Source: an uncultured Roseobacter sp. (lineage in GTDB: Bacteria > Pseudomonadota > Alphaproteobacteria > Rhodobacterales > Rhodobacteraceae). Taken from it: a DNA stretch of 64,000 nucleotides. The stretch is taken from assembly GCF_947496515.1 (NCBI RefSeq), contig NZ_CANMDB010000003.1:62001-126000 (forward strand), in the 5' to 3' direction. The notes beneath the pieces are model-generated. The model saw only the letters and a list, made by a program, of their open reading frames with translations, did no database searches and was not told the origin of the DNA. A program made the position numbers and the translations under genes. Positions 1 through 64,000 of the stretch are shown here, in pieces (positions within the stretch are counted from its first letter, which is position 1; every line of letters begins with the position of its first letter).

Positions 1-886
1 AACCGGGCTGCTTTCTGGTTCCGCGACCGCGCGGGAGATCGAGATCACCTCGGAAGGTGGTGCCGCGCGGCAACTGCGGATCGATGAGAAACCGGCCACC
101 CAGAGCCTGCTCGCCCAACTGGCGCGGGTGGTCTGGCTGATACCCGCGATGGACCGGCTGTGGATCGAAGGAGCAGAAGGGCGGCGGCGGTTTCTGGACC
201 GCATCGCGCTGAGTTTCGCGCCCGACCACGCGGAGGCGTCGCTCGTCTATGAGCGCGCCATGCGGGAGCGTAACCGCCTGCTCAAGGATCAGGTACGGGA
301 TGCGGCATGGTACGGTGCTCTGGAAACGCAGATGTCAGAGGCCGGCGTGCGGATCGACAGAAATCGCCAGGCAGCGCTCACCCGGCTGGCACAGGCGCAG
401 GAGGGCGCGGCGACGGCCTTTCCCGCCGCAGATATGGTGCTGAGCCATCCCAGCGGTCCCTTGCCAGACGCCCCCCAAGACCTGCGCACGGCACTGGCCG
501 ACAGCAGACGGCAGGACATGGCGGCAGGGCGCAGCCTGCTGGGGCCGCACCGCGCCGATCTGGATGCGACCTATCAGGCAAAGGGGATCCCCGCCCGGGA
601 CTGCTCTACCGGCGAGCAGAAAGCGCTGCTCATTTCGGTGATCCTTGCCAACGCCCGGGCGCTCGCAGCCGATATCGGAGCACCGCCGATCCTCCTGCTG
701 GACGAGGTGGCGGCGCATCTGGACCCGGACCGCCGGGCAGCACTTTACAATGAAATCGTGGCCGTGGGCGCGCAGGCCTGGATGACCGGAACCGAACGGG
801 GCCTCTTCGATGCTCTGGGTGACCGCGCGCAGTATTTCGAGGTCACCGAAAGCGCCGGCGTGTCAGACGTGGCCCCGCGGCCGTGA
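1..886 (+). CDS. recF: RecF, DNA replication and repair ATPase (5' end outside window)
   Basis: RecF binds gapped DNA and helps load RecA with RecO and RecR. The gene is cut by the window edge; the reading frame is open from base 2 and gives 294 residues, so roughly the first 70 residues with the Walker A loop are missing. Visible family hallmarks are the segment AMDRLW...RRFLDRIALSF, the ABC-type signature STGEQKALL and the Walker B stretch ILLLDEVAAHLDP near the C-terminus. The stop overlaps the GTG start of the next gene by 4 nt. Upstream dnaA-dnaN would be the usual neighbours but cannot be seen. Identification is firm. Confidence 0.95.
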   Translation, partial: TGLLSGSATAREIEITSEGGAARQLRIDEKPATQSLLAQLARVVWLIPAMDRLWIEGAEGRRRFLDRIALSFAPDHAEASLVYERAMRERNRLLKDQVRDAAWYGALETQMSEAGVRIDRNRQAALTRLAQAQEGAATAFPAADMVLSHPSGPLPDAPQDLRTALADSRRQDMAAGRSLLGPHRADLDATYQAKGIPARDCSTGEQKALLISVILANARALAADIGAPPILLLDEVAAHLDPDRRAALYNEIVAVGAQAWMTGTERGLFDALGDRAQYFEVTESAGVSDVAPRP

Positions 887-1503
887 CCGTTCAGGCGACG
901 GATCTGGCGCTCTACGGCTGGGCGCTGGTGATCCTGTTTCTGACGCCCGGCCCGGTCTGGCTCGCGCTGATGGCACGGGCACTCTCGGGCGGGTTTGCCG
1001 CCGCCTGGCCGCTGGCACTGGGCGTTGCCGTGGGCGATATCCTCTGGCCGCTTGTGGCGGTGCTTGGCATCTCCTGGATACTGTCGGTCTTCGATGTCTT
1101 CATGGTGGTGATGCGGTGGATCGCCTGCGGGGTCTTCCTCGCCATGGGGGCGCTGCTGATCGCCCGGGCCGACAAGCAGATCAGCACGGACGGGCGGCTG
1201 ACACGACCGGGCATATGGCCAGGATTTGCCGCAGGTCTGATCGCCATTCTGGGTAACCCCAAGGCAGTGCTCTTCTACATGGGGGTGCTGCCCGGGTTCT
1301 TTGATCTGCGGCAGATTACAGCGCCGGATGTGGGCGCGATTGTCGCCGCCTCCGTCGCTGTGCCACTGCTCGGCAACCTGTTGCTGGCCGCCGGTGTCGG
1401 CCGGGCGCGGCGCTGGATCACGCGGCCCGGCACACTGAAACGGATCAACGTCGTCTCGGGTCTGTTGCTGATGCTCGTCGGTGTGGTTTTGCCATTCACC
1501 TGA
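883..1503 (+). CDS. LysE/RhtB family amino-acid exporter
   Basis: A 206-residue, very hydrophobic protein with about five to six membrane segments and the N-terminal family motif FLTPGPVWLALMARALSGG, plus a central GNPKAVLFYMGVLPGFF motif typical of LysE/RhtB exporters. These proteins export amino acids or similar small metabolites; the substrate cannot be told from sequence. The GTG start overlaps the recF stop (GTGA), so it is probably co-transcribed with recF. It separates recF from gyrB, which are commonly adjacent in bacteria. It could be called a homoserine/threonine or lysine exporter, but that would be guesswork. Confidence 0.88.
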   Translation: MTVQATDLALYGWALVILFLTPGPVWLALMARALSGGFAAAWPLALGVAVGDILWPLVAVLGISWILSVFDVFMVVMRWIACGVFLAMGALLIARADKQISTDGRLTRPGIWPGFAAGLIAILGNPKAVLFYMGVLPGFFDLRQITAPDVGAIVAASVAVPLLGNLLLAAGVGRARRWITRPGTLKRINVVSGLLLMLVGVVLPFT

Positions 1504-3996
<2,493 letters not shown>

Positions 3997-4094
3997 GGTG
4001 AACCCGCGTGTGTGAGTCTCACCAGCAGTATGCGCGAACTCTCATAGCCGTTTTCTCCCTCATGAGGTTATCGCATAAAAAATGCTGTAACGGA

Positions 4095-4103
4095 TGTGGA
4101 TAA
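4095..4103 (-). promoter_or_regulatory. Perfect DnaA box downstream of gyrB
   Basis: TGTGGATAA on the plus strand is the exact complement of the consensus TTATCCACA. It sits alone in the gap between gyrB and the crotonase gene. A single box may be a chance match, a DnaA titration site or a remnant of an origin near recF-gyrB. Confidence 0.45.
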
Positions 4104-4141
4104 CACTGAGGGCAGCGTTCGTCCGCGGGCGTCGCGCTGAA

Positions 4142-4190
4142 AGCACCCGCCCGGAGGGGGCGGACGGGCGCTGCCCGGCGGTTCCCGCCG
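4142..4190 (-). repeat. Two-hairpin palindromic element, copy A
   Basis: Read on the minus strand: a GC-rich hairpin CGGCGG-loop-CCGCCG (4190-4176), then the linker CCGGGCAGC shared with the two other copies, then a 12-bp stem starting AGCGCCCG and closing with CGGGTGCT (4172-4142). It is the most diverged of three copies (others at 18940-18991 and 60318-60371). It lies between the convergent 3' ends of gyrB and the crotonase gene. Function unknown; could act as a bidirectional terminator or be a REP-like repeat. Confidence 0.6.
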
Positions 4191-4199
4191 AGCGGTTGG

Positions 4200-5003
4200 T
4201 CAATCCCCTTCCCAGGCTGGCATCGGTTCTTTCGCGATAAAGGCACCGATGCCGCGTTCGGTATCGCGCGCCATCATGTTCTCGGCCATGGCAGCACCTG
4301 TGTAGGCATAAGCCTCGGCCAGCCCCATCTCGGCCTGCTTGTAAAACGCCTCCTTGCCGATCTTCACTGCAACCGGGCTCTTGGACACAATCGTCTCGGC
4401 CATGGAACGGGCAACGGCGGAGAGATCAGCCTCCGGTACGGCACGGTTGATCAGCCCCATCTCGGCAGCCTTCGGCGCCGGAACGAACTCGCCCAGCAAC
4501 AGCATCTCCATCGCCTGCTTGCGCGGCACATTCCGGCTGAGCGCGACCATGGGGGTCGAACAGAACAGCCCGATGTTCACGCCGGAGGTCGCAAAGCGCG
4601 CAGTGTCTGCCGCAACGGCCAGATCACAGCTGGCCACCAGCTGGCAACCGGCGGCGGTGGCGATCCCCTGCACTTCGGCGATCACCGGCTGGGGCAGGTT
4701 CACGATGGACAGCATCATACGGGTACAGGTCTCGAAGAGCTGGTTGAAATAGCCATGCCCTGCGTCCGCATCAGCCCGCCGCGCGGTCATTTCCTTGAGG
4801 TTATGCCCGGCGCAGAAATGCGCGCCCGCGCCCCGCAGGATCACCGCCCGAATCTGCCGGTCCGCAGCAATGTCGTCGAGCGCTGACTGAAGGGCCGCCA
4901 TCACATCCTCCGACAGCGCATTCATCGCCTTGGGCCGGTTCAGGGTCAGTGTGGCGATACCATCTGCGGTCTCGATCAACAGGGGTGGGGTGTCTTGGGT
5001 CAT
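4200..5003 (-). CDS. Enoyl-CoA hydratase/isomerase family protein (crotonase)
   Basis: A 267-residue crotonase-fold protein acting on acyl-CoA thioesters. The oxyanion-hole segments are visible as GAGAHFCAGHNLKEM and EVQGIATAAGCQLVASCDLAVAA, and the helix after it reads TSGVNIGLFCSTPMVALSR, as in ECHDC3-like members. The usual catalytic glutamate of classical hydratases is not obvious at the standard place, so hydratase activity is uncertain. I prefer the start at 5003 (MTQDTPPLLIETADG); an upstream ATG at 5021 adds six residues. The thioesterase gene 69 bp upstream on the same strand is probably co-transcribed, which suggests a shared acyl-CoA role. Confidence 0.88.
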   Translation of the reverse strand: MTQDTPPLLIETADGIATLTLNRPKAMNALSEDVMAALQSALDDIAADRQIRAVILRGAGAHFCAGHNLKEMTARRADADAGHGYFNQLFETCTRMMLSIVNLPQPVIAEVQGIATAAGCQLVASCDLAVAADTARFATSGVNIGLFCSTPMVALSRNVPRKQAMEMLLLGEFVPAPKAAEMGLINRAVPEADLSAVARSMAETIVSKSPVAVKIGKEAFYKQAEMGLAEAYAYTGAAMAENMMARDTERGIGAFIAKEPMPAWEGD

Positions 5004-5072
5004 GGGTGCGTCCTCCTGCACACGATGAAGCGCATGCAGCGCGCCCGGTGCAAGAAGTTTCTGAGGATCCGC

Positions 5073-5501
5073 TCAGGCCTCCGTCTCCGCCACGAGATAG
5101 CGGGACATGGCCGCGCGCAGATCATCGGGCCAGGGGGTCGGGCGTCCTTCGGCCATCTGCAGATAGACCAGCGTCAAACGCGCGCTGAGGCGGCGTTCGT
5201 CCCCGTCGCGGGCAGTGACGTCGAGCTGAGCTGAGGTTCGTCCCAGCCGCATCACCACCAGAGACCAATCGAGCACATCGCCCATCCGTGAGGGCGCCGT
5301 GAAGTCCGCAGAGATGCTCGCCGTGGGCACCCCGTAGCCTGACTGCATGTGCATCTCGGCAAAGGAGAAACCAAGACTGGTGTCAAACCACGCCTCAACG
5401 GTCTGGTTCACCATCTCGAAATATCGGGGGTAGAAGACGATGCCGGCGGGATCGCAATGCTGAAACAGGATCTTGAGGCGGTGCGTAAAGGTCTGGGGCA
5501 T
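5073..5501 (-). CDS. Acyl-CoA thioesterase, YbgC/4-hydroxybenzoyl-CoA thioesterase family
   Basis: A 142-residue hot-dog-fold protein. The active-site signature FQHCDPAGIVFYPRYFEMVNQ near the N-terminus carries the conserved aspartate and the following tyrosine/phenylalanine-rich helix of the YbgC/FcbC group. Such enzymes hydrolyse short-chain or aromatic acyl-CoA in the cytosol. It precedes the crotonase gene on the same strand. The substrate cannot be predicted. Confidence 0.85.
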   Translation of the reverse strand: MPQTFTHRLKILFQHCDPAGIVFYPRYFEMVNQTVEAWFDTSLGFSFAEMHMQSGYGVPTASISADFTAPSRMGDVLDWSLVVMRLGRTSAQLDVTARDGDERRLSARLTLVYLQMAEGRPTPWPDDLRAAMSRYLVAETEA

Positions 5502-5531
5502 CCGGTCATCGTGACGCAGCGAGGCGCGGCG

Positions 5532-5936
5532 TCAACCCCGGGCCGATGGTGACATCGCGGCCAGATCGGCCAGAATGGGACAGTCGGGCCGGTCATTGCC
5601 GGCACAGGCCGCGACGAGATGGGAGAGCGTGGCGCGCATCTGCTCCAACTCCGCGATCTTTCGGTCGATCTCCTCCAGATGCGTCTGTGCCAGACGGCGC
5701 ACATCAGCGCTGGCCCGCGCGGGATCGTCGTAGAGCCGCAAGAGGCTCCGGCAGGCTTCCACCCCAAAGCCCAGCGAACGGGCGCGCCCGATGAAGGCGA
5801 GGCTATGCAGATCGGTATCCGAAAAATGACGGTAGCCGTTTGCCGCACGCGCGGGCGTGATCAGACCGATCTCCTCGTAATAGCGGACGGTCTTGACGGG
5901 CAGGCCGGTGCGCTCGGCCACGTCTGAGATGTTCAT
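5532..5936 (-). CDS. cueR: Cu(I)-responsive MerR-family activator CueR
   Basis: A 134-residue MerR-type regulator: winged helix at the N-terminus (MNISDVAERTGLPVKTVRYYEE), a long dimerisation helix, and a C-terminal metal loop with Cys111 and Cys119 in CAGNDRPDCPIL. The eight-residue spacing and the DCPIL ending match the Cu(I)/Ag(I)/Au(I) sensor CueR and not the Zn or Hg sensors. The start codon overlaps the copA stop (ATGA), so the activator is made from the operon it controls, implying positive autoregulation through the promoter upstream of copA. Confidence 0.93.
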   Translation of the reverse strand: MNISDVAERTGLPVKTVRYYEEIGLITPARAANGYRHFSDTDLHSLAFIGRARSLGFGVEACRSLLRLYDDPARASADVRRLAQTHLEEIDRKIAELEQMRATLSHLVAACAGNDRPDCPILADLAAMSPSARG

Positions 5937-8173
5937 GACGCCTCTCTTTTCAGGCCACGCAGGCGCATGGCGTTGGTGAGTACGAAAAGGCTCGACAGCG
6001 CCATTGCGGCGGCGGCCAGTTGCGGCGATAGCATCAGCCCGAAGCGCGCAAAGAGCGCGCCCGCCGCGACCGGAATGAGCGCGGCGTTATAGGCAAAGGC
6101 CCAGAAAAGGTTCTGCCGGATGTTGCGTAGCGTCGCGCGGGAAAGGCGGATGGCCGTCGCAACGCCGCGGGGATCGCCGGACATCAACACCACATCCGCG
6201 GCGCCGATCGCAATATCGGTGCCGGTGCCGATGGCGATACCCACATCCGCGCGGGCAAGCGCTGGTCCGTCATTAATGCCGTCGCCAACGAAGGCGAGGC
6301 TGTGGCCTTGGCTCAAATAGGTCTCTAACGCGGCGATTTTCCCTTCGGGGCGCACGTCGGCGATGACCTCCTCAATCCCGATCCGCTCTGCGACCGCGCG
6401 GGCGGTGGCCTCTCGATCACCGGTGATCATCGCAACGCGCAGGCCCTGCGCCTTCAGGGCAGAGATCGTTGCCCCCGCGCTTTCCTTGATCGGGTCAGAG
6501 ACCGCGATCAGCGCCGCGGGTGTTCCGTCGATGGCGGCAAAGAAGACCGTCTTACCGGTGCTGGCGAGGGTTTCCGCGCGCGCGATCATTGGGCCGAGAT
6601 GGATACTCTCAGCTGACATCAGATCGGCAGTACCGATGAGGACACGCTGGCCCGCAACGTCGCCTTGAGCCCCCAGACCGGTGAGAGCGCGCACACCCTG
6701 AGCCTCCGGCAGCAACCACCCGGCGGCAGCAGCGACCACGGCGCCGGCGACGGGATGCTCCACCCGGGCCTCCACCGCGCCGACCTGCGCCAATACCTCG
6801 TCGCGCACCATTCCCTCTGTCACCTCGAAGTCGGTCAGCGTCGGGCGCCCTTCGGTGAGCGTCCCGGTTTTGTCAAAAGCGACCACGTCCACCTGCGACA
6901 GAGCCTGCAGAGCATCGCCCTTCCGAAAGAGCACGCCAAGCTCCGCTGCGCGACCCGTTGCCACCATGATCGACGTGGGCGTGGCCAAACCCATGGCACA
7001 GGGGCAGGCGATGATCAGCACGGCAACACCGGCGACCAGCGCCTGCGGCAAGCTGCCGACAGCCAGCCAGACGCCGACGGTGATCAGCGCCACCAGCAAA
7101 ACCGCCGGAACGAACCAGAGCGTCACCCGGTCCACCAGCGCCTGAATGGGCAGCTTGGCCCCCTGCGCGTCCTGCACCATGCGGATGATCCCGGCCAGTA
7201 CCGTGTCGGCGCCGACGTGGGTCGCGGTGATCGTCAGCGCGCCCGGGCCATTGATGGTGCCGCCGGTGACAGGATCGCCCGTGGTCTTGGCGACCGGCAT
7301 CGCTTCACCGGTGATCATGCTCTCGTCCAGATGGCTGGTGCCATCGGTCACGGTGCCGTCCACCGGCACCCGCTCCCCCGGGCGTAGCAGGATCACATCG
7401 CCCCGGACGATCTTTGCCACGGGAATGTCCCCTGTGCTGTCGCCGCGGCGCACCCGGGCTGTCTTGGGCTGCAGATCCAGGAGCGCGCGGATGGCCTCAC
7501 CGGTGCGCCCCTTGGCGCGTGCCTCCAGCCAGCGGCCCAGCAGGATAAAAAGGATAATGACGGCAGCAGGCTCGAAATAGACCGCGCGGGCGCCGGGCGG
7601 CAGGGTCTGCGGCAGGAGCAGCACCCAGAGCGAAAAGAGATACGCGGCCCCGGTCCCGATGGCCACGAGACTGTTCATATCCGGCGCACCCTTGCGGAGC
7701 GCGGCACCCCCCAGCGTAAAGAAGGCCCGACCAGGCCCGACAAGCATCAGCGTTGTGAACGCAGCCTGCAGGATCCAGCTTTGCTGCAGCCCGATGGTCC
7801 GGTGAATAAGGTGGTGAAACCCCGGAAAGAGATGCCCACCCATCTCCAGCACCACAACTGGCAGGGCAAGTGCGGCGGCAATCCAGACCCGGTGCAGCAG
7901 CGCCCGTGCCGTGGCATCCCGACGGGCATCGGCAGCAGCGGTATCGCGATTGCGCAACACCGTGGCAGGATAGCCCGCCTGCGTGGCAGTCTCCGCCAGA
8001 TCGGCGGCGGACGGACCGCCCGGTTCAACGTCGATCGTCGCCTCTTCGGTGGCGAGGTTCACCGCGACCCGGCTCACACCCGGCACCGCCACCAGCGCCC
8101 GGTCCACCCGGCCCACGCAAGCCGCGCAGGACATCTTCTCGACACTCAATGTAATGGTTGCGGGCGCTGCCAC
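5933..8173 (-). CDS. copA: Copper-exporting P1B-type ATPase CopA
   Basis: Pumps Cu(I) out of the cytosol using ATP. The 746-residue protein has one N-terminal heavy-metal domain (Cys16 and Cys19 in SCAACVGRVD), eight predicted membrane helices, the transport motif IACPCAMGLATPT, the phosphorylation site DKTGTLTEG and the hinge GDGINDGPALARADVG. C-terminal membrane residues include N and Y/M-S positions typical of P1B-1 pumps. Start is GTG at 8173 with AGGAG about 8 nt upstream. First gene of a two-gene operon with cueR and preceded by a MerR-type promoter with a 19-bp spacer. Confidence 0.95.
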   Translation of the reverse strand: MAAPATITLSVEKMSCAACVGRVDRALVAVPGVSRVAVNLATEEATIDVEPGGPSAADLAETATQAGYPATVLRNRDTAAADARRDATARALLHRVWIAAALALPVVVLEMGGHLFPGFHHLIHRTIGLQQSWILQAAFTTLMLVGPGRAFFTLGGAALRKGAPDMNSLVAIGTGAAYLFSLWVLLLPQTLPPGARAVYFEPAAVIILFILLGRWLEARAKGRTGEAIRALLDLQPKTARVRRGDSTGDIPVAKIVRGDVILLRPGERVPVDGTVTDGTSHLDESMITGEAMPVAKTTGDPVTGGTINGPGALTITATHVGADTVLAGIIRMVQDAQGAKLPIQALVDRVTLWFVPAVLLVALITVGVWLAVGSLPQALVAGVAVLIIACPCAMGLATPTSIMVATGRAAELGVLFRKGDALQALSQVDVVAFDKTGTLTEGRPTLTDFEVTEGMVRDEVLAQVGAVEARVEHPVAGAVVAAAAGWLLPEAQGVRALTGLGAQGDVAGQRVLIGTADLMSAESIHLGPMIARAETLASTGKTVFFAAIDGTPAALIAVSDPIKESAGATISALKAQGLRVAMITGDREATARAVAERIGIEEVIADVRPEGKIAALETYLSQGHSLAFVGDGINDGPALARADVGIAIGTGTDIAIGAADVVLMSGDPRGVATAIRLSRATLRNIRQNLFWAFAYNAALIPVAAGALFARFGLMLSPQLAAAAMALSSLFVLTNAMRLRGLKREAS

Positions 8174-8200
8174 GGCTCTCTCTCCTGCTTGCGCTACGAG

Positions 8201-8231
8201 GAGATAAAGGCTCCGGTTACTGGAAGGTCAA
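8201..8231 (-). promoter_or_regulatory. CueR-type promoter of copA-cueR
   Basis: On the minus strand TTGACC (8231-8226) and TATCTC (8206-8201) are 19 bp apart, the stretched spacing typical of MerR-family promoters. The spacer begins with CTTCCAGTA, close to known CueR operator half-sites (ACCTTCC), although the right arm is imperfect. Copper-bound CueR would be expected to activate here. Confidence 0.65.
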
Positions 8232-8342
8232 GAGCTTTGCACCGGGCCACCGTTTTGTGACCTGCAGCGATGCGCTTTGCTGCGGCCGCGCATGTCCAAA
8301 AGCTCGCATCAAAGCCGTGTTGCGGCGGCAGGGCCGTTCAGA

Positions 8343-9833
8343 TCAGGCGCGCTTCTCTTCCACAGTGGGTTCGGAAGTCTCGCTTTCGAGCAGTTCCGCG
8401 TCCTCGATCCCGTCATCCGCGGTGGTCTCTTCGGGCGCGCTGCTGACCGGATCCTCCACCTGACCGACGATGAGCGGTAGCATCTGGACACCACCCGGCA
8501 TGGCAACCTCCGCCAACGGCGGGGTTTTCCAGGCGAGCGTATCAAAGCTTTCGCAGTTCTCGCAGACCGGTGCCCAATCTGCATGAATGTGCTGGCAATT
8601 GTCGCAGATCCACTGCGGCCCACGGGATACGGTGAGCGCGCGGGCGAGCCAGCCGCGGACAACCGCATCCGGAGCGCCCTCGCCGCGTTCGATTGCCGCC
8701 ATCAGCGTGACCGACCGTGCGGTCGGATCCGTCTCAACCAGATCGCCGAGCGCGCGGCGCGCCTCCGGGAAATCTTCGTTGGCGATGTGCAACTCTGCCA
8801 GCAACATGCGCGTCTCGGGATCGTCTGCATTGATCCGCGTCAGCAGGGAAAAACGTTTCAACCGCGCTGCCGGGGTCTCGTCCGGCTCAATCTCCGCGAA
8901 GGCGGCGGCCAGATCGGGATGTGGTTTGGTCTCCCACGCTTTTTTGACGATGCGCGTGGCTAGACGCGGCTTGCCCTTTTCGATGTAGCTGCGGGCGGCC
9001 ATCACGGCCGCAGGCACCAGATCAGGCGACAGCTTGTTGGCCTCTATCGCCTTTTCCTGCGTCTCGATGGAGACATCGTCGGACAACAGATCCTTTGCCT
9101 CTGACAGCGCCAGCACCGCATCCCGCCGCTTGTGGACATCACGCGGCAGGCTGCCGTATTTCAACTTGGCGCTGAGCGTCTCGCGGGCGCCGGACCAGTC
9201 GTGCCTGCGCGCCTGCAGTTGCAGCAACACATCCTGCGTCTCTTCGTGCTTGGGTTTGATGGCAAAGGCTTTCTCCGCCAGTTTCAACGCTGTCTCCGTA
9301 TCGCCATCCGCCAGCTTTTGCTTGAGAATGCCCCGGACACCGACAAAGCGCGTAGCATCGTCCGTCACCAGCTTCTTGTAGGTTTCCTCGGCCTTGCGCC
9401 GGTCGCCCGCAAGCTCTGCCGCCTGCGCGGTCAACAGGTTGGTCAGTGCCGGTTTGTTGAGGTATTTTTCTGCCTTGGCGGCCTTGGCCATGGCGGTGCT
9501 GCCCTCGCCACTGGCCAGCGCCATCATCCCGTCAGACAGCGCCTGAAATCCCTTGCGCTCCCGGTTCCGGTCGAAATACCGCGACAGGGCGGTTTCATCA
9601 CCGTTCAGGAAATGCCAGGTCGCGATGAGCAGCGACAGCAGTTTCAGCCCGATCCAGACCGCGACCACCAGGACCAGCACCGCGATCACCGATTGCAGCG
9701 GGCCAAAGGTGTATTCGCTGCCCATAACGGTGACCTGCACGCCACCCTCGCTCTCCAGCAGGTACCCCGCGGCAAGTGCTGCCAGCGCGATGACGGCGAC
9801 GAAGAGAACGATCTTGATAAGGGACCAGAGCAT
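8343..9833 (-). CDS. HemY-like membrane protein with TPR repeats
   Basis: A 496-residue protein with two N-terminal membrane helices (about residues 3-25 and 46-72) matching the HemY_N arrangement, followed by a helical TPR-type region (roughly 110-400). Near the C-terminus two CxxC pairs, CDNC and CENC about 14 residues apart, form a zinc-ribbon-like element (WICDNCQHIHADWAPVCENC), then an acidic tail. In proteobacteria this family lies in heme-biosynthesis operons but is not the protoporphyrinogen oxidase also named HemY; its biochemical role is unclear. Last gene of the hemD-mitofilin-hemY operon, 13 bp after the preceding stop. Confidence 0.85.
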   Translation of the reverse strand: MLWSLIKIVLFVAVIALAALAAGYLLESEGGVQVTVMGSEYTFGPLQSVIAVLVLVVAVWIGLKLLSLLIATWHFLNGDETALSRYFDRNRERKGFQALSDGMMALASGEGSTAMAKAAKAEKYLNKPALTNLLTAQAAELAGDRRKAEETYKKLVTDDATRFVGVRGILKQKLADGDTETALKLAEKAFAIKPKHEETQDVLLQLQARRHDWSGARETLSAKLKYGSLPRDVHKRRDAVLALSEAKDLLSDDVSIETQEKAIEANKLSPDLVPAAVMAARSYIEKGKPRLATRIVKKAWETKPHPDLAAAFAEIEPDETPAARLKRFSLLTRINADDPETRMLLAELHIANEDFPEARRALGDLVETDPTARSVTLMAAIERGEGAPDAVVRGWLARALTVSRGPQWICDNCQHIHADWAPVCENCESFDTLAWKTPPLAEVAMPGGVQMLPLIVGQVEDPVSSAPEETTADDGIEDAELLESETSEPTVEEKRA

Positions 9834-9846
9834 AAAATCGACTTTC

Positions 9847-11313
9847 TTAATTGACCGTCAGGCTGTCGGAGAGCGCCCGGGCGGCATCACTTGCTTCTTT
9901 GCGGGCCGTTGCCCCGTCGAGCCAGCCCTGCATCGCGGCACGTGCAGGATCCGGCAGCGCCTGCAACTCGGTCAGGGCCGTGTCCAGATCCCCTTGCTGT
10001 ACTGCCGCCTCAGCACGGGAGAGGATGGCATCCGGGTCACTTCCCTCGCGCGGGGTGACGGATCGGGCACCAAGCTGACGGCGCAGGAACCCTCCCAGAC
10101 CGGCGGTCTCGCCCTCGGGCACCTCCGACCGGGCGGCATTCAGGGCGGCGCGCGCGGCGTCGGGGAAGTCCTCCCGCAGGGCATTCAGGCTCGGCACCCC
10201 GTCGGCAGCAGCCGTGCGCAGCGCTTCGGGTACCTCCACCGGCGCGACTTCCTCCAGATCCGTGAGTGCGGGGCCGAAACTCTCGCCACTTTCCACCGCG
10301 GTGAGGACACGGGTCAGCGCCGCGCGGGCCAGCAACCGCTCCGCCTCGGCACTGGCGCGAGCATCGGCTTCGGCCAGACGGGTCTGCAGCGTATCAACAG
10401 CGGACTGCAACGCGCTGATCTCTGCGCTGTTGTCTTGCGGCAGTCCGGGTGTCTCTGGCGTCGGGCGCGCCTCGACGGCATCCAGACGGGCCGTGATTTC
10501 GGCAAGCGTGGTGTCGATCTCTGCCACCGCGTCCGGCAGATCCAGCAGCGCGTCGGGGATCGGCGTGGGCTCGGATGCAGGCGCTGCGGGCGGGGTAGGC
10601 GGCTCACGCTGCTCCAGCACCGCGAGGCGCTCTGTCAGGGCGGCGGTCGCCTCGCTCAGCGGCGTCAGATCAACCTGGGGCGGCGGGTCAGCGGGGGGAA
10701 AGAACCCGTCGAGCAATTCACCGCGCCCGGCAATGAAGCCAATCATCGCCGCGACCACACCACCAAAGACCGCAGGCCAAAAGCTGGCCTTCTGAGGTGG
10801 CGGAGGTGGCACGACGGCCGGTGGATGAGCGGGCCGTGCACCGTCGTCAGCCTCGACCGATCGGTCAGTATCCGTCGTCTCCTCTCCGGCACGAGCGGCA
10901 AGCGCGTCTTCCTTGAGGTCATCATGGTCGATGTCGGTTTCGGTTTTCTCACTGACTTTGGCGCCGTCCGATGGCGTATCGGCGGTATCGTCCTCGACCT
11001 TCTCGATCGATTTTTCCGCGTCTAATTCCGGCGTCGCAGGGTCCTGATCAGGGGTTTTATTGTCATTACCTTCGGAGACGGGCGCGTCCGCGGCATCCGT
11101 CTGAGCCTCTTCTACATCGGTTTTCAGCGTCTCTGCCGGGCCATCTGGGTCCTCGCCTGAGGTTTCAACCGGATCCTTGTCAGTCATCAGCGCCGGGTCG
11201 GCGCTGGCTTCTCCCCACGGCTTGGAAGATGTTTTTTCAACCTCTTCACCTTCCGGGATGGTGTCTTTCACCTCTTTCGATGCGTCGGTTTTTGATTGTT
11301 TTTCTTTGGCCAC
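9847..11313 (-). CDS. Mitofilin (MIC60)-like inner-membrane protein
   Basis: An acidic, low-complexity N-terminal region (about 150 residues rich in D, E, T, K), a proline run, one membrane helix (FWPAVFGGVVAAMIGFIAG), a Pro-rich linker, a coiled coil and a C-terminal helical domain ending LTELQALPDPARAAMQGWLDGA. This layout matches alphaproteobacterial MIC60-like proteins, which shape the inner membrane and, in Rhodobacter, intracytoplasmic membranes. Start: GTG at 11313 has a good AGGTGG site; a TTG at 11385 overlapping the hemD stop would add 24 residues without a clear ribosome site. Gene position next to hemD is typical of the order Rhodobacterales. Confidence 0.8.
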   Translation of the reverse strand: MAKEKQSKTDASKEVKDTIPEGEEVEKTSSKPWGEASADPALMTDKDPVETSGEDPDGPAETLKTDVEEAQTDAADAPVSEGNDNKTPDQDPATPELDAEKSIEKVEDDTADTPSDGAKVSEKTETDIDHDDLKEDALAARAGEETTDTDRSVEADDGARPAHPPAVVPPPPPQKASFWPAVFGGVVAAMIGFIAGRGELLDGFFPPADPPPQVDLTPLSEATAALTERLAVLEQREPPTPPAAPASEPTPIPDALLDLPDAVAEIDTTLAEITARLDAVEARPTPETPGLPQDNSAEISALQSAVDTLQTRLAEADARASAEAERLLARAALTRVLTAVESGESFGPALTDLEEVAPVEVPEALRTAAADGVPSLNALREDFPDAARAALNAARSEVPEGETAGLGGFLRRQLGARSVTPREGSDPDAILSRAEAAVQQGDLDTALTELQALPDPARAAMQGWLDGATARKEASDAARALSDSLTVN

Positions 11314-11381
11314 GACATCCACCTTTTTCGAATCTTCCCCGAGCGGCACCTTCAAGACCTTACTCGGGCGACCTTTTTCCC

Positions 11382-12092
11382 TCAACCCAAGCTGACGCGC
11401 TGAACCACCTTTTCAAGGCAATCGATCATTGCGGCGGCATCCGGACGCGCCGCGGTATCGAGCGACAGCAACCGCAGATCTCGCAACGGCGCAGCAACTG
11501 CCGGGCTCAGCGCCATGGCGTGGATCGGCCCACCCGCAGGGTAAAGCTGTGCAAACCACGCTGCAGCGCGGGGCGAGAAAAGCGGCACTAATACGGGGTT
11601 TTCGCTCTCAATCAGGGCCTGCGCAGCGGATGTAGGGGGGATCAGGATCTGATCGTAGACCACCTGACGCGCGGCGGTGATATTGGCGTCTTGCAACCGC
11701 TCTGCCACTGCACCGCGGGTATGCCGACCGCTGAAATGCACAAGCGGCCTGCGGGGGGGAGACTGGATCAGATGTGTCACAAGCGCGTCGGCCGTTTCAC
11801 CGCAGAAGTGCGCCTGCCATCCCGCATTCAGGGCCATTTCAGTTGTGCGGTGGCCCACGCAGAACGCGAACCGCCCCGCCCCGGCTGGCGCAAAACTCAC
11901 ACCATTGGCAGAGGTGAAAACGGCCCCATCCTCCGGGCCGAGGTCGCATCCCTCCCCGACCGCGGTGATCTGCATCAGCGGGCTTTCGATGACCTCCATG
12001 CGCTGGCGCAGCGCGTCGGGCAAGGCCGCGACAAAGCGGGCATTGGCCGGCGCCGGGCGTGTCATGATGAGCGGAATGGCCTTGGTGTCCAT
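11382..12092 (-). CDS. hemD: Uroporphyrinogen-III synthase
   Basis: Closes and inverts ring D of hydroxymethylbilane to give uroporphyrinogen III. The 236-residue product begins [24 protein letters not shown], a common HemD N-terminus, and has the fold landmarks [17 protein letters not shown], and [12 protein letters not shown]. Sequence conservation in this family is low, so context (HemY-like gene downstream) helps. The ATG at 12092 is preceded by GGGGAG; an upstream in-frame ATG at 12107 lacks this. Divergent from tsaD with a gap of about 50 bp that must hold both promoters. hemC is not in the window. Confidence 0.87.
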
Positions 12093-12144
12093 AACTCTCC
12101 CCGGCATTGTTTACGGCCCTGTGTGGTGTTACCTGCGCGCGGAT

Positions 12145-13263
12145 ATGCTTGCAACGGGGTCCGCTGTGACGGGATCGACCACCATCTTGGGGCTGGAGAG
12201 CAGCTGCGACGATACCGCCGCCGCGGTCTTGCGGCGCGACGGGCAGGGGGGCACACGCATCCTGTCCTCGGTGGTGCGCGGCCAGGCGGATCTGCACGCG
12301 CCCTTTGGTGGCGTCGTCCCCGAGATCGCGGCGCGCGCCCATGCGGAACTGCTGGATCACTGCGTCGAGGAAGCGCTGGACGCCGCGGGCGTTGGTCTGC
12401 GGGACCTCGATGCGCTGGCAGTGACGGCAGGGCCGGGGCTGATCGGTGGCGTCGTCTCCGGCGTGATGTGCGCCAAGGGGCTGTCGGTGGCCACGGGCCT
12501 GCCGCTCTACGGGATCAACCATCTGGCGGGCCACGCGCTGACGCCGCGGCTCACTGATGATGTCGCATATCCCTATCTGATGCTGCTGGTCTCAGGCGGG
12601 CATTGCCAATTTCTGATCGTCCGCGGACCCGCTGAATTCGAGCGGATTGGCGGCACCATTGATGACGCGCCCGGCGAGGCATTCGACAAGGTCGCGCGGC
12701 TTCTGGCGCTGCCGCAACCCGGCGGGCCATCCGTCGAAGAGGCCGCCAGCGCAGGGGATCCAGAGCGGTTTGCGCTGCCGCGACCGCTGTTGAACCGGCC
12801 CGGGTTTGATCTGTCTTTTTCGGGTCTCAAAACGGCCGTGCTGCGCACGCGCGATACCATCATCGCTGAGCACGCGGGGTTGCCTCAGGCGCTGCGTGCG
12901 GATCTGTGCGCGGGATTCCAGGCCGCGGTCGTAGACGTCCTGGCCGAAAAGACGCGGCGCGCCATGACCCATCTCATGGCCGAGACGAACGCGCCGCCAG
13001 CGCTTTGCGTTGCTGGGGGGGTGGCCGCAAATAGGGCCATTCGTGCCGGATTAGAGACGGTTTCGGACAGTTTCGGCGCACGGTTCGTGGCACCGCCGCT
13101 AGCCCTGTGCACCGACAATGCCGCGATGATTGCCTTTGCCGCGCTGGAGCAGATGGGCACGCGCGACCCCGATGATCTGAGCCTCGCGGCCCGCCCCCGT
13201 TGGCCGCTTGATCTTGCCAGCCCGGCGATGCTGGGTAGCGGCAAGAAAGGCGCCAAGGCCTGA
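12145..13263 (+). CDS. tsaD: tRNA threonylcarbamoyladenosine transferase TsaD
   Basis: Transfers threonylcarbamoyl from TC-AMP to A37 of ANN-decoding tRNAs, with TsaB and TsaE. The product has the family start [14 protein letters not shown], the metal-binding histidines in INHLAGHAL, the VSGGHCQFL loop, the FSGLKTAV motif and [13 protein letters not shown] and [10 protein letters not shown] near the end. The ATG at 12145 gives 372 residues; an in-frame GTG at 12166 gives 365, closer to the usual family size, and neither has a strong ribosome site. The partner tsaE lies at 23.5 kb in this window. Confidence 0.95.
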
Positions 13264-13329
13264 GCAGTTGCGAAGGCGCCGGAAAAACGGTTGGATACGG
13301 GGGTACTGAAACCCCGAAAGGACCCCGAG

Positions 13330-13602
13330 ATGCTTGTTGCCCTGATCGCCCGAGACAAACCGGGGGCCCTGCCGGTCCGGCAGGAGAACCGGCCCGCCCA
13401 TGTGGCATATCTCAAATCCGGCGATACGGTACAGCAGGCCGGGCCGCTTCTGGACGATGCAGGGCAGATGATCGGATCGCTGGTCATTCTGGACGTGCCG
13501 GATATGGACGCCGCGCGGCAATGGGCAGCGGCGGACCCTTACGCCAAGGCCGGGCTTTTCGAGACCGCAGAGCTGATCCCGTGGAACAGGGTGATCGGCT
13601 GA
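13330..13602 (+). CDS. YciI family protein
   Basis: A 90-residue protein of the ferredoxin-like YciI fold: MLVALIARDKPGALPVRQENRPAHVAYL, then GPLLDDAGQMIGSLVILDVPD and DPYAKAGLFE. The conserved histidine and aspartate of the family are at HVAYL and DPYAKAG. Function is unclear in most organisms. Start chosen at 13330, with AAAGGA just upstream; an earlier in-frame codon at 13291 would add an unlikely leader. Its TGA overlaps the ATG of the EVE gene (TGATG), suggesting translational coupling. Confidence 0.85.
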   Translation: MLVALIARDKPGALPVRQENRPAHVAYLKSGDTVQQAGPLLDDAGQMIGSLVILDVPDMDAARQWAAADPYAKAGLFETAELIPWNRVIG

Positions 13603-14018
13603 TGGCATATTGGCTCTTCAAATCCGAACCCTCCACCTGGAGCTGGGATCAACAAGTGGCCAAGGGCGACGCGGGCGAGGAATGGGACGGCGTGCGCAAC
13701 TATCAGGCCCGCAACTTCATGCGCGAGATGTCGAAAGGCGATCAAGGCTTCTTTTACCACTCGCAAAAGGAACGCGCGATCGTCGGCATCGTCGAGGTAA
13801 TCGCGGAGGCGCACGCCGACAGCACGACCGACGACGACCGGTGGGAATGCGTCGATATTAAAGCGATTAAAGCTGTCAAAACACCGGTGACGCTGGATCA
13901 GGTCAAGGCGGAGCCGCGTCTGAGCGAGATGGCACTGGTCCGCAGCGCACGGCTATCGGTGCAGCCCGTCACCGCGGAGGAATGGCGGATCATCCGGGAA
14001 ATGGCCGGGATGTCCTGA
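13602..14018 (+). CDS. EVE domain protein (thymocyte nuclear protein 1-like)
   Basis: A 138-residue single EVE domain (PUA-like fold): begins MAYWLFKSEPSTWSWDQQV, with WDGVRNYQARNFMREM and GDQGFFYHSQKERAIVGIVEV, the classic signature. EVE/YTH-like domains bind modified bases in DNA or RNA; in bacteria these small proteins are often linked to modified-base recognition or tRNA processing, but the ligand here is unknown. Third gene of tsaD-yciI-EVE-DUF1761. Confidence 0.92.
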   Translation: MAYWLFKSEPSTWSWDQQVAKGDAGEEWDGVRNYQARNFMREMSKGDQGFFYHSQKERAIVGIVEVIAEAHADSTTDDDRWECVDIKAIKAVKTPVTLDQVKAEPRLSEMALVRSARLSVQPVTAEEWRIIREMAGMS

Positions 14019-14049
14019 GCCGAAAAGGGGTCAACATGGGGAGGATGAT

Positions 14050-14445
14050 ATGGAATTGATCAGCGTGATCGTCGCGGGGCTTGCGGGCTTCATGTTCGGG
14101 GCCGTCTGGTACACGGCTCTGGCCACGAAATGGGTAGCCGTCTCTGGTGTGGCGCGCGACGAGACGGGCGCCCCCGCCAACCGCAAAGACCCAATTCCTT
14201 ACATCACCAGCCTGATCAGCGGCATTCTGGTCGCGGGCATGATGCGCCACACCTTTGCGCTGAGCGGGATCGACACCGTCGGTGCGGGGCTCGTCTCGGG
14301 TCTTGGCATCGGATTGTTTCTTGTCAGCCCGTGGATCGCGACCTTTTACAGCTTTGGCGGACGTCCCCGCAGCCTGATCCTGATTGACGGCGGCTATGCC
14401 ACCTTTGGCTGTGCGGTGATCGGGCTGGTGCTGACGCTGTTCTGA
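14050..14445 (+). CDS. DUF1761 family membrane protein
   Basis: A 131-residue protein with about four membrane helices, starting MELISVIVAGLAGFMFGAVWYTALATKWV and containing a conserved aromatic/glycine pattern of DUF1761. No function is established for the family. The start follows a strong GGGGAGGA site and lies 31 bp after the EVE gene, so it is likely the last gene of that transcription unit. Confidence 0.78.
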   Translation: MELISVIVAGLAGFMFGAVWYTALATKWVAVSGVARDETGAPANRKDPIPYITSLISGILVAGMMRHTFALSGIDTVGAGLVSGLGIGLFLVSPWIATFYSFGGRPRSLILIDGGYATFGCAVIGLVLTLF

Positions 14446-14471
14446 CGGAGCAAGACCGCTCAGATCCAGGC

Positions 14472-14511
14472 AAAAAAGATGAAGGGTCCTGACACAGCGC
14501 CAGAACCCTTC
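14472..14511 (-). terminator. Rho-independent terminator of the candidate small RNA
   Basis: Minus strand: GAAGGGTTCTG pairs with CAGGACCCTTC (one mismatch) around a 9-nt loop, followed by ATCTTTTTTG. The T run exists only on the minus strand, so it does not serve the plus-strand DUF1761 gene. Confidence 0.75.
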
Positions 14512-14577
14512 CTCACCCCACGTGTATCGGTACCCACCGCACGTGTCTGAATCTGGTCCTGGCCATGCTGGCCGGAT
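14472..14577 (-). ncRNA. Candidate small RNA, about 106 nt, minus strand
   Basis: An isolated promoter (TTGAGT-17 bp-TATCTT at 14612-14584) faces a terminator hairpin with a U6 tail (14511-14472), with no credible coding sequence between. The predicted transcript contains the hairpin GGCC-AGCAT-GGCC (about 14572-14560), then a nested hairpin made by two CACGTG palindromes (14545-14540 and 14524-14519) enclosing CGGT-GGGT-ACCG, then the terminator. I do not recognise a known RNA family. Supported only by signals read in the sequence. Confidence 0.5.
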
Positions 14578-14583
14578 ATGTCG

Positions 14584-14612
14584 AAGATAGGGCAGAGCCC
14601 TTGAAAACTCAA
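14584..14612 (-). promoter_or_regulatory. Sigma-70-like promoter of the candidate small RNA
   Basis: Minus strand TTGAGT (14612-14607) and TATCTT (14589-14584), exactly 17 bp apart; the spacer contains the small palindrome GGGC-TCT-GCCC. It lies just past the terminator of the DUF2853 gene, so it should start a separate transcript. Confidence 0.5.
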
Positions 14613-14636
14613 CGCACAAGTATCTAGAATGGCAGG

Positions 14637-14669
14637 CAAAAAAGAAACACCTCCTTAAGAAAGGAGGTG
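14637..14669 (-). terminator. Rho-independent terminator of the DUF2853 gene
   Basis: Minus strand: perfect 9-bp stem CACCTCCTT/AAGGAGGTG with a TCTT loop, followed by TTTCTTTTTTG. It lies 25 bp after the stop of the DUF2853 gene. Confidence 0.9.
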
Positions 14670-14694
14670 CCTCGCCCGCATCCAGCGGTCTCTC

Positions 14695-15036
14695 TCAGCT
14701 GTAGGCCGCTTCCTTGCCGAAGTGTTTTGTCAGCATGTAATAGATGACCGCCCGGTATTTGTTGCGCTCGGACTTGCCGTAGGTCTCGATCACCTTGTCC
14801 ATGGCCGTATCCAGTTCAGGACCGTCGCTCAGACCGAGTTTCTTGACGAGGAAGTTCTTTTTGACGGTCTCCAGCTCACCGGGCTGGCTGGATGCGACCG
14901 TGGCAGCATCGGAATCGTAGATCGACGGTCCGCAGCCGATCGTGACTTTGGTCAGCAGATCCATGTCAGGCGTCATACCGCATTTGCTTTTCAAATCTTC
15001 CGCGTATTTCGCGATCAAATCATCCCGTTTGCCCAT
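14695..15036 (-). CDS. DUF2853 family protein
   Basis: A 113-residue soluble, helical, lysine-rich protein beginning MGKRDDLIAKYAEDLKSKCG and containing TKVTIGCGPSIYD and a C-terminal YRAVIYYMLTKHFGKE, the pattern of DUF2853 as found in Rhodobacteraceae and Bacteroidetes. No function is known. It has a strong TAGGAG ribosome site, its own upstream region and a strong terminator, so it appears to be a monocistronic, possibly highly expressed gene. Two cysteines (positions 19 and 35) are the only obvious reactive residues. Confidence 0.8.
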   Translation of the reverse strand: MGKRDDLIAKYAEDLKSKCGMTPDMDLLTKVTIGCGPSIYDSDAATVASSQPGELETVKKNFLVKKLGLSDGPELDTAMDKVIETYGKSERNKYRAVIYYMLTKHFGKEAAYS

Positions 15037-15190
15037 GAAAATCTCCTACCCTGGCAATATCGGCCAGCTCACCCGGCCTTAGGCTCGAAGACTAACCACG
15101 TTATATCTTACGGCAAAAGGATTTTTTGGCTGAGATGTCGGCGTCTGCGACCCATCGCCGAATGACGTGCGAAAGGCCGTCTGCCGACGC

Positions 15191-15218
15191 AAAAAAGAGG
15201 GCCCACGATGGGGCCCTC
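15191..15218 (-). terminator. Rho-independent terminator of the PRC-barrel gene
   Basis: Minus strand: perfect 8-bp stem GAGGGCCC/GGGCCCTC, 6-nt loop, followed by TTTTTTGCG. It lies 26 bp after the stop of the PRC-barrel gene. Confidence 0.9.
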
Positions 15219-15243
15219 AGTTCATGTAACTTCCCAGATTATC

Positions 15244-15903
15244 TTAGGAAAGTTGGTCGATCTGCATGTCTTCTGGCACGCTGTCGACGTCGCTTTCGTC
15301 AAATTCAGGCTGTGCTTCCAGCTCTTCCTGTGTCCACTCGGCCAGACGAAGAGCATCAGCTTCGGGTGCCATGTCGAACTCGTTCAGCGGGATGGCCACG
15401 GTGTACTCACCCAGACCCAGGAAGCCGCCGATGCCGATCACGGCGGACAGATCGTCACCGTCGCGCACCACGTAGTCGATCTCACCGATCACTTCACCGT
15501 TGGCTTCGATCACGTTTTTGCCGATCAGATCACCGGCGACCATGACAGAAGCGTCTGCCTCCGTGTCCATCGCAGGGTCCGTGTCGACAGCCTCTGCTGT
15601 GTAGTCTGCAGCGCCTTCGATGGCGTCAGCGGTCGCATTGGCCGCGTCTTCGGCGGTTTCACCGACCGCGGTGGCGGCGTCGGAAGCAGCGTTCACGGTT
15701 GTGTCCACAGCATCTTCGGTGGCCTCGGCTGCATCATTTGCAAAGTCTTCGGTGGCTTCGGCAGCATCGTTCAACTCGGCGCCGGCGGTTGTTTCGATCT
15801 CGGTCGAGGCTTCGACTTCCGCGTTCTTGTCGTAGTTCGAACCAGCGAAGGCGGAGCCTGCGGTCAGTGCAAGAATGGCAACAGTTGTTTTCAGATGTGT
15901 CAT
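15244..15903 (-). CDS. Secreted PRC-barrel protein with 11-residue helical repeats
   Basis: A 219-residue protein: signal peptide (MTHLKTTVAILALTAGSAFA), then about residues 45-107 form six imperfect 11-residue repeats of the type NDAAEATEDFA, rich in Ala, Asp, Glu and Thr, then a PRC-barrel domain (about 119-195, DLIGKNVIEANGEVIGEIDYVV). Roseobacters commonly carry periplasmic PRC-barrel proteins of this sort; the role is not known. The start at 15903 follows CAGGAGG and gives a clean signal peptide; an in-frame codon 42 bp upstream would spoil it. Monocistronic, with its own terminator. The hendecad repeat resembles amphipathic membrane-surface helices such as those of apolipoproteins or LEA proteins. 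Confidence 0.83.
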   Translation of the reverse strand: MTHLKTTVAILALTAGSAFAGSNYDKNAEVEASTEIETTAGAELNDAAEATEDFANDAAEATEDAVDTTVNAASDAATAVGETAEDAANATADAIEGAADYTAEAVDTDPAMDTEADASVMVAGDLIGKNVIEANGEVIGEIDYVVRDGDDLSAVIGIGGFLGLGEYTVAIPLNEFDMAPEADALRLAEWTQEELEAQPEFDESDVDSVPEDMQIDQLS

Positions 15904-16012
15904 CGTATCCTCCTGATTAAGTTTACGACCGTCCAACCACCCCACGCCCCCATTCGTTCCGGCCAGAACGCGGAAAAAACACGATTTTCGGGTTTTTTCG
16001 ACATCGAACGCA

Positions 16013-16048
16013 AAAGCGCCGTATCCGGCGGAACCAACACGGCGCTTT
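16013..16048 (-). terminator. Terminator of ahcY
   Basis: Perfect 10-bp inverted repeat AAAGCGCCGT/ACGGCGCTTT with a 16-nt loop, followed on the minus strand by TTGCG after the A/T-rich stem end. It starts 22 bp after the ahcY stop. Confidence 0.75.
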
Positions 16049-16070
16049 GACGGTTAAAGGCGGTTCACCA

Positions 16071-17459
16071 CTAGTATCGGTAATGTTCAGGCTTGAACGG
16101 ACCCTCCGGCGCTACCCCGATATAGGCGGCCTGCTCTGCGTTCAGTTCGGTCAGTTTCACGCCGATCCGGTCCAGATGCAGACGCGCGACTTTCTCGTCC
16201 AGATGCTTCGGCAGGATGTAGACGTCGTTTTTATAGTCCTCGCCCTTGGTCCAAAGCTCAATCTGGGCCAGCACCTGATTTGTGAAGGACGCGGACATGA
16301 CGAACGAAGGATGCCCTGTGGCGTTGCCGAGGTTAAGCAAACGACCCTCGGACAGCAGGATCAGGCGATTGCCCGAGGGCATCTCGATCATATCGACCTG
16401 TTCCTTGATGCTCGTCCACTTGTGGTTCTTGAGCGCTGCGACCTGGATCTCGTTATCGAAGTGGCCAATATTGCCGACGATGGCCATGTCCTTCATCTCG
16501 CGCATGTGCTCGATGCGGATCACGTCCTTGTTGCCGGTGGTGGTGATGAAGATGTCGGCGCTGTCGAGGACGTCCTCCAGCAGCACGACCTCGAACCCGT
16601 CCATGGCAGCCTGCAGCGCGCAGATGGGATCGACCTCGGTCACCTTCACACGCGCACCCGCCCCCTGCAGCGACGCAGCTGAGCCTTTGCCCACATCACC
16701 GTAGCCCATGACGACAGCCACTTTGCCCGCCATCATCGTGTCAGTGGCGCGGCGGATGCCATCGACCAGCGATTCCTTGCAGCCGTATTTGTTGTCGAAC
16801 TTCGACTTCGTGACGCTGTCGTTCACATTGATCGCGGGGAAGGGCAGCTGCCCCTGCTTGACCAGCTCATAGAGGCGGTGGACGCCGGTCGTCGTCTCTT
16901 CGGAGACACCTTTGATCTGGTCGCGCACTTTGGTGAACCAGCCGGGGCTTTCCGCCATGCGCTTGGCGATCTGCGCCTTGATCACCGTCTCTTCTTCGGA
17001 TGTCGGGACGGGAATGATCTCCTCGCCTGCTTCGGCCCGCGCGCCCAGCAGGATGTAGAGTGTCGCATCGCCGCCATCGTCGAGGATCATGTTGGGCCCG
17101 TCCTCGAACATGAAGGATTTGTCGAGATAGTCCCAATGCTCCTCCAGCGACTGGCCCTTGATCGCAAAAACCGGGGTACCGCCCGCGGCGATGGCGGCAG
17201 CGGCATGGTCCTGAGTGGAAAAGATGTTGCAGGAGGCCCAGCGGACATCCGCGCCAAGCGCCACCAGTGTTTCGATCAAAACGGCGGTCTGGATCGTCAT
17301 GTGCAGGGAGCCGACAATGCGCGCACCTGCCAGCGGTTTGCTTTCGCCGTATTCCTCGCGCAGCGCCATCAGGCCTGGCATTTCCGTCTCGGCGATATCC
17401 AGTTCCTTGCGGCCGTAGTCAGCCAGCGCGACGTCTTTAACGATATAGTCTTTTGCCAT
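16071..17459 (-). CDS. ahcY: Adenosylhomocysteinase (S-adenosyl-L-homocysteine hydrolase)
   Basis: Hydrolyses S-adenosylhomocysteine to adenosine and homocysteine, relieving product inhibition of methyltransferases; a cytosolic NAD-dependent tetramer. The 462-residue product shows [13 protein letters not shown] and [15 protein letters not shown] near the N-terminus, [20 protein letters not shown], the NAD-binding loop [11 protein letters not shown] and the C-terminal KPEHYRY. The insert of about 40 residues typical of bacterial enzymes is present. Start chosen at 17459 ([10 protein letters not shown]). The divergent HD-domain gene starts 164 bp away; I looked for an SAH or SAM/SAH riboswitch in this gap and did not see one. 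Confidence 0.97.
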
Positions 17460-17623
17460 GTCTCTACAGGTCTCCATCCAGAGTTGTGCCGCAGATAGCA
17501 CCGGTAACCTTTAGGGACAATGGACGAGTGCGCGCGTGGTCAATCCTTTCTTGCCAGCCGGAATGGGTTTGCGCAGCGGGCGGCAGAGCGCTACGCAGTG
17601 GAGCGGAGAAAGGGAGGCTGTGC

Positions 17624-18223
17624 ATGGCCAAATCGCCGGCGCGGGCATGGCAGAGGATGCTATCAGGGCGCAGACTGGATCTGCTGGACCCGACACCTGT
17701 GGATGTGGAGATCGAGGATATCGCCCACGGTCTGGCCTTTGTCGCGCGCTGGAACGGCCAGACGCGGGGCGATCACGCCTATTCCGTGGCAGAGCATTCG
17801 CTGCTGGTGGAGACGCTCTTTACCCGCATTGCCCCGCGCGCCCCTGCCAAATGGCGGCTCGCCGCGCTGCTGCATGACGCGCCCGAGTATGTGATCGGCG
17901 ACATGATCTCACCGGTGAAGGCTGCGGTAGGGCCGGGCTATGAGGCGCTGGACGACAAGCTGACCGCAGCAATCCATATCCGTTTTGGCTTGCCTGCCAC
18001 GCTGCCCGTCCAGGTCAAACGACAGATCAAGAAGGCCGACAGGATCAGCGCCTGGATGGAAGCAACCCAGATCGCGGGCTTTGCCGACACCGAAGCAAGC
18101 CGGTTTTTTGGCACGCCTGACCATGCAATCATTGCGGACCTGACGATCCTGCTGCGCCCGCCGGTGGAAACGCGCACGGCGTTCACACGACGTCACGCAG
18201 CCTTGCTGGAGGACATGACATGA
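17624..18223 (+). CDS. HD-domain hydrolase, YfbR-like nucleotidase family
   Basis: A 199-residue protein with the HD-type metal-binding pattern H..H-D..E: GDHAYSVAEHSLLVE followed by LAALLHDAPEYVIGDMISPVK. This matches the YfbR/HDDC2 group of 5'-deoxynucleotidases, but the substrate is not certain. Start chosen at 17624 because GGGAGG lies 6 nt upstream and the protein then begins in conserved sequence; the reading frame stays open further upstream but with no credible start. Its stop overlaps the start of the GNAT gene (ATGA). Confidence 0.85.
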   Translation: MAKSPARAWQRMLSGRRLDLLDPTPVDVEIEDIAHGLAFVARWNGQTRGDHAYSVAEHSLLVETLFTRIAPRAPAKWRLAALLHDAPEYVIGDMISPVKAAVGPGYEALDDKLTAAIHIRFGLPATLPVQVKRQIKKADRISAWMEATQIAGFADTEASRFFGTPDHAIIADLTILLRPPVETRTAFTRRHAALLEDMT

Positions 18224-18705
18224 TCAGAGTGCGCAAAGCGATGGCGCTCGACTGCGGCTCGATGGCGCGATTGCTGAACGAGATCATCGCGCGGGGCGGC
18301 ACAACCGCACTGACCCGACAGGTAACAGCCCAGGATATGCAGGACCGCATGGATCAGCAGCCGGATAGGACATCGTGGCAGGTTGCCGTGGACACGGGTG
18401 AGCATGTGGTCGGGTTTCAGTGGCTCGCCCCACATGCGGATCTGCCACCGGAGGCTGCCGATATTGCCACCTTTGTGCAGGTGGGACAGACAGGGCTGGG
18501 CATTGGCTCTGCGCTCTTCAAAGCGACCTCCAAAGCGGCCCGGGATCTGGGATACGTCTGGATCAACGCCACCATCCGGGCCGACAATGACGGCGGGCTG
18601 ACCTATTATCAGAGCCGTGGATTCCGGGATTGGCACATCGACGAAGCGGTGCCTTTGGACAACGGCCAGATCGTGAGCAAGATCAGCAAACGCTACGACC
18701 TCTAG
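18220..18705 (+). CDS. GNAT family N-acetyltransferase
   Basis: A 161-residue acetyltransferase. The N-terminus MIRVRKAMALDCGSMARLLNEII and the acetyl-CoA loop FVQVGQTGLGIGSALFKAT are clear, followed by INATIRADNDGGLTYYQSRGF, the usual strand-helix with the catalytic-site tyrosine. The substrate is unknown. Translationally coupled to the HD-domain gene by a 4-nt overlap. Downstream, convergent with regA, lies palindromic element copy B. Confidence 0.87.
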   Translation: MIRVRKAMALDCGSMARLLNEIIARGGTTALTRQVTAQDMQDRMDQQPDRTSWQVAVDTGEHVVGFQWLAPHADLPPEAADIATFVQVGQTGLGIGSALFKATSKAARDLGYVWINATIRADNDGGLTYYQSRGFRDWHIDEAVPLDNGQIVSKISKRYDL

Positions 18706-18939
18706 GGTCACGGCCTGTCGGGATTGGAGCGCGACAGGTCATGATTTCTTGCCGGACAACCCATGGCTTCAAGCGCAGTATGACGTCTGACCAAATGCCT
18801 GATACATCACGCATCACTCAACGTTGTGAAACCTCAGGTTTCATGCAGCTTTGCGAAATTCAGATAGGTGCGATGTTTCACACCGGCGCATGTCTGAGCA
18901 CGTCGAAGCTCCAATACAGCATCGCCCGTAGATGTCTCC

Positions 18940-18991
18940 CCCGGCCCTGGCCGGGCAGCGCCCGACCCTCCTCGATGGAGGGGAGGGCGCT
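18940..18991 (+). repeat. Two-hairpin palindromic element, copy B
   Basis: Hairpin CCCGGCC-CT-GGCCGGG (18940-18955), linker GCAGC, then a long hairpin 18957-18991: outer stem AGCGCCC/GGGCGCT, a tandem G-A/G-A mismatch, inner stem CCCTCC/GGAGGG and loop TCGAT. Nearly identical to copy C at 60318-60371 except for paired changes in the outer stem. Lies between the convergent 3' ends of the GNAT gene and regA. The rest of the 292-bp gap (18706-18939) shows no gene or clear signal. Confidence 0.7.
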
Positions 18992-18997
18992 TCCCCC

Positions 18998-19552
18998 TTA
19001 CCGGGGTGAGCGTTTGGCCAGAATGCGCTGAAGTGTCCGCCGGTGCATGTTCAGCCGCCGGGCGGTCTCACTCACGTTTCGGTCGCAGAGCTCGAAGACG
19101 CGCTGGATGTGTTCCCACCGAACCCGGTCCGCGCTCATCGGATTTTCGGGTGGTGGCGGCATGTCATCTCCCCGCGCCAGCAGTGCGTTGACGATGTCGG
19201 CCGCGTCCGCAGGCTTGGACAGATAGTCAGTGGCCCCGATCTTCACCGCAGCTACGGCCGTCGCGATGGCACCATATCCTGTGAGCACGACGACCCGCAC
19301 GTCAGGCCGTTTCTCGCGGAGCACCTCCACCACATCCAGACCGTTGCCATCTTCCAACCGAAGATCGACTACCGCGTAAGCAGGCGGGCGGTTTGTTGCA
19401 ATGGCACATCCCGCAGCGACCGATCCGGCGGTCTCGACGGCAAAACCACGTTTTTCCATGGCCTTGGCCAATCGCCGCAGAAACGGTTCGTCATCATCCA
19501 CCAACAGCAGGCTTGCATCTTCGCCTGGATCCAGCTGCGCCATATCTTGCAT
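18998..19552 (-). CDS. regA: Redox response regulator RegA (PrrA/ActR)
   Basis: Global redox response regulator of alphaproteobacteria, phosphorylated by RegB under low oxygen or reducing conditions and controlling respiration, nitrogen, carbon and (where present) photosynthesis genes. The 184-residue protein has a receiver domain with Asp63 in VVDLRLEDGNG and the acidic pocket VDDDEPFL, a proline linker (MPPPPENP), and a C-terminal Fis-type helix-turn-helix SETARRLNMHRRTLQRILAK. The start at 19552 has AAGAGG upstream. senC lies upstream on the same strand and regB is divergent: the regA-senC-regB arrangement known in Rhodobacter. Confidence 0.95.
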   Translation of the reverse strand: MQDMAQLDPGEDASLLLVDDDEPFLRRLAKAMEKRGFAVETAGSVAAGCAIATNRPPAYAVVDLRLEDGNGLDVVEVLREKRPDVRVVVLTGYGAIATAVAAVKIGATDYLSKPADAADIVNALLARGDDMPPPPENPMSADRVRWEHIQRVFELCDRNVSETARRLNMHRRTLQRILAKRSPR

Positions 19553-19636
19553 CGGGGCCTCTTACCTCGCTCGCATATCACGATGCTTTTGGTATATGTG
19601 GCGCGACCCCCCCGCCGTCAAACGCCCGCCCCGCGC

Positions 19637-20254
19637 TCAGGCGTTCTCCGCAAAGCAGGCGACCGTGTCGGCCATCTCCTGTGCGGTTGTCTCGCGGCGG
19701 AAAAAATCCACAAAACCGTGCTCTGGCAGGACCAGATAGCTAAAGGTCGAATGATCCACCAGATAGAAGTCGTCGTCGCTCTCGTGCGCCTTGTAATAGG
19801 TCCGGTAGGCCTGGCTCGCTGCCTCGACCTGCTCGGGCGACCCGGTCAGCCCGATCATCCGTTCATGCAGGTTGGCCGCGAAATCCCCCACCACTTCCGG
19901 TGTGTCACGTTTGGGGTCGATGGTAATGAAAACAGGGGTCGCAGACACGCCCCGTTCCTCCAGCAGATCGACGGCAAGCGCGTTTCGGGCCGCATCAATG
20001 GGGCAGACATCGGGGCAGAATGTATAGCCGAAATAGATCACCGACGGCTCGGTAATCACGTCGGCATCGGTGACCTGCTGGCCTTCTGCATTGATCAGCT
20101 CGAAAGGACCGCCAAGCGTTTCGGCGCCGCCCGCGACCTGACTGGCACGGCAGGACGCGAACTGATCGTCGCTCTGCGAGCCTTGTGTCGCAAACCAGAT
20201 ACCGCCCAGCAGGCCGGTGACGGCCACGGCGGCAAGTGGGGCAATATAACGCAT
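19637..20254 (-). CDS. senC: SCO1/SenC/PrrC family copper chaperone
   Basis: Membrane-anchored, periplasm-facing thioredoxin-like protein that delivers copper to the CuA or CuB site of cytochrome c oxidase and may signal redox state to RegB. The 205-residue protein has an N-terminal membrane anchor (residues 3-20), the copper-binding pair Cys80/Cys84 in FGYTFCPDVCP and the third ligand His168 in LVDHSTFSYL. All three ligands are present. It lies between regA and regB. Confidence 0.95.
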   Translation of the reverse strand: MRYIAPLAAVAVTGLLGGIWFATQGSQSDDQFASCRASQVAGGAETLGGPFELINAEGQQVTDADVITEPSVIYFGYTFCPDVCPIDAARNALAVDLLEERGVSATPVFITIDPKRDTPEVVGDFAANLHERMIGLTGSPEQVEAASQAYRTYYKAHESDDDFYLVDHSTFSYLVLPEHGFVDFFRRETTAQEMADTVACFAENA

Positions 20255-20350
20255 GGGTGTCGTCTCCTGCGAAAAGAACTACTCTCAAGATAACACCGGT
20301 GCGGATGCACGTCCTGCGACATCTGCGCAACCCAAGAAAAGGTGATCGGC

Positions 20351-21745
20351 ATGCCCGACAGCCCCACAGTCCGACCCATGAGCGGTGATACCCGCGCGAA
20401 CTGGATCCGCCTTCGCACGATGATCGTGCTCCGCTGGTTCGCGATCGGGGGACAGCTGACCGCGATTACCGTGGGCCAGCACTGGTACGGGCTGCAGCTC
20501 GAGCTTGGACTTTGCTACCTGGTCATCGGCGCCTCGATCATCGCCAATCTCGTGACCGGTGTTGTCTTTCCCGAAAACAAGCGTCTGAGCGAAGTGGAAA
20601 ACATGCTCATGGTCCTCTTCGACCTGCTGCAGTTGAGTTTCCTGCTGTTCCTCACGGGTGGGCTGCACAATCCCTTTGCTATCCTGATGCTCGGGCCGGT
20701 GACCATCTCGGCCGCCGTTTTGACACTCAGGTCCACGATCTTTCTGGGCACCACGGCGATCCTGCTGGTGTCCATCCTGTCGCATTTCCACCTGCCGCTG
20801 CGTGCAGATGCGGGGCTGGTGCTGGAGATCCCGCAGCTCTTTGTCTTTGGCAACTGGATCGGGCTGATCATCGCGATCGTCTTTATCAGCGCCTATTCGG
20901 TGCGGGTCACGTCGGAGATCCACTCCATGTCGGACGCGCTGGCCGCGACCCAGATGGCACTGGCGCGCGAACAAAAGCTCACCGATCTGGGTGGGGTCGT
21001 CGCCGCCGCCGCGCATGAATTGGGCACACCGCTGGCGACCATCAAACTCGCCAGTGGCGAGCTTTATCAGGAACTCGCCGACCATCCCGATCTGCGCGAG
21101 GATGCAGCGCTTATTCACCAGCAGGCCGACCGCTGCCGCGACATCCTCAAGGACATGGGTCGCGCGGGCAAGGACGATTTGCACATGCGTCAGGCCCCTC
21201 TGATGGCGCTGGTGGAGGAAGCGGCGGAGCCGCATCTGGACCGGGGTAAGCAGGTGCATCTGGAGCCCCTTCAGGATCCCAAACACCAACCCGCCATCCA
21301 CCGCAAACCGGAGATCATTCACGGGCTGCGCAACCTCATTCAGAATGCAGTGGATTTCGCCCAGCAGGACGTCTGGATCGAGGCGGAGTGGAACGAGCAG
21401 CAGATCGTATTGCGGATCATGGACGACGGACGCGGATTTCCCGCGGATATTCTGGGACGCATCGGGGATCCTTTCGTTGGACGACGTGCCAGCCCTACCC
21501 GCAGACGGCTCAGACCCGGATACGAAGGCATGGGGTTGGGGCTCTTCATCGCCAAGACATTGCTGGAGCGGTCGGGCGCGGAGCTGCATTTTGCCAATGG
21601 TCGCGACCCCGCAGCGGAGCATGATCCCGAGATGGACGACTTGGGCGCCATTGTCGAAGTGATCTGGACCCGCGACCGCGTCGACATATCCCGCGCTGAT
21701 GCGATGCCGTCATCCATGGGGGCAAACCGACCGATCTCTGCGTGA
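20351..21745 (+). CDS. regB: Redox sensor histidine kinase RegB (PrrB/ActS)
   Basis: Membrane sensor kinase that phosphorylates RegA. The 464-residue product has six membrane helices, the quinone-sensing motif GGLHNPF between helices (about residues 103-109), the H-box AAAAHELGTPLATIKLAS with His222, the redox-active cysteine in the ADRCRDIL segment (about residue 262), and the ATPase blocks LIQNAVDFA, DDGRGFP and GMGLGLFIAKTLLER. Start chosen at 20351 (MPDSPTVRP), with AAAAGG upstream; ATG at 20378 is possible. Divergent from senC with a gap of about 96 bp that must contain both promoters. Confidence 0.95.
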   Translation: MPDSPTVRPMSGDTRANWIRLRTMIVLRWFAIGGQLTAITVGQHWYGLQLELGLCYLVIGASIIANLVTGVVFPENKRLSEVENMLMVLFDLLQLSFLLFLTGGLHNPFAILMLGPVTISAAVLTLRSTIFLGTTAILLVSILSHFHLPLRADAGLVLEIPQLFVFGNWIGLIIAIVFISAYSVRVTSEIHSMSDALAATQMALAREQKLTDLGGVVAAAAHELGTPLATIKLASGELYQELADHPDLREDAALIHQQADRCRDILKDMGRAGKDDLHMRQAPLMALVEEAAEPHLDRGKQVHLEPLQDPKHQPAIHRKPEIIHGLRNLIQNAVDFAQQDVWIEAEWNEQQIVLRIMDDGRGFPADILGRIGDPFVGRRASPTRRRLRPGYEGMGLGLFIAKTLLERSGAELHFANGRDPAAEHDPEMDDLGAIVEVIWTRDRVDISRADAMPSSMGANRPISA

Positions 21746-21860
21746 TCTGCGGGCGCGTCCCGGCGGTATTTTCACCGACAACCTGCTTTAAAACACCGAA
21801 AGTACCGTAGTTCTAAAGGCGGCTGGCGTCCGGATTTTGTACCGGTTCGATGGTTTGAAA

Positions 21861-21875
21861 TTAACGGGGCATTAA
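21861..21875 (+). promoter_or_regulatory. Perfect CtrA box upstream of the DivL-like gene
   Basis: TTAA-CGGGGCA-TTAA exactly fits the full CtrA consensus TTAA-N7-TTAA, and the right half continues as TTAACCA. It lies 53 bp before the start codon at 21928. Inferred binding; such a match is rare in GC-rich DNA. Confidence 0.65.
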
Positions 21876-21927
21876 CCACAACTGCGCGATACTGGCATGG
21901 TCTTTCGAAAATCGGGATTCTTGAGCG

Positions 21928-23475
21928 ATGCCTCTTTGGGACATAGCAGCAACGGTCGGCGCGGCCGCGCTTAGCACGATCGCCGCGGTGGTCTGGATCG
22001 TCCATGCGCAGCGCAAGGATCGCGCGACCCAATCGCTGGGTGCCGGGCTGGGGCGGGAAGACGGGATCTCTTTTCTCTTCGATCACGAAGATCTGCATCA
22101 TCTGTCGGACACCGCAGCGCAGCTTTACGGGCTGGTGCCGGATCACGACGACTGGCAGACGTGGCGCGCCTGTATGCTAAAGCGGTTTCCCAGCCTGCCC
22201 GAGCGTCCTTTTAACGGCGAGCAGAACCCGGTGACGCTCCAGGCACGACACCTCGAAGACACAGCAACACTCACCTTTCGGCAGAACGGCCCCTTTACCC
22301 AAGTTTACATGGACGATGACCGCACCATCAATGCGGCACAGTCACGTAAACTGCGGGTGCTGCACCGCGAGTTGGCCGATCTGCGCCGGGCCAGCGACAC
22401 CACGCCCCACGCGGTCTGGCAGGTGGATATGTCAGGCAAGGTCACCTGGCACAACGCGGCCTATGAGGATCTTTACAACCGGCTGCACAACAGCGCGCCG
22501 CTGCCTGGCAAACCGGTTTTCGAAGTATCGCAGGAACTGACGGAGAAAACCGGACGGCAGCGCGTCTCGGCGGAGGCAGCGAACGGCACACGGACGGACT
22601 GGTACGACGTCAACGCCGTCACCGTGGGCGACATCACCATTTTCCACGCGGTAGATGTGAATGCCGTGGTCAAATCCGAAGTGGCGCAGCGCAACTTTGT
22701 GCAAACCCTTGCCAAGACCTTCGCGCAACTCTCCATCGGACTCGCCATTTTTGACCGCAACGGCCAGCTAGCGCTCTTTAATCCCGCACTTATCGACCTC
22801 ACCGATCTGCCTGCGGATTTTCTCAGCGGCAGGCCAACGCTGTTGTCCTTCTTCGACAGGATGCGGGAAAACCGCCGGATGCCGGAGCCCAAGAACTACC
22901 ACTCCTGGCGGCAGGAGATCTCCGAGGTGATCGCCGCGGCAACCGATGGCCGCTATCAGGAGACATGGACGCTGGAGACGGGGCAAACCTACCGTGTCCG
23001 CGGACGACCGCACCCCGATGGGGCCATCGCCTTTCTGATCGAGGATATCAGCGCCGAAATATCCCTCACCCGCAACTTCCGGGCTGAGCTGGAGATGGGT
23101 CAATCGCTGATGGATACCTTTGATGATGCGCTTGTGGTGTTTTCATCCTCGGGTGTTCTGACATTCTGCAATGCGGCCTACCGCACGTTGTGGGGTCTGG
23201 ACCCGGACAATTCCTTTGCCGATGTAACCATTGGCGATTCCGTAAAGGCATGGAAACAGCTCTGCCGCCCCGGGGCGCGCTGGACAGCGCTGACCGATTT
23301 TGTCCACGCCTACGGCGACCGGACCGCATGGGAGATGCCCGCGACCCTCAGCGACGGCACGGGCCTTGCCTGCACCGTCTCGCGGATTGCATCGGGCGCG
23401 ACCGTCATCCGCTTTGTGCACCTAGGCGTGCAGCCGGTCGCCCGCCCCAGCACCAGACTGATCCGCCCAAGCTGA
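21928..23475 (+). CDS. Multi-PAS protein without kinase domain, DivL-like
   Basis: A 515-residue protein with one N-terminal membrane helix (about 5-26) and three PAS-like regions: about 150-230 (TPHAVWQVDMSGKVTWHNAA), 255-365 (SIGLAIFDRNGQLALFNPAL) and 390-490 (FDDALVVFSSSGVLTFCNAA). The sequence ends after the third PAS, with no H-box or HATPase domain. In Caulobacter the gene next to tsaE is divL, whose product modulates the CtrA phosphorelay; Rhodobacterales have a PAS-only version. The adjacent tsaE and the perfect CtrA box upstream support a DivL-type role, which remains an inference. Confidence 0.75.
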   Translation: MPLWDIAATVGAAALSTIAAVVWIVHAQRKDRATQSLGAGLGREDGISFLFDHEDLHHLSDTAAQLYGLVPDHDDWQTWRACMLKRFPSLPERPFNGEQNPVTLQARHLEDTATLTFRQNGPFTQVYMDDDRTINAAQSRKLRVLHRELADLRRASDTTPHAVWQVDMSGKVTWHNAAYEDLYNRLHNSAPLPGKPVFEVSQELTEKTGRQRVSAEAANGTRTDWYDVNAVTVGDITIFHAVDVNAVVKSEVAQRNFVQTLAKTFAQLSIGLAIFDRNGQLALFNPALIDLTDLPADFLSGRPTLLSFFDRMRENRRMPEPKNYHSWRQEISEVIAAATDGRYQETWTLETGQTYRVRGRPHPDGAIAFLIEDISAEISLTRNFRAELEMGQSLMDTFDDALVVFSSSGVLTFCNAAYRTLWGLDPDNSFADVTIGDSVKAWKQLCRPGARWTALTDFVHAYGDRTAWEMPATLSDGTGLACTVSRIASGATVIRFVHLGVQPVARPSTRLIRPS

Positions 23476-23520
23476 GCGCTTAGCCCTTGCAGCAGGCCCC
23501 CGGGCCGGTATGGATGGGGC

Positions 23521-23994
23521 ATGGGAACGGATACGATGTTGACGCAGGTTCTGGACAGCGAGGCGACAGCCGCGCTCGCCCAAAGGATCGGACCGCTCCT
23601 GCACCCCGGCGATACCCTCCTGCTGGAAGGTGACGTGGGCGCTGGCAAGACCCATTTCGCCCGCCACCTGATCCGCAGCATCCTGATCACGCCCGAGGAT
23701 ATTCCCTCGCCCACCTTCACGCTGGTCCAGACCTATGACACACAGGCCGGATCGCTCTGGCACTGCGATCTCTACCGGATCGGCACCACCGCGGAGATCG
23801 AGGAACTCGGGCTCACCGAGGCTTTTGAGACCGCCATCTGTCTGGTGGAATGGCCCGACCGCCTAGGCCCCTTGCGGCCATCCAAATCCCTGCAGATCAC
23901 CCTCGCCCACTGCGGCGATCCCCAGCATCGACGCCTCACAATCGGTCTGGATGACAGCACGTGGAATGACAGGCTCGGAGCCCTTTTGTCATGA
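23521..23994 (+). CDS. tsaE: tRNA threonylcarbamoyladenosine biosynthesis ATPase TsaE
   Basis: ATPase that drives the TsaB-TsaD-TsaE cycle for t6A37 modification. The 157-residue product has Walker A in LEGDVGAGKTHFARHLI, the conserved SPTFTLVQTYD segment and HCDLYRIGTTAEIEELG, followed by VEWPDRLG. A second ATG at 23536 would remove five residues. Its stop overlaps the start of the phosphotransferase (ATGA), the first of several coupled genes down to addA. Confidence 0.95.
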   Translation: MGTDTMLTQVLDSEATAALAQRIGPLLHPGDTLLLEGDVGAGKTHFARHLIRSILITPEDIPSPTFTLVQTYDTQAGSLWHCDLYRIGTTAEIEELGLTEAFETAICLVEWPDRLGPLRPSKSLQITLAHCGDPQHRRLTIGLDDSTWNDRLGALLS

Positions 23995-25013
23995 CGGACC
24001 GGGCGCAGGACTTGCAGATCTTCGTCACCAACAGCGGTTGGGGAACGGCGGATCAGGCGCATCTGGCCGGTGATGCCTCCAACAGACGGTACCTGCGCCT
24101 GCGCCAACAGAATGGCGCCTGTGCGGTGCTGATGGACGCCCCCCCGGCGAAGGGCGAAGACATCCGTCCTTTTGTCCATATCGCGCAGCACCTCACCAGT
24201 GTCGGGCTGAGTGCTCCGAGAATTCTGGCTGAGGACCCAGAACAGGGGTTCTTGCTGCTCGAAGATCTGGGCGATGACCTCTTTACCCGCCTGATAGAAC
24301 GCGACCCGGGGCTGGAACCGACGCTCTACGAAACCGCCATCGACGTGCTGCACCGGTTGCACAGTGCCCCACCCCCTTCCCTGAAACCCTACGACGCCCC
24401 GGTAATGGCACCTCTGGCCGCACTTGCCTTCGACTGGTACCAGTTTGGTGCCACCGGCCATGTGGACACAGCCGCGCGCGACCGGTTCAGCGCCGCGTTT
24501 GCAGCCATCCTCGCCCCTCTCGATGCAGGACCCAAAGTGCTGATCCAGCGGGACTATCACGCCGAAAACCTGCTCTGGCTGCCTCAGCGCACAGGTCCCG
24601 CCCGGGTCGGCCTGCTTGATTTTCAGGACGCGATGCTGGGCCATCCCGCCTATGATCTGGTGTCCGTTCTGCAGGACGCACGCCGCGATGTCCCGCCAGC
24701 GCTGGAGGCCGCGATGACCCGGCGGTTTCTGGACGGCAGCCCCGCGGATCCCGACCAATTCATGCAGGCCTACTCGGTACTGGGGGCCCAACGCAATCTG
24801 CGCATCCTTGGCGTTTTCGCGCGGCTGTGCCTGCGCGACGGCAAGGCGCAGTACGTGGATCTGATCCCCCGGGTCTGGGACCATTTGCAGACCAACCTCG
24901 CGCACCCTGCGTTGAGCGACATCAGCCAAGACCTGCACAATCAACTTCCGCCACCCACACCCCAGATACTCGATCACCTGAAAGCGAACTGCGCCACATG
25001 TCCGGATCGGTAA
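23991..25013 (+). CDS. amgK: Phosphotransferase, AmgK-like (anomeric sugar kinase)
   Basis: A 340-residue aminoglycoside-phosphotransferase-fold kinase. The catalytic loop reads LIQRDYHAENLLWL (Asp as catalytic base) and the metal site LLDFQDAMLGHPAYDL. Paired with the sugar nucleotidyltransferase that follows, it matches the AmgK-MurU cell-wall recycling pair, in which AmgK phosphorylates N-acetylmuramate at the anomeric carbon and MurU makes UDP-MurNAc. The symbol is assigned from this pairing; a different sugar substrate is possible. Overlaps tsaE by 4 nt. Confidence 0.75.
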   Translation: MTDRAQDLQIFVTNSGWGTADQAHLAGDASNRRYLRLRQQNGACAVLMDAPPAKGEDIRPFVHIAQHLTSVGLSAPRILAEDPEQGFLLLEDLGDDLFTRLIERDPGLEPTLYETAIDVLHRLHSAPPPSLKPYDAPVMAPLAALAFDWYQFGATGHVDTAARDRFSAAFAAILAPLDAGPKVLIQRDYHAENLLWLPQRTGPARVGLLDFQDAMLGHPAYDLVSVLQDARRDVPPALEAAMTRRFLDGSPADPDQFMQAYSVLGAQRNLRILGVFARLCLRDGKAQYVDLIPRVWDHLQTNLAHPALSDISQDLHNQLPPPTPQILDHLKANCATCPDR

Positions 25014-25702
25014 TGCTCTTTGCCGCAGGGTTCGGCACCCGGATGCGCCCGCTGACAGATAACGTGCCAAAGCCGATGATCCCGGTCGCGGGGCGACCCC
25101 TGATCGACCACGCGCTGGACCAGACCCGCGCCATCGCGCCAGACAGGATCGTGGCCAACCTGCATTACAAACCCGACCCGCTGATTGCCCATCTGGCGGG
25201 CTCCAGCGTCGAGACGATCATCGAAGCGCCTGATATCCTCGATACCGGCGGCGGGCTGCGCAACGCCTTGCCGTCGCTGGGCGACGCGCCGGTAACCACT
25301 CTGAATACCGATGCCATCTGGAAGGGGCCAAGCCCGCTTGCCCTGCTGCACGAAGCCTGGGATCCCGCCCGCATGGACGCCCTGCTCATCTGTGTGCCCC
25401 TCGCGCAGACGCACGCCTACGAAGGCGGGGGGGATTTTTACGAAGGCGGGGGGGATTTTGCGCTGCAGGAAACCGGCAGGCTGCACCGCGGGCCGGGGCT
25501 GGTCTACGGCGGTGCCCAGATCATCAAGACCAACCTTCTGGACGGTATCTCCCAACGCGCCTTCTCTCTCAATGTCCTGTGGGACGCGATGCTGACGACC
25601 GGCACCCTCTTTGGTCTGCGCTATCCCGGCCACTGGTGCGATGTGGGTCACCCGGATGGCATCGCCGTGGCCGAGGCATTGTTGGCGCGGGATGATGTTT
25701 GA
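24998..25702 (+). CDS. murU: Nucleotidyltransferase, MurU-like
   Basis: A 234-residue nucleotidyltransferase with the nucleotide loop MLFAAGFGTRMRPLTDNVPKP and VPKPMIPVAGRPLIDH, then ETIIEAPDILDTGGGLRNAL, NTDAIWKG and a C-terminal WCDVGHPDGI. With the preceding kinase it probably forms the MurNAc-1-P to UDP-MurNAc recycling step. Start at 24998 (MSGSVMLF) is a choice; ATG at 25013 overlaps the previous stop as TAATG and is also plausible. Residues YEGGGDF are present twice in tandem, from a perfect 21-bp DNA duplication at 25418-25459. Overlaps addB by 11 nt. Confidence 0.78.
   Translation: MSGSVMLFAAGFGTRMRPLTDNVPKPMIPVAGRPLIDHALDQTRAIAPDRIVANLHYKPDPLIAHLAGSSVETIIEAPDILDTGGGLRNALPSLGDAPVTTLNTDAIWKGPSPLALLHEAWDPARMDALLICVPLAQTHAYEGGGDFYEGGGDFALQETGRLHRGPGLVYGGAQIIKTNLLDGISQRAFSLNVLWDAMLTTGTLFGLRYPGHWCDVGHPDGIAVAEALLARDDV
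25418..25459 (+). repeat. 21-bp perfect tandem duplication inside murU
   Basis: Two identical 21-bp units (25418-25438 and 25439-25459), each TACGAAGGCGGGG..GATTTT with a run of G residues, keep the frame and double the peptide YEGGGDF. A recent slippage or a local assembly artefact. Confidence 0.9.
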
Positions 25703-28652
25703 ACCAAACGACCAGCCCCGGCTTTTTGCCGTGGCACCGGGCGTGGATTTCCCGCGCGCGCTGGCAGAGGGGTTGCTCGCGCACACCGCTGGTCAGCCAC
25801 CGCAGACGCTGGCGCGGGTCCAGTTGATCGTGAACACCCGAAGGATGCAGCGCCGCCTGCGACAGATCTTTGATACTGGCCCCGCCATGCTGATGCCGCA
25901 GGTCCGGTTGATCACGGATCTTGATCTGCTGGAACCGGGGCTGGTGATGCCGCCCGCCATCCCGCCTCTGCGGCGACGGCTGGAGCTGATTTCGCTGGTC
26001 GCGCGCCTGCTCGAACAGCAGCGCGATCTGGCGCCCGAAACATCACTCTATGCGCTGACGGACAGCCTCGCCGCCCTGATGGACGAAATGCAGGGGGAGG
26101 GTGTTTCCGCCGATGCCATTGCGGCGCTCGACGTGACGGACCAGTCCGGGCACTGGCAGCGCGCGCAAAAATTCATCCAGATCGCGCAGACCTATGTGGA
26201 CGCCAGCGACACCGCCCCCGACGCCGAAGCGCGCCAGCGCCTGCTGGTCGACGCACTGACCCGGCGGTGGGCCGAAAGCCCGCCCGAGGTGCCGGTGATC
26301 ATCGCAGGGTCAACCGCGTCACGCGGGGCCACGCGCGCGTTGATGAAGGCGGTGGCCTCTCTGCCTCAGGGGGCGCTGGTCCTGCCCGGGTTCGACTTTG
26401 ACATGCCCGCCCCGATCTGGGACCAGTTGGGCGATGCGATGACATCCCAGGATCATCCACAGTACCGGTTCTACCAACTCATAGACCAGCTAAAGATGAC
26501 CCCCGACAAGGTGATCCCCTGGCATGACAGACCGCCGCCCTCGCCCGAACGCAACGCGCTGGTGTCGCTGTCGCTGCGGCCCGCACCCGTCACGGATGCC
26601 TGGTTGACAGAAGGCGCAGAGCTCGACGGCATCGCGAAGGCAACCGCGGGCATCACCATGCTCGACGCGCCGGGCCCGCGCGAAGAAGCGCTCGCCATCG
26701 CCATGCGCCTGCGCGCCGCCGCCGAGACCGGGCAGACCGCGGCGCTGATCACGCCCGACCGGGTTCTGACCCGGCAGGTGAGCGCGGCGCTCGATCAATG
26801 GGGGATCATGCCGGACGATTCCGCGGGCAGCCCGCTGCATCTGTCGCCGCCGGGCCGCTTCCTGCGCCATGTGGCGGATCTTTTCACCCGACAACTCGAC
26901 GCCGAAGCGTTGCTGACCCTGCTCAAACACCCGCTCACCCACAGCGGCACCGACCGGGGCCCGCATGTGCTCAACAGCCAGCGGCTGGAGCTTCGGATCC
27001 GTGACCGGGGCCTGCCGTATCCTGACAGGGCGGGCATCGCCCGGCTGCTGGAGGGTACGGTGGAAACACCCGAGGCCCAGACCGCGCTGATGGCCTGGGC
27101 CGCCTGGGTGGGAGAGACTTTTATCGACCAGCTGCACCCTGGTCTGCGCCCACTGACAGACTGGGTCGCCGCCCACCTGGCGCTGGCAGAACGCATTGCC
27201 ACTGGATTGGACGGCCCCGATACAGGCAAGCTCTGGCGTCAGAAATCCGGGCAAAGCGCCCAAACCGTGATGGAGGGCCTCCGCACACAGGCACCCTTTG
27301 GCCCGGTCATGAGCGCGTCCGACTACACCGAACTGGTCAGCGCGCTGCTATCAGGCGAAGAGGTGCGCGACCGCGACGCGCCTCATCCGGGCATTATGAT
27401 CTGGGGCACGCTGGAGGCCCGCGTGCAGGGTGCCGATCTGGTGATCCTTGCGGGTCTCAACGAAGGCACCTGGCCCGAACCGCCAGACCCCGACCCTTGG
27501 CTGAACCGCAGTATGCGCCATCAGGCCGGGCTCCTGCTGCCGGATCGGCGCATCGGTCTGGCAGCACATGACTACCAGCAGGCTATCGGTGCGGCAGAGG
27601 TCTGGCTGACCCGGGGGTTACGCTCCGATGATGCGGAAACGGTCGCCTCGCGCTGGCTGAACCGGCTGCGCAACCTACTGGGCGGGTTGACGGATCAGGG
27701 CGGTCCGGATGCGCTCACCGCGATGATCGCCCGCGGGGATGACTGGCTGGCACGCGCCGCCGCGTTCGAGGAGGTGACCGCCACTGCACCTGCCGCCCGA
27801 CCGTCACCGCGCCCGCCGGTCTCGGCCCGTCCGCGCAGGCTTTCGGTGACGGAAATCAAGCGGCTGATCCGGGACCCCTATGCAATCTACGCGCGGCACG
27901 TGCTGAAGCTCACGCCCCTCGGCCCGCTGGTCCAAAGCCCCGATGCGCTGATGCGCGGCACAGTTGCCCACGCGATCTTTGAGCGTTTCGTGCAGGATAC
28001 GGTCGCTGATCCGGGCACACTGAGCACGGAGCATCTGACCCGTGTGGCCCAGCGGATCCTTGAGGATCAGGTACCCTGGCCTGCCGCGCGCGCCATGTGG
28101 CTGGCCCGGACCGAGCGGATCGCGGAGTGGTTCATCGCGGGCGAGCGGGCGCGGCGGGCCGACGCCACACCCATCGCCTTTGAGGCGCAGGCCAAGGGAC
28201 AACTGGTCTGGCCCGATCTGGATTTCACGTTGCGGGCCCGTGCCGACCGGATTGACCGCACAGAGGCGGGCGAGGTTCTGCTTTATGACTACAAGACCGG
28301 CGCGCCGCCCACGGCCAAACAGCAAAGACATTTTGACAAACAGCTGCTGATCGAAGCTGCCATGATGGAGCAGGGTGGTTTTGCCACGCTGGGGCCGCAC
28401 CCGGTGGCAGCCGCCGTCTTCATCGGGCTGGGCCCGCGCCCCACTGAGGTCGCCGCACCTCTGGCCGATGAACCTCCCGCCAAGGTGCTGGAAAATCTGC
28501 GCACGCTGATCACCGCTTATCTGCACCCCGGTCAGGGCTATACCGCGCGGCGGATGATGCTGCAGGACAGCGTGACGGGCGACTACGATCATCTGGCACG
28601 CTTCGGCGAATGGGACGCGACCGACGCCGCGCAACCGGAGGATCTGGCATGA
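25692..28652 (+). CDS. addB: AddB, subunit of the AddAB double-strand break repair nuclease
   Basis: Partner of AddA in the helicase-nuclease that processes double-strand ends for RecA. The 986-residue protein has the alphaproteobacterial AddB layout: an N-terminal superfamily 1-like region that lacks a clean Walker A, and a C-terminal PD-(D/E)XK nuclease beginning LSVTEIKRLIRDPYAIYARHVLKL with catalytic residues in RADRIDRTEAGEVLLYDYKTG. Start at 25692 (adjacent ATG at 25695). Stop overlaps addA as ATGA. Placed between murU and addA in one likely operon. Confidence 0.93.
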   Translation: MMFEPNDQPRLFAVAPGVDFPRALAEGLLAHTAGQPPQTLARVQLIVNTRRMQRRLRQIFDTGPAMLMPQVRLITDLDLLEPGLVMPPAIPPLRRRLELISLVARLLEQQRDLAPETSLYALTDSLAALMDEMQGEGVSADAIAALDVTDQSGHWQRAQKFIQIAQTYVDASDTAPDAEARQRLLVDALTRRWAESPPEVPVIIAGSTASRGATRALMKAVASLPQGALVLPGFDFDMPAPIWDQLGDAMTSQDHPQYRFYQLIDQLKMTPDKVIPWHDRPPPSPERNALVSLSLRPAPVTDAWLTEGAELDGIAKATAGITMLDAPGPREEALAIAMRLRAAAETGQTAALITPDRVLTRQVSAALDQWGIMPDDSAGSPLHLSPPGRFLRHVADLFTRQLDAEALLTLLKHPLTHSGTDRGPHVLNSQRLELRIRDRGLPYPDRAGIARLLEGTVETPEAQTALMAWAAWVGETFIDQLHPGLRPLTDWVAAHLALAERIATGLDGPDTGKLWRQKSGQSAQTVMEGLRTQAPFGPVMSASDYTELVSALLSGEEVRDRDAPHPGIMIWGTLEARVQGADLVILAGLNEGTWPEPPDPDPWLNRSMRHQAGLLLPDRRIGLAAHDYQQAIGAAEVWLTRGLRSDDAETVASRWLNRLRNLLGGLTDQGGPDALTAMIARGDDWLARAAAFEEVTATAPAARPSPRPPVSARPRRLSVTEIKRLIRDPYAIYARHVLKLTPLGPLVQSPDALMRGTVAHAIFERFVQDTVADPGTLSTEHLTRVAQRILEDQVPWPAARAMWLARTERIAEWFIAGERARRADATPIAFEAQAKGQLVWPDLDFTLRARADRIDRTEAGEVLLYDYKTGAPPTAKQQRHFDKQLLIEAAMMEQGGFATLGPHPVAAAVFIGLGPRPTEVAAPLADEPPAKVLENLRTLITAYLHPGQGYTARRMMLQDSVTGDYDHLARFGEWDATDAAQPEDLA

Positions 28653-31600
28653 GCGCCCGGGACGCGGCCAGCCAGGCGCAGGTGGATGCGGCACGTCCCG
28701 ATGCCTCGACCTGGCTTGCGGCCAACGCGGGCTCCGGCAAGACGCGGGTGCTGACCGACCGGGTGGCGCGATTGCTGCTCGACGGGGTGCAGCCGCAGCA
28801 TATCCTCTGTCTCACCTACACCAAGGCCGCTGCCTCCGAGATGCAGAACCGGCTCTTTCGCAGGCTGGGGGCCTGGGCGATGTTGCCCGATGATGCGCTG
28901 ACCTCCGGGTTACGCGACCTTGGGGTGCCGGGCGAGATCGACGATGTGCGACTGCGCGGCGCGCGCACGCTCTTTGCCCGGGCAATCGAGACACCCAGCG
29001 GGCTCAAGATCCAGACGATCCACTCGTTTTGTGCCGCCCTGCTGCGCCGCTTTCCGCTGGAGGCACAAGTCAGCCCGCAGTTCACCGAAATCGAAGACCG
29101 CGCCGCAGATCTGCTGCGCGCTGAAATCGTGGAGCAGATGGCGGGTGGCGCGGACGCCTCCCTGATCGCCGGGATTGCGCGGCACTATACGGGCGAGGAC
29201 TTCAGCGCGCTCACCCGGGCCGTCGTGCAACACCGGGAAGCCTTTGCGCAGCCAGCCGATCTGGCGCGGTGCCTCTCCGCGCTGGGTCAGCCCGGCGATC
29301 TGTCGGCGGAAGCGATTGCCGCTGGCGTCTTTCAGGGCGGAGAGGAAGCGTTGATAGCCGCGATACTGCCGCAGCTGACCGCGAAGGGTGGCACCGACGG
29401 AACAGCGGCGAAAAAGCTGCAGGCCATATCCTCTCTGGGAGTAGGCGTACTTCCCTTATTAGAGGCTGTTTTTCTGACCGGTGCGTCCGCCAAGTTACCT
29501 TTCACGGCAAAGATCGGCAGTTTTCCCACCAAACCCAGCCGCGAGGTTCTGGTCCCCCATATGCCCGCGCTAGACGCGCTGATGCAGCGGGTGGAGGACG
29601 CACGCGCATCCCGGTTGGCGCTCGGCTCGGCCCGGCGCACCCATGCGCTGCACCAATTCGCGGCCCGGTTCATCACGCTCTATGAAGACGCAAAGCGCAG
29701 GCGCGGCTGGCTCGACTTCGACGATCTGATCTTCAAGGCGCGCGATCTGCTGACCGATCCAGCGGTTGCGGCCTGGGTGCTCTTTCGCATCGATGGCGGC
29801 ATCGACCACATTCTCGTGGACGAGGCGCAGGATACCAGCCCTGCGCAATGGGACGTCATTCGCAAGCTGGCCGCGGAGTTTTCCAGCGGCGAGGGCGCGC
29901 GGGCCAACACCCGGCGAACCCTCTTTGTCGTGGGCGACAAAAAGCAGTCGATCTATTCGTTTCAGGGGGCCGACCCGCGTGAATTCGACCGGATGCACGC
30001 GGAGTTCAGGGCCAAGATGGAGGCGGCAAGCCAACCGTTTCAGAGCCTGACACTGGCCTATTCGTTCCGATCATCTCGGGCGGTGCTGGACGTGGTCGAT
30101 GCCGCCTTTGACGGCCAGCAAGGTGCGGGTTTCGCGGAAGAGGCGCGGCACATCGCGTTCAAATCAGCGCTGCCAGGACGTGTCGATCTTTGGCCGCTGA
30201 TCGAAAAACAAGCGGACGGCGAGGATGATCAGCCATGGTATGACCCGCTCGACCGTCTGGGAACACGGCATCACAGCGTGATCCTCGCCCGGCAGATCGC
30301 CACGCAGATCCGCCAGATGATCGACACCGGCGTCTCCATCCCCACGAGCGCGGGCGACGACAAACGACCCGTGCGCGCGGGCGATTTCCTCATTCTCGTG
30401 CAGCGGCGGTCCGATCTCTTCGCGGAGATCATTCGCGCCTGCAAGGCCCTTGACCTGCCCATCGCCGGGGCGGACCGGCTCAAGGTCGGGGCGGAATTGG
30501 CTGTCCGGGATCTGGCGGCGCTGCTGTCCTTTCTGGCCGTCGCCGAGGACAGCCTGTCGCTGGCCACTGCCCTGCGCTCGCCACTTTTCGGCTGGTCGGA
30601 AAAGCGCCTCTACTCCCTTGCCCAGGGCCGGTCAGAGCCGCATCTGTGGCAGGCCCTGCGCCGGGAGGCGGAGACGCAGGAAGACACGCTGGAGGTGCTG
30701 AACGACCTGCGCGCAAATGTCGATTTCCTCCGCCCCTATGATCTGATCGAACGGATCCTCACGCGGCATGGCGGGCGCAAACGGCTGCTCTCCCGCCTTG
30801 GGCGCGAGGCGCAGGACGGCATCGACGCGCTGCTCAGCCAGGCGCTGGCCTACGAACGCACCGCGATACCCTCGCTCACCGGATTTCTGGTCTGGATGCA
30901 GACCGATGATCTGGAAATCAAGCGCCAGATCGACAATGCGTCCGATCAGGTGCGGGTCATGACGATCCACGGTGCCAAGGGATTGGAGGCGCCCATCGTC
31001 ATCCTGCCCGACACGGCCAAACGCGACATCCAGATCAAGGATGAGATTTTGCAGCTGGTGGATCATCCGGTCTGGCGCCCCCCCGCGGCAGAGATGCCCG
31101 CACCTGTTGCCGAACGTGTGCAGGCAATGAAGGATACGCAGGCCGCAGAGCGGTTGCGCCTGCTTTATGTGGCGCTGACGCGGGCGGAAAAGTGGTTGAT
31201 TGTCGCCGCCGGGGGCGAGCTTTCCAAGCAGGACGACAGCTTTTACCAGATCGTCCAGCGCGCGCTGGACCATGTAGGGGGCGAGACCATGACCTTTCAG
31301 GGTCTGGAGATTACCCGGCACATCCATGCGGATTGGGACGCGCTGCCGACGGTCGACACTGCCGTTGCGCCGCCGAAGAAAGCGACGGTTGATCCACTGT
31401 TCAAACGGAAGGCCCCGGCACCGCCCGCCTTTGCACGGGTGCTCGCGCCCTCCGATCTGGGCGGCGCAAAAGCGCTGGCGGGCATCGACGGGCAGGACGA
31501 GGAGGCGGCAAAAGCCTACGGCACCCTCGTGCACCGCTATCTGGAGCATCTGGGGGCCGCATCCCCCGCCGACTGGCCCGCAATCGCGGCGGCCTTGCGG

Positions 31601-32023
31601 AACGCGGACCCCGGCGTGCCTCATACAGAGGCCGAAGCCGAGGCCCGCGCCGTCATCCAGCACCCACAGCTGGCCGCACTTTTCACCCGCCAGAGCCTCA
31701 CCGAAGTCGCCATCACCGCCCCCTTCCGGGCGGAGCGAATCTCGGGCGTGATCGACCGGTTGATCGTCGAAGATACCCGCATTCTGGCAGTGGATTTCAA
31801 AACAAATCGCGCCACACCCCAGTGCGCCGAAGACTGCCCGGAAGGTCTGCTGCGCCAGATGGGCGCTTATGCCCATGCGCTGGCGCAGATCTACCCGGAT
31901 CACACCATTGAGACGGCAATCCTGTGGACCCGGACCCAGCGCCTGATGCGACTGCCGCACGAAATGGTGATACAGGCGCTGGACCGCGCGCAATATCTTG
32001 ACGCAGGTGTGCCAGATGCCTAA
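28649..32023 (+). CDS. addA: AddA, helicase-nuclease subunit of AddAB
   Basis: UvrD-type 3'-5' helicase with a nuclease domain. The 1124-residue protein shows Walker A AANAGSGKTRVLTDRVARLL, motif Ia LTYTKAAASEMQNRLF, motif II LVDEAQDTSPAQW, motif III VGDKKQSIYSFQGADP, motif V RVMTIHGAKGLEAPIV, motif VI LLYVALTRAEKWLIV, and the C-terminal nuclease VIDRLIVEDTRILAVDFKTNR. Start at 28649 overlaps the addB stop. trxA follows 36 bp later. Confidence 0.96.
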   Translation: MSARDAASQAQVDAARPDASTWLAANAGSGKTRVLTDRVARLLLDGVQPQHILCLTYTKAAASEMQNRLFRRLGAWAMLPDDALTSGLRDLGVPGEIDDVRLRGARTLFARAIETPSGLKIQTIHSFCAALLRRFPLEAQVSPQFTEIEDRAADLLRAEIVEQMAGGADASLIAGIARHYTGEDFSALTRAVVQHREAFAQPADLARCLSALGQPGDLSAEAIAAGVFQGGEEALIAAILPQLTAKGGTDGTAAKKLQAISSLGVGVLPLLEAVFLTGASAKLPFTAKIGSFPTKPSREVLVPHMPALDALMQRVEDARASRLALGSARRTHALHQFAARFITLYEDAKRRRGWLDFDDLIFKARDLLTDPAVAAWVLFRIDGGIDHILVDEAQDTSPAQWDVIRKLAAEFSSGEGARANTRRTLFVVGDKKQSIYSFQGADPREFDRMHAEFRAKMEAASQPFQSLTLAYSFRSSRAVLDVVDAAFDGQQGAGFAEEARHIAFKSALPGRVDLWPLIEKQADGEDDQPWYDPLDRLGTRHHSVILARQIATQIRQMIDTGVSIPTSAGDDKRPVRAGDFLILVQRRSDLFAEIIRACKALDLPIAGADRLKVGAELAVRDLAALLSFLAVAEDSLSLATALRSPLFGWSEKRLYSLAQGRSEPHLWQALRREAETQEDTLEVLNDLRANVDFLRPYDLIERILTRHGGRKRLLSRLGREAQDGIDALLSQALAYERTAIPSLTGFLVWMQTDDLEIKRQIDNASDQVRVMTIHGAKGLEAPIVILPDTAKRDIQIKDEILQLVDHPVWRPPAAEMPAPVAERVQAMKDTQAAERLRLLYVALTRAEKWLIVAAGGELSKQDDSFYQIVQRALDHVGGETMTFQGLEITRHIHADWDALPTVDTAVAPPKKATVDPLFKRKAPAPPAFARVLAPSDLGGAKALAGIDGQDEEAAKAYGTLVHRYLEHLGAASPADWPAIAAALRNADPGVPHTEAEAEARAVIQHPQLAALFTRQSLTEVAITAPFRAERISGVIDRLIVEDTRILAVDFKTNRATPQCAEDCPEGLLRQMGAYAHALAQIYPDHTIETAILWTRTQRLMRLPHEMVIQALDRAQYLDAGVPDA

Positions 32024-32059
32024 CTAAACGCTTCAAGCCGCACATGTCAGGAGAGCATC

Positions 32060-32380
32060 ATGGCAACCCTCGCCGTAACCGACGAAACCTTTGACGCCGA
32101 AGTCAAGAAATCCGATGTGCCCGTGGTCGTGGACTTCTGGGCGGAGTGGTGCGGCCCCTGCAAGCAGATCGGCCCCGCGCTCGAAGAGCTGTCCGACGAG
32201 ATGGACGGCAAGGTCAAGATCGTCAAAGTGAATGTGGACGACAACCCCAACTCCCCCGCCCAGATGGGTGTGCGCGGGATCCCGGCGCTGTTTATCTTCA
32301 AGGATGGGCAGGTGGTGTCCAACATGGCGGGCGCCAAGCCGAAAGCCGCGCTGCAAAGCTGGATCGAAGACTCGCTCTGA
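32060..32380 (+). CDS. trxA: Thioredoxin
   Basis: General cytosolic disulfide reductase. A 106-residue protein with the active site [18 protein letters not shown] (Cys31, Cys34), the cis-proline segment [15 protein letters not shown] and normal length. A strong AGGAGAG ribosome site precedes the ATG. It follows addA and is closed by a clear terminator, so it ends the tsaE-to-trxA series. Confidence 0.97.
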
Positions 32381-32406
32381 GCATACGCACCGAATGACTT
32401 TACAAG

Positions 32407-32437
32407 AGGGCGCCGAAACCGGGCGCCCTTTTCGTTT
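32407..32437 (+). terminator. Rho-independent terminator of trxA
   Basis: Stem AGGGCGC/GCGCCCT (32407-32413 and 32423-32429) with a 9-nt loop followed by TTTTCGTTT, 26 bp after the trxA stop. Confidence 0.88.
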
Positions 32438-32470
32438 GACCGTAAAACCATATTAACTGATTGCAACGGA

Positions 32471-32494
32471 ACAAGGTTTTTCGAAAAACCTTGT
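32471..32494. repeat. Perfect 24-bp palindrome centred on TTTTTCGAAAAA
   Basis: ACAAGGTTTTTC/GAAAAACCTTGT is a perfect 12+12 palindrome between the trxA terminator and the hslV promoter. A related palindrome with the same TTTCGAAAA core and the same CGCGGC right flank lies at 37097-37125. Could be a regulator site, or a cruciform or REP-like sequence. Confidence 0.7.
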
Positions 32495-32527
32495 CGCGGC
32501 CCAGACGTGGCACCCAGCGCCCATGCC

Positions 32528-32557
32528 CTTGTACCGGTTGAGACCCCGCGCCATATA
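32528..32557 (+). promoter_or_regulatory. Possible RpoH (heat-shock) promoter of hslV
   Basis: CTTGTAC (from 32528) and CCATATA (32551-32557) with 16-17 bp between them resemble the alphaproteobacterial RpoH pattern CTTG-N17-CCATAT. The hslV start is 27 bp downstream, after TTGAGGAGAG. Consistent with hslVU being heat-shock genes. Confidence 0.45.
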
Positions 32558-32583
32558 GAGCAGCACGACTTGAGGAGAGCGAT

Positions 32584-33141
32584 ATGGCGCAGGAGAGCTT
32601 CCCCGGCTGGCACGGCACGACGATCATCGGGGTCAAGAAGGCAGGGCAAGTGGTGATTGCCGGTGATGGTCAGGTCTCTCTCGGCCAGACGGTGATCAAG
32701 GGTACCGCACGCAAGGTCCGCAGGCTCAGCCCCGGCGGATTTGACGTGGTCGCGGGGTTCGCTGGCTCCACCGCCGATGCGTTTACCCTGCTGGAACGGC
32801 TGGAGGCCAAGCTCGAGGCCACGCCCGGCCAACTCGCCCGCGCCAGCGTGGAGCTGGCCAAGGACTGGCGCACCGACAAATACCTGCAAAAACTCGAGGC
32901 CATGCTGATCGTGTCCGACGGCGCGGACATCTTTGTCATCACCGGCGCCGGCGACGTGCTGGAGCCTGAGCATGACGTGGCCGCCATTGGCTCCGGCGGC
33001 AACTACGCGCTCGCCGCCGCGCGGGGCCTCATGGACAGCGACCGCAGTGCAGAGCAGGTGGCGCGCGACGCCATGGCCATCGCCGCAGACATCTGCGTCT
33101 ATACCAACGGCAACCTGACGGTGGAGAGCATCTCCCCATGA
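32584..33141 (+). CDS. hslV: ATP-dependent protease subunit HslV (ClpQ)
   Basis: Proteolytic chamber of the HslUV protease, two stacked hexamers with an N-terminal threonine nucleophile. The 185-residue product carries an 11-residue N-terminal extension ([11 protein letters not shown]) before the catalytic TTI, as in other alphaproteobacteria, so processing before Thr12 is required. Conserved [21 protein letters not shown] and [16 protein letters not shown] follow. Its stop overlaps the start of the DUF2157 gene (ATGA). Confidence 0.96.
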
Positions 33142-34214
33142 TAGACCGCGACGATCTCCGTGCCTCTGTCGGCGCCGGTATCGTCACGGAGGCGCAGGCC
33201 GCCTCGCTGATGAGCCTGGCGCAAAGCCGCAAGGGCGCACGCGAAAATCTGGCTCCGGGGGACGAGCCCTTTGAGCTTTTCAAAGGTTTCAACGAGATTT
33301 TCATCGTCGTGGGGCTGGGCATTCTTGCCATGGGCTGGGTCGGCATCGTCGCCTTCTGGATCGCAGGCGACCCGCTGAACACAGACACCCTGTTAGTCAG
33401 CTCCAGCCTGATCGGAGCCGCGGCACTCTGGGGCCTGTCGGAATACTTCATCCGCAAGCGCCGGATGGTGGCCCCCGCCATCGCGCTCACGGTGATGTTC
33501 GCCGCGAATGCCGTCTACGGTGCCGCGGGTGCCTTTGCCGAGGTTTTCATGGTGGCGCAGGGGGACAACAGCAGCCTGCCACTGCCCTTCGCCCTCGCCA
33601 CGCTCGCTTTGCTGATCTACTGGCTGCGGTTCCGCGTGCCTTTTGCGCTGGCGGTGATCGCCCTCGCCTCTTTTGGCATCGCGATCCTGATCGCGGGCAA
33701 CAGCAGCGGCTCGCCACAATCTACGCAAGAGCTGTTCCTGCTCTCCGCGGGCGGGCCCTTTGCCTGGATCACCCTTGCGCTTGGTTTGGTGGTCTTTGCC
33801 GTCGCCATGGCGTTCGATATGTCCGACCCGCACCGCGTCACCCGGCGCGCCGCCAATGGCTTCTGGCTGCATGTGGTCGCGGCCCCCGCGCTGGTCAACA
33901 CCCTCGCACTCAGCCTGCTGGAGCGGGGGGAAACCTGGGCCAACGGCGTGCTGATCGCCGTGCTGACGCTTATCGCGCTCATCGCCATCGTGATCGACCG
34001 CCGCTCCTTCCTGATCGCGGCCATTGGCTACACGGTGATCCTCAGCGCCACGCTGTTTGAGGGCGATGGTGCGGTCTACACCGTCTTCGCCCTTGGCGCT
34101 GCCCTCCTGTTGCTCGGCGCGCGGTGGGAACCCATTCGCGCCCGTCTTCTGGCCCTGCTGCCCGGCTTTATCCCGCGGCACAGGCTGCCGCCGTCTCATT
34201 TCACAAAGGCCTGA
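33138..34214 (+). CDS. DUF2157-type polytopic membrane protein between hslV and hslU
   Basis: A 358-residue protein with a short soluble N-terminal helical part ([24 protein letters not shown]) and then about ten membrane helices, fitting the DUF2157 pattern. The function is unknown. It overlaps the hslV stop by 4 nt and ends 3 bp before hslU, so it is translated within the protease operon. Whether it is a substrate, a membrane partner or simply an insertion cannot be told. Base composition does not look foreign. Confidence 0.8.
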
Positions 34215-34217
34215 CCC

Positions 34218-35522
34218 ATGACCGACCTGACCCCGCGCGAGATCGTTTCCGAACTCGACCGTTTCATCATCGGACAAAAGGACGCAAAACGCGCCGTGGC
34301 CGTAGCCCTGCGCAACCGCTGGCGGCGCAAGCAGCTGGGCGATGACCTGCGCGACGAGGTCTACCCCAAGAACATCCTGATGATCGGCCCCACCGGCGTC
34401 GGCAAGACCGAGATCAGCCGCCGTCTGGCGAAGCTTGCCCGTGCACCGTTCCTCAAGGTGGAGGCCACGAAGTTCACCGAAGTGGGCTACGTCGGTCGCG
34501 ACGTGGAACAGATCATCCGCGATCTGGTGGACAGCGCCATCGCCATGACCCGCGAGCACATGCGCGAGGACGTCAAGGCCAATGCCCACCGCGCCGCGGA
34601 GGAGCGCGTGATCGATGCGATTGCGGGCCCCGATGCCCGCGAAGGCACGCGCGAGATGTTCCGCAAGAAGCTGAAGGCAGGCGAGCTGGATGGTGAGATG
34701 ATCGATCTGGAGGTTGCCGATACCTCCAACCCCTTTCCCACCATGGACATTCCCGGTCAGCCCGGTGGCATGAACATGCTGAACCTGGGCGAGATCTTCG
34801 GCAAAGCCGTGGGCGGGCGCACTACGCGCAAGCGCATGACGGTCACCGAAAGCTACGATGTGCTGATCGGCGAAGAGGCCGACAAGCTGCTGGACGACGA
34901 GACGGTGACCAAGGCCGCCATCGACGCGGTAGAGCAAAACGGCATCGTCTTTCTGGACGAGATCGACAAGGTCTGCGCCCGCTCCGACGCCCGTGGTGGC
35001 GATGTCAGCCGCGAAGGCGTGCAGCGCGATCTGCTGCCGCTGATCGAGGGTACGACAGTTAGCACCAAACACGGGCCGGTCAAAACCGACCACGTGCTCT
35101 TTATCGCGTCGGGCGCCTTCCACATCGCCAAACCCTCCGACCTCTTGCCGGAACTCCAAGGCCGCCTGCCCATTCGGGTAGAGCTGCGCGCCCTGACCGA
35201 AGAGGACTTCGTCCGCATCCTGACCGAGACCGACAACGCGTTGACCCTGCAATACACGGCTCTCATGGGCACTGAACAGGTCACCGTGAGGTTCGAGCCC
35301 GAAGGCATCGCAGCCCTGGCAAAGATCGCCGCGGACGTGAACCAGTCGGTCGAAAACATCGGCGCCCGGAGACTTTACACTGTGATGGAGCGGGTCTTCG
35401 AAGAGCTATCCTTCAACGCCCCGGATCAGGCCGGGGACGAGGTGGTCGTGAATGCGGAATTTGTGGACAAGAACCTCGGCGAACTGACGAAATCCACCGA
35501 TATCAGCCGCTACGTCCTCTGA
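34218..35522 (+). CDS. hslU: HslU (ClpY) ATPase of the HslUV protease
   Basis: AAA+ unfoldase that feeds HslV. The 434-residue protein has [22 protein letters not shown] at the N-terminus, Walker [18 protein letters not shown] (about residue 57), the pore motif region [14 protein letters not shown], Walker [11 protein letters not shown], the sensor segment [17 protein letters not shown] and the C-terminal DISRYVL that docks into HslV. Third gene of hslV-DUF2157-hslU. Confidence 0.97.
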
Positions 35523-35843
35523 GGATCAACACCGGCCGGGTAGTATCGCTAGGCCCGTATGACAAAGAAGCAAGACCGGGACAAAGGACCTCATCAAATG
35601 GTCGGCGAGACCACCCCTTCGCGCCTCTTCCAAATCCCATCGACGCGGTGTCCGACACACAGGCCGTGATCGCTGATCGACGTACCTCTGACCACTCCAC
35701 GCCAGCGTGCTCTCTCACTTTGCCAAAAAAACTCCCGCCAGAGGCACAAAAGTTAAAACCCGACAGGCACCCATCAGGCCCCACAGCTCCCCTGAAGTGC
35801 AAATTCGCTTTCCAAGCGTCACTGCGGCTGCGAAAGCGGGCAC
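35523..35843. other. 321-bp gap between hslU and the MFS gene, no supported feature
   Basis: Short open frames exist on both strands (for example 36 codons from 35559 and a cysteine-rich frame on the minus strand), but none has a ribosome site or a recognisable product. No T-tailed hairpin follows hslU. I see nothing that can be called with confidence. Confidence 0.5.
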
Positions 35844-37067
35844 ATGACCTACCTCCGCTTTCTCATCGAAAACCGCTTCTTTTTGCTGGCCGGGTTCCTG
35901 CTGACCTTCATCTCCTCCTTCGGGCAGACCTATTTCATCTCGCTCTTCGCCGGTGAGATCAAATCAGGCTTCAGCCTGACGGACGGGCAGTGGGGCGGGA
36001 TCTATACGCTCGGGACCACGCTGTCGGCTGTCACGATGATCTGGGCGGGGGTTCTCACCGACCGGTTTCGCGTCCGCCTGTTGTCGATCGGCGTGATGGT
36101 CCTGCTGGCATTGGCCTGCATGGCGATGTCATTGGTCCCGACGGCAACGCTGCTCATCGCGGTGATCTTTGCGCTCAGGCTCATGGGTCAGGGGATGATG
36201 TCACAGCTGGCGGCGGTGGCCATGTCGCGCTGGTTCGTGGCGGCACGGGGCAGGGCGCTGTCCATGTCGTCCATGGGGTTTGCGGTGGGCCAGGCGTTTC
36301 TGCCCGTTCTCTTCGTCGCGCTAATGACCCAGCTCGATTGGCGCGTGCTCTGGGTGCTGTCGGCGATCTGCGTAGTGGCCGCGATCCCACCCATGCAGCT
36401 GCTTTTACGACAGGAGCGGACCCCACAATCCATGGCCGAAGGCGCCGAGAGCCACGGCATGGGCAACCGGCACTGGACCCGCGGCGAGGTGCTGAGACAC
36501 CCGTTGTTCTACTATCTCATCCCGCTGCTGGTCGGCCCCGCTGCCTGGGGCACGGCGCTCTTCTTTCAGCAGGTGCACCTGACGGAAGTAAAAGGCTGGA
36601 GCCTCGCATCCTTTGTGGCGCTGATGCCCGTATTCACTCTGTCGATGGTGATCACAACCTTCGTCACAGGGTGGGCGGTGGACCGCTTTGGTGTAAAATG
36701 GATCGTCCCCTTTCAACTCCTGCCTTTCGGTCTGTCGTTTCTGGTGCTGGCGCTGGCCGATACGATCTGGATGGCGGGCGTTGGTCTTCTGATCTTTGGT
36801 ATCGGGCAGGGCATGCAGAGCACGGCCACCGCCGCGTTCTGGGCGGTGTTCTACGGCACCCGAAACCTTGGCGCGATCAAGGCAGCGGCGGCAGCGCTAA
36901 TGGTCTTCGGCTCGGCCATCGGGCCGGGGATCACTGGCGCGCTCATTGACCTCGGGATCGACTTTCCCGAACAAATGACAGCCATCGCGGTTTTTTACAT
37001 CGCCGGTGCCGTGATGGCTGCCGGTGGGGTTCTGAGATATCAGCGCGACCTGCCGCCGGGGTTCTGA
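35844..37067 (+). CDS. Major facilitator superfamily transporter
   Basis: A 407-residue protein with twelve predicted membrane helices in two halves joined by a loop near residues 190-215 (RQERTPQSMAEGAESHG). The MFS motif after helix 2 reads GVLTDRFRVRLLSIGVM and its echo in the second half is GWAVDRFGVKWIV. It resembles monocarboxylate/OFA-like carriers (GQGMMSQLAAVAMSRWF). The substrate is not predictable. It stands alone and converges on the smr gene. Confidence 0.88.
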   Translation: MTYLRFLIENRFFLLAGFLLTFISSFGQTYFISLFAGEIKSGFSLTDGQWGGIYTLGTTLSAVTMIWAGVLTDRFRVRLLSIGVMVLLALACMAMSLVPTATLLIAVIFALRLMGQGMMSQLAAVAMSRWFVAARGRALSMSSMGFAVGQAFLPVLFVALMTQLDWRVLWVLSAICVVAAIPPMQLLLRQERTPQSMAEGAESHGMGNRHWTRGEVLRHPLFYYLIPLLVGPAAWGTALFFQQVHLTEVKGWSLASFVALMPVFTLSMVITTFVTGWAVDRFGVKWIVPFQLLPFGLSFLVLALADTIWMAGVGLLIFGIGQGMQSTATAAFWAVFYGTRNLGAIKAAAAALMVFGSAIGPGITGALIDLGIDFPEQMTAIAVFYIAGAVMAAGGVLRYQRDLPPGF

Positions 37068-37096
37068 CCAGCGCGATACCTCATGTCTCCTGCGGT

Positions 37097-37120
37097 GGAA
37101 TGTCTTTCGAAAAACATTCC
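37097..37120. repeat. Hairpin with TTTCGAAAA core between convergent genes
   Basis: GGAATGT (37097-37103) and ACATTCC (37114-37120) enclose CTTTCGAAAA and are followed by GCGGC. It sits between the convergent ends of the MFS gene and the smr gene. It shares core and flank with the palindrome at 32471-32494. Confidence 0.6.
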
Positions 37121-37126
37121 GCGGCG

Positions 37127-37723
37127 TCACCGGGGTCGCCTCAGATAGACGTAGTACGCGCCGCCACCGCCGTGACTGACATGCGCGGCACTCACCTGCA
37201 TCACCACAGCCGACAAAGGTGGCGTACCGAGCCACTGCGGTACCTGATGGCGCAAAACCCCGTGACGCACGGGGATCGGCCCGCCCTCATCGCGGTTCTT
37301 GCCCTTTCCGGTTATCACCAGAACGAGCCGCTTGCCGGAGCCGTGGGACGACAGAATAAACCGCGCCAAAGCGCCATGCGCCCGGTCCAGTGTCATGCCG
37401 TGCAGATCAATCCGTCCTTCGGGCTTCAGCTTGCCGCGTCGCATCTTGCCAAAGGTCTTGCGGTCCATCTGGACGGGCGCCTTTTGCAACCGCTCGGGCA
37501 GGCTGGGCACCAGATCGAAACTGGTTTTGCGCGGCGCGGGTTTCGACGGGAAATGCCGCCCCGCGCCTTTCACGGCGGTCGCGCGCGGCTCACGCGGCGG
37601 CCCTTTGGGCGGCGGTGCATAGGCGGCGGGATCAAACGTCTCGCGCTTTGTCAGCGGGTCGGTTTGCTGGGTCACGCGGCACCACAGCGCCTCGTCATCC
37701 GCCGATAGCCTGCGCTTTTTCAC
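37127..37723 (-). CDS. Smr/MutS2 C-terminal domain protein
   Basis: A 198-residue protein with a basic, Pro-rich N-terminal half and a C-terminal Smr domain: KPEGRIDLHGMTLDRAHGAL, LVLVITGKGK and a final GGGGAYYVYLRRPR. Smr domains are DNA or RNA nickases or binding modules; the bacterial short proteins have no firm role, though some rescue stalled ribosomes. GTG start overlaps the mltA stop (GTGA), so it belongs to the Tim44-mltA-smr operon. Confidence 0.88.
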   Translation of the reverse strand: MKKRRLSADDEALWCRVTQQTDPLTKRETFDPAAYAPPPKGPPREPRATAVKGAGRHFPSKPAPRKTSFDLVPSLPERLQKAPVQMDRKTFGKMRRGKLKPEGRIDLHGMTLDRAHGALARFILSSHGSGKRLVLVITGKGKNRDEGGPIPVRHGVLRHQVPQWLGTPPLSAVVMQVSAAHVSHGGGGAYYVYLRRPR

Positions 37724-38748
37724 GGCGCGACAGCGCCCGCAACCGCCTGTGCCCGCTGAACTGGCAAAAGGACAACCATCCGGCCGGGATCATTCAATCG
37801 ACCGGCGGCGGCACCCGCCTCGGCACCGGTGCCAAAGAATACATCCGCCCGCTGGGCACCCTTGATGGCGGAGCCTGTATCCTGCGCCACCATCAACCGC
37901 CGCAGCGGCACCTGCCCGTCCTTTTCGATCCACACCGGTGAGCCCAGTATCGTATGCGCGGGATCAACGGCAATGCTGCGCATGGCGGTCACCGAGCGGT
38001 TCATGGCACCAAGCGGACCGGATTGGACTGGCACATCCTTCACCACGCGGAAAAAGACGTAGGAAGGATTATGAAACAACAGCTCCTGACCCGGACCCGG
38101 GTTGCGCCGCACCCAGTTCTTGATCACCTCTGCCGTAATCTCCTGCGCCTCGAACACACCACGCCGAACCAGCTCCGCCCCGATGGAGCGATATTCATGG
38201 CCATTGGCACCGGCGTAGCCGACCCGCAGCCCGTCACCGTCAGGAAAAGTAATCCGACCGGACCCCTGGATCTGCAGGAAAAACAGCTCGACCGGATCAG
38301 CCAACCAGGCAATCTCCAGCTCTCGCTCTGCCAGATGCCCGTTTTCGAGCAGGTCGCGGCGGGAGTGCCAGACATCTACCTCCCGCGCTTCTGGTGGCAT
38401 GGCATAAATCGGATGCTGGTAGGGCCCGCCACGCTGTCGCGCACCTGCCAGTTCGGGCTCGAAATACCCGGTGAAGAGCCCGGGCGCGCCGTCCTCGATC
38501 AAGACCGGCTGAAACAGGCCCTCAAAAAAGGCACGCGGCTCTGGGTTTGACATCGCTTGGTCGCAGATGGCCGTCCAGTCAGGCGCCGGAAGATCACGGC
38601 ACGTGGTTCGAAAGGCCGCAAGCGCCGCAGCGTGATTGTCCTGGGCCCAGCCATCCAGCGCATCGAAGGACAAAGCCGTCACCGTCACATCCGCCGCGGT
38701 GCCGTGCCCTGCCGCAGCGAGGGACAGCGCCGTCAGCGCGCCGGTCAT
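37720..38748 (-). CDS. mltA: Membrane-bound lytic murein transglycosylase A family (MltA)
   Basis: Cleaves the MurNAc-GlcNAc bond of peptidoglycan, forming 1,6-anhydro-MurNAc. The 342-residue protein has a signal-type N-terminus (MTGALTALSLAAAGHGTAA), an MltA domain with GLFTGYFEPELAGARQ and FFLQIQGSGRITFPDG, and a C-terminal 3D domain with MVAQDTGSAIKGAQRADVFFG, containing the catalytic aspartates. No lipobox cysteine is seen, so it may be periplasmic and not a lipoprotein. Start at 38748 overlaps the upstream stop (ATGA). Confidence 0.92.
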   Translation of the reverse strand: MTGALTALSLAAAGHGTAADVTVTALSFDALDGWAQDNHAAALAAFRTTCRDLPAPDWTAICDQAMSNPEPRAFFEGLFQPVLIEDGAPGLFTGYFEPELAGARQRGGPYQHPIYAMPPEAREVDVWHSRRDLLENGHLAERELEIAWLADPVELFFLQIQGSGRITFPDGDGLRVGYAGANGHEYRSIGAELVRRGVFEAQEITAEVIKNWVRRNPGPGQELLFHNPSYVFFRVVKDVPVQSGPLGAMNRSVTAMRSIAVDPAHTILGSPVWIEKDGQVPLRRLMVAQDTGSAIKGAQRADVFFGTGAEAGAAAGRLNDPGRMVVLLPVQRAQAVAGAVAP

Positions 38749-39401
38749 GCGTCTGTGGAAACCAGCAACCAATTCGGATCATCCGATCCCATGTCACGGG
38801 CAAAGACCCAGGTATCCTTCTGGCGCTTGACCTCTTTGGTGCTGCCCTCGACGATCTCGCCATCGCTGTTACGCACCACAGAGGTCAGTTCCGCCACGAA
38901 CCGGATGGTCAACTCAGCCTCGCCAGTGCTTTCGTCAAAACTGGCATCGTTCAGCTTGAGCTCTCTCACACCGATAAAGGTCGATTCGACCGTGAGCCCC
39001 TGATCTTCGCGCGCTGCGATCCCGTCAACGAAGGATTCGTAGATGTCCTCCGCCAGAATGGGCTGAATGTCGGACAGCTCACCGCTCTCATATCCCATGA
39101 CGATCATCTCATAGGCACTGCGCGCGCCGCCCAGAAAATCGGTCACGTTGAAGGACGGATCCGTCCGCTTCATAGCGGCCAACGCCTTGGCCGCATCGCT
39201 GTCCTCGGGCACATGATCCACGATGTCGAGGTCGGGACCGCCCTCGATCACCTCGAATTCCGGACCGCTGCGCCGGCTGGGCGCGGTCTTGGTGACAGGC
39301 GTCTGTTCAAATCCATCCCGCGTGCCCAACACGCTTCGCAACCGAAGGATCAGGAAAACAGCAACCCCGGCAAGGATCAAAAGCTGTGTCACAGAGTTCA
39401 T
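38745..39401 (-). CDS. Tim44-like domain protein (TimA-type)
   Basis: A 218-residue protein with an N-terminal membrane helix (NSVTQLLILAGVAVFLILRL), a charged linker and a C-terminal Tim44-like domain (about 80-215: FNVTDFLGGARSAYEMIVMG ... TWVFARDMGSDDPNWLLV). It is related to the mitochondrial import protein Tim44; the bacterial role is unsettled. Start at 39401 (MNSVTQ) has GCGAGG upstream. First gene of the Tim44-mltA-smr operon, divergent from fxsA. Confidence 0.88.
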   Translation of the reverse strand: MNSVTQLLILAGVAVFLILRLRSVLGTRDGFEQTPVTKTAPSRRSGPEFEVIEGGPDLDIVDHVPEDSDAAKALAAMKRTDPSFNVTDFLGGARSAYEMIVMGYESGELSDIQPILAEDIYESFVDGIAAREDQGLTVESTFIGVRELKLNDASFDESTGEAELTIRFVAELTSVVRNSDGEIVEGSTKEVKRQKDTWVFARDMGSDDPNWLLVSTDA

Positions 39402-39506
39402 AGAAGCCTCGCGCTGGGATAAGACGTGGAAACCGATCAATCAGACCCTTATGTAGGGGTGGGTCGGGCTCAAGTCCACTGTGGCCCGGCGAAAGGACAA
39501 GGTATA

Positions 39507-39977
39507 ATGTGGCTATTTATCGCTTTCCTGGCAGTGCCGCTCATTGAAATCACGCTTTTCATCCAGATCGGCGGTGCCATTGGTCTGGGTTGGACGCTGG
39601 TGACCGTGGTGCTGACAGCCATCGCGGGCACCTGGCTGGTCCGCACCCAGGGGTTGCTGGCCATCGGTCAGCTGAAGTCTTCGTTTGAGCAGGTGCGCGA
39701 CCCGACCGAGCCGCTGGTTCACGGCGCGATGATCCTGTTTTCTGGTGCGCTTTTGCTGACACCAGGGTTTTTCACCGATGCCGTAGGGTTTCTGCTGCTG
39801 GTCCCCGCAGTGCGCGTTGCCGTCTTCAACGCGGTGCGCGCCCGTATCAAGGTGCAAAGTTTTGAGAGCCGCCCACGGGGGCCCCAACCCCGCGGCGATG
39901 TGATCGACGGGGACTACTCCGAGATCAAACCCGAAGCGGAGCAATCAAGCGGCCCCTCCAAATGGCGCGACCATTGA
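39507..39977 (+). CDS. fxsA: FxsA family membrane protein
   Basis: A 156-residue protein with three to four membrane helices: MWLFIAFLAVPLIEITLFIQIG, then GWTLVTVVLTAIAGTWLVRTQG and LLLTPGFFTDAVGFLLLVP, the conserved FxsA core, and a short polar tail. In E. coli FxsA (YjeG) modulates phage exclusion when overproduced; the normal role is unknown. Start at 39507 with AAAGGACAAGG upstream. secB lies 59 bp downstream on the same strand. Confidence 0.9.
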   Translation: MWLFIAFLAVPLIEITLFIQIGGAIGLGWTLVTVVLTAIAGTWLVRTQGLLAIGQLKSSFEQVRDPTEPLVHGAMILFSGALLLTPGFFTDAVGFLLLVPAVRVAVFNAVRARIKVQSFESRPRGPQPRGDVIDGDYSEIKPEAEQSSGPSKWRDH

Positions 39978-40036
39978 GAACCCGGCACCAACCTGTTAAG
40001 CGACGCCGGATTTTGAACGATTATTAGGAGCGCCAG

Positions 40037-40540
40037 ATGGCCGACGAAGAAACCCAACCCGAAGAAGCCGCAGCACCCCAGCCCCAGGCACCCCAGATGC
40101 GGGTCCTTGGCCAGTTCATCCGCGACATGTCTTTCGAAAACATCATGTCCCAGAAGGGCGCGCCGACGGACACGACACCGGACGTGCAGGTGCAGGTCAA
40201 CCTCGATGCAAAAAAGCGCAGCGTCGAAGGCCAGTATGAAAGCGCGATCAAGCTGAAGGTCACATCGAAGGCAAAGGACGGCGATACCACGCTGTTTTTG
40301 CTCGAAATCGACTATGTCGGCATCTTCAACATCGAAAACGTGCCCGAAGACCAGCTGCATCCCTTTCTGTTGATCGAATGCCCCCGGATGATTTTCCCGT
40401 TCCTGCGCCGGGTGGTCAGTGATGTGACCCGCGACGGCGGCTTCCCGCCGCTCAATCTGGAGAACATCGACTTCCTGTCGCTCTACCGGAATGAGCTGGC
40501 GCGCCGTCAGGCCGAAGAAAAGCCCAAGCTCGACGCGTAA
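40037..40540 (+). CDS. secB: Protein-export chaperone SecB
   Basis: Tetrameric cytosolic chaperone that keeps preproteins unfolded and hands them to SecA. The 167-residue protein shows the family sequence VLGQFIRDMSFENI near the start, VQVQVNLDAKKRSVEGQYES, LFLLEIDYVGIFNIENVPED, and IECPRMIFPFLRRVVSDVT with the final GGFPPLNLENIDFLSLYR. The N-terminus is a typical acidic/Pro-rich tail. It converges with dnaQ (3-bp gap). Confidence 0.97.
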   Translation: MADEETQPEEAAAPQPQAPQMRVLGQFIRDMSFENIMSQKGAPTDTTPDVQVQVNLDAKKRSVEGQYESAIKLKVTSKAKDGDTTLFLLEIDYVGIFNIENVPEDQLHPFLLIECPRMIFPFLRRVVSDVTRDGGFPPLNLENIDFLSLYRNELARRQAEEKPKLDA

Positions 40541-40543
40541 CGC

Positions 40544-41230
40544 TCAGGCTTTGAGCCAAAGCGGGTCGTCGCCCAAAGTGCGGACATATTCCGCATGGGC
40601 GGCGGCCTCATCCTCGGACAACCGGGATGGCAAGGGTGTGGGGCGGGGTCTTGGTGTCCAGGCGTCAGGCGAACCATCCGCACCACCCCCGGCACCCGTC
40701 GACAGCCCGAAATCTGGCTGACGCCCGCCGATCAGTTCCAGATAAACCTCTGCGAGGATCTCACTGTCGAGCAAGGCGCCGTGCAGGGTGCGCGCCGTAT
40801 TGTCGATATTGAACCGCCGGCAGAGCGCATCCAGCGAGGCGGGCGAACCGGGGAACCGCTTGCGCGCAATCTCGAGCGTGTCGATCGCCTGAGACCACGG
40901 GATCGTCGGCAACCCCATCCACTTCAACTCCGCGTTGAGGAACTTGATGTCAAAGGCAGCATTGTGGATGACCAGTTTCGCGTCACCGATGAAATCAAGG
41001 AACGCTTGACCCACCTCGGCGAATTTCGGCTTGTCGCGCAGGAAATCATTGCCGAGACCGTGAACCTGAAAGGCTTCCTCCGGCATATCGCGTTCCGGGT
41101 TGATGTATTGATGGTAGGTTTTGCCGGTGGCGAGATGCCCCATCAACTCCACCGCGCCAATCTCCACGATCCGGTCGCCGGTTTCCAGATCAAAACCGGT
41201 TGTTTCCGTATCAAGGACAATCTCGCGCAT
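40544..41230 (-). CDS. dnaQ: DNA polymerase III epsilon subunit
   Basis: Proofreading 3'-5' exonuclease of the replicative polymerase. A 228-residue protein with the DEDDh motifs: Exo I IVLDTETTGFD (Asp7, Glu9), Exo II LVIHNAAFDIKFLN, Exo III HGALLDSEILAEVYL. The C-terminal tail (about 170-228) is Pro-rich and should bind the alpha subunit. It starts 2 bp after coaE ends, in the operon maf-aroE-coaE-dnaQ, the alphaproteobacterial arrangement near oriC. Confidence 0.96.
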   Translation of the reverse strand: MREIVLDTETTGFDLETGDRIVEIGAVELMGHLATGKTYHQYINPERDMPEEAFQVHGLGNDFLRDKPKFAEVGQAFLDFIGDAKLVIHNAAFDIKFLNAELKWMGLPTIPWSQAIDTLEIARKRFPGSPASLDALCRRFNIDNTARTLHGALLDSEILAEVYLELIGGRQPDFGLSTGAGGGADGSPDAWTPRPRPTPLPSRLSEDEAAAHAEYVRTLGDDPLWLKA

Positions 41231-41232
41231 GC

Positions 41233-41811
41233 CTACACCCCCCGCCTGATCTGACTGACAATATCCTGAACCTGCGAGCGAGCATGTTCAACCGTATCCG
41301 TCACGATGACGAACCGGGAGCGGGCGCATTTCTCCTCGTTCGGCAGCTGCTTGTCCCGGATCGCCCGAAAATCTTGCGCCGTCATCGTACCACGCGCCAT
41401 CACCCGCGCTTCCTGCTCGGCGGCGGGGATCGACACGCAGGCCACCGCATCCATCTGCGCCGGGCCACCCGTCTCGAACAGCAAGGGGATATCGAAAACG
41501 GCGATATCCGCTTCCGTCTGAAATGCGGCCCGGTCCGCGGCCACCAGAGGATGCACAATGGCCTCGATCTGGCGCAACACACCCGGATCCGCGGCAATCA
41601 TCGAACGCAAGGCAGTCCGGCAAACGGCACCGTCGCGGACCGCATCCGGCAGGATCTCGGCAATAGGTGACACCGCCGCACCACCCTTGGCATAAAGCCG
41701 GTGCACCGCCGCATCTGCATCCCACACAGCACAGCCCGCCTCCGCGAACATCTGCGCCGTGGTCGATTTTCCCATACCGATGGACCCGGTGAGCCCCAGC
41801 CGAAAGGTCAC
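41233..41811 (-). CDS. coaE: Dephospho-CoA kinase
   Basis: Last step of coenzyme A synthesis, phosphorylating the 3'-hydroxyl of dephospho-CoA. A 192-residue P-loop kinase with GLTGSIGMGKSTTAQMFAEAG, the DAD motif VWDADAAVHRLY, HPLVAADRAAF and DIPLLFETGG. The GTG start overlaps the aroE stop (GTGA). Confidence 0.96.
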   Translation of the reverse strand: MTFRLGLTGSIGMGKSTTAQMFAEAGCAVWDADAAVHRLYAKGGAAVSPIAEILPDAVRDGAVCRTALRSMIAADPGVLRQIEAIVHPLVAADRAAFQTEADIAVFDIPLLFETGGPAQMDAVACVSIPAAEQEARVMARGTMTAQDFRAIRDKQLPNEEKCARSRFVIVTDTVEHARSQVQDIVSQIRRGV

Positions 41812-42644
41812 AGCAGCACCGCCGCGCGAGCCTCTTCATCAACCTCTGGTCGCGGACCGAACCAGCGTTCGAACCCCGGCACCGCCTGATGCAGCAACAT
41901 ACCAAGACCATCCACGGTCTTGCAGCCCCGGTCCGCAGCCTCCGCCAGCAAAGGAGTTTTTAGCGGGGTGTAAACCAGATCCGTCACCACAGTGCTTTTT
42001 TTCAACCCGTCGAGCGGTACCCGCAGCTCGGGCTTGCCCACCATGCCCAGCGACGTGGTGTTCACAACCAACGCGGCGTCCTCCAGCATGTTGCCCGCCT
42101 GCAGCCAATCCACCACGGTGACCCGATTGCCGAAGTCCGCTTGCAGTTTTTCTGCCCGGACACGGGTGCGGTTCGACAGCAGGATCTCTGGCACCCCCGC
42201 CTCCAGCAGGGAGGCGATGACCGCCCGCGCCGCACCGCCCGCACCCAGAACGGCGGCGGGGCCGCTTTTTGCCCGCCAGGCCGGTGCACCGGATCGCAGA
42301 TTCTGCAGAAATCCGTAGCCGTCCGTATTATCCGCGTGGATCTTGCCGTCGTCCCGGAAAATCAGCGTATTGGCAGCGCCGATCAGGGTCGCGCGATCGG
42401 TGATCAGATCCGCGATGCCCAGCACGGTCTCCTTGTGCGGAATGGTCACATTGACACCGACGAATCCCGCTTTGGGCAGGCTGGTCAACACGTTACGCAG
42501 GTCAGGCTCTGCCACATCCATGGGCACGTAGAAGCCTTTGACACCGTAGCGCGCCAGCCAGTGACCGTGCAGCTGTGGTGATTTGGAATGGGCAATCGGC
42601 GCACCGATGACGCCTGCCAGGGGGATCTTTTGCAGAGTGCTCAC
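41808..42644 (-). CDS. aroE: Shikimate dehydrogenase
   Basis: NADPH-dependent reduction of 3-dehydroshikimate in aromatic amino-acid synthesis. The 278-residue protein has GVIGAPIAHSKSPQLHGHWL, NVTIPHKETVL with the catalytic lysine, NTDGYGFLQNL with the catalytic aspartate, the Rossmann loop AVLGAGGAARAVIASL and the NRTR motif. The GTG at 42644 overlaps the maf stop; the frame stays open upstream but encodes no family sequence. Confidence 0.96.
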   Translation of the reverse strand: MSTLQKIPLAGVIGAPIAHSKSPQLHGHWLARYGVKGFYVPMDVAEPDLRNVLTSLPKAGFVGVNVTIPHKETVLGIADLITDRATLIGAANTLIFRDDGKIHADNTDGYGFLQNLRSGAPAWRAKSGPAAVLGAGGAARAVIASLLEAGVPEILLSNRTRVRAEKLQADFGNRVTVVDWLQAGNMLEDAALVVNTTSLGMVGKPELRVPLDGLKKSTVVTDLVYTPLKTPLLAEAADRGCKTVDGLGMLLHQAVPGFERWFGPRPEVDEEARAAVLL

Positions 42645-43240
42645 GTTTCCAGATCTCCTCGCAAGGTGAGATAAGCCAGCAGCTCCAGCAGCGGCAGGCC
42701 CAGCACGTGGAAATAGTCGCCCTCCACCCGGGTGAAGAGCCGCACGCCCTCCTCTTCGAGCTTGTAGGCTCCGACGGCGTCCCGAATGCTGTCCCAATTC
42801 CGCGTGACGTAATCGTCAATATAGGCATCCGAGGCCTTCCGCATCCGAAGCCGGACCTGACCAACGTACCGCCAGATCGGCTTACCTGCCTCGCAGATCA
42901 CCGCCGCCGACAGCAGGCTGTGCCGGTCATCGCGCAAGGCGCGCAACTGCGCCCCGGCCTCCGTCATGTCGCGCGGTTTCGATAGGATTTCACCCCGATG
43001 TTCCAGGACCTGATCGCAGCCCAATACCAGCGCGTCGGGGTGCTTTTCACTGATCTTACGCGCCTTAAGCTCGGCCAGCGCATCGGCGATGTCCCGCGGC
43101 GGGGCGTCCTCTGCCAGCAATGCGTCTCGCACCGTCTCCTCATCAACACGCGCAAGAATGACCTCGAACGCAACGGCCGCCTGCCGCAGCAGCTGCGCAC
43201 GAACGTCCGAACCAGATGCCAGAATGAAGCGCTGCACCAT
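42641..43240 (-). CDS. maf: Maf-family nucleoside triphosphate pyrophosphatase
   Basis: House-cleaning pyrophosphatase that hydrolyses modified or non-canonical NTPs. The 199-residue protein has LASGSDVRAQLLRQAAV at the N-terminus (family SxSxRR-type loop, here SGSDVRAQ), VLGCDQVLEHRGEILSKPRD with the catalytic aspartate, and YKLEEEGVRLFTRVEGDYFHVLGLPLLEL near the C-terminus. The Gln in GCDQVL suggests the YceF-like 7-methyl-GTP subgroup, which is tentative. First gene of the maf-aroE-coaE-dnaQ operon, at the edge of the candidate oriC. Confidence 0.93.
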   Translation of the reverse strand: MVQRFILASGSDVRAQLLRQAAVAFEVILARVDEETVRDALLAEDAPPRDIADALAELKARKISEKHPDALVLGCDQVLEHRGEILSKPRDMTEAGAQLRALRDDRHSLLSAAVICEAGKPIWRYVGQVRLRMRKASDAYIDDYVTRNWDSIRDAVGAYKLEEEGVRLFTRVEGDYFHVLGLPLLELLAYLTLRGDLET

Positions 43241-43643
43241 GTGAGTAAGCCTGTGAATAGCGTTAAGGGTTTCTTAATACGTTCTTCTGAGCAAATTGGC
43301 CCTGAGACGCAAGGGTGCGCCAAACCGTTAAACCGTTAACCTCTTCAGGACAGTTACACGCCTGCGTAAAAGCATAACCCAGTTCTTGTGCGTAACCACG
43401 CAGTGCCCGAGTTACACACAGGGTTATGCGAACAATGCTTCTCGAATTACTGATTTAAGCATATGAAATATAATGATAATATTTCCGCTCTGAAGGTATC
43501 CTTGCTGTGGCAAGGCATTCCTCCCCAAGGGGACAAGCGACGGACAAGCTGGTAATCCACACAGATCGCGACCCCTACAATCTCATCATACTTTTCTATC
43601 TCTTTATTAATGAATAAGAGGAAGGGACACCCGGAGGCACCCC
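43241..43643. other. Candidate chromosomal replication origin (oriC)
   Basis: A 403-bp gap between divergent maf and hemJ, unusually AT-rich around 43440-43495 and 43590-43620. Five sites match the DnaA consensus TTATNCACA with one mismatch: 43240-43248 (minus, TTACTCACA), 43252-43260 (minus, CTATTCACA), 43387-43395 (minus, TTACGCACA), 43412-43420 (plus, TTACACACA) and 43553-43561 (plus, TAATCCACA). A perfect CtrA box lies at 43263-43277, and GCATAACCC/GGGTTATGC form an inverted repeat (43372-43380, 43421-43429). The neighbouring genes are the known alphaproteobacterial oriC neighbourhood, and parAB/parS lie 3-7 kb away. Confidence 0.7.
43263..43277 (+). promoter_or_regulatory. Perfect CtrA box in the candidate origin
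   Basis: TTAA-GGGTTTC-TTAA fits TTAA-N7-TTAA exactly. It lies 3 bp from a one-mismatch DnaA box (43252-43260), the sort of neighbouring arrangement by which CtrA represses initiation in Caulobacter. Two further TTAA half-sites spaced by 4 bp lie at 43328-43339. Confidence 0.6.
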
Positions 43644-44093
43644 ATGTCTGATCTGCTCTCGCTTGCCTATCCTTGGATCAAGTCATTTCATATCATGGCC
43701 GTGATCGCCTGGATGGCCGGGTTGTTCTACCTGCCAAGGCTCTATGTCTATCACACGGAGCAGGTCGGCCAAAGTGGTGAGACCCACGCGCTTTTCCAGA
43801 CCATGGAGTTGAAGCTCCTTCGGGTGATCATGAACCCCGCGATGATTGCCACCTGGGTTCTGGGTTTGTGTCTGGTGGCGACGCCGGGGATCGTCACCTG
43901 GGATACGGTCTGGCCCTGGACAAAGGCAGCCGGGGTGCTGGGCATGACCTGGTTTCACCATTGGCTGGGGCTGCGTCGAAAAGATTTTCTGCGGGGAGAG
44001 AACACGCTCACGGGTCGTCAGTACCGAATGATGAACGAGGTGCCCACCCTGCTGATGGTCGTCATCGTGCTGTCTGTCGTAGTGCGTTTCTGA
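43644..44093 (+). CDS. hemJ: Protoporphyrinogen oxidase HemJ
   Basis: Heme-containing membrane enzyme that oxidises protoporphyrinogen IX to protoporphyrin IX. A 149-residue protein with four membrane helices; the conserved histidine in WIKSFHIMAVIAWMAGLFYLP (heme ligand) and the conserved lysine/arginine region after it are present, as are MTWFHHWLGLRRKDF and NEVPTLLMVVIVL. It lies beside oriC as in other Rhodobacterales and related orders, here without hemE between it and the origin. Confidence 0.92.
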   Translation: MSDLLSLAYPWIKSFHIMAVIAWMAGLFYLPRLYVYHTEQVGQSGETHALFQTMELKLLRVIMNPAMIATWVLGLCLVATPGIVTWDTVWPWTKAAGVLGMTWFHHWLGLRRKDFLRGENTLTGRQYRMMNEVPTLLMVVIVLSVVVRF

Positions 44094-44112
44094 AATGATT
44101 GACTCCGGCCGG

Positions 44113-44154
44113 GCCATCCCCTAGACCGCTTGCACCACCTCGTCCGGGGATGGC
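44113..44154 (+). promoter_or_regulatory. Inverted repeat in the rho leader
   Basis: GCCATCCCC (44113-44121) and GGGGATGGC (44146-44154) form a perfect 9-bp stem with a 24-nt loop, 65 bp before the rho start. A sigma-70-like pair TTGACT (44099-44104) and TAGACC (44122-44127), spaced 17 bp, overlaps its left arm. It may be the hemJ terminator region, the rho promoter, or part of rho autoregulation. Confidence 0.4.
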
Positions 44155-44218
44155 GCAGACCTGACATATTGACTGATTGACCGCCCGCACCACGCGCTGG
44201 CGGCACATGGGTATTTTC

Positions 44219-45526
44219 ATGACAACCGACACCACTGATACAGCTGTCGCGGCAGATCCGCTTGAGACGCTGAACCTCGCGGATCTCAAACGCAAGAGCC
44301 CCAAGGATCTGCTCTCCATGGCGGAGGATCTCGAAATCGAGAACGCCTCGACCATGCGTAAGGGCGAGATGATGTTCCAGATCCTGCGCGAACGCGCGGA
44401 TGAAGGCTGGGAAATCTCCGGTGACGGTGTGCTCGAGGTGTTGCAGGACGGGTTTGGCTTCCTGCGCTCGCCCGAGGCAAACTACTTGCCGGGTCCCGAT
44501 GATATCTACGTCTCGCCCGAGATGATCCGGAAATTTTCCCTGCGCACAGGGGATACGATTGAGGGGATCATCAAGGCGCCAGACGATAATGAGCGCTACT
44601 TCGGTCTGCTCGACGTCACCCAGATCAATTTCGAAGAGCCGGAGAAGGCGCGCCACAAGGTTGCTTTCGAGAACCTAACGCCGCTCTACCCCGATGAACG
44701 TCTGACGATGGAGACGGATGACCCGACGGCCAAGGATCGCTCCGCCCGGATCATCGATCTTGTCTCGCCCATCGGGAAAGGCCAGCGCTCGCTGATCGTG
44801 GCCCCGCCGCGGACGGGTAAGACCGTGTTGCTCCAGAACATCGCCAATTCCATCGAACGCAATCACCCGGAATGCTATCTGATCGTCCTGCTGATCGACG
44901 AACGGCCCGAAGAAGTCACCGACATGCAGCGTTCGGTCAAGGGGGAGGTCGTCTCCTCCACATTCGATGAGCCTGCGACGCGCCACGTGGCCGTGTCCGA
45001 CATGGTCATCGAAAAGGCCAAGCGGCTGGTCGAGCACAAGCGCGACGTGGTGATCCTGCTCGATTCGATTACCCGCCTTGGCCGCGCTTTCAATACGGTT
45101 GTGCCATCCTCGGGTAAGGTCCTGACCGGTGGTGTGGATGCAAACGCCCTGCAACGGCCCAAGCGGTTCTTCGGTGCAGCCCGGAACATCGAAGAGGGCG
45201 GCTCGCTCACCATCATCGCCACGGCGCTGATCGATACGGGCAGCCGGATGGACGAGGTGATCTTTGAAGAGTTCAAAGGCACGGGTAACTCCGAGATCGT
45301 GCTGGACCGCAAGATTGCGGACAAGCGGGTCTTCCCGGCGATGGACATCCTGAAGTCCGGCACACGGAAAGAGGATCTGCTGGTCGACAAGGTCGATCTG
45401 CAGAAAACCTTTGTGCTGCGGCGTATTCTGAACCCGATGGGGACCACGGATGCCATCGAATTCCTGATCTCCAAGCTCAAACAGACCAAGACAAATTCGG
45501 ATTTCTTCGACTCCATGAATACCTGA
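44219..45526 (+). CDS. rho: Transcription termination factor Rho
   Basis: Hexameric RNA helicase that ends transcription at unstructured C-rich RNA. The 435-residue product has the N-terminal RHO helical motif ([21 protein letters not shown]), the cold-shock-like RNA-binding fold ([25 protein letters not shown]), Walker [14 protein letters not shown], Walker [17 protein letters not shown] and the Q-loop/R-loop region [22 protein letters not shown]. Start at 44219 ([11 protein letters not shown]); ATG at 44207 is possible. Ribosome site is weak. Confidence 0.97.
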
Positions 45527-45553
45527 CTTATTGTTTAAAAACAGTGAGTTAAT

Positions 45554-46840
45554 ATGGATACGATATACGCACTTGCGTCCGCCCAAGGTCGGGCTGGCAT
45601 CTCTGTCATACGGGTCTCGGGGTCGCAGGCCCACGGCTCGGCAGCCCGGTTGATGGCAGATGTGCCCCAGGCGCGGGTTGCGGCGACGCGCGTGCTGCGC
45701 GTCGACAACGGCGATATTCTGGATCACGCGCTGGTGTTGCGCTTTGATGGACCGGGCAGTTTCACGGGCGAAGACGTGATGGAATATCACATCCATGGCA
45801 GCATTTCGGTTCAGCAGGCTTTACTGAATTGGTTGAGTCAGCAGCCAGGTCATCGGCTGGCCGAGCCCGGAGAATTTACGCGACGCGCAATGGAGAACGG
45901 GCGGCTCGATCTGGCGCAGGTCGAAGGTCTGGCGGATCTGATCGATGCGGAGACGGAGGCGCAGCGCAAGCAGGCCGTGCGGGTTTTCTCCGGTGCACTG
46001 GGGGAACGGGTCGAAGCGTGGCGGAGCAAGTTGATCCGTGCTGCGGCCCTGCTCGAAGCTACCATCGATTTTGCGGATGAAGACGTGCCCGTGGACGTGA
46101 CGCCGGAGGTGACAGAACTGCTCACGGCCGTGGAGGGTGATCTGGATCGAGAGATCCGCGGAAGTTTTGTCGCGGAACGGATCCGGTCTGGGTTTGAAGT
46201 GGCCATCGTGGGTCCGCCGAATGCAGGCAAGTCAACCTTGCTCAACAGGTTGGCGGGGCGTGAAGCAGCCATTACGTCGGATATCGCAGGAACAACCCGG
46301 GATGTTATCGAAGTCCGTATGGATATCAATGGGTTACCTATTTCTTTCCTCGATACGGCGGGTTTGCGCGACAGCACCGATGAAGTCGAGGTCATAGGCG
46401 TAGCACGCGCCATGGAGCGGGCGGAGGCAGCGGATCTGCGGGTGTTCCTGACCACCGATCCAGATGATCTCCCCTTGGTGCCGAAAGAAATCGATATCAT
46501 TTTAACGCCCAAAGTGGATCTGACGACAGATCTGAACAGCGGCATTTCGGGTAAGACAGGCCAAGGTGTGGATGAACTTCTGGCGGGTATCTCAGAGATT
46601 TTTAGCGAAAAGGTAGCGCAGAGCGGATCCGCGACTCACGCACGTCATCGCTCAGCGATGTTACAAACGAAGGATCTGTTGGTTGAAACCCAGCGGACGC
46701 TGTCCCAAGGGTCCGCCGCTTATGATATAGCGGCGGAGGATCTGAGAACGGCGATTCGAGCGCTTGAAGCATTGGTGGGTCGTATCGGCGTGGAGACCCT
46801 TTTGAACGAAATTTTCGCGAGCTTTTGCTTGGGTAAGTAG
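45554..46840 (+). CDS. mnmE: tRNA modification GTPase MnmE
   Basis: With MnmG installs carboxymethylaminomethyl (cmnm) at U34 of certain tRNAs. The 428-residue protein begins [23 protein letters not shown] (formyl-THF-binding domain), has G1 [22 protein letters not shown]2/G3 region [13 protein letters not shown] and [10 protein letters not shown], and ends in the catalytic CLGK tail. G4 appears as the unusual TPKVDL in place of NKxD, which may lower guanine specificity; this is worth checking. Located directly before mnmG in the rho-to-parB series. Confidence 0.95.
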
Positions 46841-46844
46841 CGGA

Positions 46845-48716
46845 GTGTTTCACGTGAAACATTTTGATGTGGTGGTGATCGGTGGTGGTCACGCAGGCAC
46901 TGAGGCAGCGCATGCCGCAGCCCGAATGGGTGTGCGGACCGCGCTTGTGACAATGTCGGAGAGCGACATTGGCGTGATGTCTTGCAATCCTGCCATTGGT
47001 GGGTTGGGCAAGGGGCATCTTGTCCGGGAGATCGATGCGCTGGACGGGGTGATGGCTCGTGTAGCGGATAAAGCCGGTATTCAGTTTCGCTTGCTCAACC
47101 GTCGAAAAGGGCCGGCGGTGCAAGGGCCTCGTGCCCAGGCAGACCGCGATGTATATCGTCATACCATGCTGGCGGAGACTCGGGCTCAGTCAAACCTGGC
47201 GATCGTAACCGGAGAGGTAGTCGATTTTCGCGTGAAAGGCGGTGCTATCGCGGGCGTGGTTCTGAAAGATGGGACCCAACTTGAGGCGACGCGGGTCATT
47301 CTGACCAGCGGCACCTTTCTAAGGGGTGTGGTACACATTGGTGATATTGCCCGGTCTGGTGGTCGGTTTGGTGAAGAGGCGTCTGTGCGGTTGGCCGAGC
47401 GGATTGATGACTTCGGATTGCCACTTGGTCGGTTGAAGACCGGTACGCCACCTCGCTTGGACGGTAGGACCATTCGCTGGGATCTGCTGGAGGATCAACC
47501 TGGTGATGACGATCCAACCTTTTTCTCCTTTCTGACCCGTGAAACGAGTGCGCGTCAGGTTTCCTGCGGCATCACCCACACCAACGAGCTTACACATCAA
47601 ATCATCCGGGAGAATCTCGAGCGCTCTGCAATGTACGGAGGCCATATCGACGGGGTTGGGCCTCGGTATTGCCCGTCAATTGAAGACAAGATTGTTCGGT
47701 TCGCCGATAAGGATTCACACCAGATCTTTCTGGAACCTGAGGGGTTGAAAAGTGATCTGATCTATCCCAATGGTATTTCGACGTCGCTACCACAAGATGT
47801 GCAGGAAAGCTACGTCCGGTCCATATATGGGTTGGAACAGGCGGTGATCGTACAGCCGGGCTATGCGATCGAGTATGATTACGTTGATCCGCGTGCGTTG
47901 GATGCGACATTGGCTTTGCCGACGGTCAAGGGCCTGTACCTCGCGGGACAGGTAAACGGCACCACCGGGTATGAGGAGGCAGCCGCCCAAGGGATGGTGG
48001 CCGGGTTGAACGCGGCGCGGGACGTGCAGGGTGGTGAGCCAGTGATCTTCTCGCGTTCCGACAGTTATATCGGGGTAATGGTTGATGATCTCACCACGCG
48101 TGGTGTCACCGAGCCCTACCGCATGTTCACGTCTCGGGCGGAATTCCGACTGTCTTTGCGGGTCGACAACGCTGATCAGCGGCTGACGCCGACTGGGATT
48201 ACGCTTGGTTGTGTGGGTCAGCGGCGATCGGAAGTCTTAGAGGACAAGATGGCGCGTCTGGATAGTGGGCGACATGCGTTGAGTGAGCAGACGTTTACGC
48301 CATCGCAAGTGTCTGCCGTTGGGATCCGGATAAATCAGGACGGATCAAAGCGGACCGGGATGCAGCTTTTGGCGTTTCCCGATGTCAGTTTCGCTGAGAT
48401 TGAGCGGCTGGATCCGCGCTTCAGTGCAATCGATGGGGAGATACAGCGGCAATTGGAGCGAGAAGCGCTCTATGCCAATTACATCGAGCGACAGCAGCGG
48501 GATATTGAAGCGTTGCGGCGGGATGAGGCGCATGTCATCCCGACAGACTTCGACTTTGCGGCGTTGAATGGTCTGTCGAGTGAGCTCAGGGCGAAGTTGA
48601 CCACGACCCGGCCGGGATCCTTGGCGCAAGCAGCTCGGATTGACGGGATGACCCCTGCCGCTTTAACGCTCATCTTGGCACGTTTACGCCAGAGATCAGG
48701 GAAGCAGTCCGCGTGA
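46845..48716 (+). CDS. mnmG: tRNA uridine-5-carboxymethylaminomethyl synthesis enzyme MnmG (GidA)
   Basis: FAD enzyme partner of MnmE. A 623-residue protein: FAD-binding [89 protein letters not shown], and a C-terminal helical domain. The GTG start at 46845 reads straight through a perfect parS palindrome, giving the N-terminus MFHVKHFD; the same coding solution is common in alphaproteobacteria. Compared with its neighbours it uses many GGT, TTG and GAT codons. Its stop overlaps the rsmG start (GTGA). Confidence 0.96.
46846..46861. promoter_or_regulatory. parS centromere site 1 (in the mnmG start)
   Basis: TGTTTCACGTGAAACA matches the 16-bp parS consensus perfectly and is a complete palindrome. 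It overlaps the first six codons of mnmG. ParB, encoded 3.3 kb downstream, is expected to load here. Confidence 0.95.
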
Positions 48717-49318
48717 CAGCTTGGCGACCGGATGTTTCACGTGAAACATCTGATAAACTGACGTGTTATCACGATCTCTTGCTGACGTGGACACAGAAGA
48801 TTAACTTGATCTCCAAATCCAGTGTCCCTGATATCTGGCACCGCCATATCTGGGATTCGTCACAAGTGATTTCCTGGATCGCGGGTCGGCAGCACTGGGT
48901 TGATCTGGGAAGCGGCGGTGGTCTGCCCGGTCTGATCGTCGCGATCCTTGGTCAGGAAATTGAACCGGATCTGACGGTCACAATGATTGAAAGCGATGTG
49001 CGAAAGGCGACTTTCCTGCGTAAGGTCATCCGGGAACTTGGCTTAAAGGCGACTGTCATCGTTGACCGGATTGAAGCGGCGCCCGCGCAGAACGGAGATG
49101 TTGTCTCCGCACGTGCTCTGGCTGATCTGACACAGCTACTGGGTCTCGGGCAAAGGCATGTGTCCTCTGGTGGGACGCTATTGTTTCTGAAGGGTGCCAA
49201 CTGGAAAAAAGAGGTAGAAGCCGCGCGTGAGGCGTGGTCATTTGACCTGGTGGCCCATAAGAGTAAAACGAACGCGGAGGCAGCTGTGCTGGAGGTGAGG
49301 GGTATTGAACGTGTCTGA
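48713..49318 (+). CDS. rsmG: 16S rRNA (guanine-527 N7) methyltransferase RsmG (GidB)
   Basis: Methylates N7 of G527 in 16S rRNA; loss gives low-level streptomycin resistance in many bacteria. The 201-residue protein has [21 protein letters not shown] and [12 protein letters not shown], the SAM loop [19 protein letters not shown] and [12 protein letters not shown]. Residues DVSRETS (7-13) are encoded by the second parS palindrome, a telling hallmark. GTG start overlaps mnmG; parA begins inside its 3' end. Confidence 0.95.
48733..48748. promoter_or_regulatory. parS centromere site 2 (in the rsmG start)
   Basis: A second perfect TGTTTCACGTGAAACA, 1,887 bp from site 1 and 562 bp before parA. It is translated as VSRET in rsmG. 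Confidence 0.95.
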
Positions 49319-50120
49319 TATCGCACCGCCAAATGGTCCCAAGATCATCGCCGTGGCGAACCAGAAAGGTGGTGTGGGAAAGACCACAACCACCATTAAT
49401 CTGGCGGCAGCGCTGGCCGAAGAGGGTAGTCAGGTCCTTGTTGTGGATCTCGATCCGCAAGGCAATGCCTCCACTGGGCTGGGGATTGAGGTCGAGGATC
49501 GGAGGTATACGACCTATGATCTTTTGCTGGGCGATACAGAGCTATCCTCGATCATCCTGCCGACAGAGACGCCTGGATTGTCCATTATTCCGGCAACGGT
49601 TGATCTGAGCTCTGCCGATATCGAATTGATTTCAAACGAAAAACGTAGCTTTTTGCTGCACGATGCGCTTCGTCAGCCAGCCATTGGGCCCTTTGGGCTG
49701 GACTATATCCTGATTGACTGCCCGCCCTCGCTCAATCTGCTGACAGTCAACGCCATGATTGCGGCGCATTCCGTGCTGGTGCCGCTCCAAAGCGAGTTCT
49801 TTGCGCTGGAGGGGCTTTCGCAGCTCATGCTCACGATCCGAGAGGTTCGGTACAGCGGTAATCAGGATCTGAGGATCGAGGGGATCGTGCTGACCATGTA
49901 TGATAGCCGGAACAATCTGTCGTTGCAGGTAGAGCAGGACGCGCGGGACAACTTGGGTGATCTGGTTTTCGCAACACGGATCCCGAGAAACGTGCGGGTC
50001 AGCGAGGCGCCGTCCTTTGCCATGCCCGTGCTGCGATATGATACGATGTCCAAGGGCGCACAGGCCTACCGGGCGCTGGCGCAGGAAGTCCTGAGCAAAA
50101 ACGCGGCGGCAGTGGGGTAG
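49311..50120 (+). CDS. parA: Chromosome partitioning ATPase ParA
   Basis: Walker-type ATPase that moves ParB-parS complexes. The 269-residue protein has the deviant Walker [22 protein letters not shown]' segment [14 protein letters not shown], Walker [18 protein letters not shown] and the DNA-binding basic C-terminal half. I chose GTG at 49311 ([11 protein letters not shown]); a TTG at 49305 with GGAGG nine bases upstream is an alternative adding two residues. Overlaps the rsmG end by 8 nt; parB follows after 6 bp. Confidence 0.96.
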
Positions 50121-50126
50121 ATCAAG

Positions 50127-51023
50127 ATGGCGGGTGGTATGGATCGGAAACGTGGGCTCGGCCGGGGGCTGTCGGCGCTGATGTCTGACGTGGCGGAGAC
50201 GGAGCGGAGCACCAGCGCGGGCCAAGCAACGGCGGACCGTCTCATTCCGATTGAAAAGATCGCTCCGAACCCGGACCAGCCGCGCAAACGGTTCGCCGAA
50301 GCCGATCTGAAGGACCTCGCCGCGTCCATTCGTGAAAAGGGTGTTCTGCAACCTCTGATTGTGCGGGTGGTTGGCCCGGAACGGTACGAAATCGTCGCGG
50401 GGGAACGGCGTTGGCGCGCAGCGCAGCTGGCCAATCAGCACGAATTGCCGGTGGTGATCCGGGACTTCACGGACGCTGAGGTGCTCGAGGTCGCGATCAT
50501 CGAGAACATCCAGCGGGCAGATCTGAACCCGATTGAAGAGGCAGCAGGCTACCGGCAGTTGATGGAGCGGTTCGGTCACACCCAGGAAAAACTGGCCGAA
50601 GCGCTTGGAAAGAGCCGCAGCCATATTGCCAACCTGATGCGGTTGCTGAGCCTGCCGGAGGACGTGTTGGATTTTGTTCGCCAAGGAGATCTGAGTGCGG
50701 GTCATGCGCGGGCGTTGATCCCGGCGACGGACCGGGTGGCGCTGGCGCAAGAGGTGATCAAGGGCGGTTTGTCGGTGCGCGCGACCGAGGCGCTGGTCAA
50801 GAAACACATCGCTGGCGACACCGGGCCAGATGTGCGCCGTACGGCAGCGCCGGTTGAGGAAAAGGACGCGGATACCAAGGCGCTCGAGGGGGATCTCTCC
50901 GCTGCTTTGGGTATGAAGGTGACGTTGGATCATGCGCCGGGCGGTGAAGGTGGCCGGATGACGTTGCAGTACAAATCGCTTGACCAGCTCGATGAGCTGT
51001 GCCGCTTGCTGGGCGGATCCTAA
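50127..51023 (+). CDS. parB: Chromosome partitioning protein ParB
   Basis: CTP-dependent DNA clamp that loads at parS. The 298-residue protein has an N-terminal ParA-activating segment (KRGLGRGLSALMSD), the CTPase motifs NPDQPRKRF and GERRWRAAQ (residues 92-100), ENIQRADLNPIEEA, a helix-turn-helix (EKLAEALGKSRSHIANLMRLL, about 152-172) and a C-terminal dimerisation domain. Its end overlaps the 3' end of convergent hemW by 4 bp. Both cognate parS sites lie upstream in the same gene cluster. Confidence 0.97.
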   Translation: MAGGMDRKRGLGRGLSALMSDVAETERSTSAGQATADRLIPIEKIAPNPDQPRKRFAEADLKDLAASIREKGVLQPLIVRVVGPERYEIVAGERRWRAAQLANQHELPVVIRDFTDAEVLEVAIIENIQRADLNPIEEAAGYRQLMERFGHTQEKLAEALGKSRSHIANLMRLLSLPEDVLDFVRQGDLSAGHARALIPATDRVALAQEVIKGGLSVRATEALVKKHIAGDTGPDVRRTAAPVEEKDADTKALEGDLSAALGMKVTLDHAPGGEGGRMTLQYKSLDQLDELCRLLGGS

Positions 51024-52177
51024 TCCGACAATAGAGCTTCCAGAACCGCGTTTAGCACTCTAACACCTTGATTTGTAGCAGTTAAAGTGTCACCTTGGGT
51101 CGTGACCATACCCAGCTCAAGCATCTGATACAGCCGGTCCGGAGACAGTGGCCGATCTTTCAACGTCTCGTACCGGGTCATGCTGATACCTTCCCGTAAC
51201 CGCAGCCCCATCAGGAGGTATTCACTGGCCTGATCATCGGCTGTCAGAACCTGACGGGGTTTCTCGCCGGACCCGCCCGACACAGCACTCAGCCAGCGAT
51301 CCGGGTTCGAATAGCTTTCGGTGGCGTAGCGCGCGCCGTTCACCGTTAACCGACCGTGGGCACCCGGCCCGATCCCGAGGTAGTCGCCGTAGCGCCAGTA
51401 GATCAGGTTGTGTCGGGACTGCGCCCCATCGGCTGCGTGGTTGGAGACCTCATAGGCGGGCATTCCGTGGGCGGCACAGATGTCTTGTGTCATCTCGAAA
51501 AGATCCGCGCCGAGGTCGTCGTCCGGCAGCCCGCGGAGTTTGCCTGCGTTGTAGCGGTCACCGAAGGCGGTGCCCTGTTCGATGGTCAGCTGGTAGAGCG
51601 ACAGATGATCAACGGCGAGGTCCAGCGCTCGGGTCAGTTCCTCTCGCCATTCGGCGGGGGTCTGATCCTGCCGCGCGTAGATCAGATCAAAGCTGACGCG
51701 GTCAAAGGTGCTGCGCGCGATGTCGAAGGCTGCCATCGCCTCACGCGCGCTGTGCATGCGTCCGAGCCGCTGCAGATCGACGTCGTTGAGCGCCTGGATG
51801 CCCATGGATATGCGGTTCACGCCCGCAGCGTGGAACGCGGTAAAACGGTCCGCTTCGACGGAAGTGGGATTCGCCTCCAGGGTGACTTCGAGATCATTGG
51901 CACAAGGCCAATGATGCCGGACGCGATCGATCACACGTGCCGCTGTTTCGGGATCCATTAGGCTGGGCGTGCCGCCGCCAAAAAACACGGAATGCAGCAC
52001 ACGGCCCGGCGTTTCCGCGGCAGCCCGGTCAAGTTCGGCGAGATACGCTTTGCACCAGGCGGCGTGGTCGATTGTGCGCGTCACGTGGCTGTTGAAGTCG
52101 CAGTAGGGGCATTTGGCCGCGCAATAGGGCCAGTGCAGGTAGAGGCCGAAGCCGCCCGCTTGCCAGTCGTCAGCCAA
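51020..52177 (-). CDS. hemW: HemW, radical SAM heme chaperone
   Basis: A 385-residue radical SAM protein with the cluster motif CAAKCPYC (Cys19, Cys23, Cys26), FFGGGTPSLM, EANPTS and VNRISMGIQ. The HNLIYW segment and lack of an N-terminal extension fit HemW (heme insertion) better than the coproporphyrinogen dehydrogenase HemN. Start is TTG at 52177, the first possible codon in this frame, with a weak AGG site, and it overlaps the rdgB end by 8 nt. Third gene of rph-rdgB-hemW. Confidence 0.9.
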   Translation of the reverse strand: MADDWQAGGFGLYLHWPYCAAKCPYCDFNSHVTRTIDHAAWCKAYLAELDRAAAETPGRVLHSVFFGGGTPSLMDPETAARVIDRVRHHWPCANDLEVTLEANPTSVEADRFTAFHAAGVNRISMGIQALNDVDLQRLGRMHSAREAMAAFDIARSTFDRVSFDLIYARQDQTPAEWREELTRALDLAVDHLSLYQLTIEQGTAFGDRYNAGKLRGLPDDDLGADLFEMTQDICAAHGMPAYEVSNHAADGAQSRHNLIYWRYGDYLGIGPGAHGRLTVNGARYATESYSNPDRWLSAVSGGSGEKPRQVLTADDQASEYLLMGLRLREGISMTRYETLKDRPLSPDRLYQMLELGMVTTQGDTLTATNQGVRVLNAVLEALLSD

Positions 52178-52781
52178 AGCAACCTGCGATCAGTTTGGCG
52201 AAGGCATCGGCGCGGTGGCTGATCCGGTTCTTCTGCGCGGGGTCCATTTCCGCAAAGGTGATGTCATACCCTTCCGGTTGGAACATTGGATCATACCCGT
52301 GACCCGTACGCCCCCGTATGGGCCAGACAAGCGTGCCTGAAACGGTTCCGGCAAACACCTCTTCGTGCCCGTCGGGCCAGGCGAGCACCAGTGTCGCGCA
52401 AAACTGGGCCTTGCGGGGGTGCGGCGCCTGCCGCTCCTCCAGCAAGTTGTGGGTCTCGGTCATGGCCATGACGAAGTCGCGACCATCGGGTGTCTCGGCC
52501 CAGTCTGCGGTATAGACGCCCGGGGCGCCGTCGAGTGCCTCCACTTCAATCCCGGAATCATCTGCCAGAGCGGGCAGACCCGTGGCGGCGACGGCGGCGC
52601 GCGCCTTGATCCGGGCATTTCCGACAAAGGTGGTCTCGGTCTCGTCAGGCTCGGGCAGATCCATCTCGGCCGCGCCAACGACCCGCACGCCATGGGGCTC
52701 GAAAAGCTGCCGCATCTCGTCCAGTTTGCCCGCGTTATGCGTGGCGATCAGGATACGGTCGCCTTCAAACCGGCGTGTCAT
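52170..52781 (-). CDS. rdgB: dITP/XTP pyrophosphatase RdgB
   Basis: Removes deaminated purine nucleotides (ITP, dITP, XTP). A 203-residue Ham1-family protein with [12 protein letters not shown] at the N-terminus, [44 protein letters not shown] and a final [17 protein letters not shown]. The ATG at 52781 overlaps the rph stop (ATGA); the frame stays open upstream but without family sequence. Confidence 0.96.
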
Positions 52782-53491
52782 GCGGTGGCCGTCTTTTGTG
52801 CGGCGACAAGCTCCCCCACACCCTTTTCGGCCAGATCCATCAGCTGGTTCATCTGATCGCGCGAGAAGGTAGCACCTTCGGCGCTCATCTGCACTTCGAT
52901 CAGACGGTGCGTGCCGGTCATGATAAAGTTGCCATCGACGCCCGCCTCGGAATCCTCCGGGTAGTCGAGATCGAGCACCGGTTGGCCTGCGTAGATGCCG
53001 CAGCTGATCGCCGCGACAGGGTCGGGCATGGGGTCGCTGATCACATCGCCCGCTTTCATCAGCGCGTTGACGGCGAGGCGGAGCGCAACCCAGCCGCCGG
53101 TGATGGAGGCGCAACGGGTGCCGCCGTCCGCCTGCAGCACGTCACAGTCCACGGTGATCTGGCGTTCGCCAAGGGCCACCCGGTCGATGCCCGCCCGCAG
53201 GGAGCGCCCGATCAGCCGCTGGATTTCCACCGTGCGACCACCTTGTTTTCCGGCGGTTGCTTCACGCCGCATGCGCGTGTTGGTGGCGCGGGGCAGCATG
53301 CCGTATTCCGCGGTGACCCAGCCGAGGCCGGAGCCCTTGATGAAAGGCGGCACCCGATCCTCGATGGTCGCGGTGCACAGCACATGGGTGTCGCCCATGC
53401 GGATGAGGGCGCAGCCTTCGGCGTGTTTCGTGAAATCCGTCTCGATGGAAACGGCACGCATTTCGTCCAGAGCTCGACCAGAGGGGCGCAT
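52778..53491 (-). CDS. rph: Ribonuclease PH
   Basis: Phosphorolytic 3'-5' exoribonuclease for tRNA 3' trimming. A 237-residue protein beginning [18 protein letters not shown], with [56 protein letters not shown] and [19 protein letters not shown]. Divergent from hrcA-grpE across about 109 bp, the usual alphaproteobacterial arrangement. Confidence 0.97.
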
Positions 53492-53600
53492 GGTATATCC
53501 TTTGTTGATGCCACCCGATACCTGTGCGGGGTGGGCAGATGCAAGCCCGATTGAATTTCCGGCGGTTCATGCTTTTATGAGGACCAGCCAAGGATCCTTT

Positions 53601-54665
53601 ATGAACGATACCGCCAACATACTGGCCGAGATGAACGACCGATCGCGTGAAGTCTTTCGTCGCGTGGTGGAAGGGTACCTCGCCGATGGCACGCCCATGG
53701 GATCGCGGACGCTGACGCGGGATTTCAGTGAGAAGGTGAGTGCGGCGACAATCCGCAATGTGATGCAGGATCTGGAATATCTGGGTCTTTTGGACAGCCC
53801 GCATATCAGCGCGGGCCGCGTTCCGACTCAGCTGGGATTGCGGATGTTCGTGGATGGCCTGTTGGAGATCGGCGATCCCGATGATGCCGACCGGGGGAGA
53901 ATCGACGCGACCATGGCGTCGAATTCCGAAGATGTGGGCGGGTTGCTGGACCGCGTGGGCTCGGCCCTGTCGGGGGTGACGCAGGGGGCCTCGTTGGTGT
54001 TGACACCCAAGCACGAGGCGCCAATCAAACACATCGAGTTCGTGTCGCTCTCGCCCGAGCGGGCCCTGGTGGTGCTGGTTTTCGCCGATGGTCACGTGGA
54101 GAACCGGCTCTTTGCGCCGCCGCCCGGGCAGACGCCCAGCTCCATGCGGGAGGCGGCGAATTTTCTCAATGCGCTGATCGAGGGCAAGACGCTCAGCGAG
54201 CTGCATTCCACGCTGCAGACGCAGATCTCGGCCCGACGGCAGGAGATTGACAAGCTGGCGCAGGATCTGGTGGAAAGCGGTCTGGCGGTCTGGGAAGGCG
54301 AAGGTCAGGAAATCGAGCGGCTGATCGTCCGCGGGCGATCCAATCTGCTGAATGAAGACGGTCAGGCAGAGGATCTGGAACGCATCCGGCGGCTGTTTGA
54401 CGATCTGGAGCGCAAGCGCGATATCGCGGAGTTTCTGGAGCTCGCCGAGGACGGTGATGGCGTGCGCATTTTTATTGGCTCTGAAAACAAACTTTTTTCA
54501 CTTTCGGGTTCCTCTCTGGTGGTTTCCCCATATATGAACGCTGATCGAAAGATCATCGGTGCGGTGGGTGTTATCGGTCCCACGCGGCTGAATTATGGTC
54601 GCATCGTACCCATTGTGAATTATACGGCGCAGCTGGTCGGCAAGCTGATCTCCGACCGCAGCTAG
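53601..54665 (+). CDS. hrcA: Heat-inducible transcription repressor HrcA
   Basis: Repressor that binds CIRCE operators in front of groESL in alphaproteobacteria and needs GroEL to fold. The 354-residue protein has a winged-helix N-terminus (MNDRSREVFRRVVEGYLADG, SAATIRNVMQDLEYLGLLDSPH), a GAF-like middle, and FIGSENKLFSLSGSSLVVSPY and GVIGPTRLNYGRIVPIV near the end. Start at 53601 with AAGGATCC upstream. I find no CIRCE element in the region upstream, so this operon is probably not self-repressed by HrcA. Confidence 0.95.
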   Translation: MNDTANILAEMNDRSREVFRRVVEGYLADGTPMGSRTLTRDFSEKVSAATIRNVMQDLEYLGLLDSPHISAGRVPTQLGLRMFVDGLLEIGDPDDADRGRIDATMASNSEDVGGLLDRVGSALSGVTQGASLVLTPKHEAPIKHIEFVSLSPERALVVLVFADGHVENRLFAPPPGQTPSSMREAANFLNALIEGKTLSELHSTLQTQISARRQEIDKLAQDLVESGLAVWEGEGQEIERLIVRGRSNLLNEDGQAEDLERIRRLFDDLERKRDIAEFLELAEDGDGVRIFIGSENKLFSLSGSSLVVSPYMNADRKIIGAVGVIGPTRLNYGRIVPIVNYTAQLVGKLISDRS

Positions 54666-54674
54666 AGGTGGAAT

Positions 54675-55238
54675 ATGGCAGAGCCCAAGGACAACGAATT
54701 TCTGGACGATATCGAGAACGCCGAGGCGGAGGCCTTTGCCGATGAGATGGAAGAGATTGACGATGAGGCGCTGGAGATTGACCAGCTGCGGGCAGAGCGC
54801 GATCAGCTGAAGGACCGGTTCATGCGGGCGCTGGCGGATGCGGAGAACGCGCGCAAACGCTCCGACCGGGACCGGCGCGAAGCGGAGAACTACGGTGGGT
54901 CCAAGCTGAGCCGTGATATGCTGCCCGTGTACGACAATATGAAGCGCGCGCTGGAGACGGTGACCGAGGAGCAGATGGAAAGCAACTCTGCCCTGATCGA
55001 AGGGATCCAGTTGACGATGCGCGAGTTGCTGAGCGTCTTCAAGAAGCACGGGATCGAGATCATCGCGCCCGAGGTTGGTGACAGGTTCGATCCGCAGCAC
55101 CACCAGGCCATGTTCGAGGCGCCTTTGCCCGGGACCAAGGCAGGGGACATCATTCAGGTCGCTGCGGAAGGGTTCATGTTGCACGACCGGTTGTTGCGTC
55201 CCGCGCAGGTCGGGGTCTCCTCCGCTCCGGCGTCTTGA
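54675..55238 (+). CDS. grpE: Nucleotide exchange factor GrpE
   Basis: Releases ADP from DnaK. A 187-residue protein with an acidic N-terminal tail, a long coiled coil (ALEIDQLRAERDQLKDRFMRALADAENARKRS), and the C-terminal beta domain FDPQHHQAMFEAP ... GFMLHDRLLRPAQVGV. It begins 9 bp after hrcA. dnaK and dnaJ are not adjacent here. Confidence 0.96.
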   Translation: MAEPKDNEFLDDIENAEAEAFADEMEEIDDEALEIDQLRAERDQLKDRFMRALADAENARKRSDRDRREAENYGGSKLSRDMLPVYDNMKRALETVTEEQMESNSALIEGIQLTMRELLSVFKKHGIEIIAPEVGDRFDPQHHQAMFEAPLPGTKAGDIIQVAAEGFMLHDRLLRPAQVGVSSAPAS

Positions 55239-55294
55239 CGGCTGGTTGAGAGCGGCCCTCCGGGGGGAGTTTATCTGGCAAGATGAAGGAGCGG

Positions 55295-57925
55295 TCAGTC
55301 TTTGGCCGCTTCTTTCAGTTTGTAGAGGGCGTCGAGCGCCTGACGGGGCGTGAGCTCATCGGGGTGGATCTCGGCCAGGGTGTCTTCAAGTGCTGTGGAC
55401 CTGGGGGGTGGCAGCGGTGTCGGTGTCGCCGAGAAAAGCGGCAGGTCGTCGATCAGGGCTTTTTGCGCGGGGCCACCTTCGCGTTCGCCTTTTTCCAGCG
55501 CGTCGAGAACGGTGCGGGCGCGGGTGATCACGGCGGGGGGGAGGCCCGCCAGCTGGGCGACCTGAACGCCGTAGGAGCGGTCGGCAGCGCCCTTGGTGAC
55601 CTCATGCAGGAAGATGACCTCTCCCTGCCATTCCTTGACCGCGACGGTGGCGTTTTCCACGCCTGCGAGTTTGCCGGCGAGCGCTGTCATCTCATGGTAG
55701 TGGGTGGCGAAAAGGGCGCGGCAGCGGTTGACATCATGCAGATGTTCGAGCGTGGCCCAGGCGATGGAGAGCCCGTCGTAGGTGGCGGTGCCGCGGCCGA
55801 TCTCGTCGAGGATGACCAGCGCGTGATCGTCTGCCTGGTTGAGAATGGCGGCGGTTTCGACCATCTCCACCATGAAGGTGGAGCGACCCCGGGCGAGATC
55901 ATCCGAAGCGCCAACGCGGCTGAAGACCTGGGAGACGAGGCCGATATGGGCGTGGTCCGCGGGCACGAAGCTGCCCATTTGAGCCAGGATGGCGATCAGG
56001 GCGTTCTGGCGCAGGTAGGTGGATTTCCCCGCCATGTTGGGACCGGTGAGCAGGTGGATATTGCCGGTATCTTCGGCGCTGAGGTCACAATCGTTGGCGA
56101 TGAAGGGGGTGGCTTGGCCCGCTTGCAGCGCGCGTTCCACAACCGGGTGCCGACCTGCGGAGATGTCGAAGGCCCGGGTGGTATCGACCTTGGGTTCGAC
56201 CCAGTTTTCCGTTGCGGCCAGTTCGGCGAGGCTGGTTGTCAGATCCAGCTCAGCGAGGCCGGTGGCGGCTTGCGCGACGGGGCCTGCCGCGGCAAGGACG
56301 CTGTTGCGCAGGACCTCGAACAGGCGCTTTTCGATCTCCAGCGCGCGATCGGCGGCGGACAGGATTCGGGTCTGCAGTTGGGATAGCTCGACGGTCGTGA
56401 AACGCACCTGATTGGCCGTGGTCTGCCGGTGGATGAAGCTGTCGGACAGGGGCGGGGAGAGCATCTTTTCCGCGTGGGTCGCGGTGGTTTCCACGAAGTA
56501 TCCCAGCACGTTGTTGTGCTTGATCTTGAGCGAGGAAATCCCCGTTTGCGTGATGAAGTCTGCTTGCATGCGTGCGATGATGCTGCGGCCTTCGTCGCGC
56601 AGCGCGCGGGTCTCGTCGAGATCGGCGTCATGTCCGGGTGCGATAAAACCGCCGTCGCGGGTGAGCAGGGGCGGCTCTGCTACAAGGGCGGTATCCAGCG
56701 TGTCGATGAGCGCATCATGGCCCGACAGGGCGGTGTGCGTCTCGCTCAGCAGTGTCGTCAGTTCCTGATCGCCGAGCAGTTCACACAGCGCGTTGGCCTG
56801 GGTCAGCCCGTCGCGAATGGCGGCGAGGTCTCGGGGGCCGCCGCGGTCGAGGGACAATCGGGAGAGGGCGCGGTCGAGGTCGGGTACCTTGCGCAGCAGC
56901 TCGCGGATCTGGTGGCGATGCTGGGGCGTATCGACAGCCCAGCGAACGGCGGCGAGGCGATCGTGAATGACGGAGAGGACGCGGGAGGGGCTGGAGAGGC
57001 GCTGCTCCAGTAGTCGTCCGCCACCGGCGGTGACGGTCCGTTCGATCACCGACAGCAGCGATCCGGCGCGCCCGCCTGAGAGCGCCTGGGTCAGTTCCAG
57101 GTTGCGGCGGGTTGCGGCGTCGATCTGGACGCTACGGGCCTCCGCTTCTTTCTGCGGCGGGCGCAGAAGGGGCAGTTTGCCTTTCTGGGTGATCTCCAGA
57201 TATTGCAGGATAGCGCCCATGGCAGAGATCTCGGCGCGGCTGAAAGTGCCGTAGGCGTCCAGTGTTTCGACCCCGAAGAGAGCACACAGACGCGCCTCTC
57301 CGCCCTGGCTGTCGAAGGCGGAGCGCGCGAGAGATGTCAGCGCCACACCGAAGTCTTCTGCGGTTTCGCGCAGCTCGGGTTCCTTGGCCTCGCTGACCAG
57401 CAGTTCGGAGGGGGCGAGCCGGGCAAGCTCCGGGCCGAGGCGCAGAGAGGTGACAGGCATCACGTGAAAAGCGCCGGTAGAGATATCGACCCAGGCAAGT
57501 GCGTCGTCATCCCGCACATGCGTATAGGCGGCGAGGTAGTTGTGGCGGCGCGCCTCCAGCAGGGCTTCTTCGGTCAGGGTGCCGGGGGTGACCAGGCGGA
57601 TCACGTCGCGTTTCACCACGGATTTGGAGCCGCGTTTCTTTGCCTCTGCAGGACTTTCCATCTGCTCGCAGACGGCCACGCGAAACCCCTTGCGAATGAG
57701 CGTCAGCAGGTAGCCTTCGGCGGCATGCACGGGCACGCCACACATGGGGATATCGGCGCCGTCGTGCTTGCCGCGTTTGGTCAGGGCAATGTCCAGCGCT
57801 TCGGCTGCGGCGACGGCGTCCTCAAAGAACATCTCGTAAAAGTCACCCATGCGGTAGAAGAGCAGCGCATCCGCGTAGTCCGCCTTCAGATCGAGATACT
57901 GGGCCATCATCGGGGTGACGGTCAT
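55295..57925 (-). CDS. mutS: DNA mismatch repair protein MutS
   Basis: Recognises base mismatches and recruits MutL. The 876-residue protein has the mismatch-binding wedge YRMGDFYEMFFEDA near residue 25, connector and clamp domains, Walker A LLTGPNMAGKSTYLRQNA, Walker B LVILDEIGRGTATYDGLSIAW and the FATHYHEMTAL loop, and a C-terminal Pro-rich then helical tail with a beta-clamp-like QKALIDDLPLF segment. Full length. Convergent with grpE, divergent from maeB. Confidence 0.97.
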   Translation of the reverse strand: MTVTPMMAQYLDLKADYADALLFYRMGDFYEMFFEDAVAAAEALDIALTKRGKHDGADIPMCGVPVHAAEGYLLTLIRKGFRVAVCEQMESPAEAKKRGSKSVVKRDVIRLVTPGTLTEEALLEARRHNYLAAYTHVRDDDALAWVDISTGAFHVMPVTSLRLGPELARLAPSELLVSEAKEPELRETAEDFGVALTSLARSAFDSQGGEARLCALFGVETLDAYGTFSRAEISAMGAILQYLEITQKGKLPLLRPPQKEAEARSVQIDAATRRNLELTQALSGGRAGSLLSVIERTVTAGGGRLLEQRLSSPSRVLSVIHDRLAAVRWAVDTPQHRHQIRELLRKVPDLDRALSRLSLDRGGPRDLAAIRDGLTQANALCELLGDQELTTLLSETHTALSGHDALIDTLDTALVAEPPLLTRDGGFIAPGHDADLDETRALRDEGRSIIARMQADFITQTGISSLKIKHNNVLGYFVETTATHAEKMLSPPLSDSFIHRQTTANQVRFTTVELSQLQTRILSAADRALEIEKRLFEVLRNSVLAAAGPVAQAATGLAELDLTTSLAELAATENWVEPKVDTTRAFDISAGRHPVVERALQAGQATPFIANDCDLSAEDTGNIHLLTGPNMAGKSTYLRQNALIAILAQMGSFVPADHAHIGLVSQVFSRVGASDDLARGRSTFMVEMVETAAILNQADDHALVILDEIGRGTATYDGLSIAWATLEHLHDVNRCRALFATHYHEMTALAGKLAGVENATVAVKEWQGEVIFLHEVTKGAADRSYGVQVAQLAGLPPAVITRARTVLDALEKGEREGGPAQKALIDDLPLFSATPTPLPPPRSTALEDTLAEIHPDELTPRQALDALYKLKEAAKD

Positions 57926-58048
57926 GGGGCCTCCTGCGGCATTTGGCAGACCTTACAAATGCGCGACCGGGGGTAAAAGCCTCAATTGCAGCGCTGGGAC
58001 GGCTGGTCTACGGTTGACACCCGGATTGTCAGTAAAGGCCAGAACCCC

Positions 58049-60304
58049 ATGTCGAAAACCCGCGTCACACCGGAGGAGGCGCTGGCCTTCCATCTTGAGC
58101 CCACGCCCGGAAAATTCGAGGTAACGGCGACCGTGCCGATGACCACGCAGCGGGATCTGAGCCTTGCCTATTCGCCCGGTGTTGCCGTGCCCTGCGAGGC
58201 CATCGCGGAAAACCCTGAGACGGCGTATGACTATACGAACAAGGGCAATCTGGTTGCGGTGATCTCCAACGGGACGGCGGTGCTGGGGTTGGGGAACCTC
58301 GGCGCGCTGGCGTCGAAACCGGTGATGGAGGGCAAGGCGGTGCTCTTCAAACGGTTCGCGGATGTGAACTCCATCGATATCGAGCTGGATACGGAAGATA
58401 CGGAGGCGTTTGTTGACGCAGTCAAGCTGATGGGGCCGACGTTCGGCGGGATCAACCTTGAGGACATCAAGGCGCCAGAGTGTTTCATCATCGAACAGCG
58501 CCTGAAAGAGGAGATGGACATCCCCGTCTTTCATGACGACCAGCACGGGACGGCGGTGATCTGTGCGGCTGGGTTGCTGAATGCGCTGAAGCTGTCGGGA
58601 AAGAAGATCGAGGATGTGCGTATCGTGCTGAACGGCGCGGGGGCGGCGGGGATCGCCTGTCTGGAACTGCTGAAGGCGATGGGCGCGCGGCATCAGAACT
58701 GCATCATGTGCGACACCAAGGGCGTGATCTACCAGGGCCGCGCCGAGGGCATGAACCAGTGGAAATCAGCGCATGCGGTCTCGACCGAGGCGCGCACGCT
58801 GGAAGAGGCGATGAAGGGGGCGGATGTCTTTCTGGGCGTGTCGGTCAAGGGGGCGGTGACGCAGGAGATGGTCGCAAGCATGGCCGATGATCCGGTGATT
58901 TTCGCCATGGCCAATCCCGATCCGGAGATCACGCCCGAAGATGCCCATGCTGTGCGCGCCGATGCCATCGTGGCCACGGGGCGCAGCGACTATCCCAATC
59001 AGGTCAACAATGTGCTGGGCTTTCCCTATCTCTTTCGCGGCGCGCTCGACATCAATGCGCGCGCCATCAATGACGAGATGAAGATCGCTTGCGCCCATGC
59101 GCTGGCCAATCTTGCGCGCGAGGATGTGCCCGACGAGGTGGCGCTGGCCTACGGCAAGAACCTCAGTTTCGGGCGGGACTACATTATCCCGACGCCGTTC
59201 GATCCGAGGCTCATTTACCGGGTGCCGCCAGCGGTGGCCCAGGCGGGGATGAACACCGGTGCCGCGCGGCGGCCGATCATCGACATGGAAGCCTATGAGC
59301 TGTCGCTGAAATCGCGGATGGATCCGACGGCGAGCATCCTGCGCGGCATCAACGCCCGCGCCCGGGCCAATCAGGCGCGGATGATCTTTGCCGAAGGGGA
59401 TGACCCGAGGGTCTTGCGCGCGGCGGTCATGTATCAGCGCGCGGGTCTCGGCAAGGCGCTGGTGGTGGGCCGGGCCGAGGATGTGAAGGCCAAGCTCGAT
59501 GCCGCTGGTCTGGCGGATGCGCACCGCGAGATCGAGATCGTAAACGCGGCCAACACCCAGCATCTGGAGACCTACAAGCAGTTCCTCTACGATCGGTTGC
59601 GGCGGCGCGGGTTTGATGCGCAGGACATTCACCGGCTCGCGGCGCGCGACCGGCATGTGTTCTCCGCGCTGATGTTACAGCACGGTCATGGCGACGGGCT
59701 GGTGACCGGGGCGACACGGAAATCAGCGCATATCCTCGACCGGATCAACCACGTCTATAACGCCGACAAGGAACACGGCGTGGCCGGGATCACCGCGGTG
59801 CTGCACAAGGGTCGGATCGTCTTTATCGCGGACACCATCGTCAACGAATGGCCGGACGAAGAGGATCTGGCCGATATTGCCGAACGGTCGGCCAAGGTGG
59901 CGCGCAACATGGGGCTGGAGCCCCGGGTGGCTTTCGTGAGCTTTTCGACCTTTGGCTACCCGGTGTCCGAACGTGCGGACAAGATGGCCAAGGCGGCGGA
60001 GGTGCTGGACAAGCGCGGTGTGAGCTTTGAGTACGAAGGTGAGATGACCGTGGATGTGGCGCTGAACGCGCAGGCGCAGGAGGGGTATCCCTTCATGCGG
60101 CTGACGGGGCCTGCGAATATTCTGATCGTACCCGCGCGCCATTCGGCGAGCATCTCAGTCAAGCTGATGCAGGAGTTGGCGGGGGCCACGGTGATCGGGC
60201 CGATTTTGGCAGGTGTCGATGGGTCGATCCAGATTTGCTCCACTGTGTCGACGGCGAATGACATTTTGAATATGGCGGTGCTGGCCGCTTGCAGGGTGGG
60301 CTGA
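58049..60304 (+). CDS. maeB: NADP-dependent malic enzyme with phosphotransacetylase-like domain (MaeB)
   Basis: Converts malate to pyruvate and CO2. The 751-residue protein is a fusion: malic enzyme domain (about 1-420; SLAYSPGVAVPCEAIAEN, DIPVFHDDQHGTAVI, NAD(P) loop VLNGAGAAGIACLELL, FAMANPDPEI) and a C-terminal phosphotransacetylase-related domain (about 430-751; HGHGDGLVTGATRKSA, GPANILIVPARHSASISVKL) that is regulatory and not catalytic in known MaeB enzymes. Start chosen at 58049 (MSKTRVTPEEAL). Single-gene unit followed by palindromic element copy C. Confidence 0.95.
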   Translation: MSKTRVTPEEALAFHLEPTPGKFEVTATVPMTTQRDLSLAYSPGVAVPCEAIAENPETAYDYTNKGNLVAVISNGTAVLGLGNLGALASKPVMEGKAVLFKRFADVNSIDIELDTEDTEAFVDAVKLMGPTFGGINLEDIKAPECFIIEQRLKEEMDIPVFHDDQHGTAVICAAGLLNALKLSGKKIEDVRIVLNGAGAAGIACLELLKAMGARHQNCIMCDTKGVIYQGRAEGMNQWKSAHAVSTEARTLEEAMKGADVFLGVSVKGAVTQEMVASMADDPVIFAMANPDPEITPEDAHAVRADAIVATGRSDYPNQVNNVLGFPYLFRGALDINARAINDEMKIACAHALANLAREDVPDEVALAYGKNLSFGRDYIIPTPFDPRLIYRVPPAVAQAGMNTGAARRPIIDMEAYELSLKSRMDPTASILRGINARARANQARMIFAEGDDPRVLRAAVMYQRAGLGKALVVGRAEDVKAKLDAAGLADAHREIEIVNAANTQHLETYKQFLYDRLRRRGFDAQDIHRLAARDRHVFSALMLQHGHGDGLVTGATRKSAHILDRINHVYNADKEHGVAGITAVLHKGRIVFIADTIVNEWPDEEDLADIAERSAKVARNMGLEPRVAFVSFSTFGYPVSERADKMAKAAEVLDKRGVSFEYEGEMTVDVALNAQAQEGYPFMRLTGPANILIVPARHSASISVKLMQELAGATVIGPILAGVDGSIQICSTVSTANDILNMAVLAACRVG

Positions 60305-60317
60305 TCCGGCCGGGGGA

Positions 60318-60371
60318 AGCCTCCTCCCCTCCATCGAGGAGGGTCGGAGGCTGCCCGGCTGATCGCCGGGC
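60318..60371 (-). repeat. Two-hairpin palindromic element, copy C
   Basis: Read on the minus strand: hairpin GCCCGGC-loop-GCCGGGC (60371-60353), then the long hairpin 60352-60318 with outer stem AGCCTCC/GGAGGCT, tandem G-A mismatch, inner stem CCCTCC/GGAGGG and loop TCGAT. A 21-bp core is identical to copy B; the outer stem differs by paired substitutions. Lies between the convergent 3' ends of maeB and msrA. Confidence 0.7.
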
Positions 60372-60400
60372 GGCGCAGTTCGATCGGTTTGTTCTTGCTT

Positions 60401-61066
60401 TTAGCTGCCGACAAAGGGCGCGGCATTGCCCCAGAGATCGCGCACCCGTGCATCGCGTCCGCAGGCGTCGCGGTAGGCCTTGTAGGCGGCGGCTTTGCGC
60501 TTTGGCCCGAAACGGGTGATGATCAGATCGCGGCTGAGGTAATAGTCCTGATGGTAGGAGTCCGCCGGGTAGAAGGTGCCGAGATCAAGCACGGGGGTGA
60601 CCACGGTTTGCCCCAGATCGGCAGCGGCCTGGGCCTTGGCCGCTTCGGCAACTTGCCGTTCGGCGGCGCTCCCGGCAAAGATCGCGGTGCGATAGCTTTC
60701 GCCCCGGTCACAGAATTGCCCGCCCGCATCCGTCGGATCCACGGAGCGGAAGAACATGTCCATCAGGCTGCGCCGGTCAATGACATCGGCGTCAAAGGTG
60801 ATCTGGACCGCTTCGTAATGTCCTGTGTTGCCGCCCGTCACCTGCTTGTAGGTCGGGTTGGCAACGTTGCCGCCGGTAAAGCCCGAGACCGCTTCCTGCA
60901 CGCCTTTGACGCGTTCGAAGTCCGCTTCGACACACCAGAAGCAGCCGCCCGCAACCGTCAGCGTCTGGATGTCTGCGGCATGGCTCGATTTGCTGTGTGC
61001 GACGACGCCGAGGGCGATCATGCCCGCCAGAGCGATGGATTTGAGTGTTTCCGTTTTGCGCATCAT
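60401..61066 (-). CDS. msrA: Peptide-methionine (S)-S-oxide reductase MsrA, exported
   Basis: Repairs oxidised methionine. A 221-residue protein with a signal peptide (about 1-30, [23 protein letters not shown]) followed by the MsrA domain: active site [17 protein letters not shown] (Cys42, second Cys45), GYTGG-like [22 protein letters not shown], and SYRTAIFAG. The C-terminal Cys in [10 protein letters not shown] may be the resolving cysteine. The signal peptide indicates a periplasmic enzyme, unlike cytosolic MsrA. GTF-type partner MsrB is not seen. Confidence 0.93.
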
Positions 61067-61240
61067 AACATCTCCTTTTCCTCACCATCGACAAGACGGG
61101 GCTGACACACAACTCACGAGGCTGCGACGTCACGTGCTGGTGAAGACCGGTAATATGTGGTGATCATGATAAAATTCACGCCACCCGGTGGGTAGGGACG
61201 TGTTTGTGGAAAAGCGCCGTGTGCAGCAAAGGAGCCAGAT

Positions 61241-61936
61241 ATGCGCATTGCCATGTGGTCAGGTCCGCGGAACCTGTCGACTGCCATGATGTACAGCTTT
61301 GCCGCGCGGGCGGATTTCTCCGTCATGGATGAGCCGTTTTATGCACCCTATCTCGCCACGACCGGGATAGACCATCCGATGCGGGAGGCGATCATCTCGA
61401 CGCATGAAACAGACCCTAACAAGGTCGAAGAGGCCTGTTCTGCGCCAGTAGACACACCACACATCTATATGAAGCACATGCCGCACCACATGTGCCCAGG
61501 CTTTCCGATGGGCTGGGCGGAGAGCTGCGTGAACATTCACCTGATCCGCCATCCGGCGCGGGTCATTGCCAGCTATGCGGCGAAACACGAGAACCCGACG
61601 TTGGCGGACATCGCGGTTGTGGAGCAACTGGCGCTGTACGAAAAACTGGGCGGGATCGTGATCGACAGCACAGACATTCGCGCCGATCCGGAGGGGATGC
61701 TCCGCAAGCTATGCGACGCGATTGGCCTGCCCTTCGATACGGCCATGCTGCGCTGGCCAGCGGGTCCGCGGCCCGAAGATGGCATCTGGGCGCGCCATTG
61801 GTACGGGGCGGTCCACCGCAGTACGGGGTTTGCCGGGGCGGAAGGGGATCTGCCGGTGTTTGAGGGCGCGGCGAGTGAGGTTCTGGAGGCGGCGCTGCCT
61901 TACTACGAGAGATTAGCAGCGCGCGCCCTGAGTTAA
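61241..61936 (+). CDS. Sulfotransferase-like family protein
   Basis: A 231-residue protein starting MRIAMWSGPRNLSTAMMYSFA, a PAPS-binding-loop-like segment found in a sulfotransferase-related family, with VMDEPFYAPYLATTG, HLIRHPARVIASYAAKH (typical 3'-phosphate-binding RxP and S) and a C-terminal WPAGPRPEDGIWARHWYGAVH. Substrate unknown; some members lie near branched-chain amino-acid genes. Monocistronic. Confidence 0.8.
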   Translation: MRIAMWSGPRNLSTAMMYSFAARADFSVMDEPFYAPYLATTGIDHPMREAIISTHETDPNKVEEACSAPVDTPHIYMKHMPHHMCPGFPMGWAESCVNIHLIRHPARVIASYAAKHENPTLADIAVVEQLALYEKLGGIVIDSTDIRADPEGMLRKLCDAIGLPFDTAMLRWPAGPRPEDGIWARHWYGAVHRSTGFAGAEGDLPVFEGAASEVLEAALPYYERLAARALS

Positions 61937-61953
61937 TCGATTATCGAATCCCT

Positions 61954-62046
61954 ATGGGTGAGCACACGATATTGGGTCTGCCCAATGGAGCCAAAATATA
62001 TTTAGACAAAAAGATTCGACACGATAGGCACTTTCGGGAATCATAA
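61954..62046 (+). CDS. Possible 30-residue leader peptide ORF
   Basis: ATG at 61954 to TAA at 62046 encodes MGEHTILGLPNGAKIYLDKK followed by ten residues ending RES. No clear ribosome site precedes it. Its end overlaps two alternative RNA helices (see 62035-62072), which is why it is listed. It may be chance. Confidence 0.2.
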   Translation: MGEHTILGLPNGAKIYLDKKIRHDRHFRES

Positions 62047-62072
62047 GGGGCGCGATTCCCGTCGCGCCCCTT
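62035..62072 (+). promoter_or_regulatory. Attenuator-like alternative hairpins before the DUF1508 gene
   Basis: AAGGGGCGCGA (62045-62055) and TCGCGCCCCTT (62062-62072) form a perfect 11-bp terminator-like stem with a 6-nt loop. The loop side GATTCCCG (62054-62061) can instead pair with CGGGAATC (62035-62042), an 8-bp helix that excludes the first. A third hairpin, GTCAG...CTGAC around CCGGC/GCCGG, lies at 62161-62190. It may instead simply end the sulfotransferase-like gene. Confidence 0.5.
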
Positions 62073-62211
62073 GATCGCCGTAGACGGCAGCCTGTCTTGT
62101 TCAGACATCGCGATCATTCGCGAATTTGGGTTCTCCCGTCAAGTATGCTGCGGCGTCCTCGTCAGTCCCGGCAATGGTGCCGGTGCTGACAAACACTTGA
62201 GGAGCAACACT

Positions 62212-62391
62212 GTGTATTTTGTACTGTACAAAGACATTTCGGGTTATTGGCGCTGGACACTCAAAGCTTCGAACCACGAAACCATCGCCGTGTCGTCTGA
62301 AAGCTACGTTCGCAAGTCGGATGCCGAGCATGGTATCCAGCTAACGAAGTCAGCCTACAACGCGCCGGTCTACGAACGCGAATCCGTTTGA
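62212..62391 (+). CDS. DUF1508 (YegP-like) small protein
   Basis: A 59-residue single DUF1508 domain: VYFVLYKDISGYWRWTLKAS (N-terminal beta hairpin) and NHETIAVSSESYVRKSDAEH followed by a helix. Start is GTG at 62212, with GAGGAG 6-7 nt upstream. The frame continues upstream but without family sequence. No function is established for this family. Convergent with argG. Confidence 0.83.
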   Translation: MYFVLYKDISGYWRWTLKASNHETIAVSSESYVRKSDAEHGIQLTKSAYNAPVYERESV

Positions 62392-62400
62392 CAAAGAAGT

Positions 62401-62419
62401 GGGCGGTGCAGTGCCGCCC
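62401..62419. terminator. Hairpin between DUF1508 gene and argG, probable bidirectional terminator
   Basis: GGGCGG (62401-62406) and CCGCCC (62414-62419) form a 6-bp stem around TGCAGTG in the 32-bp gap between convergent genes. No long T run on either strand. Confidence 0.5.
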
Positions 62420-62423
62420 GCCT

Positions 62424-63641
62424 CTACTTCAACCGACGATCACGGGCGGCCAACAGCTTCAGCCGCAGCGCGTTCAGTTGAATGAACCCGGCGGCGTCTT
62501 TCTGGTCATAGGCGCCTGCGTCATCCTCGAAGGTCACATGCGCCTCGGAATAGAGACTGTGATCCGACCAGCGGCCCACCGTGCGCGCGTGGCCCTTGTA
62601 GAGCTTGAGCCGCACCGTGCCTGTCACATGGGTCTGGCTTGCGTCGATGGCGGCCTGCAGCATCGTGCGTTCCGGGCTGAACCAGAAGCCGTTGTAGATC
62701 AGCTCTGCGTAGCGCGGCATCAGCTCGTCCTTGAGGTGCATGGCGCCACGATCGAGCGTGATGGATTCGATGGCGCGGTGGGCCTCCAGCAACAGGGTAC
62801 CGCCTGGGGTCTCGTAAATCCCGCGGGACTTCATGCCGACGAAACGCCCCTCCACCAGATCGAGCCGCCCGCAGCCATGCCGCCCGCCAACCTCGTTCAG
62901 CCGGGTCAGGATAGCAGCGGGAGAGAGCGTTTCACCGTTGATAGAGACTGCATCGCCCCGCTCGAACCCGATCTCGATGTATTCGGGCGTGTCGGGCGCA
63001 TCCTCGGGGTTCACGGTGCGCTGGTAGACGTAATCGGGGGCATCTACCGCGGGGTCTTCGAGCACTTTGCCCTCGGAGGAGGTGTGCAGCAGGTTTGCAT
63101 CGACAGAGAACGGCGCCTCGCCGCGTTTGTCCTTGGCGATTGGGATCTGGTTCTTTTCGGCGAAATCAATCAACTTTGTCCGGCTGGACAGATCCCACTC
63201 GCGCCAAGGGGCGATGACTTTGATGTCAGGGTTCAGCGCGTAGGCCGCGAGTTCGAAACGGACCTGATCGTTGCCCTTGCCTGTGGCACCATGGGCGACG
63301 GCATCCGCGCCCGTCGCTTCGGCAATCTCCACCAGACGTTTGGAAATTAGGGGCCGCGCGATGGAGGTGCCCAGCAGGTAGAGCCCTTCGTAGACCGCAT
63401 TGGCGCGGAACATCGGAAAGACAAAGTCGCGCACGAATTCCTCGCGCAGGTCCTCGATGAAGATGTCGCTCGCACCCATCAATTCGGCCTTGGCGCGCGC
63501 CGGTTCAAGCTCCTCCCCCTGGCCCAGATCGGCGGTGAATGTCACGACTTCGCAGTCATATTGCGTCTGCAGCCACTTGAGAATGATCGAGGTATCGAGG
63601 CCGCCGGAATAGGCAAGCACGACTTTCTTGGGCGCGGACAT
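62424..63641 (-). CDS. argG: Argininosuccinate synthase
   Basis: Condenses citrulline and aspartate with ATP in arginine synthesis. The 405-residue protein has the ATP-loop [16 protein letters not shown] near residue 10, [64 protein letters not shown] and [14 protein letters not shown]. Start chosen at 63641 ([14 protein letters not shown]); the frame is open upstream without family sequence. Divergent from the threonine dehydratase gene. Confidence 0.97.
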
Positions 63642-63766
63642 GGGGTTTTTCCTTGGTGACGAAATCCCGGCTGCGATAGCGGGTTTTGACAGGGGCGGCA
63701 AGGCGGATGCGCGTTGACCAGCGGGGTGTGGCACCTTACTGATCGGGGACTTCGCCAGAAAAGGGA

Positions 63767-64000
63767 ATGCCGATGGCGGCAAAGGGTTTTGCACAAGCGG
63801 CGCGCGCGGCAGAGGCTGAAATGCGGGCCGTGTTTCCACCCACGCCCCTGTTGCGCAACGACCATCTGTCGGCGCGGTTCGGTGCGGACATTTGGCTGAA
63901 GCGCGAGGATCTGAGCCCGGTGCGGTCCTACAAGCTGCGCGGTGCCTTTAACGCCATGCGCAAGGTGATCCCGGCGCAGTCCGTTTTCGTCTGTGCCAGT
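63767..64000 (+). CDS. ilvA: Threonine dehydratase (threonine ammonia-lyase), 3' end outside window
   Basis: First step of isoleucine synthesis, deaminating threonine to 2-oxobutanoate with PLP. The first 78 codons are visible: [20 protein letters not shown], then [20 protein letters not shown] with the PLP-binding lysine in SYKLRGA, and AMRKVIPAQ. Start at 63767 (MPMAAKGF), preceded by AAGGG; ATG at 63773 is also possible. The rest of the catalytic domain and any regulatory ACT-like domain lie outside. Confidence 0.9.

Follow-up and report, generated by a model that had tools for sequence, protein, structure and literature searches.

A 403-bp gap separates the divergent genes maf and hemJ in the stretch of DNA analysed here, a window of 64,000 nucleotides that spans C3:62001-126000, i.e. 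part of the 365-kb contig C3 of a 4.93-Mb draft genome in 61 contigs. The nearest named relatives of the HemJ encoded in the window are Roseobacter strains. The genes and sites on which the analysis rests are the following, in window coordinates:

42641..43240, minus strand: maf (PF02545)
43241..43643: maf-hemJ intergenic gap, 403 bp, between divergent genes; candidate oriC
43240..43248, minus strand: DnaA box TTACTCACA, at the maf start codon; GTGGATAA in several relatives
43252..43260, minus strand: weak DnaA box CTATTCACA; its CCTGTG core is largely retained in the genus
43263..43277: perfect CtrA box TTAAGGGTTTCTTAA, starting 22 bp from the maf start codon
43372..43380, minus strand: left arm of an inverted repeat, GCATAACCC, with a TTATGC half-box on the minus strand
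43387..43395, minus strand: DnaA box TTACGCACA, left member of an inverted pair
43412..43420, plus strand: DnaA box TTACACACA, the pair's right member; 16 bp separate the two boxes
43421..43429, plus strand: right arm of the inverted repeat, GGGTTATGC, with a TTATGC half-box; GGTTATCC or CTTATCC in several relatives
43441..43480: AT-rich tract (23% GC) that surrounds the IHF-like site
43456..43468, plus strand: IHF-like site TAAGCATATGAAA, which on inspection departs from YAANNNNTTGATW at two positions
43553..43561, plus strand: DnaA box TAATCCACA, proposed box of an unwinding module
43573..43578, plus strand: CCCTAC element, at the GC-cluster position of the unwinding module; conserved in relatives
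43581..43620: AT-rich stretch (25% GC), where unwinding is proposed to begin; ends ~24 bp before hemJ
43582..43596, plus strand: five NTN triplets CTC ATC ATA CTT TTC, DnaA-trio-like, with the central A on the minus strand
43644..44093, plus strand: hemJ (PF03653)
46846..46861: perfect parS TGTTTCACGTGAAACA, 3.2 kb from the gap
48733..48748: perfect parS TGTTTCACGTGAAACA, 5.1 kb from the gap
49305..51023, plus strand: parA-like and parB-like genes

Pfam and NCBIfam models place dnaQ, coaE, aroE and maf on one side of the gap, and hemJ, rho, mnmE, mnmG and rsmG, followed by the ParA-like and ParB-like genes, on the other, such that the gap occupies the slot of the ordered locus dnaQ-coaE-aroE-maf/hemJ-rho-mnmEG-rsmG-parAB. 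These flanks are those given in a preliminary description of the locus, except that the parAB pair named there holds in part: the ParB-like protein scores over the ParB domain cut-off and the ParA-like protein below the ParA equivalog cut-off. The same description had remarked that hemE and the DUF299 gene do not adjoin the gap. Indeed, hemE is located on contig C2, and a family search for DUF299 (Kinase-PPPase) gave no match anywhere in the genome; the gap lacks the direct flanks of the alphaproteobacterial hemE-type origin. Again as described, gyrB (1513-3996) is ~39 kb from the gap. The dnaA gene is encoded on the same contig, ~46 kb distant. Directly after gyrB there is a lone perfect DnaA box TTATCCACA (4095-4103), the only perfect one in the window, with no cluster around it. 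A plasmid search with the gap region gave five short matches in maf and hemJ (at most 7% of the query) and none within the gap.

The five DnaA boxes listed above match TTATNCACA with at most one mismatch and fall within 322 bp. In 1000 dinucleotide shuffles of the gap, this number was never reached (mean 0.4, largest 3), and the densest 400-bp stretch outside the gap, across the whole 365-kb contig, has two such boxes. The result depends on the consensus. With the strict E. coli box TTATCCACA as reference, the box at 43553 is the sole one-mismatch match and none is perfect; a strict scan of the window yields 8 matches where 5.1 are expected, and the gap does not stand out by it: the cluster exceeds chance with TTATNCACA and not with the E. 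coli box alone. The inverted repeat brackets the inverted pair 43387/43412, spaced by 16 bp, and the pattern for this pair has a single match in the genome, in the gap. The two AT-rich tracts lie in a window whose 1-kb bins range from 54 to 69% GC. Hence, the features that had been read from the sequence at the outset—five one-mismatch boxes in ~320 bp (relative to TTATNCACA), a 9-bp inverted repeat, a perfect CtrA box, and local AT-rich tracts—were all recovered. CcrM sites (GANTC) are absent from the gap, and in the gaps of relatives they are not enriched (1.2 vs 1.5 in shuffles).

The minimum of the cumulative GC skew of the 365-kb contig is at window position 43756, 113 bp past the gap. 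Its location had been set beforehand as the refuting test for the origin assignment, and on the contig bearing both dnaA and the gap the minimum is found by the gap, not by dnaA. The T-A skew extremes of the contig are elsewhere. A single-step fit of the skew put the change point at window 292335, and the skew maximum of the contig is at C3:160866; since a single step fails to describe the skew of this contig, we relied only on the minimum. A sharp second change in GC skew occurs near C3:160866 (window ~98866, outside the window), ~55 kb to the right of the gap, and is perhaps a rearrangement or an island. The switch seen at the contig level in the host genome was also sampled in three relatives assembled in one long contig, where the sign of the skew fits an origin at hemJ in 17/19, 18/19, and 16/18 of the sampled 20-kb stretches. 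At this coarse sampling, the switch was best placed at 2660-2700 kb in G016 (hemJ at 2702 kb), at 3410-3430 kb in G021 (hemJ at 3477 kb, ~47-67 kb off), and in an interval wrapping coordinate 0 in G009 (hemJ at 78 kb); these intervals fit an origin located at hemJ or up to some tens of kb from it. At a finer scale, 66 of 80 named loci of relatives were long enough (20-kb loci) to locate a skew minimum; it is within 1 kb of hemJ in 37 of them, inside the gap or hemJ in 16, by the left edge of the locus in 18, and by the right edge in 4. Divergent transcription alone could be the source of a local skew switch at the gap. The two perfect parS sites provide a further landmark, being the only ones in the 4.93-Mb genome at up to one mismatch. 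Among the same 66 loci, 64 have at least one perfect parS and 58 have exactly two.

The organisation of the gap is conserved in relatives. A scan of their contigs retained 80 of 524, and we analysed 109 loci (L022-L130), of which 106 have a divergent maf-hemJ gap; the other three (L041, L047, L105) were dropped for want of a usable maf match. Together with the window these make 107 gaps, or 95 once identical ones are removed, with lengths of 357-478 bp. They contain on average 3.4 DnaA boxes, vs 0.42 in shuffles, and only five have one box or none. Boxes occur at preferred positions of the gap, i.e. ~0-30, 140-150, and 280-310 for minus-strand boxes, and 170-200 and 310-340 for plus-strand ones. 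An inverted pair (up to one mismatch per box) is present in 60 of the 95 gaps vs 3% of shuffles, and those pairs that start at gap position 115-170 are most often spaced by 16 bp, the same as in the window. On the plus strand, 64/95 gaps vs 23% of dinucleotide shuffles have an IHF-like site (at most one mismatch), which in the gaps is mostly ~180-220 bp before hemJ; there is no excess on the minus strand (26/95 gaps vs 26% of shuffles). Our first regular expression for IHF had no match in the window, and the site at 43456-43468 emerged only via the relatives. The sequence between boxes is largely divergent, even inside the genus. The relatives are not independent, and these counts therefore overstate the statistics.

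More distant genomes show the slot with other neighbours. Of 17 genomes from other families of the class that have a HemJ match, we examined seven. DUF299 adjoins the slot in six of these outgroups (Pfam), L197 having none in the slot, and hemE does so in six as well (tblastn, two confirmed by Pfam); in L194 a ferrochelatase gene replaces it. In every outgroup but L194, i.e. six of the seven, the DnaA boxes of the 20-kb stretch cluster most densely between DUF299 (or maf) and hemE. The agreement is weak in L193, which has two boxes only, and in L192, where two of three boxes are inside the longest reading of the DUF299 frame; in L197 the outer boxes overlap the edges of maf and hemE. Within the family, a HemJ search matched 278 of 295 genomes, some weakly. 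Three Rhodobacteraceae members without a close HemJ (L207, L208, L209) have the gap between maf and rho, and their best HemJ match is 26-30% identical and located elsewhere. Among these maf/rho gaps, that of G027 retains the CtrA box, TAATCCACA, and the CCCTAC/ATCATC block, that of G020 retains one box, and that of G029 two, one of them near rho. Since the hemJ-side block is retained in G027, it is not a hemJ promoter, at least in this genome. Together, these patterns suggest that the slot is fixed whilst its neighbours change: DUF299 and hemE in most outgroups seen, maf and hemJ in the Rhodobacteraceae loci seen, and maf and rho in the three genomes lacking a close HemJ.

The hemJ-proximal part of the gap carries elements that resemble the basal unwinding system (BUS), imperfectly so in the window. 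TAATCCACA is identical in 19/19 gaps of the genus and in 40/95 overall, 86-106 bp before hemJ, and ATCATC occurs in 73/95 gaps vs 14% of shuffles. The latter is present in 18 of the 19 genus gaps, the window being the exception as it reads CTCATCATA. The DnaA-trio of BUS is [G/A]A[T/A], and the triplets here differ from it in reading ATC on the box strand. With the B. subtilis system this module shares a DnaA box, a spacer with a GC-rich part, and central-A triplet repeats; the published description sets the spacer to at most 16 bp, vs 20 bp here, and includes an optional second DnaA box, of which we found none in the window (PMC8287927). We searched with a rule requiring a box with up to two mismatches, a spacer of 0-16 bp, and at least three NAN trios. 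The spacer of 20 bp means that the proposed module of the window does not conform to this published rule; one plus-strand spot (3 trios) and one minus-strand spot (4 trios) elsewhere in the window do. On the plus strand, the rule matches 56/95 gaps vs 16% of shuffles; when the spacer is extended to 22 bp it matches 86/95 vs 22%, and with at least five trios in addition 53/95 vs 2%. A second abutting tandem box at 8-10 bp is present in 23/95 gaps vs 4% of shuffles, is absent from the window, and occurs in one of the 19 genus gaps (L037). We rejected a tandem second box at 11-13 bp (3/95 gaps vs 5% of shuffles). When 59 genomes were scanned with a pattern for the hemJ-side block, three gave one match each, next to maf or hemJ; by inspection, Roseobacter members miss this form by about two bases, and we did not count it as evidence.

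The window contains two CtrA boxes vs 0.03 expected. The second perfect box (21861-21875) is ~50 bp upstream of the gene of a PAS-domain protein (21928-23475), which could be DivL-like, a guess from context. In relatives, the CtrA box of the gap recurs at gap position 18-28, where it is perfect in 15/95 gaps and has one mismatch in 8/95, compared with 0 and 1 at the control position. It is conserved in position mainly inside the genus: 12 of 19 genus gaps have it perfect and 17 with at most one mismatch, vs 6 of the 76 gaps beyond the genus (up to one mismatch); it is perfect in G027 too. The genome has ten OmpR-type matches, and among the seven retrieved, one (L211) has CtrA as its best PDB match, over the receiver domain. 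Hence, as expected for a CtrA-controlled origin, the gap has the TTAA-N7-TTAA motif and the genome encodes a CtrA protein. A close studied parallel is Cori of Caulobacter crescentus (hemE-COG1806/DUF299), with which the gap has in common the alphaproteobacterial locus type, DnaA boxes, CtrA boxes, and an AT-rich region; the IHF site of Cori has a candidate counterpart in the imperfect IHF-like site here (PMC1914354, PMC4285127). The two differ in their flanks (hemE/DUF299 vs maf/hemJ), in the number of CtrA sites—one full box here vs the five binding sites described for Cori (PMC1914354, PMC4285127)—and in the IHF-like site, which here does not overlap the CtrA box, unlike what is described for Cori.

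These observations lead us to conclude that the maf-hemJ gap, 43241-43643, is with high probability the chromosomal oriC of Roseobacter type, as first proposed from its sequence. The DnaA cluster, the skew minimum of the contig, the only parS sites of the genome, the synteny with outgroups, and the conservation of positions all argue for it. Against it one can cite the weakness of the boxes (none perfect), the skew offsets in G021 and G009, the scattered skew minima of the 20-kb loci, and the few boxes in G020 and G029. Could the gap instead be a mere divergent promoter region, where DnaA and CtrA sites regulate maf and hemJ, with the origin elsewhere? Two divergent genes need promoters, the CtrA site is 22 bp from the maf start codon, and the AT-rich block stops ~24 bp before hemJ. 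Yet, G027 retains the hemJ-side block beside rho where there is no hemJ, in outgroups the corresponding slot, flanked by other genes, also has a DnaA cluster, and it is in or close to the gap that the contig has its skew minimum, its parS sites, and its densest DnaA cluster, which makes this explanation very improbable. Many other bacteria have their origin beside dnaA or gyrB. Such a location would fit the presence of dnaA ~46 kb off on the same contig and of the window's only perfect DnaA box (4095) just after gyrB, and we regard it as more improbable still, because boxes do not cluster around dnaA (C3:56000-64000 has a single box at up to one mismatch) and the skew minimum of the contig is not at dnaA.

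Accepting the gap as the origin leaves two readings of its CtrA box. The one we lean slightly towards is that the box serves the transcription of the maf operon and has no role in replication: it is placed just upstream of maf, is at this position in only 6/76 gaps beyond the genus, and CtrA is described as non-essential in the Rhodobacterales tested (PMC4046655; PMC8116508). On the other hand, the box keeps a fixed distance to the two DnaA boxes next to it and is retained, with up to one mismatch, in 17/19 gaps of the genus, and an influence of CtrA on replication has been reported in some Rhodobacterales (PMC8116508). A more speculative and rather doubtful possibility is that CtrA directly gates initiation in Roseobacter via a single conserved box next to the maf-side DnaA boxes, even if dispensable for growth in the order, and that the Rhodobacteraceae origin melts via a variant unwinding module, with ATC trios on the box strand and, in place of the second DnaA box missing in most Roseobacter, a spacer of 20 bp.

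Under the origin assignment, the layout of the sites suggests how initiation might proceed, a scheme in which DnaA loading, IHF bending, and unwinding are deduced from the sequence. The maf-side and central boxes would take up DnaA, among them the inverted pair 43387/43412 with its flanking TTATGC half-boxes, and IHF would bend the DNA at 43456-43468. From the box at 43553, DnaA might then move on to the NTN triplets (43582-43596) and melt the AT-rich stretch up to ~43620, where the helicase would be loaded and from which forks would depart in both directions. ParB bound at the two parS sites would then segregate the new origins. CtrA~P at the site beside the maf-side boxes could block early DnaA loading, and this is the least certain step.

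Origins have been predicted before in this family. Kopejtka et al. 2019 used Ori-Finder in Rhodobacteraceae and assigned origins in 101/109 strains from the minimum of GC disparity, DnaA boxes, the local GC minimum, and the proximity of parAB (PMC6699656), a pair of genes that serves as an ori marker in the group (PMC6699656, PMC8116508), and the oriC used for D. shibae came from DoriC, with GC skew as a check (PMC6473078). The main text of the former study does not employ the terms maf or hemE, and its passages on origins do not describe the anatomy set out here (PMC6699656); in the open-access literature, we found no title on the internal anatomy of a Rhodobacteraceae origin as given here. 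Because of these earlier predictions by Ori-Finder and DoriC, the gap is best seen as an origin of an already known kind, with some detail that we did not find in print. Our analysis narrows the probable origin of the Roseobacter chromosome to a 403-bp gap, whose conserved parts make a short list of sites for mutation. The CtrA box within it allows one to ask whether a non-essential CtrA still touches replication in Rhodobacterales.
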